DNA of 32,805 bases from Fidelibacterota bacterium (lineage in GTDB: Bacteria > Pseudomonadota > Alphaproteobacteria > Rhodospirillales > Rhodospirillaceae), in contig CAMDOZ010000016.1 in the NCBI GenBank assembly GCA_945903705.1, positions 1 to 32,805 of the forward strand, written 5' to 3'. Positions 1 through 32,805 of the stretch are shown piece by piece. Positions within the stretch are counted from its first letter, which is position 1. Every line of letters starts with the position of its first letter. The notes beneath the pieces are model-generated. The model was not told where the DNA came from. It did no database searches and saw only the letters and a program-made list of their open reading frames with translations. The translations under genes were made by a program, and so were the position numbers.

Positions 1-60
1 TGCGGCGGGGTTCGGCATGGCGAGGCTTTGCCTGAAAGGGCGCGGCCGATCAAGGGTGCG

Positions 61-89
61 TTGCTCTTCGCCAAAGGGGCCGGTAGGTT
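61..89 (+). promoter_or_regulatory. possible promoter of the tRNA-Leu gene
   Basis: A TTGCTC hexamer (61-66) and a TAGGTT hexamer (84-89) are separated by exactly 17 bases, and the predicted start lies about 10-15 bases before the tRNA. The -10 match is weak (three of six consensus positions), so this rests mainly on spacing and position. Bases 1-60 hold nothing I can identify. Confidence 0.35.
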
Positions 90-110
90 ACGGCCACGCA
101 GACACCTCGT

Positions 111-198
111 GCCCGCTTGGCGGAATTGGTAGACGCAACGGACTTAAAATCCGTAGCCGCTTCATCGTGGCGTCCCGGTTCAAGTCCGGGAGCGGGCA
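111..198 (+). tRNA. tRNA-Leu (anticodon UAA)
   Basis: This is a complete cloverleaf. The acceptor stem is GCCCGCT (111-117) with AGCGGGC (191-197). The anticodon stem is ACGGA (138-142) with TCCGT (150-154), closing the loop CTTAAAA with anticodon TAA at 145-147. A long variable arm of the class II type follows, as expected for leucine. The T arm is CCCGG (174-178), loop TTCAAGT, CCGGG (186-190). The discriminator is A198 and the CCA end is encoded at 199-201. It reads UUA/UUG leucine codons, which are rare in a GC-rich genome. The next gene starts within about 20 bases and no integrase or direct repeat is visible, so there is no sign that this tRNA serves as an attachment site here. Confidence 0.97.
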
Positions 199-219
199 CC
201 ATCACAAGGAATGCGATTC

Positions 220-717
220 GTGGCGATTGCCATTCGCCTTCTCAATGCCTCCGACTCGATTGCGGATCTGACGGCGCTGCTGCATTCCGCCTATTCTGGA
301 CTGCAAAGGCTGGGATTCAACTATACCGCCGTCGACCAGCCGGAAGAAGTGACGCGGCAGAGAGTTGACGGGGGCGAGTGCTATGTCGCCTTCGACGACG
401 ATCGTCTGGTCGGAAGCATCCTCTTTCGCCGCCGGCCACGCGGGTGCGCCTGGTACGAACAGCCCCACGTCGCCGCCGTTCACCAGTTTGGCGTCTTGCC
501 GGCGGCCCAGCGCCAGGGAGTCGGCTTACAGCTCATGCGCCTTTCGGAGAAACGCGCCCTCGAAACCGGTGCGACCGAACTCGCGCTCGATACCGCGGAA
601 GGGGCTACCCACTTGGTCGACTGGTACAAGCGGTTGGGATACCGGAAAGTCGCAATCGAACAGTGGCGGGACAAGACGTATCGTAGTCTAATCTTGAGCA
701 AGCAACTCGGTTCCTAG
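220..717 (+). CDS. GNAT-family N-acetyltransferase
   Basis: This is a stand-alone Gcn5-related acetyltransferase of about 165 residues, the usual size for the fold. It would transfer an acetyl group from acetyl-CoA to an amine, but the substrate cannot be read from the sequence. The acetyl-CoA pyrophosphate loop is clear: FGVLPAAQRQGVG (motif A, Q-x-x-G-x-G type), followed by a helix and, near the C-terminus, DWYKRLGYRK, the typical motif B 'Y..LGY'. The start is uncertain. ATG 211 has AAGGA directly abutting it with no spacing, while the in-frame GTG at 220 lies 9 bases after AAGGA and gives a compact N-terminus (AIAIRLLN). I prefer 220; using 211 adds three residues. The gene lies 20 bases after tRNA-Leu and 34 bases before the amidase, so co-transcription with the amidase is possible. 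Confidence 0.85.
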   Translation: MAIAIRLLNASDSIADLTALLHSAYSGLQRLGFNYTAVDQPEEVTRQRVDGGECYVAFDDDRLVGSILFRRRPRGCAWYEQPHVAAVHQFGVLPAAQRQGVGLQLMRLSEKRALETGATELALDTAEGATHLVDWYKRLGYRKVAIEQWRDKTYRSLILSKQLGS

Positions 718-751
718 ACCGCGCGGGTCTCGAAATCATCGGAGGATGAAA

Positions 752-2353
752 ATGCAATTTCGCCTTTTGGTTCTATTGACCTTGGCTCTTCCGGCGGTGT
801 TATCGGCATGTTCGGAGAACGCGCCTCCGCCGGCACCGTATTCGGTGGAAGAAGTCGCGCTCTCTCAGGTCTCCGCCGATCTCGCGGCCGGCAAGACGAC
901 CTCGGTGGATGTCACCAAAGCCTATATCCACCGGATCGAGACGATGGACGGCGATCTCAATGGTGTCATCATGATCGCACCGGATGCCGTGCAGCAGGCG
1001 GAGGCCTCCGACAAGCGCCGCGCGGCGGGACAGGCGCTGGGTCCGTTGGACGGAATCCCGATCATGTTCAAGGATAATCATGACGCCGTCGGCATGCCGA
1101 CCACCGCCGGATCGTTCGCGCTGGAGAAGAACTATCCTGCCGTAGACTCCGAAGTGGTGAAGCGCCTGCGCGCAGCCGGCGCGGTCATTCTCGGCAAGGC
1201 AAACACATCGCAATACGCGGGTTTCCGGTCCTCATCCGCTTTTAACGGCAGCACCGTGGGCGGCAGCACCAAGAATCCTTACGACATCACCCGGACAGCG
1301 GCGGGATCGAGCAACGGCTCGGGCATCGCCGCCGCAATGAGCTTCGCCGCCGCCACCGTCGGCACGCAGACCGGCGGGTCGATCGTCGGTCCGGCCAACG
1401 TCAATGGCGTCGTCGGCGTGAAGCCGACCGTTGCCCTGGTGTCGCGCCGCGGGATCGTGCCCATCAGCCTGACGCAGGACACGGCCGGCCCCATGGCACG
1501 CAACATCCGTGACGCCGCCATGCTGCTTACGGTCATGGCCGGCACAGATCCAGCCGACCGCTGGTCCGCCGACGCAGATGCGCACAAGACCGACTATGCG
1601 GCGGCCCTCAGCACGGAAGCCCTTCAGGGCAAGCGCGTCGGGTTTATCCGTCCCACCGGCGCGAATGCAGACGTGACGCGGGAGATTTTCGGCAAGGCCC
1701 TAGGTGTACTGACTACGCAGGGCGCGGAACTTGTCGAACTGCCGGTGGACAGCCTCATCGATTCCCGGCCCGAAATGCGCGTCACGCTGCTTCACGACTT
1801 CAAGGAAGACTTGAACGCATATCTCGCCGGCACGCCCGACACGGTGACGGTGCGCACGCTGGCCGACCTCATTGCCTTCAGTAAATCCGATCCGCGGGAG
1901 AGCATGCACGGCATGGACCTCTGGACCGATTCCGAGGCAACGCAAGGCGGCCGTCAGAACCCGGCCTACATCGAGAATCTGGCAAAGGCCTATAAATTGA
2001 CGCGGGACGACGGCATCGATCGGATTCTCAAGGAGCACAATGTCGTTGCTATCGTCTCGCCGACGGGCGGGCCAGCGGCGGTCCTTGAGCCCGATGGAAC
2101 TCCCGGCTCCGGCCCCATTCCAGCCACGCGGGGAACGACGCCGGCGTCACTCACCTCCACCACGGCGGTCGCGGGTTATCCCGTCATCTCCGTGCCCATG
2201 GGCTTGGTGAACGGCCTTCCCGTCGGGCTCTCCTTCGCCGGCACCGCCTGGACGGAGTCATTGTTGCTCTCGCTGGCTTACGACTACGAGCAAGCGGCGA
2301 ACGCCCGCGTTCCGCCACCACGGACGCGGGCGGCGGCGGCAGCAGCGCCGTAA
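752..2353 (+). CDS. amidase-signature hydrolase, predicted lipoprotein
   Basis: This enzyme belongs to the amidase signature family (Ser-cisSer-Lys triad), which hydrolyses C-N bonds of carboxamides. All three residues are visible, numbered from the chosen start: Lys107 in IPIMFKDN, cis-Ser186 in AAGSSNGSG and nucleophile Ser210 in GTQTGGSIVGP, with the family's 24-residue gap between the two serines. The N-terminus is a short hydrophobic signal ending in a lipobox (LSAC, Cys20), so the enzyme is probably a lipid-anchored protein facing the periplasm, unlike the cytoplasmic GatA subunit. GGAGG at 741-745 touches ATG 746 but sits 6 bases before the in-frame ATG 752, so 752 is chosen. At 533 residues the length is normal. 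The C-terminus is Ala-rich. The substrate is unknown; peptide or cell-wall amides and xenobiotic amides are all possible. Confidence 0.9.
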   Translation: MQFRLLVLLTLALPAVLSACSENAPPPAPYSVEEVALSQVSADLAAGKTTSVDVTKAYIHRIETMDGDLNGVIMIAPDAVQQAEASDKRRAAGQALGPLDGIPIMFKDNHDAVGMPTTAGSFALEKNYPAVDSEVVKRLRAAGAVILGKANTSQYAGFRSSSAFNGSTVGGSTKNPYDITRTAAGSSNGSGIAAAMSFAAATVGTQTGGSIVGPANVNGVVGVKPTVALVSRRGIVPISLTQDTAGPMARNIRDAAMLLTVMAGTDPADRWSADADAHKTDYAAALSTEALQGKRVGFIRPTGANADVTREIFGKALGVLTTQGAELVELPVDSLIDSRPEMRVTLLHDFKEDLNAYLAGTPDTVTVRTLADLIAFSKSDPRESMHGMDLWTDSEATQGGRQNPAYIENLAKAYKLTRDDGIDRILKEHNVVAIVSPTGGPAAVLEPDGTPGSGPIPATRGTTPASLTSTTAVAGYPVISVPMGLVNGLPVGLSFAGTAWTESLLLSLAYDYEQAANARVPPPRTRAAAAAAP

Positions 2354-2418
2354 ACTAAAACTCCGTTCCGACTCTCTCCGGCCCTGCTAGTATCCGCGCG
2401 GGGTTGCATGGACCACCG

Positions 2419-2568
2419 GTGGGCTTGGCCGAACACGTCCTCCCGGCCATGGACTTTACCCGGCATCCGGAGGCCGTGGCCCATGTGATCGGGGTCATCG
2501 TCCCGGTCTTCCCCGGCACCCTGGGCCACCAGCGCTTCAGCTTTGCCCCAATTAAGCCAAAAACATGA
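2419..2568 (+). CDS. possible small ORF or gene remnant (49 residues)
   Basis: The gap between the amidase and the big glycosyltransferase gene (2354-2681) contains one frame open from 2359 to the TGA at 2566-2568. From the GTG at 2419 it encodes 49 residues including MDFTRHPEAVAHVIGVIVPV. About 80 percent of its codons end in G or C, as in real genes of this window, whereas the minus-strand frames across the same bases look less codon-like. There is no convincing ribosome-binding site for GTG 2419, TTG 2404 or ATG 2449, and I do not recognise the product. It could be a small protein, the tail of a decayed gene or a structured RNA. The rest of the gap (2569-2681) shows only AT-richer sequence leading into the next gene. 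Confidence 0.25.
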   Translation: MGLAEHVLPAMDFTRHPEAVAHVIGVIVPVFPGTLGHQRFSFAPIKPKT

Positions 2569-2681
2569 GGTCTTTCAAAGCGAAAGGCCACCAAGCGGCC
2601 CCTATTCCGCGTGACATCCCGGGCCTATCTTAAGTACACACATCCTCGCCAACACGTTCTTCACAAGGTCAAAGCTCAGGC

Positions 2682-5600
2682 ATGGATCTCGCCGGCAAAT
2701 TGGCGCGCCAGGCGCCTTCAGATATCGCGGACGCCACTGCAGAAGCGGCGCGGGCGGAACGTCTGCGCGCGTTGCTTACGCCGTCGTCCTTCTGGTCGCC
2801 GCTCTATCTTGAGGAATCCGCCTGGCTGGATCACGGCGCATTCGCCTTTTGGCTGATCGAGGCGATCCGCCCCCGCAGCTTCGTCGAGCTGGGCACGCAC
2901 GGCGGCTACTCCTACTTCACCATGTGCCAGACGGTGAAGGCGCTGGGCCTTGCGACCCGCTGCTACGCCGTCGACACCTGGCAAGGCGATGAGCACGCGG
3001 GCTTTTACGGCGAAGATATCTACCGCCGCGTCCACGATCACAATGAACGCCACTACGCGTCCTTCTCGCGTCTGGTGCGCGCGACTTTTGCAGAAGCACT
3101 TGCGCACTTTCCCGATGGCTCCATCGACCTCCTGCATATCGACGGCCGGCATTTCTACGAGGACGTGAAGGAAGACTACGAAACCTGGCGCGTGAAACTG
3201 TCGGACCGCGCCGTGGTGATCTTCCATGACATCAATGTCCGCGAGCGCAATTTCGGGGTCTTCAAACTGTGGGAAGACCTGAAGAGCCAGTATCCCACCT
3301 TCGACTTCTTGCACGGCCACGGCCTCGGTGTGCTTGGCTACGGAAAGAATCTGCCCGCGGGAATTCTGCCGCTGCTCGAGGCCGCCAAGGATCCCCAAGC
3401 GCTCATCGATGTGCGCCAGGCTTACGGCCGCCTGGGCGCCGCCTTCAAGGCGCAGTTTGAATCGCAGCAGGTGCGCGAGGACCTAACCGGCAAGTGGCAC
3501 GCGCAGAAGGCCTGCGCGGAAGCTTTGGAAGGCGAAAACCGCGACCTCGCCGCACGTTCGAAACAGCACGTGGACGAGCTGACCGCCGCCTGGAAAGCGC
3601 AGGGTGAGCGCGCGAGCGCGCTGGAAGCGGAAGCACGAGAGCTCGGCCGCCAGCTGACCACACAAGCCAATGCCCTGAACGCCCAGATCAAGGCTCAAGC
3701 GAAAGCGCTGAACGCGCAGATCGCCGCCGTGACCGAAAGCATGATCGTTCAGATTCGCGCCCATGAGCACCGCTCAGAAGCGTTGCAGGCCCAGGTGGAC
3801 GCGAGGGACCTAGCGATATCGCGTCTCCAGACATCATTCAGCTGGCGCGTCACGAAGCCGTTGCGGTTTGCGAGCCGGCTGGCTGGAAAGATGCTGCGCT
3901 CGCTGCGCCGCCCGGTGCGCGTCGTCGGGGGCCTCGTCTACCGCTTCACGCCGCTACCGGTGTCCGTCAAGGCCCGGATCGTCAGCATGCTTCTGCACCT
4001 CTTCGCGCCGGTCGTGCGCAACACAAGTTTCTATACATTGTGGTTTGAGTCGCGCCGGCGCGCGGCCCAGGCGTTGCTGCCGGGCGAAGGGTCAAGAAAT
4101 CTTCCGAAGGAAGTGGCCCGCGCGATCGAGATCGACTACAGCGCGGCCGTACCTTTCGTGTATGTGACCACCGAGGTCGAAGCGCCTCGTCTTGCCGTGT
4201 TCCTGCACCTTTATCACGAGAGCCTCACGCCCGAGTTCCAGCGGTATCTCGGGAATATCCCCTTCCCCTTCGATCTTTTCATCACCACCGACAGCGCGGC
4301 GAAAGCCGGCATCATCACCAGGGCCTTCTCCGGCTGGGACAAGGGACAAGTAGAGGTGCGCGTCACGCCGAACCGCGGCCGCGACATTGCGCCGAAGCTG
4401 CTCGGGTTCCGCGAGATCTACGATCGCTATTCGTTCGTTCTTCATCTGCATTCCAAGATCTCCGATCACTCCGGCGCCCTCGCGAACTGGCGCGGTCTCC
4501 TCCTGGAAACCCTGCTTGGATCGCCCGAGATTGTCGGCAGCATCTTCGATGCCTTCACGCGCCGATCCGACGTCGGCATGATTGCCCCGCAGCACTTCGA
4601 AGCCGTACGCCACTGGATAAACTGGGGCGGTAATTTCAAGATTGCCGAAACCCTCGCCCAGCGCATGGGCGAACACTCGCTCTCCATGGATAAGCCGCTG
4701 GACTTCCCCTCGGGCTCCATGTTCTGGGCGCGCTCGGCGGCGTTGAAACCGCTGCTCGATCTCAATCTCACCTTCGAGGATTTCGACGAAGAAAAGGCGC
4801 AGATCGACGGCACGATCGCCCACGCCATCGAGCGCCTCTACTTCTATGTGTGCGAGCGGGCCGGGTTCGGATGGATGAAGATTGCTTCGCGGGCGCTCTA
4901 TACGCAGACTCCTTGCATCGTCACCATCGACACCCCCGCCACCTTGAGCACCTTCGTCAACGAATGCGGCCTGAAGCTTACGGGACCGACTCTTCCGCCG
5001 CAGCGCGAGGCTCATCCCACGCCAGTGCTGGCGCCGCGCATCGTCGTCGATCGGCTGCAGTACAAGGCTCTCGGCTGCGACGTCGAAGTGGATCCGACGG
5101 CGAAGGTCTGCATCGGCATCGTGACTTACAACAATTCGGCAGCGCAGTTGCGCCGCGTGGTCGATAGCGCGCGCCATGCCCTCAAGCGGGCGGGCCTTGC
5201 TGCCGGAGCGCGCATCAACCTCATCGACAATGGGACGGCGTCGGAGATCCTGGTGCGGGAGGCCGGCGCGGGCGGCGATCTTCTGCATTATCTGCCGTCG
5301 GCCGGAAATATCGGCTTCGGCGCAGGACACAACCGTCTGATGACCGATTGGTTCGCCGCCGGCGGCGAGTTCTATATCGCCGCCAATCCCGACGGCGCCT
5401 TTCATCCGGACGCGATCATCGCCCTGATGCAGATGATGCGCGCGCACCGCAACCGCGCACTGATCGAAGCGATTCAGTTCCCAGCCGAGCATCCCAAGGT
5501 CTACGATTCCTATACATTCGAGACTCCATGGGCCTCCGGCGCCTGCCTCGTCATTCCCCGCGCGCTCTTTGATCAGACCAACGGGTTCGACGAAACCTTC

Positions 5601-5918
5601 TTCATGTACTGCGAGGACGTGGACCTCTCATGGCGGGCGAAGGCCCTGGGCTTCGCGGTGCGGATATGCCCGCGCGCCTTGTTCCTGCATGAGGTCACCA
5701 ACCGCGAGCCGGAAGCGCGTGTGCTGAAGATGATCTACGGCTCAGGCGTCATCCTCGCGCGGAAGTGGGGCAATCCCGACTTCGAAGCGATGCTGATCGG
5801 CGAGCTCGAGGACATCGGCGGCAAAGCGCCTCCGGGCCAGCCGGGCCCCGTCCCGGCCGACTGGCGCCGCCTTGCCGATTTCAAGCATCACTTCACCTTC
5901 GCCGAGATGCGCTGGTAG
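2682..5918 (+). CDS. fusion protein: methyltransferase, coiled coil, RgpF-like domain, GT2 glycosyltransferase
   Basis: This is a 1078-residue cytoplasmic polysaccharide-assembly protein. Residues about 1-235 form a class I SAM methyltransferase (FVELGTHGGYS at 67-77, then LLHIDGRHFYEDV and VIFHDINV). Residues about 255-395 are Glu/Gln/Ala-rich heptads typical of a coiled coil, followed by LQTSFSWRVTKPLR, a linker common in such enzymes. Residues about 500-765 match the RgpF rhamnan-synthesis type (LHLYHESL, NRGRDIAPKLLG, LHLHSKIS, SGSMFWAR). Residues about 805-1060 are a GT2 domain with IGIVTYNN, NPDG (902-905) and the acidic motif EDVD (978-981). No membrane segment is evident. The ATG at 2682 is the natural start though its ribosome-binding site is weak. 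The gene leads a tight set with a second GT2 and an ABC exporter. By family knowledge the methyltransferase could modify or cap the glycan, and the RgpF and GT2 parts would add sugars such as rhamnose; this is inference. Confidence 0.9.
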   Translation: MDLAGKLARQAPSDIADATAEAARAERLRALLTPSSFWSPLYLEESAWLDHGAFAFWLIEAIRPRSFVELGTHGGYSYFTMCQTVKALGLATRCYAVDTWQGDEHAGFYGEDIYRRVHDHNERHYASFSRLVRATFAEALAHFPDGSIDLLHIDGRHFYEDVKEDYETWRVKLSDRAVVIFHDINVRERNFGVFKLWEDLKSQYPTFDFLHGHGLGVLGYGKNLPAGILPLLEAAKDPQALIDVRQAYGRLGAAFKAQFESQQVREDLTGKWHAQKACAEALEGENRDLAARSKQHVDELTAAWKAQGERASALEAEARELGRQLTTQANALNAQIKAQAKALNAQIAAVTESMIVQIRAHEHRSEALQAQVDARDLAISRLQTSFSWRVTKPLRFASRLAGKMLRSLRRPVRVVGGLVYRFTPLPVSVKARIVSMLLHLFAPVVRNTSFYTLWFESRRRAAQALLPGEGSRNLPKEVARAIEIDYSAAVPFVYVTTEVEAPRLAVFLHLYHESLTPEFQRYLGNIPFPFDLFITTDSAAKAGIITRAFSGWDKGQVEVRVTPNRGRDIAPKLLGFREIYDRYSFVLHLHSKISDHSGALANWRGLLLETLLGSPEIVGSIFDAFTRRSDVGMIAPQHFEAVRHWINWGGNFKIAETLAQRMGEHSLSMDKPLDFPSGSMFWARSAALKPLLDLNLTFEDFDEEKAQIDGTIAHAIERLYFYVCERAGFGWMKIASRALYTQTPCIVTIDTPATLSTFVNECGLKLTGPTLPPQREAHPTPVLAPRIVVDRLQYKALGCDVEVDPTAKVCIGIVTYNNSAAQLRRVVDSARHALKRAGLAAGARINLIDNGTASEILVREAGAGGDLLHYLPSAGNIGFGAGHNRLMTDWFAAGGEFYIAANPDGAFHPDAIIALMQMMRAHRNRALIEAIQFPAEHPKVYDSYTFETPWASGACLVIPRALFDQTNGFDETFFMYCEDVDLSWRAKALGFAVRICPRALFLHEVTNREPEARVLKMIYGSGVILARKWGNPDFEAMLIGELEDIGGKAPPGQPGPVPADWRRLADFKHHFTFAEMRW

Positions 5919-5920
5919 CC

Positions 5921-6790
5921 ATGTCCGAACAGATCGACACCGTCGTCCGTTTCCACGACATCCGCCGCCTGGCGGAGCTCAAGCGTTGCGTCTTTTCGCT
6001 GGCCGGACAGACCTATAAGGCCGTGCGTATCGTCCTTGCGCTTCAGCGTTTCAATGGCGAGCAGATCGAGGCTGTGGAACAGGCCCTGCGCCCCTTCCTG
6101 CAAGGCCGCGATGCTCCAGAGCTTGCGATCGTCAACCTGACCAACCCGGAGCCCGCCGACGCCCGCTCGGTTCTCCTCAATCTCGGGATAGAGAACGCGA
6201 CGGGGAAATACCTCGCGTTCCTGGATTACGACGACGTGCTCTATCCGGAAGCGTACGAAATGATGATCAGCCGCCTCAAGGACACCGGCGCGGCGATCGC
6301 CTTCGCCAAAGTCCGCGTCATGCGCATCGACGTCTATGACGAGTTCTTCTACACGAAGGAGCGGGTGGTCACGCCCTACAGCGGGTCCGATCTTCTGGAC
6401 CTGTTCCACAACAACTACTGCCCCTTGCACAGTTACGTGATCGACCGCTCGCAAGTGCCGGCCGACATGCTGCGCTTCGTCACCACTCTGACGCTGGAGG
6501 AAGATTACGACGTGCTGTTGCGCATCACGTCCGCTTTCCTCTCGGACTTCGCGCTCGTTGAAACGGACATCGGCGACTACTACTATAAGACAGACGGCAG
6601 CAATACGGTGCCGGTGGGCGGCCTGGTTGGCGAGGCGCGCCTCAAGTTCATCCGCGAAGCGAAGACCGCCATTGAGACGCGCCGTCGCGGTACCATCGTC
6701 GTGCCGGTGGTGCAGAAGTCCATAGGCCTTCGCGATCCCAATCAACCCCGCACCATCCGTCAGGTGCTCGATCGCATGCCCGCGCGGTGA
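5921..6790 (+). CDS. GT2-family glycosyltransferase
   Basis: This is a 289-residue GT-A fold glycosyltransferase of family 2, expected to transfer a sugar from a nucleotide donor onto the growing glycan in the cytoplasm. The metal/nucleotide site is visible as FLDYDDVLYP, the usual D-x-D-D form, preceded by GIENATGKYLAF. EEDYDVLLRI further on supplies the second acidic motif. The frame is open upstream into the preceding gene, but ATG 5921, two bases after that gene's TAG stop, gives a normal GT2 N-terminus, so translation is probably coupled. The stop overlaps the next gene's GTG as GTGA. The sugar and linkage cannot be assigned from sequence. Confidence 0.87.
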   Translation: MSEQIDTVVRFHDIRRLAELKRCVFSLAGQTYKAVRIVLALQRFNGEQIEAVEQALRPFLQGRDAPELAIVNLTNPEPADARSVLLNLGIENATGKYLAFLDYDDVLYPEAYEMMISRLKDTGAAIAFAKVRVMRIDVYDEFFYTKERVVTPYSGSDLLDLFHNNYCPLHSYVIDRSQVPADMLRFVTTLTLEEDYDVLLRITSAFLSDFALVETDIGDYYYKTDGSNTVPVGGLVGEARLKFIREAKTAIETRRRGTIVVPVVQKSIGLRDPNQPRTIRQVLDRMPAR

Positions 6791-7629
6791 CAAAGATCCC
6801 GATGCGCGCGCACGCCTCCACTCCGCTCGACCGTCCGATGGACCTTCTTGTTCCCATCGCGGTGCTGCTGCGCCAGCGCGTGGCCTACCGCCAGTTTTTG
6901 ACGCGCGCCATCACACGGCGCTACCGCATGAGCAGCCTGGGCTTTCTGTGGACGATGGTGATCCCCCTTGCAACCCTGGCCATCTACACATTCGTGTTCG
7001 GCGTGGTGATCCCGGTCGAGAACGTCGACACCACGACGTTCACCTTGAGGCTGTTCTCGGGCCTGATCGTGTTCTGGCTCATGGCGGAAGTGGTCACCCA
7101 GTCGCCGGGCTCCGTCGTCGAGCAAACCAACCTCGTCAAGAAATCGGTGTTCCCGCTGGAGGTGATCCCCGCCGTCGTGGTCGGCACGGGCCTGTTTCAC
7201 TGCCTGGTGAGCACCTCCGTGCTCGTGGCTGCGCTCGTCGTCTTGGGCAAGCCTCTCCATCTCACCATGATCCTCTTCCCGGTCGTGGTCTTTCCGCTGG
7301 CCCTCTTGCTTTTGGGGGTCGCCTGGCTGCTGGCCGGCATCGGCGTCTATTTCCGCGACCTCACCCATATCGTTGGTCTTTTGATGACGGCGGCCTTGTT
7401 CCTATCGCCGGTGTTTTATCCGGCTGAACGGCTTTCGCCCGGTTTACAGCGGGGCATCATGTTCAATCCCGTCAGCGTCATCGTCGAAGAAGGCCGCAGC
7501 GTCCTGTTGGACGGACGCATGCCCGATTGGCGCCGGCTCGCCGTCTACTTCGTCATCGCCTGGATGATCGCAGCCCTTGGTCTCGCGTTCTTCCGCCGCG
7601 CCCGCAAGAATTTCGCCGATGTCCTCTGA
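6787..7629 (+). CDS. wzm: polysaccharide ABC exporter, permease (Wzm type)
   Basis: This is a membrane permease of the ABC-2 family, 280 residues, with about six hydrophobic segments: FLWTMVIPLATLAIYTF, LFSGLIVFWLMAEVV, VVVGTGLFHCLVSTSVLVAAL, LFPVVVFPLALLLLGVAWLLAGI, HIVGLLMTAALFLSPVFY and YFVIAWMIAALGLAFF. The conserved elements YRQFLTRAITRRYRMSSLG before the first segment and GVYFRDLTHI before the fifth are typical of O-antigen and teichoic-acid exporters. It should form a dimer with two copies of the ATPase encoded next and move a lipid-linked glycan across the inner membrane. The start is GTG 6787, overlapping the upstream stop (GTGA); in-frame ATGs at 6802 and 6838 are alternatives, and the last begins just before the amphipathic N-terminal helix. 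It overlaps the ATPase gene by 11 bases. Confidence 0.92.
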   Translation: MTKIPMRAHASTPLDRPMDLLVPIAVLLRQRVAYRQFLTRAITRRYRMSSLGFLWTMVIPLATLAIYTFVFGVVIPVENVDTTTFTLRLFSGLIVFWLMAEVVTQSPGSVVEQTNLVKKSVFPLEVIPAVVVGTGLFHCLVSTSVLVAALVVLGKPLHLTMILFPVVVFPLALLLLGVAWLLAGIGVYFRDLTHIVGLLMTAALFLSPVFYPAERLSPGLQRGIMFNPVSVIVEEGRSVLLDGRMPDWRRLAVYFVIAWMIAALGLAFFRRARKNFADVL

Positions 7630-8959
7630 TCCTTCTCCCGTTGTCGTCGCGCGCGACATCGCCAAGAGCTATACGCTCTATCCGCGCCCGTCGGACCGCT
7701 TTGCCCACCTGTTCATGCCGTGGCGCAAGTATCCGACGTTCGATGCGCTAAAGGGCGTCACCTTCACCGTCGAGCGTGGTGAGACCGTCGGCATTATCGG
7801 CCAGAACGGCGCCGGCAAATCCACACTCCTTCAGCTCGTCACCGGGATCGTCGCCCCCACAGCGGGTGAAGTGCACGTCAGCGGGCGGGTGGCCGCTCTT
7901 CTGGAATTGGGCGCGGGATTCGAACCGGACTTCACGGGGCGCGAAAACATCCTGCTCAACGGGACGATTCTCGGCCTCTCCAGCCGCGAGCTGAAGGAGC
8001 GTACCGACGCGATCATTGCGTTTTCCGAGCTGGGGCCTTTTATCGATCGCCCGGTACGCACCTACTCGAGCGGCATGTTCATGCGCCTTGCCTTCTCGGT
8101 GGCGGCCCACGTGGACGCCGACCTTCTGATCATCGACGAAGCGCTCTCGGTCGGCGACGTGCGTTTCACGCAGAAATGCCTGCGCTTCCTCAAGAACTTC
8201 AAACAGCGCGGCTCCATCCTGTTCGTGAGCCATGACCTCGGCTCGGTGACCGGACTCTGCGACAAAGCCATCTGGCTGGACCATGGACGTGTACGCGGCG
8301 AGGGACCGGCCATCAAGATGTGTGAACAGTACGTCGGCTCGCTTTTCGAAGGAGCGACGTTCAATACGCCGGTCACGCACGCGCACCGAGAACCGGCGAA
8401 AGAGATCAACGGAGAAATCGTTCTCCTGGACGACGAAGCACCGCCGCGGGGCTCGAAGCCCGGAACGACGAGCATTTCCGCGTTCAATCCCGAAGGCAGC
8501 TCCTTCGGCAGTGGTGGAGCGGCCATCATCGACGTGGGCCTTTTCTCACCGGCCAACGGACAGCGTCTGAGCCAAGTCATCGAAGGTCAAGAGATCGACC
8601 TCCGGATACTGGTGAAAGCCGACGTGACCGTCGAACGGCCGATTATGGGATTTTATGTGAAGGACCGGCTGGGTCAGTTTCTGCTCGGCGACAACAGCTA
8701 TTGGGACACGGTGCCCCAGCCGCCAATTCCCGCTGGAGAGAGATTAGCTTTTCGCTTCCGGTTCAACTGGCCCGCCCTTGCGCGCGGCACCTACACACTT
8801 ACGGTCGCGCTCGCCGACGGCATCATGGAAGATCATATCCAACGCCACTGGATCCACGATGCCGTGATCTTCGAAGTGCTGTCGAGTTCGTCGCGCCTTG
8901 CGCTGGTAGGCGTGCAGCTCCGACGCGTGCTGGTGGACCGCAATCCGGCGGAGGCGTGA
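7619..8959 (+). CDS. wzt: polysaccharide ABC exporter, ATPase with C-terminal glycan-binding-like domain (Wzt type)
   Basis: This is the nucleotide-binding subunit of the exporter, 446 residues from ATG 7619, which sits inside the permease's last codons; the frame is open further upstream but that part has no homology-like content. The ABC domain spans about residues 10-240: Walker A GQNGAGKST (61-69), signature YSSGM (about 150), Walker B LLIIDEALSVGD (about 170) and switch histidine VSHD (about 203). An acidic linker follows. Residues about 300-435 form a beta-rich domain (AAIIDVGLFSPANGQ through YTLTVALADG) of the Wzt C-terminal type. In E. coli O8/O9a systems this domain binds the finished, capped end of the O-polysaccharide and selects it for export. 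Its presence argues that the glycan made here is completed and end-marked in the cytoplasm. Confidence 0.93.
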   Translation: MSSDPSPVVVARDIAKSYTLYPRPSDRFAHLFMPWRKYPTFDALKGVTFTVERGETVGIIGQNGAGKSTLLQLVTGIVAPTAGEVHVSGRVAALLELGAGFEPDFTGRENILLNGTILGLSSRELKERTDAIIAFSELGPFIDRPVRTYSSGMFMRLAFSVAAHVDADLLIIDEALSVGDVRFTQKCLRFLKNFKQRGSILFVSHDLGSVTGLCDKAIWLDHGRVRGEGPAIKMCEQYVGSLFEGATFNTPVTHAHREPAKEINGEIVLLDDEAPPRGSKPGTTSISAFNPEGSSFGSGGAAIIDVGLFSPANGQRLSQVIEGQEIDLRILVKADVTVERPIMGFYVKDRLGQFLLGDNSYWDTVPQPPIPAGERLAFRFRFNWPALARGTYTLTVALADGIMEDHIQRHWIHDAVIFEVLSSSSRLALVGVQLRRVLVDRNPAEA

Positions 8960-8980
8960 GCGGTTAGCCGCTTCCGCTCA
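8957..8980. repeat. inverted repeat between convergent genes
   Basis: TGAGCGG (8957-8963, including the wzt stop codon) and CCGCTCA (8974-8980) are perfect 7-base arms, with a smaller AGCGG/CCGCT hairpin competing inside. The repeat lies in the 23-base gap between the convergent wzt and GT2 genes. There is no T-run, so if it terminates transcription it is not a classic intrinsic terminator. Confidence 0.4.
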
Positions 8981-8982
8981 GA

Positions 8983-9978
8983 TCACGATGCCCCGGAACG
9001 GCGGTCGACCCGTACGAGCGCTGTCTTCCTGAGGAACGCCACCGGATTCCAACTGATCCAATAGCCGGCATTGGCCAGTGGAGATCGCTGCTTGCGAACG
9101 ACGCGCCGTGCTTTCAGAAATTCCGCGGTGCCAATGAGTCCGGCCCACAGGCCTTTCATGCGCGCCGATCCAGGATGCCTCACAAGTCCAATAAGTTGCA
9201 GAAGCACGAATCCCGGCAGCGCGAAGCATAAAAGGGTAAGGGGCATGTTCTTGACCAGCACCCACCATTGGTTTCGCGCGATCAAGAAGGCCGCAAAATC
9301 GGAGAGGCCCTCGAAGCTCGCTCCGCCCACGTGAGAAACGACGGCCGCCGGCACCACCGCGCATTCGGCGCCGGCAAGACGCAAGCGGAAGGCGACGTCG
9401 ACGTCCTCGTAGAAGCAGAAGAACCGTTCGTCGAAGCTACCGACTTCGCGCAGGAGACCCGTGCGATAAAGAGCCGCGGCGGCGCAGACGCCGAAGCTAT
9501 AGGCAAGATCGCCGTGAGTTGGGGGTCTCGTCCGTCCGCGCCAGGCCTGGCCGCAGATCAGGTAATGATCGCCGAAGCCGTCGATCCGCCCAGGGTTGTC
9601 CGCCGCAAGCTGCATCGATCCGAAGGCGGCGACATGCGGATAACGATCGGCGGCGCGGAGAAGGTTCGCGAGCCAAGCGGGCTCCGGGAAGGCGTCCGGA
9701 TTGAGCGCCGCGAGGAAGGGAGTTTCGCAAGCCTCGAGCGCGACATTCATTCCGCCCGCAAAGCCAAGGTTTTCGTCCATCTCGCGGTAGTCGACGGGAA
9801 ACGGGAGGCTTTGGATCAGGGCCACCGGCCGCTCACGCGAGGCGTTGTCGATAAGGATGACGCGGAAGTTCTGTTCGCTCTGGGCAGCGAGGGCCGCAAG
9901 GCAGCGCGGGAGCGTTGCACCGGAGTTGTAGCTCACTATTGCGATAGTGACTCTGGCGGTCGCGACCGGCGCGGTCAT
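8983..9978 (-). CDS. GT2 glycosyltransferase, rhamnosyltransferase-like
   Basis: This is a 331-residue family 2 glycosyltransferase of the WbbL/rhamnosyltransferase type. Visible motifs are VTIAIVSYNSG (donor-binding start), DNASRERP, ENLGFAGGMN, NPDAF (93-97, the D-x-D equivalent) and YEDVDVAFRLRLAG (190-203). After the catalytic part comes a hydrophobic stretch, PLTLLCFALPGFVLLQLIGLV, near residues 257-277, a likely membrane anchor or re-entrant helix. It is the last gene of the dTDP-rhamnose operon, its start one base from the rmlA stop, which strongly suggests dTDP-rhamnose as its donor (inference from context). It converges on wzt with a 23-base gap. Confidence 0.88.
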   Translation of the reverse strand: MTAPVATARVTIAIVSYNSGATLPRCLAALAAQSEQNFRVILIDNASRERPVALIQSLPFPVDYREMDENLGFAGGMNVALEACETPFLAALNPDAFPEPAWLANLLRAADRYPHVAAFGSMQLAADNPGRIDGFGDHYLICGQAWRGRTRPPTHGDLAYSFGVCAAAALYRTGLLREVGSFDERFFCFYEDVDVAFRLRLAGAECAVVPAAVVSHVGGASFEGLSDFAAFLIARNQWWVLVKNMPLTLLCFALPGFVLLQLIGLVRHPGSARMKGLWAGLIGTAEFLKARRVVRKQRSPLANAGYWISWNPVAFLRKTALVRVDRRSGAS

Positions 9979-9979
9979 T

Positions 9980-10855
9980 TTATGGGTTCGGGTTTTCAGC
10001 GACTTGAATCAAATATTGACCGTAGCCGCTCTTTGTCAGCTTCTCGCCCAGGGCGATCAATTGCGCCTTATCGATCCAGCCGTTGGCGAAAGCGATTTCT
10101 TCCGGCACGCAGATTCGCTGGCCTTGGCGCTTCTCGATGGTCTGCACGAAGCTCGAGGCTTCCACCAGACTGTCGTAGGTACCGGTGTCGAACCAGGCGA
10201 AGCCGCGGCCAAGGCGCTCGACATTGAGGCCTCCGCGCTCGAGATAGACGCGGTTGACGTCGGTGATCTCGAGCTCGCCCCGCGCGCTGGGTTTGAGGTT
10301 CGCCGCGATGTTCACGACGTCATTGTCGTAGAAGTAGATGCCGGTCACGGCCCAGCTGGACTTCGGCGCCTCCGGCTTTTCTTCGATGGAATTTGCGCGG
10401 CCCGCACTATCGAAGGCGACAATGCCGTAGCGTTCCGGATCGCGGACCTGATAGCCGAACACGGTGGCGCCCTTCCCACGCGCGGCGGCGGCCTTCAGTT
10501 TTTCCGTGAGACCGTGGCCATAGAAAATGTTGTCACCCAGAACGAGCGCACAACTCGAATTGCCGACGAACGACTTTCCGATGATGAAGGCTTGCGCAAG
10601 GCCGTCGGGGCTCGGTTGCTGTGCATAAGTGAGATTTATGCCCCACCGCTTGCCGTCGCCCAGCAGGTGTTGAAACCCGGCCGCTTCGTGGGGCGTGGTG
10701 ATGATAAGGACGTCGCGGATTCCGGCGAGCATCAAGGTGCTCAGCGGATAATAGATCATCGGTTTGTCGTAGACCGGCAGGAGCTGCTTGGACACCGCAT
10801 AGGTGATTGGGTGCAGGCGCGTTCCGGAGCCTCCGGCGAGGATGATTCCCTTCAT
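9980..10855 (-). CDS. rmlA: glucose-1-phosphate thymidylyltransferase
   Basis: RmlA makes dTDP-glucose and pyrophosphate from dTTP and glucose-1-phosphate, the first step of dTDP-L-rhamnose synthesis. The protein has 291 residues, the normal length. The nucleotide-binding signature [18 protein letters not shown] starts the protein, with [20 protein letters not shown] following. The sugar-binding loop contains [14 protein letters not shown], and the metal-binding region [13 protein letters not shown] is intact. [15 protein letters not shown] and [11 protein letters not shown] are also typical. In this family the enzyme is allosterically inhibited by dTDP-rhamnose. It sits 23 bases after rmlD and one base before the GT2 gene in the operon. 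Confidence 0.97.
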
Positions 10856-10878
10856 AGGCGATTCCTAGTTAGCGGGTG

Positions 10879-11778
10879 TTAGTGCGGTGCGGCCGCAAGG
10901 GTTTTCGCCAGCATCTCCTTGAGGGCGTCTTCCCAGGGGCGCTGCATAATGCCGTGAATACGGCCTATTTTGCTACAGTCGAGGACGGAGTTGGCCGGCC
11001 GTTTTGCGGGCGTCGGGTATTCGGCGGTGGTGATGGGCTCGACTTTCGGTCGGCGGCCAAGGTCGCGCGCCGCGAGGTCAAAGATCTTTTCGGCAAAGCC
11101 GTGCCAGCTGACCGCGCCGCCGCCGGTGTAGTGGAAGGTCCCGTAAGCCTCTTCCGGCAAGGTTTCGCCGATGAGGCGCCGCGCGAGCACAATCAGCGCG
11201 TCGGCGAGATCGGCGGCAAAGGTGGGTGAACCGCGCTGGTCGTCCACCACACGCAGGACATCCCGCTCCCGCCCAAGGCGCAGCATGGTCTTTACGAAGT
11301 TGTGGCCGTGTTCGCCGTAGACCCAGGCGGTGCGCACGATAACGTGGCGGTCGAGAAAGGCGCGCACGGCAGCTTCGCCCGCGAGCTTGCTGTCACCATA
11401 GATTCCGATCGGCGCGGTGAAGTCCTCCTCCATGTAGGGGTCCTTGGCGGCGCCGTCGAACACATAGTCGGTCGAGATGTGGACCAGGGGAATTTCCCGG
11501 GCCGCGCAGATGGCGGCGAGGTGGCCGGGACCGTCACGATTCACGGCGAAGGCCCGCTCCTTGTCGGTCTCGGCCTTGTCGACTGCCGTATAGGCGGCGG
11601 CGTTGATAACGATTTGCGGTCCGGTCGCCGCGACGACGCTATGAACGGCTTTGTTGTCGGTGATATCGAGTTCGAGCTTGCTGAGGGCCTTGACCGAAAG
11701 CCTGGCAGCCGCCGCGCGGCGCTCGATCTCCCACGCAACCTGGCCGCCGGCGCCGGTCAGCAAAATGTCCGGCTTCAC
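10879..11778 (-). CDS. rmlD: dTDP-4-dehydrorhamnose reductase
   Basis: RmlD reduces dTDP-4-keto-L-rhamnose to dTDP-L-rhamnose with NAD(P)H, the last pathway step. It is a 299-residue short-chain dehydrogenase fold: Rossmann loop TGAGGQVA near the N-terminus, [21 protein letters not shown] and the catalytic pair YGDSK (Tyr-x-x-x-Lys). The frame runs open up to 11889 inside rmlB, but the GTG at 11778 is the natural start: it gives [13 protein letters not shown] and overlaps the rmlB stop as GTGA, which implies translational coupling. The C-terminal part ([28 protein letters not shown]) is the usual substrate-binding region. Confidence 0.95.
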
Positions 11779-12857
11779 GCGGTTTTTCTCGAAGACGTTG
11801 TTTCCGAAGACGACGAGAGCCCGAGGCGCTGACCGGCGTAAGTGCCCGAACGGATCTTGGTCCACCACGGACGATTGGCGAGATACCACTCCACGGTCTT
11901 GCGCAACCCGGTGGCGAAGGTTTCCCGCGGGCGCCAGCCGAGTTCGCGGCCGATCTTGGAAATGTCCATGGCGTAGCGGGCGTCGTGGCCGGGTCGATCG
12001 GTGACGAAGGTGATGAGCTCGCGGGCGGACTTGGGCCCTGGAGCAAGCTCATCCACCAAATCGCAGATCGCGCCGACCACATCGATGTTCTTGTATTCGG
12101 CTTCGCCGCCTACGTTGTAGACCTCGCCGAGGCGGCCCTTTTTCACGACAGTCCATAAGGCGCGGGCGTGATCCTCAACATAGAGCCAATCGCGCACATT
12201 CGAGCCTGTGCCATAGACCGGCAGCGGCTTACCTTCGAGCGCGTTCAGGATCATGAGCGGAATCATTTTTTCGGGAAAATGATACGGCCCGTAATTGTTC
12301 GAGCAGTTGGTGGTGACGACCGGCATTCCGTAGGTGTGATGCCAGGCGCGCACCAGGTGATCGGACCCCGCCTTCGACGCGGAGTAGGGAGAGTTCGGCG
12401 CGTAGGGCGTGGTCTCGGTGAACAACCCTTCCGGGCCCAGGGAGCCATACACTTCATCGGTCGAGATGTGATGAAAGCGGAAGACGTCCTTGCGCGCTCC
12501 CGGCAAGGCGTGCCAGTAGGCGCGGGCGGCTTCCAGCATGGTGTAGGTGCCGACGACATTGGTCGTGATAAATGCGGCGGGTCCGTCGATCGAGCGGTCC
12601 ACATGGCTCTCGGCGGCGAGATGCATCACCGCGTCGGGCTGTTCGCTCGCGAAGAGCTGCGCCATCGCCGGCGCATCGCACACATTGGCTTGGACGAACT
12701 TGTAATATTTTCTGTCGGATACGGGTGCGACGGAATCGAGATTGCCGGCGTAGGTGAGCGCATCGACGTTAACCACGTCGACCTTCTCCTCGCCCGCGAG
12801 GAGCCGGACAACCGCCGAGCCGATGAAGCCCGCGCCGCCTGTAACGATAACCTTCAT
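11775..12857 (-). CDS. rmlB: dTDP-glucose 4,6-dehydratase
   Basis: RmlB converts dTDP-glucose to dTDP-4-keto-6-deoxyglucose, using bound NAD+. The protein has 360 residues and is an extended short-chain dehydrogenase. [12 protein letters not shown] at the N-terminus is the NAD+ loop. [12 protein letters not shown], the active-site segment STDEVYGSL (with the family's catalytic Asp-Glu pair) and [10 protein letters not shown] (Tyr-x-x-x-Lys) follow, then [13 protein letters not shown] and YVEDHARAL. All key residues expected for the family are present. The C-terminal Ser/Thr-rich tail ([15 protein letters not shown]) is slightly longer than usual. AGGG lies about 7 bases before the ATG. The gene follows rmlC by 19 bases and overlaps rmlD. 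Confidence 0.97.
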
Positions 12858-12876
12858 TCCGTATCCCTAGCTCGTC

Positions 12877-13434
12877 CTAGAAGTAAACCGGCAGATCGGC
12901 GAAGCGCGGCTGCACTTTGTCCTTGGCCGAGAGTATCGCATCGGCCTCGGCTATGGGCCATGCGATACCAAGGGCTGGGTCATTCCACAACAGGCCCAGG
13001 TCATGCGTCGGCGAGTAATAGTTGGTCACTTTATATAGGACCTCGGTATCGGGCTCGAGGGTCAGAAGCCCATGGGCAAAGCCCGTGGGGATCAGGATCT
13101 GGTTCCACTCTTCCGCCGAGATCACGGCGGAAACATGACGGCCGTAGGTCGAGGATCCACGTCTCAAGTCTACCGCGACGTCGAAGATGGAGCCTCTGGT
13201 CACGCGGATCAGCTTGTCTTGCGAGAACGGCGGCGTCTGAAAGTGCAGACCCCGGACGGTGCCCTTGGCCGCGGAGAAGGCGTGGTTATCCTGCACGAAG
13301 GTGAGATCAATGCCGGCGCTGGAAAGAGCCTTCTGGGAATAGGTCTCGGAAAAGAAGCCACGCGCATCGCCGTGCTTTTTGGGGCGGATGATCTTCACAT
13401 CGGGAATGGCGAGGGTCTCGATCGTCACGGACAT
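12877..13434 (-). CDS. rmlC: dTDP-4-dehydrorhamnose 3,5-epimerase
   Basis: RmlC epimerises dTDP-4-keto-6-deoxyglucose at C3 and C5. The protein has 185 residues, the usual size for this cupin-fold enzyme. Recognisable parts are DARGFFSETY, FVQDNHAFSAAKGTVRGLHF (with the catalytic-region His), KLIRVTRGSIFDVAVDLRRGS (which holds the family's catalytic Asp region), IPTGFAHGLLTL and EVLYKVTNYYSP (the Tyr that acts as acid). The ORF continues upstream into the preceding gene, but ATG 13434 gives the canonical N-terminus MSVTIETLAIPDVKII. It starts 13 bases after the stop of the GT-C gene and is followed closely by rmlB. Confidence 0.96.
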   Translation of the reverse strand: MSVTIETLAIPDVKIIRPKKHGDARGFFSETYSQKALSSAGIDLTFVQDNHAFSAAKGTVRGLHFQTPPFSQDKLIRVTRGSIFDVAVDLRRGSSTYGRHVSAVISAEEWNQILIPTGFAHGLLTLEPDTEVLYKVTNYYSPTHDLGLLWNDPALGIAWPIAEADAILSAKDKVQPRFADLPVYF

Positions 13435-13447
13435 ACGTGTCTCCAGC

Positions 13448-15088
13448 TCAGAGCAAATATATAGAGAGGCCGGGGCGATCGAGCTTCTCGCGGGCCAGCA
13501 TTTCCAGCGTCTCCATATAAGGACTGGCCCAGCGTGAGAAGCGCGAAATTTCGGTGCCGTTGACCGCCCAATCCATGACAATGACCACAGGCGGGCGCCG
13601 TTCGCGGGTCAGCGCGATGGCCCGTTCGATCCATTCGGGGTCCCGGGCCGGCACGGCGTCGTCCACATACTGCTCGCGAAACAAGAGGCGCCGGTCGGTC
13701 ATGAAGGCGATGCCGGGACAATAGGGAACGCAGACGATCGTATCCCCGGGCGCCGAGTTGGCCTCGATCACGGCTTTCAGATCTTCGAACATGACTTTCT
13801 CGCCGGGATATACGCGCACGTTAACGCCGTTCGCGGCCTGAAAGCGTTCAGTACGCCCAAAAGTTCCGGCGATGGACCCGCTGCCTTCCTGCGTCAGCGC
13901 GGTCCAAAGATAAAGGCCAAGCACTGCGGCGATGGGGACAGCAAGCACGATGCCGCGCCGTGAGCGCGTCACCGCCTGCCAGATGAATACGCCCGCGAGC
14001 ACGGCAAAGCCGGGCATGAAGTTGGCAACGTGTGAGAGGTCGGGCCGGAAGAAGAAATAGTGCGGCAGCGCCGCCGCCCCGGCAAACAGCACCACCAGCA
14101 TCATTGCGCCGTATGTCACGGGGTCGGCGGCGCGGCGGAGCGTGAGCAGTGCGCAAACGGCAAAGGCGACGACAATGACGAGCGGAAGGTAGACAAGAAG
14201 CGCGAGCCGCGCCTCGGCAAGGCTGGCCGCGCCGAAGAGGTGCGGACGTTGCAGGAGCGCAGCTGTCCCTGCCCCAACATTCGCCCCGCCGCCGAACATT
14301 GCGGTAACGCCGCGAAGACCGTAATCCGCCAGCATAAAGGGATAGGACAGATACTGGCCGATGAGCGCCCCGAGATAACCGTCGTTAACGGCGAGGATCA
14401 GACCCGGGAGGTGGGCCGCCATAAATGCGAGAGTCGCGGCGCCGGCCAAACGCAGACCGCGGCGCAGGCGCGCCGGCCTGTCGTCGGCCCCGCGTCCTGC
14501 GGCGAGGATCAGAAGTGCCGTGAGCGGCACGGCGAAGATGTAGCCGAAGTCAGGGCGAATCTGGAATGAAAGCGCGAGGGCCGCGCCCGCCACCGCGGCG
14601 TCGCGCGCGCGCGCGATCGCAAGACCTTGTGCCAATCTCAATTGCGGCACGCAGTTGATGAGAATGCAAAGACCATAGAACGCGGTCGGCAGGAACGCCG
14701 GTGCGAGTGCCGGCACAGCTGCGATTGCTGCGGCGTACCAGCGCCGGCCCGTGACGCGCACGACCGCGGCATATACAAGAAGCGTGGTCGCAAGAACGCA
14801 GGCGAAGAAAAGTAGCCGGACGATAAGATAGTTCGGACCGAAGAGGCGAAACATCGCCTCTCCCAGCTTGAACCACAGAAGTCCGTAACCGAGGGGAAGA
14901 TCGTTGAGGCTCGTACCCAGCGACAACTCGTAGGCGAACTGAGCATAGTTGCCTTCATCGGAAAAATTGAATCCCGCATCGAAATACAATGCGTAATAGA
15001 GCGCCGACAACGCCGCGAGCACGGCCATCGGCAGAGCCCGGGTCAGCAGCGGAACTGCGGTCTCGTCGTCTAAGGAATTGTTTTTCAC
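13448..15088 (-). CDS. polytopic membrane protein, GT-C glycosyltransferase-like
   Basis: This is a 546-residue integral membrane protein with roughly ten or more hydrophobic segments, filling most of residues 15-410, and a C-terminal soluble part of about 130 residues. The first presumed periplasmic loop carries FNFSDEGNYAQFAYEL; an Asp-Glu pair at this place is the hallmark of lipid-linked-sugar-dependent GT-C enzymes (PMT/ArnT-like, GT39/GT83). The reading frame continues upstream to 15673, but that part runs antisense through the histidine kinase's beginning and reads like non-coding translation, so I place the start at GTG 15088, with ATG 15028 as an alternative; neither has a good ribosome-binding site. 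It is the first gene of the rhamnose operon and may modify the exported glycan on the periplasmic side (inference). Confidence 0.78.
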   Translation of the reverse strand: MKNNSLDDETAVPLLTRALPMAVLAALSALYYALYFDAGFNFSDEGNYAQFAYELSLGTSLNDLPLGYGLLWFKLGEAMFRLFGPNYLIVRLLFFACVLATTLLVYAAVVRVTGRRWYAAAIAAVPALAPAFLPTAFYGLCILINCVPQLRLAQGLAIARARDAAVAGAALALSFQIRPDFGYIFAVPLTALLILAAGRGADDRPARLRRGLRLAGAATLAFMAAHLPGLILAVNDGYLGALIGQYLSYPFMLADYGLRGVTAMFGGGANVGAGTAALLQRPHLFGAASLAEARLALLVYLPLVIVVAFAVCALLTLRRAADPVTYGAMMLVVLFAGAAALPHYFFFRPDLSHVANFMPGFAVLAGVFIWQAVTRSRRGIVLAVPIAAVLGLYLWTALTQEGSGSIAGTFGRTERFQAANGVNVRVYPGEKVMFEDLKAVIEANSAPGDTIVCVPYCPGIAFMTDRRLLFREQYVDDAVPARDPEWIERAIALTRERRPPVVIVMDWAVNGTEISRFSRWASPYMETLEMLAREKLDRPGLSIYLL

Positions 15089-15188
15089 AGGTGACGAGCT
15101 TGAGGGCGTCTGGAAGGGACGGGACCGCTCCAAAATACAAGCAGGCCCGGGGCGAAGGCCATCCCGCGCGTTACGAAATGCAACATTA

Positions 15189-15216
15189 ATTCTACCCTGG
15201 GGGATGGTATAGGGAA
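15189..15216 (-). promoter_or_regulatory. possible promoter of the rhamnose operon
   Basis: In the 187-base divergent gap between the GT-C gene and the histidine kinase gene, the minus strand reads TTCCCT (15216-15211), 16 bases, then TAGAAT (15194-15189). The -10 is good (five of six) but the -35 is poor. This would give a leader of roughly 90 bases. Confidence 0.25.
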
Positions 15217-15275
15217 TGCGAGGACCGGGCGCTAGGACGCGCGCCGGATGTGGCACGTAAGTACGGCGCGGGGGC

Positions 15276-17249
15276 ATGTTGCGCGCAACGAGATCGATCG
15301 TCACGAGGGCCATGGCCCTCGTTTTCATAACAGTGTGCGCCTTCCTTAATATGCAGGGGGCGCGCGCGGAGACAGCCGTTGTACGCCCGACCGGATCGGA
15401 AACGCTCGCGCTGAGCCGCGAGCTCGAAATTCTCGAAGACCCGAGCGGTGAAGCCGGCCTTGCCGATGTGATGGGACCGCTCGGGGCCGGATTCAAGCCC
15501 GCAGGCACCGACCGGCCGGTATTCGGCGTATCGAGAGGCGCCGCCTGGACGCGGGTGAGCGTCGATCTCTCACAGGATCCCCAGCGGGTGACACGGCGCG
15601 CGCAATTCAACGCGCTCCATCCGGACACGGCCTCGTTCTTCATCGTCGACGATGCGGGGAACGTCCTTCGCACCTATCACGGCGGGCTCGACGTCCCCGG
15701 CAGCAACACCTACCGAAAATTCTCGGTCGCCGTCGGCGATCTGGGTGTCGATCGCTTTACGCTCTACGCCCGCCTGACCACCCATTACATCTCGACCCTC
15801 GGGCAGGGTTTGATCACCGCCGAGGAAGAGACGCGGAGTGAAATCGCGGTCGAGCGCATGATGGGCCCGCTGTTCGGCGCGATGCTGCTCGCAGTGCTGT
15901 TCTGCCTTCTGCTGTGGGCCCATTTGCGAGAGGCCGTATACGGCTACGGCTTTGCCGTGGTCTTGAGCATCTTCATCACGTCCCAGCCGCACATGAACCT
16001 GGACCGCATGTTCTGGCCGGCGGCCCTTCAGGGCAGCGACCTCACACGCCTCATATATCTCGGCGGATCAGCGATGGTCCATGCGTTCGGGGTGATGTTC
16101 ACGTCTTATTTTCTGGCCGTTCCGGAACGCCGGCCGCGCCTGCACACCGCCGCATCCATAGCCGCCGCGACGATCGCCGCGGGCATGATCCTGGCCGTGC
16201 TTCTTGCGCCCTACAACTTCCCCACGGTGTTGATCGGCAGCATGCTGATTGCCACGGCGTTCATCGTCGCCATGGTCGTCGATGCGATCCGCGCGCGGAT
16301 GCGATCGGCGATCATGTATGTCGTGGTTACGGCGCCCTTCCTCGTCTGCCTCCTTCTCACAAATGTTGCGAGCTACCACATCATCACCGAGCACCCGATC
16401 TCGATCTCCCTTGCGGTGATCGGGCTGACACTGCTCGTCGTCGGCATCACGCTGGGGCTCGCGGACGGATTCCGCCAGAATTTGGAGGCCAAGGTCCAAG
16501 AGCGCACGGCCGAGCTTTCGCTGGCCAACGAGGCGTTGCGGGAAGCCCACGAGGCGAAGAATCGCATGCTCGGCGTGGTGGCCCACGACTTGCGCAACCC
16601 ACTTTCCGGAATACGCGCGGCGGCCCAGCTGCTGATCGAAATCCCGCTGGCGCAGGACAAACGCGAAACGCTTCTGCGCACCATCCGCGACGGGGCGGAC
16701 GTCACCTTGAGCATGACCGAAGATCTTCTGGATGTCGCAGCCATCCGCGAAGGCAAGGTCGAACTGGTGCCCGATGCCATCGATCTGTCGAAGATGGTTG
16801 AAGGCCGCGCGGAACTCCTGCGCATGACGGCGCAAGCCAAGGACATTGGCCTGCGTCTCGACCTTGCGAAGATCCCGCCGGTATGGGCCGATGCGAAGCG
16901 GGCGGCCCAGGTACTCGACAATCTCGTCAGCAATGCGGTGAAGTACTCGCCGCACAGCGGTGAGGTGACGATTGAGGTGCGGGCCATCAACGGCCGGGCG
17001 CGCCTCGCCGTCATCGACCAAGGCCAAGGTATTCCCGCCGACGAACTCGACGACATATTCGAGCCGTTCGAGCGCGCCTCGCCGCGGCCCACGGGCGGCG
17101 AACGGAGTATCGGGCTCGGGCTTGCCATTGTGAAAAAGCTGGTCGAAGCGCAGAGCGGCGAAATCAGGGTCGAAAGCGCGCCGGGAAAGGGCTCGCGCTT
17201 CGAGATGTTCCTACCCTTCGCCACGACGGTCGTACGCGCGCCGGCGTGA
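15276..17249 (+). CDS. sensor histidine kinase with 7TMR-DISM input module
   Basis: This is a membrane-bound sensor kinase of 657 residues. A signal peptide (about 1-31, ending GARA) is followed by a periplasmic beta-rich domain (about 35-190) of the 7TMR-DISM extracellular type, often linked to carbohydrate sensing. Seven hydrophobic segments lie between about 195 and 400 (PLFGAMLLAVLFCLLLWAHL to SISLAVIGLTLLVVGITLGL), then a short coiled coil (LEAKVQERTAELSLANEAL). The HisKA domain has phosphorylatable His437 in VVAHDLRNPLSG, and the ATPase domain has N box DNLVSNAVKYS, G1 DQGQGIP, F box FEPFERA and G2 GLGLAIVKKL. Thus all catalytic boxes are intact. No response regulator gene lies nearby, so it is an orphan. 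ATG 15276 gives a positively charged signal-peptide start; ATG 15312 is an alternative. It is divergent from the rhamnose operon. Confidence 0.92.
   Translation: MLRATRSIVTRAMALVFITVCAFLNMQGARAETAVVRPTGSETLALSRELEILEDPSGEAGLADVMGPLGAGFKPAGTDRPVFGVSRGAAWTRVSVDLSQDPQRVTRRAQFNALHPDTASFFIVDDAGNVLRTYHGGLDVPGSNTYRKFSVAVGDLGVDRFTLYARLTTHYISTLGQGLITAEEETRSEIAVERMMGPLFGAMLLAVLFCLLLWAHLREAVYGYGFAVVLSIFITSQPHMNLDRMFWPAALQGSDLTRLIYLGGSAMVHAFGVMFTSYFLAVPERRPRLHTAASIAAATIAAGMILAVLLAPYNFPTVLIGSMLIATAFIVAMVVDAIRARMRSAIMYVVVTAPFLVCLLLTNVASYHIITEHPISISLAVIGLTLLVVGITLGLADGFRQNLEAKVQERTAELSLANEALREAHEAKNRMLGVVAHDLRNPLSGIRAAAQLLIEIPLAQDKRETLLRTIRDGADVTLSMTEDLLDVAAIREGKVELVPDAIDLSKMVEGRAELLRMTAQAKDIGLRLDLAKIPPVWADAKRAAQVLDNLVSNAVKYSPHSGEVTIEVRAINGRARLAVIDQGQGIPADELDDIFEPFERASPRPTGGERSIGLGLAIVKKLVEAQSGEIRVESAPGKGSRFEMFLPFATTVVRAPA
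15303..15322. repeat. perfect 20-base palindrome inside the start of the kinase gene
   Basis: The bases from ACGAGGGCCA to TGGCCCTCGT form a perfect inverted repeat covering codons 10-16 of the histidine kinase, followed on the plus strand by TTTTC. As RNA it would fold to an 8-base stem with a CATG loop and a short U-run, resembling a small intrinsic terminator or attenuator. As DNA it could be a dimeric-protein site. It also holds the alternative ATG 15312. Function is unknown. Confidence 0.5.
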
Positions 17250-17265
17250 AGCTTCTCTCCTTCGA

Positions 17266-17772
17266 TCACGCACCTTTCGTGGCACGCCAGAATTGAAGGG
17301 TGCGTTCGGAGACGGTCCCCTCACCTTCGTTTGCGGCAATATCCAAGAGACAGGCGAGGAGCGCGTCGGCTTCGATTGTTAGGCCGACGTGCCGCAAGAA
17401 CAGCATGATACGCGTCAACCGCAGATGATTGTGATTGAGCGGCTCGAGCCAATGGGCCCGGCGGGCGAAATCGGCGGCGCGCACCACAGCCCCATCCTTC
17501 CGCTCGAGCCCAAAGAACTCCAGCATCAGATCGAGGGATCGCTGCGCCCGTGCTTGGAGATCGCCTTCCGTGCGAAAGCTCGCGATATCGGCGGCAGAAA
17601 GAAGTGGCGCATCGGGATTGAAGCGGCTCGGCTCCGGCAATGGAAAGAGCCACTGGACGAAGTCATGCACCATCTCGAGACGCTTATGGTCCCAACACCA
17701 AATCTCGCCGATGGCCCGGCCCGCGCCGTCGCGGCCAGTCCCGCGGTAGAAGTTGAGAAGATCGCTTGCCAC
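17266..17772 (-). CDS. opioid growth factor receptor (OGFr)-domain protein
   Basis: This 168-residue cytoplasmic protein matches the conserved N-terminal region of the OGFr family, known in animals from the opioid growth factor receptor and also found in scattered bacteria. The diagnostic segments are LLNFYRGTGRDGAGR, LEMVHDFVQWLFPLPEPS followed by RFNPDAPLLS, and RSLDLMLEFFGLE, then LEPLNHNHLRLTRIM. No signal peptide or membrane segment is visible. The bacterial function is not established and I do not infer receptor activity. The start is GTG 17772, 25 bases beyond the hsp20 terminator T-run, so its promoter must lie in or before that region, or it depends on read-through. It converges with the histidine kinase gene, 16 bases apart. 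Confidence 0.85.
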   Translation of the reverse strand: MASDLLNFYRGTGRDGAGRAIGEIWCWDHKRLEMVHDFVQWLFPLPEPSRFNPDAPLLSAADIASFRTEGDLQARAQRSLDLMLEFFGLERKDGAVVRAADFARRAHWLEPLNHNHLRLTRIMLFLRHVGLTIEADALLACLLDIAANEGEGTVSERTLQFWRATKGA

Positions 17773-17796
17773 GGCGCGATTTTACTCTCACGCCGG

Positions 17797-17835
17797 AAAA
17801 GAAAAAGCGCGCGCCGGAGGGGACCGGCGCGCGCT
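17797..17835 (-). terminator. intrinsic terminator of the hsp20 gene
   Basis: On the minus strand a perfect 12-base stem, AGCGCGCGCCGG with CCGGCGCGCGCT, closes a 6-base loop and is followed by TTTTCTTTT. It starts 31 bases after the hsp20 stop. This is the strongest intrinsic terminator in the window. Confidence 0.92.
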
Positions 17836-17865
17836 CGAGTTAAACCAGATCTAATCTCTACAGGC

Positions 17866-18312
17866 TTAAGCCGCCTGGGCGATGGTCTTGGAGGTATTGG
17901 CGTTGCCGGCGATCGCAACCTTGCGCGGCTTCAGGGCTTCCGGGATCTCGCGCTTGAGGTCGATGTGGAGCAAGCCGTTTTCCATGGTCGCGCCGGTGAC
18001 CAGGATATGGTCGGCCAATTGGAACTTGCGCTCAAACGAGCGGCCGGCGATTCCACGGTGGAGATACGTCGCCGCTTCATCCTGCGAGGTCTTGCCGCGG
18101 ACCGTCAGAGTGTGGTTCTCGACCTGCACGTCGAGGTCCTTGTCGGCAAAGCCAGCGACCGCAAAGGTAATGCGGTACGCGTCGTCACCGGCTTTCGCGA
18201 TGTTGTACGGCGGATAGGCGGGGGCATCGTTGAGCGTCGCGTCAAACAGACGGGTCAGATTGTCGAATCCGACAGACGCACGATAAAGGGGGGAAAGGTC
18301 GAAGGTACGCAT
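17866..18312 (-). CDS. small heat-shock protein, Hsp20/IbpA family
   Basis: This ATP-independent holdase chaperone binds unfolding proteins in the cytoplasm and forms oligomers. It has 148 residues. The N-terminus MRTFDLSPLYRASVGFDNL is typical of the alphaproteobacterial/IbpA type. The alpha-crystallin domain runs from about PAYPPYNI to the signature MENGLLHIDLKREIPEALKP, whose A-x-x-x-N-G-x-L pattern (ATMENGLL) and final I-P-E-A-L are intact. Longer in-frame starts exist (MENIPM, and one further up), but ATG 18312 has GGAG 9 bases upstream and those longer starts fall within the leader hairpin. The leader (see 18315-18339) appears to hide the ribosome-binding site at low temperature, and a strong terminator follows the gene, so it is probably a single-gene heat-shock unit. 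Confidence 0.94.
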   Translation of the reverse strand: MRTFDLSPLYRASVGFDNLTRLFDATLNDAPAYPPYNIAKAGDDAYRITFAVAGFADKDLDVQVENHTLTVRGKTSQDEAATYLHRGIAGRSFERKFQLADHILVTGATMENGLLHIDLKREIPEALKPRKVAIAGNANTSKTIAQAA

Positions 18313-18314
18313 AG

Positions 18315-18339
18315 GAATATTCTCCATTGAGCAATATTC
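18315..18339 (-). promoter_or_regulatory. ROSE-like RNA thermometer hairpin in the hsp20 leader
   Basis: On the minus strand the leader just before the hsp20 ATG reads GAATATT, G, CTC, loop AATG, GAG, AATATTC: a 10-base-pair stem with a single bulged G, and the Shine-Dalgarno GGAG is caught in it. The 5' arm contains TTGCT, the U(U/C)GCU signature of ROSE elements, in which the bulged G opposite the ribosome-binding site keeps the helix meltable on heating. A second, upstream hairpin is built on ACGAG/CTCGT (around 18379-18393). ROSE elements are known on rhizobial small heat-shock genes. Sequence and position are direct observations; temperature control is inference. Confidence 0.72.
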
Positions 18340-18475
18340 GGAGAGCGCGTTTATCAAGCTGCCGGGCTTAAGGTCCCGAGACGAGATGTCCTCGTTGGGG
18401 TCCCCTAAAGCCGCGACGCGCCTGAATGGCCGCGCCCGTTGGCCGAACAGGCCCCGAAGGCGCCTGCGGGATTGG

Positions 18476-18503
18476 ATTTAAGGTGGGAATGGCCGGCCGC
18501 AAG
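18476..18503 (-). promoter_or_regulatory. possible RpoH-type promoter of hsp20
   Basis: The minus strand carries CTTGCG (18503-18498), 14 bases, then CCTTAAAT (18483-18476), close to the heat-shock sigma-32 pattern CTTG...C(C/T)TAT-T with one or two mismatches. A start near 18465 would give a leader of about 150 bases. The gap 18358-18553 also holds a UUCG-loop hairpin on the minus strand (CAGG...CCTG, 18448-18466) with no T-run after it. Confidence 0.35.
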
Positions 18504-18553
18504 GGGCCGAATCGGGAAAAATTCACTCTTTTCCGTGGGCCGGCGACCGCGAA

Positions 18554-19120
18554 TTAGTGCGGCAATTCGCCTTCAGTGGGCATTGCGTCTTCGCGGCGGT
18601 CGTCCTCGCGGTGGACCATGGCGATGCGGCGCAAGTCCTTGAGCACCGGATCGAGGGCTTTGAGTTTCTTCTCGAGGTCCGGGCGGAAGGTGGGCGGCAA
18701 ATCCCCCTGCAGCAGCCGGCCGACGATGTCGCACTGGCGCGCCAGCGAGTTCACGGCATCGATGAGACTCCGGGACTTGGGCGTATGGGAATCGTGCACG
18801 GAGCGGAGGTTGTTCATCAGCATGTGGATCATGGCTTTGATGAAGGGATCGGCCTTCTTCATCTTGTCGACCATGGTGTCGATCGGGATGACGGTGAGCT
18901 TCGAATCCTCGAGCGCAAAGGCCGTGGCCATGCGCGGGCTGCCGTCAATCACCGCCATCTCGCCGAAGAGCTCACCCTTACGGACGGTCGCGAGCGGGAT
19001 CTTGCGGCCCTGGGCTTCGCGATAAAGACCGACGGCGCCGCTGTTGACGATATAGGCGGCATCACCGCCTTCGCCCTGCTTGAACAGCACCTTACCCTTG
19101 GGAAACGAAACGACGTCCAC
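18554..19120 (-). CDS. cyclic nucleotide-binding-domain protein without a DNA-binding domain
   Basis: This is a 188-residue cytoplasmic protein. Residues about 1-115 form a cNMP-binding (CRP-type) beta roll: VSFPKGKVLFKQGEGGDAAY, VNSGAVGLYREAQG, then the phosphate-binding cassette KGELFGEMAVIDGSPRMATA (G-E-x-A...R-x-A) and a helix resembling the CRP C-helix. The remaining roughly 70 residues are helical and charged, with no helix-turn-helix, so it is not a CRP-type repressor or activator. It may regulate a partner by binding cAMP, cGMP or another ligand. The longest frame starts at GTG 19150; GTG 19120 has GAAGG about 8 bases upstream and begins right at the domain, so I prefer it. The gene follows korB by 169 bases. 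Confidence 0.82.
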   Translation of the reverse strand: MDVVSFPKGKVLFKQGEGGDAAYIVNSGAVGLYREAQGRKIPLATVRKGELFGEMAVIDGSPRMATAFALEDSKLTVIPIDTMVDKMKKADPFIKAMIHMLMNNLRSVHDSHTPKSRSLIDAVNSLARQCDIVGRLLQGDLPPTFRPDLEKKLKALDPVLKDLRRIAMVHREDDRREDAMPTEGELPH

Positions 19121-19289
19121 GCCCCACCCTTCGCAGAATCGCGAGGCCACCCCTACGCGCGATCCATCCCCTTATTTTTCAACGGAAATCCGGGGAAAGT
19201 CAAAGTCTTCCCAAAAAGTTGCCCAGGGTGGAATGCGCCTAAGTTGCGCAGTGCACCGCGACGTTCAACGCGCGTGACGCGATGGGCCG

Positions 19290-20312
19290 TTAAGTCACCT
19301 GCCAGGTATTCCCGGAGCGCATGAGCTTATCGAGGTCGCCGGGGCCCTTGGCGCGGGCGACGGCGTCCTGAGCCGCGACGGCCGTCTCATAGGACGGCGC
19401 CGGGTCGCAATAGATGACGCCGAGCACTTCCGGGAAATGGGGCGGCCGCAGCGCGGCGAGGAGACCGGCGAGGACCCGGTTCTTTTCGTCGTGAACCAAG
19501 ATGTCGGCTTCCGTCACGCCGTTCTCGCCGAGGGTGACGACTTCGAGCGCGAAGGTCTTGGGATTGAGTTTGAGGCCCTTGTTGCGCTCCTTGCCGAAGA
19601 TTGCAGGCTGGCCGTGTTTAACGTGGACCTGCATGTCGGCGGCCACCGCCTTCTCGGTGAAGTCGGCGAAGACCGCGTCATTGTAGACGATGCAGTTCTG
19701 GATGATCTCGATGAACGACGCGCCCTTGTGCGCGCGCGCGCGGGAGAAGAGTTCGCCGAGTTCCTTCGCCTGGACGTCGATGCCGCGGGCAATGAAGCGC
19801 GCGTTGCATCCAAGCGCGAAGGTGCAGGCTTCCGCCGGGCTGTCGACGCTGCCCATGGGCGTCGAGGGCGAACGCTGCCCGACGCGGGACGTCGGCGAGG
19901 CTTGGCCCTTGGTCAGGCCATAGACTTCGTTGTTGAACAGCAGAATGTTGATGTCGATGTTCCGGCGCAGGGCGTGGAACAGGTGGTTGCCGCCGATGGA
20001 GAGCGCGTCGCCGTCGCCGGTGACCATCCACACATCGAGTTCCGGACGCGACAGCTTGAGGCCCGTCGCGACCGCCGGCGCGCGGCCGTGGATCGTGTGG
20101 AAACCATAGGTCGCCATGTAATAGGGAAAGCGCGACGAGCAACCAATGCCGGAGACGAACACCGTGTTCTCGGGCCGCACGCCCATGTCGGCGAGGGCCT
20201 TGTGCATCGCCTTGAGGATGGCGTAGTCGCCGCACCCCGGGCACCAGCGCACTTCCTGGTCGGACGCGAAATCCTTCGGCGTAAGCTTTTCGGGCTGGAC
20301 CTGGACGTTCAT
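19290..20312 (-). CDS. korB: 2-oxoglutarate:ferredoxin oxidoreductase, beta subunit
   Basis: KorB is the thiamine-diphosphate subunit of a 2-oxoacid:ferredoxin oxidoreductase, which decarboxylates 2-oxoglutarate to succinyl-CoA with reduction of ferredoxin (reversible in some organisms). The protein has 340 residues. WCPGCGDYAILKA and GIGCSSRFPYY hold cysteines that in this family help bind the single 4Fe-4S cluster, and VTGDGDALSIGGNH plus LLFNNEVYGLTKGQ is the thiamine-diphosphate/Mg motif (GDGD...NN). The TSRVGQRSPSTPMGSVDSP segment and the C-terminal region fit the KorB clade seen in actinobacteria and alphaproteobacteria. It begins in an ATGA overlap with korA, so the subunits are translationally coupled. 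The separate delta (ferredoxin) subunit of anaerobic four-subunit enzymes is absent. Confidence 0.93.
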   Translation of the reverse strand: MNVQVQPEKLTPKDFASDQEVRWCPGCGDYAILKAMHKALADMGVRPENTVFVSGIGCSSRFPYYMATYGFHTIHGRAPAVATGLKLSRPELDVWMVTGDGDALSIGGNHLFHALRRNIDINILLFNNEVYGLTKGQASPTSRVGQRSPSTPMGSVDSPAEACTFALGCNARFIARGIDVQAKELGELFSRARAHKGASFIEIIQNCIVYNDAVFADFTEKAVAADMQVHVKHGQPAIFGKERNKGLKLNPKTFALEVVTLGENGVTEADILVHDEKNRVLAGLLAALRPPHFPEVLGVIYCDPAPSYETAVAAQDAVARAKGPGDLDKLMRSGNTWQVT

Positions 20313-22207
20313 GCTTGCACCTGGGTAGCGAGTTGCGACCGGATGGCGTCTTCGACTTCCACTATTTTGAGCGGCTGGCCGGACACCTTCAGAAGGCCCT
20401 TGGCGTCGACGAGATACTGGCCCCGCAGGAGCTGCAGCATCTGGCCGTTGTTCATCTCGGCCACCAGGACTTTATCGTAGCTCTTAAGGAGAGCCCCGAG
20501 ATTACGCGGCAGCGGCCACACGTGCCGGATATGGATGTGCGAAACGTCGAGGCCTTTGCCGCGCATGTTGTGGACCGCGCGATTGATCGGGCCGAATGTC
20601 GAGCCCCAGCCCACGACCGCAAGCTTGCCCTTGGTATCGCCGATCTCGACATGCTGCTCAGGGATATCGTCGGCGATGTTGTTGATCTTGGCGGCGCGGG
20701 TGTCGGTCATCTTCTGATGGTTCGTCGCGTCGTAAGAGATATTGCCCGAGTTGTAGTCCTTCTCGATGCCGCCAATACGATGCATGAGACCGGGCGTTCC
20801 CGGAATGGCCCATGTCCGCGCCAACGTCTTCGGATCACGGACGAAGGGATGGAAACCTTCCGGATCGGTGCGGAACTGAACCTTGAACGGCTTGTAGTTG
20901 GCCATGGTCGGAATGAGCCACGGCTCGGCGGCATTGGCGATATAGCCGTCCGAGAGCAGCATCACCGGCGTCATGTACTTGGTGGCGAGCCGCACGGCCT
21001 CGATCGCCACTTCGAAGCAATCGCCGGGTGAGCGCGACGCGATCACGGGGATCGGAGCGTCGGCATTGCGTCCGAAGACGGCAAGGAAAAGATCCGACTG
21101 TTCGGTCTTGGTGGGAAGGCCCGTCGACGGACCGCCGCGCTGCGTGTTGACCACGACCAGCGGCAGCTCGGTCGAGATTGCCAATCCGATGGCTTCAGTC
21201 TTGAGCGCGATACCCGGACCCGACGAGGCCGTGACGCCCATCTTGCCGGCATAAGAGGCACCGATGGCCGCGCAGCAGGCCGCGATCTCGTCTTCCGCCT
21301 GGAAGGTGGTGATGCCGTACTGCTTCATGCGCGCAAGGATGTGCAGGATCGGCGAAGACGGCGTGATCGGATAGGAGGCGAGCACCAGCTCGAGGCCGGC
21401 AAGTTGCGCCCCCGCGGCAAGACCCCAGGAGAGCGCCTCGGCGCCGGAGACCAGGCGGTACGTGCCCGGTTCGACCTTGACGCTCGGCATCGAGACCGGA
21501 GCGACGTCGCCCGCGAGCTCGTGGGTTTCGCCATAGGCGTGTCCGGCGCGCAGGGCCGCGAGGTTGGCCTGACCGATGGGATCCTCGGCGCCGAACTTGC
21601 GGCTGACGTAGTCCAACGTCGATTTCATTTCGCGGTCGTACATCCACGAGACGAGACCGAGGACCCAGAGATTTTTTGTTCTGAGCGCTTCCTTCTGAGA
21701 TACGCCGAAGGGCTTCGCAACTTCCAGCGCCTGGGCCGAGATATCGATCTCCATGACGCGGAATTCTTTGAGCGTGCCGTCGGTGCGCGGATCGACCGTG
21801 AAGCCCGCGCGCTTGATATCCTTTTCCTTGAAGGCGCCGGAATCGAGGATCACGAGACCGCCCTTGCGCAGGCCTTTGTAGTTGACCATGAGCGCGGCGG
21901 GATTGAGGGCCACCAGCACGTCCGGCTGATCGCCGGCGGTTTTCACCACCCGCGAACCGAAGTTGATCTGGAACGCCGAGACGCCGTAGGTCGTGCCGGT
22001 CGGCGCGCGGATCTCGGCGGGGAAATCGGGGAACGTCGCGAGGGAATTTCCCGCGAGCGCGGTCTCCATCGAGAACTGACTGCCGAGCATCTGTACGCCG
22101 TCGCCGGAGTCACCGGCGAACCGCACAACGATGGCATCAAGTTCAGATTTTTGGACTGGCGCGCCGTCGGGCGCGCTTCCTCTTATGTCTTTGGCCTGCA
22201 AGTTCAT
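20309..22207 (-). CDS. korA: 2-oxoglutarate:ferredoxin oxidoreductase, alpha subunit (fused gamma-alpha)
   Basis: KorA is 632 residues and combines the gamma domain (about 25-220: VRFAGDSGDGVQMLGSQF, with the CoA-binding-type segment) and the alpha domain (about 240-630: SYPITPSSPI, EDEIAACCAAIGASYAG, TASSGPGIALKTEA, NTQRGGPSTGLPTKTEQ). Two-subunit KorAB enzymes of this layout are known to work under air in Mycobacterium and Magnetococcus-type bacteria, as a bypass or partner of the normal 2-oxoglutarate dehydrogenase step; that role is inferred here. Start ATG 22207 has GGAG 8 bases upstream. korB follows in a 4-base overlap. The electron acceptor is probably a ferredoxin such as the FdxA encoded at 26988-27323. 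Confidence 0.93.
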   Translation of the reverse strand: MNLQAKDIRGSAPDGAPVQKSELDAIVVRFAGDSGDGVQMLGSQFSMETALAGNSLATFPDFPAEIRAPTGTTYGVSAFQINFGSRVVKTAGDQPDVLVALNPAALMVNYKGLRKGGLVILDSGAFKEKDIKRAGFTVDPRTDGTLKEFRVMEIDISAQALEVAKPFGVSQKEALRTKNLWVLGLVSWMYDREMKSTLDYVSRKFGAEDPIGQANLAALRAGHAYGETHELAGDVAPVSMPSVKVEPGTYRLVSGAEALSWGLAAGAQLAGLELVLASYPITPSSPILHILARMKQYGITTFQAEDEIAACCAAIGASYAGKMGVTASSGPGIALKTEAIGLAISTELPLVVVNTQRGGPSTGLPTKTEQSDLFLAVFGRNADAPIPVIASRSPGDCFEVAIEAVRLATKYMTPVMLLSDGYIANAAEPWLIPTMANYKPFKVQFRTDPEGFHPFVRDPKTLARTWAIPGTPGLMHRIGGIEKDYNSGNISYDATNHQKMTDTRAAKINNIADDIPEQHVEIGDTKGKLAVVGWGSTFGPINRAVHNMRGKGLDVSHIHIRHVWPLPRNLGALLKSYDKVLVAEMNNGQMLQLLRGQYLVDAKGLLKVSGQPLKIVEVEDAIRSQLATQVQA

Positions 22208-22516
22208 AAGGTCATCTCCCGTACGGGTTCTGCGCCCAATAACAAGCTCGCAACGCTGGCGCGTGTCCGGACGGAAAACGAAGTTTCACTTTTCCTGAAC
22301 ACACCGGGGGACAGTCTAACGGACATATGCGGCAGGCTTAATAAAAAAAGGGCGGTAACAAGGGGCGCCTGACCTAGAGCACCGGGACTCCATGGTCAAT
22401 CGAGAAGCCGTAAAAAATGTCGTGGAGTCAGAGGCTAACAACAGTGCGGCGGGCGAACAGCTCTAGCCGCGATGCACACTTACCTAAGCCTGCATCGGCG
22501 GTCTTTTGCTTATCTG
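22208..22516. promoter_or_regulatory. korA upstream region with imperfect palindrome at 22471-22496
   Basis: This 309-base gap precedes korA and follows the metC stop. I see no gene in it. Its clearest structure is GATGCA (22471-22476) and TGCATC (22491-22496), with a nested CTTA/TAAG, and the flanking GCCGC/GGCGG can extend the stem with one bulge. The plus-strand copy is followed by TCTTTTG, which is the wrong side for terminating metC. No clear -35/-10 pair for korA could be picked. An operator is possible. Confidence 0.35.
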
Positions 22517-23695
22517 TCAAACGAGGGCGGCCGTGAGGCGCGCGAAGCCCTTTTCGAGATCGGCGATCAAGTCCGCCGGATCCTCGAGTCCGATATGGAG
22601 GCGAAGCCCCGGCTCCGCTTCGGTCCAGGGGACGGCCGTGCGGATGGTCTTGGGCGCGGAGGGGGCAATGAGGCTTTCGAAGCCGCCCCAGGAAAAGCCC
22701 AGCGCAAAGAACTCCATGCCTTCGATCAAGGCGGCAGCAGCCGCCGGAGATGTGCGGTGCAGCAGAACACCCATGAGGCCCGAGGCACCCTGGAAGTCGC
22801 GCTTCCACAGGGCGTGGCCGGGGTCGTCGGGGAGCGCGGGGTAGAGGACGCGCTTCACTTCGGGTCTGTCTTTGAGCCAGAGCGCCACTTTCATGGCGTT
22901 CTCCTGGTGGCGGGCGAGCCGGACAGAGAGGGTGCGCAAGCCCCGTGTGGTGAGATAGACGTCATCGGGACCGACCGCATACCCGAGGGCCAGGACCGCC
23001 CGGCGCAGGTCCGGCAGCGCCTCGGCGGTGGCGGTCACCGCGCCGATCACGGCGTCGGAATGGCCGCAGATATATTTGGTGCCGGCTTCGATGGAGATGT
23101 CCGCGCCGAGGTCCAGAGGCCGGCAAAAGACGGGCGAGGCCCACGTGTTGTCGATGGCGACTTTGGCCCCACGCGCGTGGGCGACCTTGGCGATCGCAGG
23201 GATGTCCTGCACCTCGAACGTGTGCGAGCCCGGCGATTCACAGAAAACGAGGCGGGTGTTCTCGCGCATCAGCGCGGCTATCCCGCCGCCGATGCAAGGG
23301 TCGTAGTAGCCGGTCTCGACGCCGAAGTCCTTGAGCAGGCCGTCGCAGAGCTTGCGCGTGGGTTCGTAGGCGGAGTCCGACACCAGGACGTGATCACCCG
23401 CTTTCACGCAGCCGAGGATGGTGAGTGCGCAAGCGGCAACGCCGGACGGCGTGAGGATGGTATCGGCGCCGCCGGCAAGGTCGGTGATGGCTTCTTCGAG
23501 CGTCCAATGCGTGGGCGTACCAAGGCGCCCATAGAACAGCGCCTTCTCTCCCTTCAGCGCACGCGGGCCGACGTCTTTCAACTGCGCGATCGTATCGAAC
23601 ACAACCGTCGAGGCGTGATACACGGGCGTGTTGACGACGCCCGCGTTGCGCTTCTTGGAATGACCGGCGCGAATGACTTTGGTGTCTTTCTTCAT
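22517..23695 (-). CDS. metC: cystathionine beta-lyase (Cys/Met metabolism PLP enzyme)
   Basis: This fold-type I pyridoxal-phosphate enzyme cleaves cystathionine to homocysteine, pyruvate and ammonia in methionine synthesis. The protein has 392 residues, the usual size. Seen directly: the phosphate-binding Tyr55-x-Arg57 (FYGRLGTPT), TPSGVAACALTIL, the Asp of the ring nitrogen (Asp182 in IDNTWASP), the Schiff-base Lys207 in EAGTKYICGHSD, and the C-terminal FSWGGFESL with LRLHIGLEDPADLI. GTKYICGHSD and the SWGGFESL loop favour cystathionine beta-lyase over cystathionine gamma-synthase or methionine gamma-lyase. Only 30 bases separate its start from the divergent GH17 gene, so the two promoters must overlap or lie within the coding sequence. 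Confidence 0.9.
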   Translation of the reverse strand: MKKDTKVIRAGHSKKRNAGVVNTPVYHASTVVFDTIAQLKDVGPRALKGEKALFYGRLGTPTHWTLEEAITDLAGGADTILTPSGVAACALTILGCVKAGDHVLVSDSAYEPTRKLCDGLLKDFGVETGYYDPCIGGGIAALMRENTRLVFCESPGSHTFEVQDIPAIAKVAHARGAKVAIDNTWASPVFCRPLDLGADISIEAGTKYICGHSDAVIGAVTATAEALPDLRRAVLALGYAVGPDDVYLTTRGLRTLSVRLARHQENAMKVALWLKDRPEVKRVLYPALPDDPGHALWKRDFQGASGLMGVLLHRTSPAAAAALIEGMEFFALGFSWGGFESLIAPSAPKTIRTAVPWTEAEPGLRLHIGLEDPADLIADLEKGFARLTAALV

Positions 23696-23725
23696 CGCCG
23701 GTTAGACTAGAAGAAAGGAGACGAC

Positions 23726-24625
23726 ATGCGAAGACGCGACTTCATGCTGACGACCGCCGCGAGCCTCGCTTGCGCGCACGGGGTGAACGCAGCGGCGGAC
23801 ACCAGGCCGTTCATGAGTCTCTCCTACAGCCCGTCCGGCGTCGATCTGGAGGGCGAACTGGCCCGCGGCGTCGATGAGACGCGTATCCGCCTCGACCTCG
23901 AGCACATTAGGAAATACACCGGACACATCCGCACCTACACCTTGGATCGCGGCATCGATCGGACTTTTCCCATGGCCGAGAAAGTCGGACTCAAAGTTTC
24001 ACTCGGCATGTGGCTCGGCCGCGACAAGGCAAAGAACGATCTCGAGTTCGGGCGCGTCATGAGGATCTTCAGAGCGCATGGGAAGATCATCGACCGGATC
24101 TATGTCGGCAATGAAACTTTACAGCGCAAGGATCTGACCGCCGCCGACCTTGTCGGTCATTTGCGCCGCATGCGCGTGTCTATTCCCGACCCGGCAGTGA
24201 AGGTCGGAACCGGGGAAGCCTGGCACGAGTGGCAGACAAATCCCCAAGTGGCGGCAGCGTGCGATTTCATTGGCGCACACCTCTATCCCTACTGGGACGG
24301 CTTGCCGATCGCTGAGAGCGTCGATTACGTCGCGCGGAAGTACGACGAATTGCGCAAGGCCTTTCCGAATAAACCGATCGTCATCGCGGAGACCGGCTGG
24401 CCCTCAGCGGGCCCGGCGTTCAAGGGCGCGGTGCCGTCCCTCGCGTCGCAGGAGCAGTTCGCACGCGATTTCCTCGCCCGGGCGGCGCGCGAGAAGTACG
24501 TCTATTCCTTTTTCGAAGCCTTCGACCAGCCGTGGAAAGGTCACGGCATCGAAGGCGCCGTGGGCGCCCACTGGGGCCTGTTCGGCCGGCGTCGCGAACC
24601 GAAGATTCCGTTGGTGAAGGCTTAG
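23726..24625 (+). CDS. GH17-family beta-1,3-glucan hydrolase-like protein, Tat signal
   Basis: This is a 299-residue secreted protein. The N-terminus MRRRDFMLTTAASLACAHG has a twin-arginine pattern (RRxFM) and a cut near NAAA, so it should be exported folded. The rest resembles a GH17 (beta/alpha)8 barrel: SYSPSGVD, RTYTLDRGIDRTFPMAEK, the acid/base Glu130 in IYVGNETLQ, IGAHLYPYW, and the nucleophile Glu222 in IVIAETGWPS. Both catalytic acids are present. Bacterial GH17 proteins hydrolyse or transglycosylate beta-1,3-glucans, including periplasmic cyclic glucans. AGGAG lies about 5 bases before ATG 23726. The TAG stop shares TTAG with the convergent gene's stop (24622-24625). Confidence 0.88.
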   Translation: MRRRDFMLTTAASLACAHGVNAAADTRPFMSLSYSPSGVDLEGELARGVDETRIRLDLEHIRKYTGHIRTYTLDRGIDRTFPMAEKVGLKVSLGMWLGRDKAKNDLEFGRVMRIFRAHGKIIDRIYVGNETLQRKDLTAADLVGHLRRMRVSIPDPAVKVGTGEAWHEWQTNPQVAAACDFIGAHLYPYWDGLPIAESVDYVARKYDELRKAFPNKPIVIAETGWPSAGPAFKGAVPSLASQEQFARDFLARAAREKYVYSFFEAFDQPWKGHGIEGAVGAHWGLFGRRREPKIPLVKA

Positions 24626-25239
24626 GCTAGCGGAGGCGCAGGCCTTCCATCGGTGCCGAGAAGTCCCCGATCCTTCAATACTCGTAGACAGCGCGCGAAA
24701 TGCGCCGGCGTCGACGGGCGGTCGTAGAGTTCCAGCCAGTTCTGTTCGGCGAAGGCGAGGATCGCGGGCTCTTCGTATTCCACTTCCCATAAGATGCCGA
24801 GCAGCGAGGACAGGTTTTCTTCCTCTTCCTTTGTCGCCGCATCGACGCAGACCGCGGCATTGGCGTCGTGCACGCGGCCGGTCTCCGGGCCGGCGCCGAC
24901 GCCGAAGTCGGGCCGCGGACGCCGATCAAGCGGAGCGATCTGCCAGTGAGCGATTTCGTGGAATACCACGCTCGTTTCCGAGCGCGTGCGGATCACCTTG
25001 CCGTCCCAGGAAAAGGCGACGGCGGGATCTTCATCGAGGGTCGGTATTCCAAACCGCGCGGCAAGGGCGACAGCCTTCGCACGGCCGGCGTTGAGATCGG
25101 CGACAAGGTCCGGGCATAGAGCGCGGGTCGCGGCGATACGCCGGAAGATGGCGCGGGCAAAAGTATCTTCGCCGAGACCTTGGTCGAATACTTCAAGGAT
25201 CCGCGGCAGCGCGGCGGCGTCGACGGGCGTAAGGATCAT
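24622..25239 (-). CDS. HExxH protein resembling elongation factor P hydroxylase (EpmC/DUF462-like)
   Basis: This is a 205-residue cytoplasmic protein. The central motif VVFHEIAHWQIA (His94, Glu95, His98) followed by PLDRRPRPDFGVGAGPETG resembles the HEISHW...RR..DFGYWY..DGR core of EpmC, a non-heme enzyme that hydroxylates the modified lysine of EF-P in gammaproteobacteria. The C-terminal pattern (RPSTPAHFARCLRVL) also fits. The upstream part (1-80) is longer than in E. coli EpmC, so equivalence is uncertain and a zinc-dependent hydrolase is the main alternative. It starts in an ATGA overlap with the SNase-fold gene and probably shares its transcript. The stop overlaps that of the GH17 gene. 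Confidence 0.6.
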   Translation of the reverse strand: MILTPVDAAALPRILEVFDQGLGEDTFARAIFRRIAATRALCPDLVADLNAGRAKAVALAARFGIPTLDEDPAVAFSWDGKVIRTRSETSVVFHEIAHWQIAPLDRRPRPDFGVGAGPETGRVHDANAAVCVDAATKEEEENLSSLLGILWEVEYEEPAILAFAEQNWLELYDRPSTPAHFARCLRVLKDRGLLGTDGRPAPPLA

Positions 25240-26039
25240 AGAACTTCGATCTGCTCAGGATGCGTAAGGTCCATGGACGGGCCGTTGAAGTCCCGGAGGT
25301 AGCCGCGCACGCGCACGCTACGGCCTTTCAAGCTCAAGGGATCGAGTTTCGCCGCGGTAAAAAGCCGCATCACTTCGGGCGGGATCGAGGCGGTGAAGTC
25401 CGTGCGGTAGTCGTCGCCGAAATTGAGGTAGGCACGGCCGCGCACGCGCGCGGCATCAGTGACCTTGCCTTCGACAATCTGGAACGAGCCGATGTCGGAC
25501 TTGAGCGCGGCGGGGTCGGGCGTGCGCAAGGCGTAGTCAGAGTGCGCCCAAAGCCCGCGGCGTGCCGTGCGCGCGATCGTTTCGGCCGCATAGAGATCGG
25601 CGGCGAAAAGGCGATTGTCGGGGAACGTATAAACCCGCGCCCATCCCTCCCGCAGCATGGTCTGTTGGATCCACACACCATCGTCGCGCACCAGGTGAGC
25701 GAGAATGCGCCCGTTCCGGTCGCGGGCCGTGGTTGCGAGGCGCAGGGTGATGGAATGTTTTTCCAGGAGCGCGCGCAGAGCGCCGCGGCTTTCGTCGGCC
25801 ATCGGCCAGGCAGTCGGGTTTCTGCGGCCTTGCGGCAGCTTCGGCGCCTGGATGCCGACGAGGCGGATGTCGGCGTCTCCATCCTTGAAGCGGATGGTAT
25901 CGCCGTCATGGACCGCGCCGATCACGCCGTGTCCGCCATCGGGCAGAGAGTCGGGCGCGGCCGCAAAGGCGCGCACCGGCACTGCAGCGATGGCAGCCAT
26001 GGCGAGGACGAGGCGGCGGCGGGAGAGCATGAGCGTCAT
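25236..26039 (-). CDS. thermonuclease (SNase-fold) protein lacking two catalytic acids
   Basis: This is a 267-residue exported protein. The N-terminus (SRRRLVLAMAAIAAVPVRAFA) is a signal peptide with a Tat-like arginine cluster. The OB-fold SNase domain spans about residues 38-165: AVHDGDTIRF, RLVGIQAPK, ARDRNGRILAHLVRDDG, LREGWARVY. Compared with staphylococcal nuclease, Arg35 and Arg87 are kept, but the Ca-binding Asp40 is Gln and the general base Glu43 is Lys (IQAPK instead of xDxPE). Nuclease activity is therefore doubtful; nucleic-acid binding or a changed chemistry is possible. About 90 further residues form a second, beta-rich part. The start at ATG 26039 (alternative ATG 26030) lies only 15 bases past the carD terminator. 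Confidence 0.8.
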   Translation of the reverse strand: MTLMLSRRRLVLAMAAIAAVPVRAFAAAPDSLPDGGHGVIGAVHDGDTIRFKDGDADIRLVGIQAPKLPQGRRNPTAWPMADESRGALRALLEKHSITLRLATTARDRNGRILAHLVRDDGVWIQQTMLREGWARVYTFPDNRLFAADLYAAETIARTARRGLWAHSDYALRTPDPAALKSDIGSFQIVEGKVTDAARVRGRAYLNFGDDYRTDFTASIPPEVMRLFTAAKLDPLSLKGRSVRVRGYLRDFNGPSMDLTHPEQIEVL

Positions 26040-26054
26040 GCGGGCAGTCTAAAC

Positions 26055-26088
26055 AAAAACGGCCCCGCGGGACACGCGGAGCCGTTTT
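26055..26088 (-). terminator. intrinsic terminator of carD
   Basis: The minus strand forms AAAACGGC, a G-U pair and CCGCG on one side, and CGCGG then GCCGTTTT on the other: 14 pairs, 5-base loop, T-run of five. It starts 21 bases after the carD stop. The stem is rich in A-T pairs at its base and reads similarly on the plus strand, so it may act both ways. Confidence 0.87.
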
Positions 26089-26109
26089 GATCGCGATGCG
26101 GAAAACCGG

Positions 26110-26646
26110 TTAGGCGGCGTTCAGAAGCTTCTCGAGCTTCGCGGTCGCCGCTTCCGGCTTGATCTTTTCCACGGCGGCGACTTCGTGAGCCAGGCGCTCC
26201 AGCGCCTGCACATAAATCTGCCGTTCGCTGTAGGACTGTTCCGGCTGAGACGCGCCGCGATGCAGGTCGCGGACGACTTCCGCGATCGAAACGGGATCGC
26301 CGGAGTTGATCTTGGCTTCGTATTCTTGCGCGCGGCGGCTCCACATGGCGCGCTTCACGCGGGCGCGGCCCTTGAGGGTCGTCAGCGCCGCTTCCATCAC
26401 TTTACGTGTGGAGAGCTTGCGAAGACCGGAGTTCTCGACTTTGCGCACGGGGACGCGGAGCGTCATGCGGTCGCGTTCGAAGCTGATGACGAACAGCTCG
26501 ACCTTCGAGCCGCCGATCAATTGCGATTCAATGCTGGTCACTTTGCCGACCCCATGGGCCGGATAGACGACAAAATCGCCAGCCGAAAACGGCGCTGCGA
26601 TCTTCGGCTCTTTTGCACTCTTTGTAGCTGTTGCTGTCTTGGGCAT
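26110..26646 (-). CDS. carD: CarD/CdnL-family RNA polymerase-binding regulator
   Basis: CarD/CdnL proteins bind the beta subunit of RNA polymerase and stabilise open promoter complexes, notably at rRNA promoters. The protein has 178 residues. The N-terminal Tudor-like RNA-polymerase-interaction domain is FSAGDFVVYPAHGVGKV, VELFVISFERDRMTLRVPV and KVENSGLRKLS. The helical C-terminal domain follows, with the basic AMWSRRAQEYEAKINSGDP element and SERQIYVQALERLAHEVAAVE. The longest frame extends 20 codons upstream, but ATG 26646 gives the usual Lys/Ala/Thr-rich tail and has GGAG about 9 bases before it. It is ended by a strong terminator and lies downstream of fdxA, an arrangement common in alphaproteobacteria, with two terminators in between. 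Confidence 0.95.
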   Translation of the reverse strand: MPKTATATKSAKEPKIAAPFSAGDFVVYPAHGVGKVTSIESQLIGGSKVELFVISFERDRMTLRVPVRKVENSGLRKLSTRKVMEAALTTLKGRARVKRAMWSRRAQEYEAKINSGDPVSIAEVVRDLHRGASQPEQSYSERQIYVQALERLAHEVAAVEKIKPEAATAKLEKLLNAA

Positions 26647-26815
26647 TTTACGGTCTCTCCACACCAGGGGCCTGTTCTTCGTTGGCGCCTTACCCCGTTC
26701 CCCCATCGTCCACCCGTTTGCCTTAAGGGTGGCTTCTCGTTACGCCGGTTCGGGCCAACCCCTCGTCGTTGGGACGTAGGGGTCGGAGCGCGTTCCCTCG
26801 CGGTCAACGCAAGAA

Positions 26816-26844
26816 CTAGCGGTTTATCAATGGCTTACCGCTAG
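26816..26844. repeat. inverted repeat in the carD upstream region
   Basis: CTAGCGGT (26816-26823) and ACCGCTAG (26837-26844) are perfect 8-base arms around a 13-base spacer, 170 bases before the carD ATG and just after the fdxA terminators. No T-run follows on either strand. It may be an operator or a leader hairpin. The gap 26647-26815 shows no other gene; I could not pick a confident promoter. Confidence 0.5.
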
Positions 26845-26866
26845 ATCGTGATGTCGAACACGAGAG

Positions 26867-26895
26867 AAAAAATAATCCGCCGGTTCCCCGACGGA
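26867..26895 (-). terminator. second intrinsic terminator downstream of fdxA
   Basis: On the minus strand TCCGTCGG, loop GGAA, CCGGCGGA (one G-U pair) gives an 8-base stem followed by TTATTTTTT. A TATAAT box lies just upstream (26907-26902), so a transcript from there would end almost at once; I read this as a back-up terminator for fdxA. Confidence 0.8.
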
Positions 26896-26923
26896 CTGTG
26901 GATTATATAGCAGAAAAAGGGGT

Positions 26924-26993
26924 CAAAAAACAGGCCTAAAGCTCCGCGCCCCTCGCAAGGCACGGCTGCACAGGCCGGGAAACAGCTTTAGGC
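26924..26993 (-). terminator. first intrinsic terminator of fdxA, stem overlapping the stop codon
   Basis: GCCTAAAGCT (26993-26984, containing the last fdxA codon and its TAA stop) pairs perfectly with AGCTTTAGGC (26943-26934), followed by CTG and TTTTTT (to 26924). The loop is about 40 bases and GC-rich with its own smaller hairpins. Confidence 0.75.
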
Positions 26994-27323
26994 GTTCGTG
27001 CCGGGCTCGGCGCTAAGCAGCTGTTTCTTATCAGGTTTTCCCTTCCACTCGTCGGCGTCGGGAGGGGTTTCGCCTTTGGCCGTAATATTCGGCCACTTGT
27101 CGGCATATTCTTTATTGATATCAGACCATTCGGTGGCTGCCTCGTCCGAGTCGGGAACGATGGCCTCCGCGGGACACTCCGGTTCGCACACACCGCAGTC
27201 GATGCATTCGTCCGGGTGAATGACGAGCATGTTCTCGCCTTCGTAGAAGCAGTCCACCGGACAGACTTCAACGCAGTCCATGTATTTGCACTTGATGCAA
27301 TTTTCCGTGACGACGTACGTCAT
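26988..27323 (-). CDS. fdxA: 7Fe ferredoxin (3Fe-4S + 4Fe-4S)
   Basis: This is a 111-residue electron carrier of the FdxA type. Cys9, Cys17 and Cys21 (Pro22 follows) fit the 3Fe-4S site, with the C9-x7-C17-x3-C21-P pattern; Cys40, Cys43, Cys46 and Cys50 fit the 4Fe-4S site ([13 protein letters not shown]). The acidic C-terminal extension (about 55-111: [20 protein letters not shown]) is normal for the FdxA clade in alpha- and gammaproteobacteria. GGGGG sits 6 bases before ATG 27323. It is a candidate electron acceptor for KorAB (inference). Its short leader contains GCGGGC/GCCCGC arms at 27347-27365. Confidence 0.96.
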
Positions 27324-27450
27324 TCACAACCCCCGCATGCCGGAAGGCGGGCTCTAGCCGCCCGCACTGCTTCCGGGGCAATGTCACATTCTCACGTACT
27401 GCGTTTCGCGCGGAGGCGTCAAGCCATGGCCGCCGCTTCGGACCTCATCC

Positions 27451-28065
27451 ATGAACGATGTCAAACAGATCCCGCCCGCCAGCGTGCGCAACACCCCGCC
27501 CCTCGCGGAGGCGCTGACGCGCGTCTTCGGGCCAGACCGGCTGGCGCGCGGGCTGGTATTAGAGATCGCTTCCGGCTCGGGCTACCACGCCAGCGCCTTC
27601 GCTGCTGTGCTGCCGCATCTCATATGGCAGCCGACCGATCCCGACGAGACGGCACTGGCGAGTATCAAGGCCTATGTCGCCGATGCCGGCTTACCGAACC
27701 TCAATGACCCTCTGGCTCTCGATGCGCGGGAAGAACGCTGGCCGGTGACCGCCGCCGACGCCATGGTCTGTATCAACATGATTCACATCTCGCCCTGGGC
27801 GTCGACGGTAGGTCTCTTCAAGGGCGCCGGCCGAACGCTGGCCGCCGGCAGGACGCTTGTCACCTACGGGCCTTACGCCATCGACGGCGACTTCCAGGCG
27901 GAGAGCAACCTGGCGTTCGACCAGTCCTTGCGCGCGCGCAACCCCGAATGGGGCGTGCGGGACCTCAAGGACATCCTGCCCTTGGCGAAGGCGAACGGGC
28001 TCGCCCTCGCCGAGCGCATCCCCATGCCCGCCAACAACCACACCTTAGTTTTTACGAAAAGCTGA
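27451..28065 (+). CDS. DUF938-family class I SAM-dependent methyltransferase-like protein
   Basis: This is a 204-residue cytoplasmic protein of the DUF938 family, which has a class I methyltransferase fold. The cofactor loop VLEIASGSGYHASAFA starts near residue 36, with WQPTDPDETALASI as the acidic end of the second strand, and INMIHISPWAST, YGPYAIDGDF, AFDQSLRARNPEWGVRDL and NNHTLVF are family landmarks. The natural substrate is unknown. ATG 27451 has no clear ribosome-binding site. It is divergent from fdxA across 127 bases and lies 4 bases before the next gene, so the two are probably co-transcribed. Confidence 0.9.
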   Translation: MNDVKQIPPASVRNTPPLAEALTRVFGPDRLARGLVLEIASGSGYHASAFAAVLPHLIWQPTDPDETALASIKAYVADAGLPNLNDPLALDAREERWPVTAADAMVCINMIHISPWASTVGLFKGAGRTLAAGRTLVTYGPYAIDGDFQAESNLAFDQSLRARNPEWGVRDLKDILPLAKANGLALAERIPMPANNHTLVFTKS

Positions 28066-28069
28066 CGAG

Positions 28070-29485
28070 ATGCCGGCCATGGAAAGATCCGAGGCGGACG
28101 TCTTGGCCGACCTTGCCTTGCAGCACTACGAGCGCCGGGAGTTCGCCGCCGCCGAGGAAACGCTCGACCGGCTGGTGACGTTGGCGCCCGCCCGCGTCGA
28201 TCTCACCACCTACCGCCTCCTGGCGAAACTGAAAAGCGCCGGCGGTGGACCGGACAGCGCGCGCGCTGTGATGCAGGGCGCCTTGCAGGCCCACCCGGGC
28301 CGGACCGAGTTCGTCGCGGCCTATGCGGATACGCTGGCGCCCGAAGAAGCGATCGCTACCCTCGAGCAACACTTGGCGGACGTACGCACCGACCCGAGCC
28401 GCGCCGCCTATCTTCTCCTTCGCATGACAAGCATCCGTGCGCCGCTCGCGCGGCGCGCAACGGGGCTGCCGCCCGACCACGGACTTTCCTGGCGCGACAC
28501 TTTTCAGTGGCCGGATGCCGCAGCACTACCGGCCTTGAAGGCGGCGCTGCAGGCGGAAATCGCCATGGGCTCCAAACGCGCGACTGCGCGCCTCGACCTC
28601 GCCTATATCGCCGTCTCAAACGGCGACTGGGAAACGGTAGAAAAGTATCTTGCCGAACTGCGCGGCGGACCCAAACGCACACCGGCAGATTTTACGGCCT
28701 TCGGCGCGGCGTTTCATGCCGGCCTCGACGCGATGACCGATGCAAACATCGTCTCTGGATTGGCGCCGGTCCAGCGTCTCCTCGACGGGCGCGCGGCGGA
28801 TGAAAAGCTGTTCATGGCGAGCGACCACAGCTACTTCGCGACGTTCACCTTGCCGTTCCTGCGCCAGCTCGAGGCGATGCAAATCCCGGTCGCGGTCCAT
28901 GTGCATCTTCTCGACGGCGGGAACTCTGAATGGACCGAGGCGCGCGGCCTGCTTGGCGCCCTCAAGCACGTCGCGGCCACATTGACCGCGGAAGCTTCGG
29001 GGGCATCCGCGCAAGGCCGTGTCTACGCGCGCAACTACTATCACGCCGTGAGATATGTCCGGTTCTACGAAGAACTGACCCGCGGGCGAACGCGGATGTG
29101 GATGCTGGACTGCGACGTGCAGTTGCTCCGCGATCCGCGGCCGTTCCTTGCCTCACTGGGCCCCCACGATCTCGCGCTTCGGACAAACCCGTGTTCGTTC
29201 GAACCGATGCTGAAGATCACGGCAAGCTGCGTGGGCATTGTGCCGACTAGCAAGGGCCTTGAGTTTGCGCGGCGGGTCGCGGCCTCCATCATCCACTGGA
29301 AGAACCGCGGATCCTGGAGCTGGGGCGTCGATCAGATCGCGCTGTTTTCCGCCTATGCACATATGAGCGCACAAGGCCGCGAGCCCGCGACGCTCTATCT
29401 CGACAACCTGGCCATGAACGACAAGGTCGGGGACACCGGCACCATCCGCTTCATGTCGGGGATGGACAAGTTCGTGACGCGTTAG
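28070..29485 (+). CDS. TPR-like plus glycosyltransferase-like protein, unassigned
   Basis: I do not recognise this 471-residue protein as a named family. Residues about 5-210 are helical with TPR-like pairs (LALQHYERREFAAAEETLDRL, LARLDLAYIAVSNGDWETVEKY). Residues about 225-470 look like a GT-A nucleotide-sugar transferase: FMASDHSYFATF, VAVHVHLLD, RFYEELTRGRTRMWMLDCDVQLL with D-x-D at 347-349, LALRTNPCSFEP, CVGIVPTSKG and SWSWGVDQIALFSAY, the last resembling the closing 'W..DQ..L' motif of GT8/GT-A enzymes. There is no signal peptide or membrane segment. It could be a protein or glycan glycosyltransferase. The start may be ATG 28070 or 28079. Its TAG stop shares TTAG with the convergent S4 gene. 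Confidence 0.7.
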   Translation: MPAMERSEADVLADLALQHYERREFAAAEETLDRLVTLAPARVDLTTYRLLAKLKSAGGGPDSARAVMQGALQAHPGRTEFVAAYADTLAPEEAIATLEQHLADVRTDPSRAAYLLLRMTSIRAPLARRATGLPPDHGLSWRDTFQWPDAAALPALKAALQAEIAMGSKRATARLDLAYIAVSNGDWETVEKYLAELRGGPKRTPADFTAFGAAFHAGLDAMTDANIVSGLAPVQRLLDGRAADEKLFMASDHSYFATFTLPFLRQLEAMQIPVAVHVHLLDGGNSEWTEARGLLGALKHVAATLTAEASGASAQGRVYARNYYHAVRYVRFYEELTRGRTRMWMLDCDVQLLRDPRPFLASLGPHDLALRTNPCSFEPMLKITASCVGIVPTSKGLEFARRVAASIIHWKNRGSWSWGVDQIALFSAYAHMSAQGREPATLYLDNLAMNDKVGDTGTIRFMSGMDKFVTR

Positions 29486-29796
29486 CGCTTATGGAGAGGC
29501 GCACCCGCCTCTTCCCAGGAAAGCCACTCAGGCGGCGCGGGTTCATCGTAGAGGGTGCGCGCCTCGGCCGGAGGCCCACGGCGCTCGCCCGTGTCGCGCA
29601 CGATCACCGTTCGCCGCACTGGCCCCATGACGACCGCAACCGTGTCGCCGGGACGCACGCCGGTGCTTGGCTTTTGCACCTCCGCGCCGTTGACCTTGAC
29701 CTGGCCGCGTTCGATGAGTTTCTGGGCGAGCGCACGCGTTTTCGCGAAGCGCGCGTACCAGAGCCATTTGTCGAGACGCAAGGAGTCGCCGCTCAA
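29482..29796 (-). CDS. S4-domain RNA-binding protein (Hsp15-like)
   Basis: This is a 104-residue cytoplasmic protein. The S4 RNA-binding domain fills residues about 6-70 (LRLDKWLWYARFAKTRALAQ, LIERGQVKVNGAEVQKPSTG, VRPGDTVAV). In the Hsp15/HslR family this domain binds the ribosome or large-subunit RNA, rescuing stalled 50S-peptidyl-tRNA complexes. The C-terminal acidic tail differs from E. coli Hsp15. The start is TTG 29796, overlapping the helicase stop as TTGA, with no ribosome-binding site visible, so it likely depends on translational coupling. Confidence 0.88.
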   Translation of the reverse strand: MSGDSLRLDKWLWYARFAKTRALAQKLIERGQVKVNGAEVQKPSTGVRPGDTVAVVMGPVRRTVIVRDTGERRGPPAEARTLYDEPAPPEWLSWEEAGAPLHKR

Positions 29797-32321
29797 GACG
29801 ACATCAACTGCTTAAGTTTGGCGAAAGGCGAGTCCGCATTCACCGGCTCGGGTGTGGGCTGGCCCTTATGTTTGGAAGGCGCTTGATCGTGCCTCCGGCG
29901 TTTGAGGCGGAACGTAAGACCGCTCTCGTCGAGCTTTGCCTTGAAACCCAAGGCCCGCAGAACTTCGGCGCCGGTGACCGCGTTGATCCCCAGGAGCGAC
30001 AAGTGTTCAGGCGGAAGCACCGTGACCTTTTCGCGGGCGAGCTTGCGCGCGGTGGCGGAGAAGCGCTCGAGCATGTCGATGCGGTAGCCCGCTGCGCCCA
30101 GCGGCTCATAACCGCAGGCGCGGTAGAAATCCTGCGCCACCCCGAGATCAAGCGGAATCGAAACGCGCCCCGGCGGCGGAAGCCGCGGCGCCGGATTCTC
30201 GCGATGACCAGCGATCCAGAGAAGGCCCCTGAGGCGCGCAGGCGCGGCCTTCAAGAGGGCGGGCATGTACACATGCTCGACGCCAAAACGGACACCGGCC
30301 CGTGCGAGGACCTTGCGGTTCTCGATGCTGAGGGCCCTGAGCTGGCTTTCAACGATGCTGCGCCGCACCAGGCCGAGGGTCTCGGTCAGATGAAAGAGAA
30401 TCCCGCGCACCGCCGGGGGCGCTGCATCCTGACGCGCTCGCGCCAGCGGCTCGAGGTGCTTGCTGATCTGTTTGGCCAACCATTCGCGCAGGCGACTTTC
30501 CAGGCGCAACCGGTCCGGGGCCTCGATGCGTTCGTCGGACGGGACTTCGATTTGCGGACGCAAGAGTTCACTGCCGCCGACGAGCATGGCAATCGGCTCG
30601 TTCTGCCAAACGATGCGTGCTTCATCGTCGAGCGAGAGCGTCTCGTCGCCAGCCGCGACAATCGCGTCGATCCGTGCGGCGATCAGCGGACGCAGCGCCG
30701 CGTTGGCTGCCCCGAGGACGGCGCGATCCGCGGTTCGGGTGCCCGTGCGCTCGGCACGGAAGCGAAGCCCCTCGAGATGGCCAAGCCGGTGACCGTCGAC
30801 CGTGACGAGGCCGTCGTCGGCGATATCGGCGGCCATAAGATCGTCGCCGCGCAAGCGCTTCACCAGATGCGCCGTGCGGCTGTCGACGAATTGCTTGGTG
30901 AGTTTGTCGTGCAGAGCATCCGACAGACGGTCTTCCACCTCGCGGGTCTTTTCCTGCCATTCGCGCGCGTCGGTCACCCAGTCGCCGCGGTGGGAAAGAT
31001 AGGTCCAGGTGCGGATCGCCGCGATGCGGTCCATGAGGACATGGATGTCGCCGTCGGTGCGGTTGATGCGCTCCACTTGGCCGGCGATCCAATCATCCGG
31101 CATCACGCCGCTGTCTTGCGTCAGATGTGTATAGACCTGCGCCATCAACTTGGCGTGAAATTCCGGCCGCAGTTTGCGGAAGTCCGGCACCTGGGCGACG
31201 TCCCACAACAGGCGAATACGGGCGGGGCTGTCGGCCCGTTCGCGCACCGCCGTATCTTTAGTCATGGCCTCGAGCACGAGTTGATCTTCCGCCGGCGGCG
31301 GCCGCACGAGGGACGGCGACGGCGGCGGATATTTGAGCGACGCCTGTAGCGCATCGAGCGATGTAAATCGCAGGTCGGTATTGCGCCAAAAGAGATGTTG
31401 TAGGGGCGGAAACTCGTGCGCTTCGACGCGGGCGCTGATGTCCGGATCGATCTCGGGTAGCTCCGCCGTGACGCCGAAAGTTCCGTCATTCATGTGGCGG
31501 CCGGCGCGGCCGGCGATCTGGGCGACCTCGGAGGCGGAGAGGGCCCGCGGCGCGCGGCCGTCGAACTTGCTCATGGAGGCAAAGGCCACATGGTCGACGT
31601 CCATGTTGAGGCCCATTCCGATGGCGTCCGTCGCCACCATGTAGTCCACATCGCCGCTCTGATAGAGCGCCACTTGCGCATTGCGGGTGCGTGGCGAGAG
31701 CGCGCCCATCACCACGGCAGCACCCCCGCGATGGCGCCGGATGAGCTCGGCGATGCCGTAGACCTCGGAGACGGAGAAGGCCACCACCGCGCACCGGCGC
31801 GGCAGCCGCGTGAGTTTCTTAGCCCCCGTATAGGTGAGCTTGGAGAATCGCGGGCGCGTGACGAACTCAGCGCCCGGCACAAGACGGCGGATCAGCGGCT
31901 TGATGGTCTCGGCGCCGAGGAACATGGTCTCCACCGTGCCGCGGGCATGCAGCAGCCGCTGGGTGAACACATGACCGCGGTCGGCGTCCGCGGCCAGTTG
32001 GATTTCATCGACGGCGAGGAACGCCACCTCGCGGTCGAGCGGCATACTTTCCACCGTGCAGACGTAGTAGCGCGGGTTCGGCGGAACGATTTTCTCTTCG
32101 CCGGTGATGAGCGCCACGGATCCGGCGCCACGGGCGCGCACGACGCGGTCATAATTTTCGCGCGCGAGCAGCCGCAGCGGAAACCCGATCATGCCGCTTG
32201 CATGACCGAGCATCCGGTCCATGGCGAGATAGGTTTTGCCGGTGTTGGTGGGCCCGAGCACGGCCGTGACGCCGCCGCCTTTGAACGGCGGCGCCGGATC
32301 GGTGCGAAAGTCAGCGGTCAC
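29793..32321 (-). CDS. SUV3-like DEAD/DEAH-type RNA helicase
   Basis: This is an 842-residue ATP-dependent helicase related to mitochondrial SUV3 and its bacterial relatives. Motif I is GPTNTGKT (23-30); motif II is VDEIQ (104-108), the SUV3 variant of the DEAD box; motif III is FLGAET; and motifs V-VI include VATDAIGMGLNMDVDHVAF and SEVAQIAGRAGRH (about 265-277). The SUV3 C-terminal region follows, then about 400 residues with a basic, low-complexity end. RNA decay or ribosome-related remodelling is the family role. It runs into the S4 gene by a 4-base overlap, so the pair is likely functionally linked. It is 30 bases downstream of the HPF gene. Confidence 0.93.
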   Translation of the reverse strand: MTADFRTDPAPPFKGGGVTAVLGPTNTGKTYLAMDRMLGHASGMIGFPLRLLARENYDRVVRARGAGSVALITGEEKIVPPNPRYYVCTVESMPLDREVAFLAVDEIQLAADADRGHVFTQRLLHARGTVETMFLGAETIKPLIRRLVPGAEFVTRPRFSKLTYTGAKKLTRLPRRCAVVAFSVSEVYGIAELIRRHRGGAAVVMGALSPRTRNAQVALYQSGDVDYMVATDAIGMGLNMDVDHVAFASMSKFDGRAPRALSASEVAQIAGRAGRHMNDGTFGVTAELPEIDPDISARVEAHEFPPLQHLFWRNTDLRFTSLDALQASLKYPPPSPSLVRPPPAEDQLVLEAMTKDTAVRERADSPARIRLLWDVAQVPDFRKLRPEFHAKLMAQVYTHLTQDSGVMPDDWIAGQVERINRTDGDIHVLMDRIAAIRTWTYLSHRGDWVTDAREWQEKTREVEDRLSDALHDKLTKQFVDSRTAHLVKRLRGDDLMAADIADDGLVTVDGHRLGHLEGLRFRAERTGTRTADRAVLGAANAALRPLIAARIDAIVAAGDETLSLDDEARIVWQNEPIAMLVGGSELLRPQIEVPSDERIEAPDRLRLESRLREWLAKQISKHLEPLARARQDAAPPAVRGILFHLTETLGLVRRSIVESQLRALSIENRKVLARAGVRFGVEHVYMPALLKAAPARLRGLLWIAGHRENPAPRLPPPGRVSIPLDLGVAQDFYRACGYEPLGAAGYRIDMLERFSATARKLAREKVTVLPPEHLSLLGINAVTGAEVLRALGFKAKLDESGLTFRLKRRRHDQAPSKHKGQPTPEPVNADSPFAKLKQLMSS

Positions 32322-32351
32322 AGCCGCGCGGGTCCTCCGGATAAAGCTACG

Positions 32352-32744
32352 CTAGGGCGCTTCTGGAACGAGGATGTCCTCAGGGCGGGTTCCGCGGCCC
32401 TCACGCCGGCGCCGCACAAAGTCCTTGAGTTGCCGCTCCATGGCGGTGAAGGCATCGCGCAAGGCAATTTGAATGTCCTCATGGTCCTTCAGACTGTCCT
32501 CGCGCTTGGGATCGCGCTTCACAACGAGTTCGTCGCCCGGCACGTCGAGAATGATGGAGATATGATACGGCTGCGCCGTATTGCTGGCGTGGTTGTTATT
32601 CTTGTGATGTCGTTCGACGACGACACGGCAGCCTGTGATCCGGTCAAAGAACTGTTCGAGCTTGGCGACCTTTTCGCGGATTCGGGTTTCGACGGCATCG
32701 GATTTGTCGAGTCCATGGAAAGAGATCTGGACGGGGACTTGCAT
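32352..32744 (-). CDS. hpf: ribosome hibernation promoting factor, short form (HPF/RaiA family)
   Basis: This is a 130-residue ribosome-binding protein. MQVPVQISFHGLDKSDAVE, IREKVAKLEQFFDRITGCRVVVERHH and PYHISIILDVPGDELVVKRDP are the S30AE fold, and DIQIALRDAFTAMERQLKDF supplies the second helix. The long C-terminal dimerisation domain of typical alphaproteobacterial HPF is missing, so this is the short form, possibly a second copy beside a long HPF elsewhere. The longest frame starts at 32792; ATG 32744 with GGAG 6 bases before it is preferred. The window's last 60 bases upstream show no gene. Confidence 0.88.
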   Translation of the reverse strand: MQVPVQISFHGLDKSDAVETRIREKVAKLEQFFDRITGCRVVVERHHKNNNHASNTAQPYHISIILDVPGDELVVKRDPKREDSLKDHEDIQIALRDAFTAMERQLKDFVRRRREGRGTRPEDILVPEAP

Positions 32745-32805
32745 TTCAGGCTCCGCTCTGTTGATCCAGTGTCCGAACCTTTGCCCCCGCAAAGGACCGG
32801 TGGAG

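Follow-up and report, generated by a model that had tools for sequence, protein, structure and literature searches.

Does a single polypeptide cap a surface glycan, measure its length and synthesize it? The question is raised by the gene at 2682-5918 of the window, the whole stretch of 32,805 nucleotides that was analysed. For its product, the first-pass annotation had proposed a ruler, capper and polymerase joined in one chain. The reading now regarded as probable is that one chain combines a methyl capper, a coiled-coil ruler and a portion of a rhamnan polymerase. Domain order, folds, the heptad linker, the gene neighbourhood and a tryptophan in the methyl pocket of Wzt constitute its computed basis.

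A fused gene beside a Wzm/Wzt transporter

The following features were assigned, with the evidence given in parentheses.

2682..5918, + strand: fused methyltransferase, coiled coil, RgpF and GT2 protein, 1078 aa (Pfam, alignment, AlphaFold2 model)
2742..3431, + strand: methyltransferase domain, Methyltransf_24, COMT-like fold, aa ~21-250 (Pfam, alignment, model, Foldseek, VIA)
3432..3833, + strand: heptad-repeat linker, predicted coiled coil, aa 251-384 (AlphaFold2 helices, COILS-like score, hydrophobic period)
3834..3866, + strand: conserved motif SxSWRxTxPxR closing the coil, aa 385-395 (two alignments)
3867..4073, + strand: basic helical stretch, aa 396-464, putatively membrane-associated (sequence and model helices)
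4140..4991, + strand: RgpF-like domain, GT-A-like, aa ~487-770 (Pfam, Foldseek against K4CP)
5094..5813, + strand: GT2 domain, GT-A fold, aa ~805-1044 (Pfam, model, Foldseek, VIA)
5921..6790, + strand: separate GT2 glycosyltransferase (Pfam 6.1e-11)
6787..7629, + strand: Wzm, ABC-2 permease (Pfam 1.5e-19)
7577..8959, + strand: Wzt ATPase with C-terminal carbohydrate-binding domain (CBD), start likely the ATG at 7619 (Pfam, ABC_tran 5.6e-21 and Wzt_C 1.3e-32; PDB 8dku)
8501..8896, + strand: Wzt_C domain, Trp425 codon at 8849-8851 (aligned with A. aeolicus W362)
8983..9978, - strand: GT2 that may act as an adaptor enzyme or transfer a branch sugar (Pfam 9.4e-23)
9980..10855, - strand: rfbA (rmlA) (TIGR01207 above cut-off)
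10879..11790, - strand: rfbD (rmlD) (TIGR01214 above cut-off)
11775..12857, - strand: rfbB (rmlB) (TIGR01181 above cut-off)
12877..13440, - strand: rfbC (rmlC) (TIGR01221 above cut-off)

Open reading frame, Pfam and model agree that methyltransferase, coil, RgpF and GT2 lie in a single chain, as annotated before, in the order Methyltransf_24, heptad linker of about 134 residues, RgpF and GT2. Pfam also bore out the statement that a second GT2, Wzm and Wzt with a C-terminal domain directly follow, so that an ABC transporter with a carbohydrate-binding domain adjoins the fused gene. Since rml genes are present in the window, rhamnose is the presumed donor sugar. A phmmer search of the 1078-residue protein against PDB sequences gave no match.

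Among 74 related loci, the order Methyltransf_24, RgpF and GT2 is kept by 23 ORFs and is therefore not a chance run. These ORFs stem from other records, by which a chance fusion or a misassembly was ruled out. A separate GT2 gene adjoins 21 of them, and the remaining two run to the end of the sequence. Wzm was detected around 13 and rml genes around 14, many of the contigs being short. Azospirillum sp. TSA2s, a non-pathogenic relative, has this cluster too, its ortholog being at L024.

Polymerase-type modules are found C-terminal to the coil. The RgpF match (residues 499-728, E 1.7e-51) covers only positions 267-502 of the 503 in the profile, and the GT2 families at about 915-1013 score under the curated cut-offs of Pfam. 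By structure, the C-terminal GT2 part has a clear GT-A fold (VIA Z 19.4-21.9). With Foldseek, the counterparts of RgpF and GT2 were the paired GT-A domains of polymerases already described, the chondroitin polymerase K4CP being aligned over 617-687 columns with a best E of 6e-14; for RgpF the fold assignment rests on the full-length model. Because of the separate GT2 gene next to 21 of the 23 homologous ORFs, an arrangement resembling that of K. pneumoniae O7, it is probable that the polymerase is not contained entirely in the fused chain. The proposal of a capper, ruler and polymerase in one chain was upheld for the heptad helices, but probably not for the extent of the polymerase.

In other related loci, the N-terminal modules are swapped. 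Methyltransf_23 precedes RgpF-GT2 in L046, and Methyltransf_11 precedes GT2 in L058, L063 and L064. The N-termini of L065 and L150 had no match among PDB sequences.

Linker and methyltransferase domain

The coiled coil had been placed at residues 255-395 with a length of about 140 residues. Length and position were close, but 251-384 fits the helices and the motif at 385-395 better. In the AlphaFold2 model the region in question, a stretch of low confidence, is made up of two long helices (238-317 and 326-383) with a heptad period rather than of a compact domain, the outcome that the first-pass annotation had named as speaking for its reading. Against the preferred reading, pLDDT falls from 75 to 39 in the coil region of this model, which was folded as a monomer only. 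An extended coiled coil between the putative terminator and the glycosyltransferase modules is accordingly present as a prediction of low pLDDT.

Sequence periodicity points in the same direction. In the window linker the hydrophobic period is 3.56 residues (shuffle p 0.022), and the COILS-like score indicated a coil over residues 276-356; residues 1-33 and 810-843 were also flagged under core weighting. Of 22 homologues tried, 19 linkers could be measured, all with a best period of 3.48-3.58, and in 16 of these 19 related and hence not independent rows the shuffle p was 0.05 or lower. A coil outside the catalytic domains was scored in 24 of 28 homologues versus one of eight control proteins from the window, a histidine kinase. 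By this score four homologues have no linker coil, which counts against the preferred reading; the methyltransferase is present in L045 and L059, and none was matched in L038 and L047. For indel phase as a test of the heptad, close pairs were too few. The linkers of the window protein and of L003 differ by 11 residues, apparently through an internal 11-residue repeat.

The Methyltransf_24 match spans residues 68-184 (E 6.3e-26), and an E-L-G motif and H-I-D-G...H-D are invariant across 21 aligned rows of the domain. Its model (pLDDT 91.3) was confidently assigned a catechol-O-methyltransferase fold by Foldseek and VIA. Among the O-methyltransferases matched are COMT, SafC and MeT1; TrmR, an RNA enzyme, is also one of the nearest folds, which counts against the preferred reading. 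An HMM of the domain gave no match to PDB sequences.

In Pfam searches no kinase was found in the 1078-residue protein, and according to the alignment and the AlphaFold2 model the linker helix begins immediately past the methyltransferase, leaving no space for one. The latter criterion matters because the kinase of K. pneumoniae O7 was itself an unannotated segment (PMC11231755). A methylphosphate cap as made by WbdD of E. coli O9a was rejected on these two grounds. Of the parallel to WbdD of E. coli O8/O9a drawn earlier, the combination of methyltransferase and coil stands, but the likeness does not extend to the O9a type.

A putative methyl pocket in Wzt

In Aquifex aeolicus WzmWzt, the CBD, a homologue of that in the window Wzt, reads 3-O-methyl mannose or rhamnose (PMC9445017). 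The tryptophan stacking on this cap is retained in the window Wzt (Trp425, corresponding to W362). Of the methyl pocket formed by Leu300, Thr346, Ala348 and Trp362 in A. aeolicus, three of four residues are kept (Thr, Ala, Trp); Leu300 is replaced by Tyr according to our reading of the alignment, which counts against the preferred reading. The tryptophan is found in 12 of 13 CBDs adjoining a Methyltransf_24-RgpF-GT2 gene. The exception, L057, with the fused gene and a Wzt lacking Trp, likewise argues against the preferred reading.

Sixty sampled Wzt loci were compared by residue type. A methyltransferase is encoded within 1 kb of 20 of the 29 Trp-type CBDs versus one of the 20 Arg-type CBDs, and a sulfotransferase within 1 kb of none of the 29 versus seven of the 20. 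For Methyltransf_24 alone, the two-sided p value of Trp versus Arg was 0.069 for a distance of 1 kb and 0.015 for 9.5 kb, and in the phylum sample alone the one-sided p was 0.24. The Fisher tests assume independent loci, which the tree contradicts, since both types form large clades with about four changes each; the comparison of residue types thus has few independent changes behind it, and the p values overstate independence. Judged from the sequences, pocket and Trp/methyltransferase association appear to lend independent support to a methyl cap.

Proposed mechanism and alternatives

A terminator, a coil and a polymerase in one chain is a format already in print for K. pneumoniae O12 WbbB and O7 ORF6 (PMC11231755). 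O7 ORF6 resembles the window protein in its N-terminal methyltransferase, central coil and two C-terminal rhamnosyltransferase modules, and the O7 locus in having one further glycosyltransferase as a separate protein and Wzm/Wzt. In O7 ORF6, however, methyltransferase and coil are separated by a kinase and a CBM, and methylphosphate is the group added (PMC11231755), whereas the window protein has no kinase match, its methyltransferase is of the Methyltransf_24 family and one glycosyltransferase is RgpF. WbbB likewise combines terminator, coil and two-glycosyltransferase polymerase, but its terminator is a beta-Kdo transferase (PMC11231755) and that of the window protein, putatively, a methyltransferase. 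WbdD of E. coli O8/O9a shares methyltransferase and coil, O8 being described as methyltransferase only; it is separate from the polymerase WbdA and in O9a includes a kinase (PMC3482155), whereas here RgpF and GT2 follow in the same chain. Geobacillus stearothermophilus WsaE, which produces a 2-O-methyl cap, carries a methyltransferase and two rhamnosyltransferases in one chain (PMC2943079), as the window protein carries a methyltransferase and two glycosyltransferase domains. Wzm/Wzt and rml genes are also common to both systems, a likeness taken from the published description; the word 'coiled' is absent from that review (PMC2943079), while a coil is predicted here. In the part of PMC13168486 considered, the E. 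coli O101 protein is described with methyltransferase and coil only, without the glycosyltransferase modules of the window protein, and as needed for O-methylation of the chain, the comparison covering domain layout and role. The 2019 census (Mann, Kimber, Whitfield, Glycobiology 29:822), which PMC11231755 cites, may already list the Methyltransf_24-coil-RgpF-GT2 architecture or sulfotransferase fusions.

The mechanism set out next is inferred, as are the identity of the sugar, methylation as the cap, the action of the coil as a ruler, oligomerisation and attachment to the membrane. A rhamnose polymer would be synthesized in the cytoplasm before Wzm/Wzt exports it. With dTDP-rhamnose as donor, RgpF, the GT2 domain and the neighbouring separate GT2 would extend the chain by rhamnose at the membrane-proximal end of a coiled-coil rod, with the methyltransferase at its far end. 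Once long enough, the growing non-reducing end would reach the methyltransferase, methylation of a hydroxyl of the last sugar would halt growth, and the CBD of Wzt would recognise the methyl group and hand the chain to export. If right, the protein would add a capping enzyme family and also a one-chain format, whose natural linkers of differing length would lend themselves to asking whether glycan length is set by the coil.

The same linkers also fit another explanation. Their length varies almost threefold among homologues (83 to 241 residues) and the coil is not predicted in the methyltransferase-bearing L045 and L059, as might be expected if the methyltransferase caps but the coil is a scaffold or oligomerisation rod, and if chain length depends above all on how polymerase, capper and transporter are balanced. 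Such a dependence, on transporter:synthase stoichiometry, is described for K. pneumoniae O1/O2 in part of PMC11231755. For E. coli O9 and K. pneumoniae O12 it has been established that the length of the coil acts as a ruler (PMC11231755), and in the alignments the rod is flanked by capper and polymerase and its ends are conserved; a mere scaffold is therefore considered rather unlikely. That the methyltransferase modifies sugars within the repeat or a side group is less probable still. Methylated sugars of this kind are on record, since the O-polysaccharides of Azospirillum brasilense contain 3-O-methyl-D-rhamnose as well as 2-O-methyl-D-rhamnose, their chain position being unstated in the portion of PMC4153317 concerned. 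The predicted place of the enzyme at the rod tip, away from the polymerase, the methyl-stacking Trp of the Wzt CBD and the O101 case, in which an intact methyltransferase-coil protein is needed for O-methylation, argue against it. An incidental fusion, with an unrelated lipid, protein or small molecule as substrate, would suit the nearest folds, most of which are small-molecule O-methyltransferases, but is very improbable given its recurrence in 23 ORFs, 21 with an adjoining sugar-transferase gene, and given other methyltransferase families in the same N-terminal place.

Besides the preferred reading of a capper, ruler and partial polymerase, a wider generalization is offered tentatively, at somewhat less than even chances. 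The COMT-type Methyltransf_24-coil unit may be a movable chain-ending cassette, alone or fused to different polymerases, of O-antigen and capsule systems, with Trp or Arg in Wzt telling the cap chemistry. Trp would go with methyltransferases of several families and Arg with sulfotransferases, either fused to a coil and glycosyltransferases or encoded beside the transporter. L150 and L154 have sulfotransferase-coil fusions. Sulfate-capped glycans would then be predicted, and cap chemistry, tied to one transporter residue, would be readable from Wzt alone, even for an unstudied polysaccharide known by sequence. Methyltransf_24-coil proteins also occur with exporters lacking a CBD, for example on E. 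coli plasmids, and with other ABC proteins (L044, L045, L051); both occurrences count against the preferred reading.

Fused gene and predicted folds

A single chain carrying a methyltransferase, a linker and two sugar-transfer domains is encoded by the following reading frame.

2682-5918, + strand, fused open reading frame, 1078 residues

Pfam placed Methyltransf_24 at residues 68-184 and RgpF at residues 499-728 of the product, while GT2 models matched residues ~915-1013 under their curated cut-offs. No kinase domain was detected in the protein by Pfam, and there is no space for one between methyltransferase and linker. According to Pfam, a GT2 gene, Wzm, and a Wzt with Wzt_C domain follow downstream, and a GT2 gene is also located on the opposite strand of the window together with rfbA, rfbD, rfbB, and rfbC, each above its curated NCBIfam cut-off.

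The genome harbors one full-length copy of the fused gene, the sole other match being a 62-residue GT2 hit. Among 61 genomes searched (own, genus, family, and order), 29 gave a hit at E <= 0.001, in many cases to GT2 or methyltransferase pieces only, indicating a patchy occurrence of the fused gene. One Glycos_transf_4 gene, a candidate for the initiating enzyme, and one Wzy_C gene, a candidate ligase or polymerase, are present in the genome, each on another contig than the window. Both are compatible with an O-antigen, without proving it. At 28070-29485, the window also encodes a 471-aa protein with a TPR-like N-terminal part and a C-terminal part without Pfam name, for which no link to the cluster was seen.

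An AlphaFold2 model from a 25-row alignment (mean pLDDT 71.2, pTM 0.55) showed helices at residues 238-317 and 326-383, separated by a short break; along residues 251-384 the pLDDT drops from 75 to 39. The top PDB matches in Foldseek were to the E. coli K4 chondroitin polymerase, a two-domain GT-A enzyme (617-687 columns, E 6e-14), followed by heparosan synthase 2. Since the query TM-score over these columns was 0.14-0.16 and rmsd 21-32 A, the two domains are matched one after the other, but their mutual placing is not. From this two-domain match, RgpF appears to be GT-A-like and to partner the C-terminal GT2, the fold of RgpF being read from the full-length model. Residues ~790-1070 aligned to GT-A transferases in VIA-align with Z of 19.4-21.9 and rmsd of 2.5-4.4 A. 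The methyltransferase domain, folded alone, reached pLDDT 91.3. The nearest structures listed (Z 16.3-18.1, rmsd 2.2-5.3 A, 164-187 residues) belong to methyltransferases, among them SafC, the Mg2+-using COMT, the mycobacterial sugar methyltransferase MeT1, and TrmR, which acts on RNA. An E-L-G motif, H-I-D-G, and H-D are kept across the alignment of the family, which would fit a predicted cation-dependent O-methyltransferase.

Predicted coiled-coil linker and known systems

Linkers of 22 homologues were analyzed for hydrophobic periodicity; three were left out because the end motif SxSWRxTxPxR (residues 385-395 of the window protein), as written for the search, was absent. All 19 linkers measured had their best period at 3.48-3.58 residues, and in 16 of these rows, which are related to one another, the shuffle p was <= 0.05 (0.022 for the window). 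The shortest linker had 83 and the longest 241 residues (~12 and 36 nm at a rise of 0.15 nm per residue); that of the window has 134. With a COILS-like score, a coil outside the catalytic domains was predicted for 24 of the 28 homologues; among eight control proteins from the window, one, a histidine kinase, also scored positive. By this score no coil was obtained in four homologues, L045, L059, L038, and L047, the latter two also lacking a methyltransferase match. In the window protein, the core-weighted version also marked residues 1-33 and 810-843. Alignments show little conservation along the linker itself but conserved linker ends and a conserved end motif. A near-repeat of 11 residues (TTQANALNAQI / KAQAKALNAQI) is located at 3657-3722 of the window, with apparently one copy fewer in the homologue L003; hendecad duplication may be a route to changes in coil length.

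The coil is an established ruler in O9 and O12 [PMC11231755]. By analogy with these systems, the polymerase would act at one tip of the rod, lengthening the chain there, and the cap would be added by the methyltransferase at the opposite tip. Judging from the rml genes and the family name RgpF, the chain sugar is probably rhamnose.

Related arrangements are described in several sources. In K. pneumoniae O12, terminator and polymerase reside in a single chain, and O7 ORF6 consists of a methyltransferase-kinase, a coil, and two rhamnosyltransferase modules [PMC11231755]. WsaE combines a methyltransferase with two rhamnosyltransferase domains [PMC2943079]. For WbdD, an O8 homologue is mentioned as methyltransferase-only [PMC3482155]. 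In E. coli O101, O-methylation requires an intact gene for a methyltransferase with coil [PMC13168486]. By comparison, the window protein would unite a methyl-only cap, as in O8, with a terminator-polymerase fusion resembling that of O12, its methyltransferase being of a different family.

Related loci and module exchange

When genome contigs were scanned for the RgpF-GT2 part, 423 stretches matched; relatives are encoded in 377, and the best 80 of these yielded 74 loci. The order methyltransferase-RgpF-GT2 was found in 23 ORFs, 21 of them adjoining a separate GT2; the remaining two (L035, L043) run to the sequence end. Of the 23 ORFs, 13 have Wzm and 14 have rml genes in their locus, many contigs being short. 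Other combinations were Methyltransf_23 ahead of RgpF-GT2 (L046), Methyltransf_11 ahead of GT2 (L058, L063, L064, and, in a longer open frame, L069), Methyltransf_24 without RgpF (L059), and two RgpF domains (L050). On the symbiotic plasmid of Sinorhizobium fredii NGR234 (L022 8929-11637), in the rhamnan O-antigen region, Methyltransf_24 and two GT2 stretches form one fused protein, whose gene adjoins rml genes. An E. coli plasmid (L023 8902-11544) encodes an 880-aa protein with Methyltransf_24 and, across residues 277-768, predicted coil segments; it gave no glycosyltransferase match. Beside it are a GT2 gene and the genes of a capsule-type ABC exporter that lacks a carbohydrate-binding domain (CBD). 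In L155, the Methyltransf_24 protein has only 332 aa and ends past a coil. From these combinations, methyltransferase and predicted coil behave as a unit, standing alone or joined to varied polymerases.

A chromosomal E. coli relative (L163 13012-15744; methyltransferase 53% identical) lies in a capsule-like cluster near gsp genes; of 5426 complete E. coli genomes, 50 gave a match to its DNA. Both clusters probably belong to a capsule group. A methyltransferase gene is mentioned in E. coli group 3 capsule clusters in PMC10433991, in which the term 'coiled' gave no hit.

The same fused gene occurs in two Chlorobiaceae and an Azospirillum plasmid (L044 4567-6573, L045 12936-14981, L051 16122-17921); in these loci an ABC protein of 600-682 aa is present and Wzm gave no match. 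In a Lysobacterales MAG (L065 7676-10879) and Rhodanobacter (L068 7655-10879), GT2 is joined to an N-terminal part without any Pfam match, possibly an unfamiliar terminator; L065 has a predicted coil, and its residues 1-325 matched no PDB sequence. By annotation, a K. pneumoniae IncX3 plasmid (L162 4931-10744) contains a rhamnan-like cluster, in which a rhamnan synthesis F gene and a separate methyltransferase accompany rml genes, GH99-like genes, and ABC permease pieces.

Wzt pocket and neighboring genes

The methyl pocket of the A. aeolicus Wzt CBD consists of Trp362, which stacks on the methyl group, together with Leu300, Thr346, and Ala348; its ligand is 3-O-methyl mannose and, in modelling, 3-O-methyl rhamnose [PMC9445017]. 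In our reading of the alignment, which has a one-residue offset, the window Wzt has Trp425 at the Trp362 position, keeps Thr and Ala, and has Tyr in place of Leu300. The aligned CBD of E. coli O9a type (2r5o) is without Trp in this column. Trp is present in 12 of 13 aligned CBDs beside Methyltransf_24-RgpF-GT2 genes, L057 being the exception.

A Wzt_C search covered two overlapping genome sets, one from the class (386 genomes) and one from the phylum (397), and 60 loci were taken, 32 of the class set (strong and weak matches) and 28 of the phylum set (strong matches only). To locate methyltransferases, the Pfam models Methyltransf_24 and Methyltransf_21 were used along with an own HMM for the Methyltransf_11/23 kind.

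Table. Loci with modifying enzymes near Wzt, by residue in the Trp362 column
Enzyme and distance: Trp; Arg; other
All loci: 29; 20; 11
Methyltransferase, <=1 kb: 20; 1; 1
Methyltransferase, <=9.5 kb: 24; 5; 3
Sulfotransfer_3 match, <=1 kb: 0; 7; 2
Sulfotransferase, <=9.5 kb: 1; 9; 2

Within 1 kb, Trp and Arg loci differed for any methyltransferase (two-sided Fisher p 6e-6) and for sulfotransferase (p 9e-4); for Methyltransf_24 and Methyltransf_21 alone p was 0.069 each. An earlier, narrower count of fused Methyltransf_24 gave seven of 29 Trp loci versus none of 31 others (one-sided p 0.004; class alone 0.017, phylum alone 0.24). A later Pfam search added L103 (opposite strand) and L123, where Trp is absent and a Methyltransf_24 ORF of 261 aa is present. 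On an ATPase-domain tree of 58 of the 60 rows, window left out, ~4 changes are needed for Trp and ~4 for Arg, and the association is therefore mainly between clades. Trp is nevertheless constant in each of the two large Trp clades (12 rows with support 85/88 and 13 rows with 100/98), while the methyltransferase family varies inside them.

The sole Arg locus with a methyltransferase within 1 kb, L151, encodes a methyltransferase with C-terminal coil, which would suit a WbdD-like methylphosphate system. In L150 (10016-14848) and L154 (3611-7051), genes directly following a Wzt with Arg-type CBD combine a weak N-terminal sulfotransferase match (E 1.8e-4, below cut-off, and E 6.3e-6, at cut-off, respectively), a predicted coil, and glycosyltransferases in one chain; these fusions are candidates for sulfate-capping rulers.
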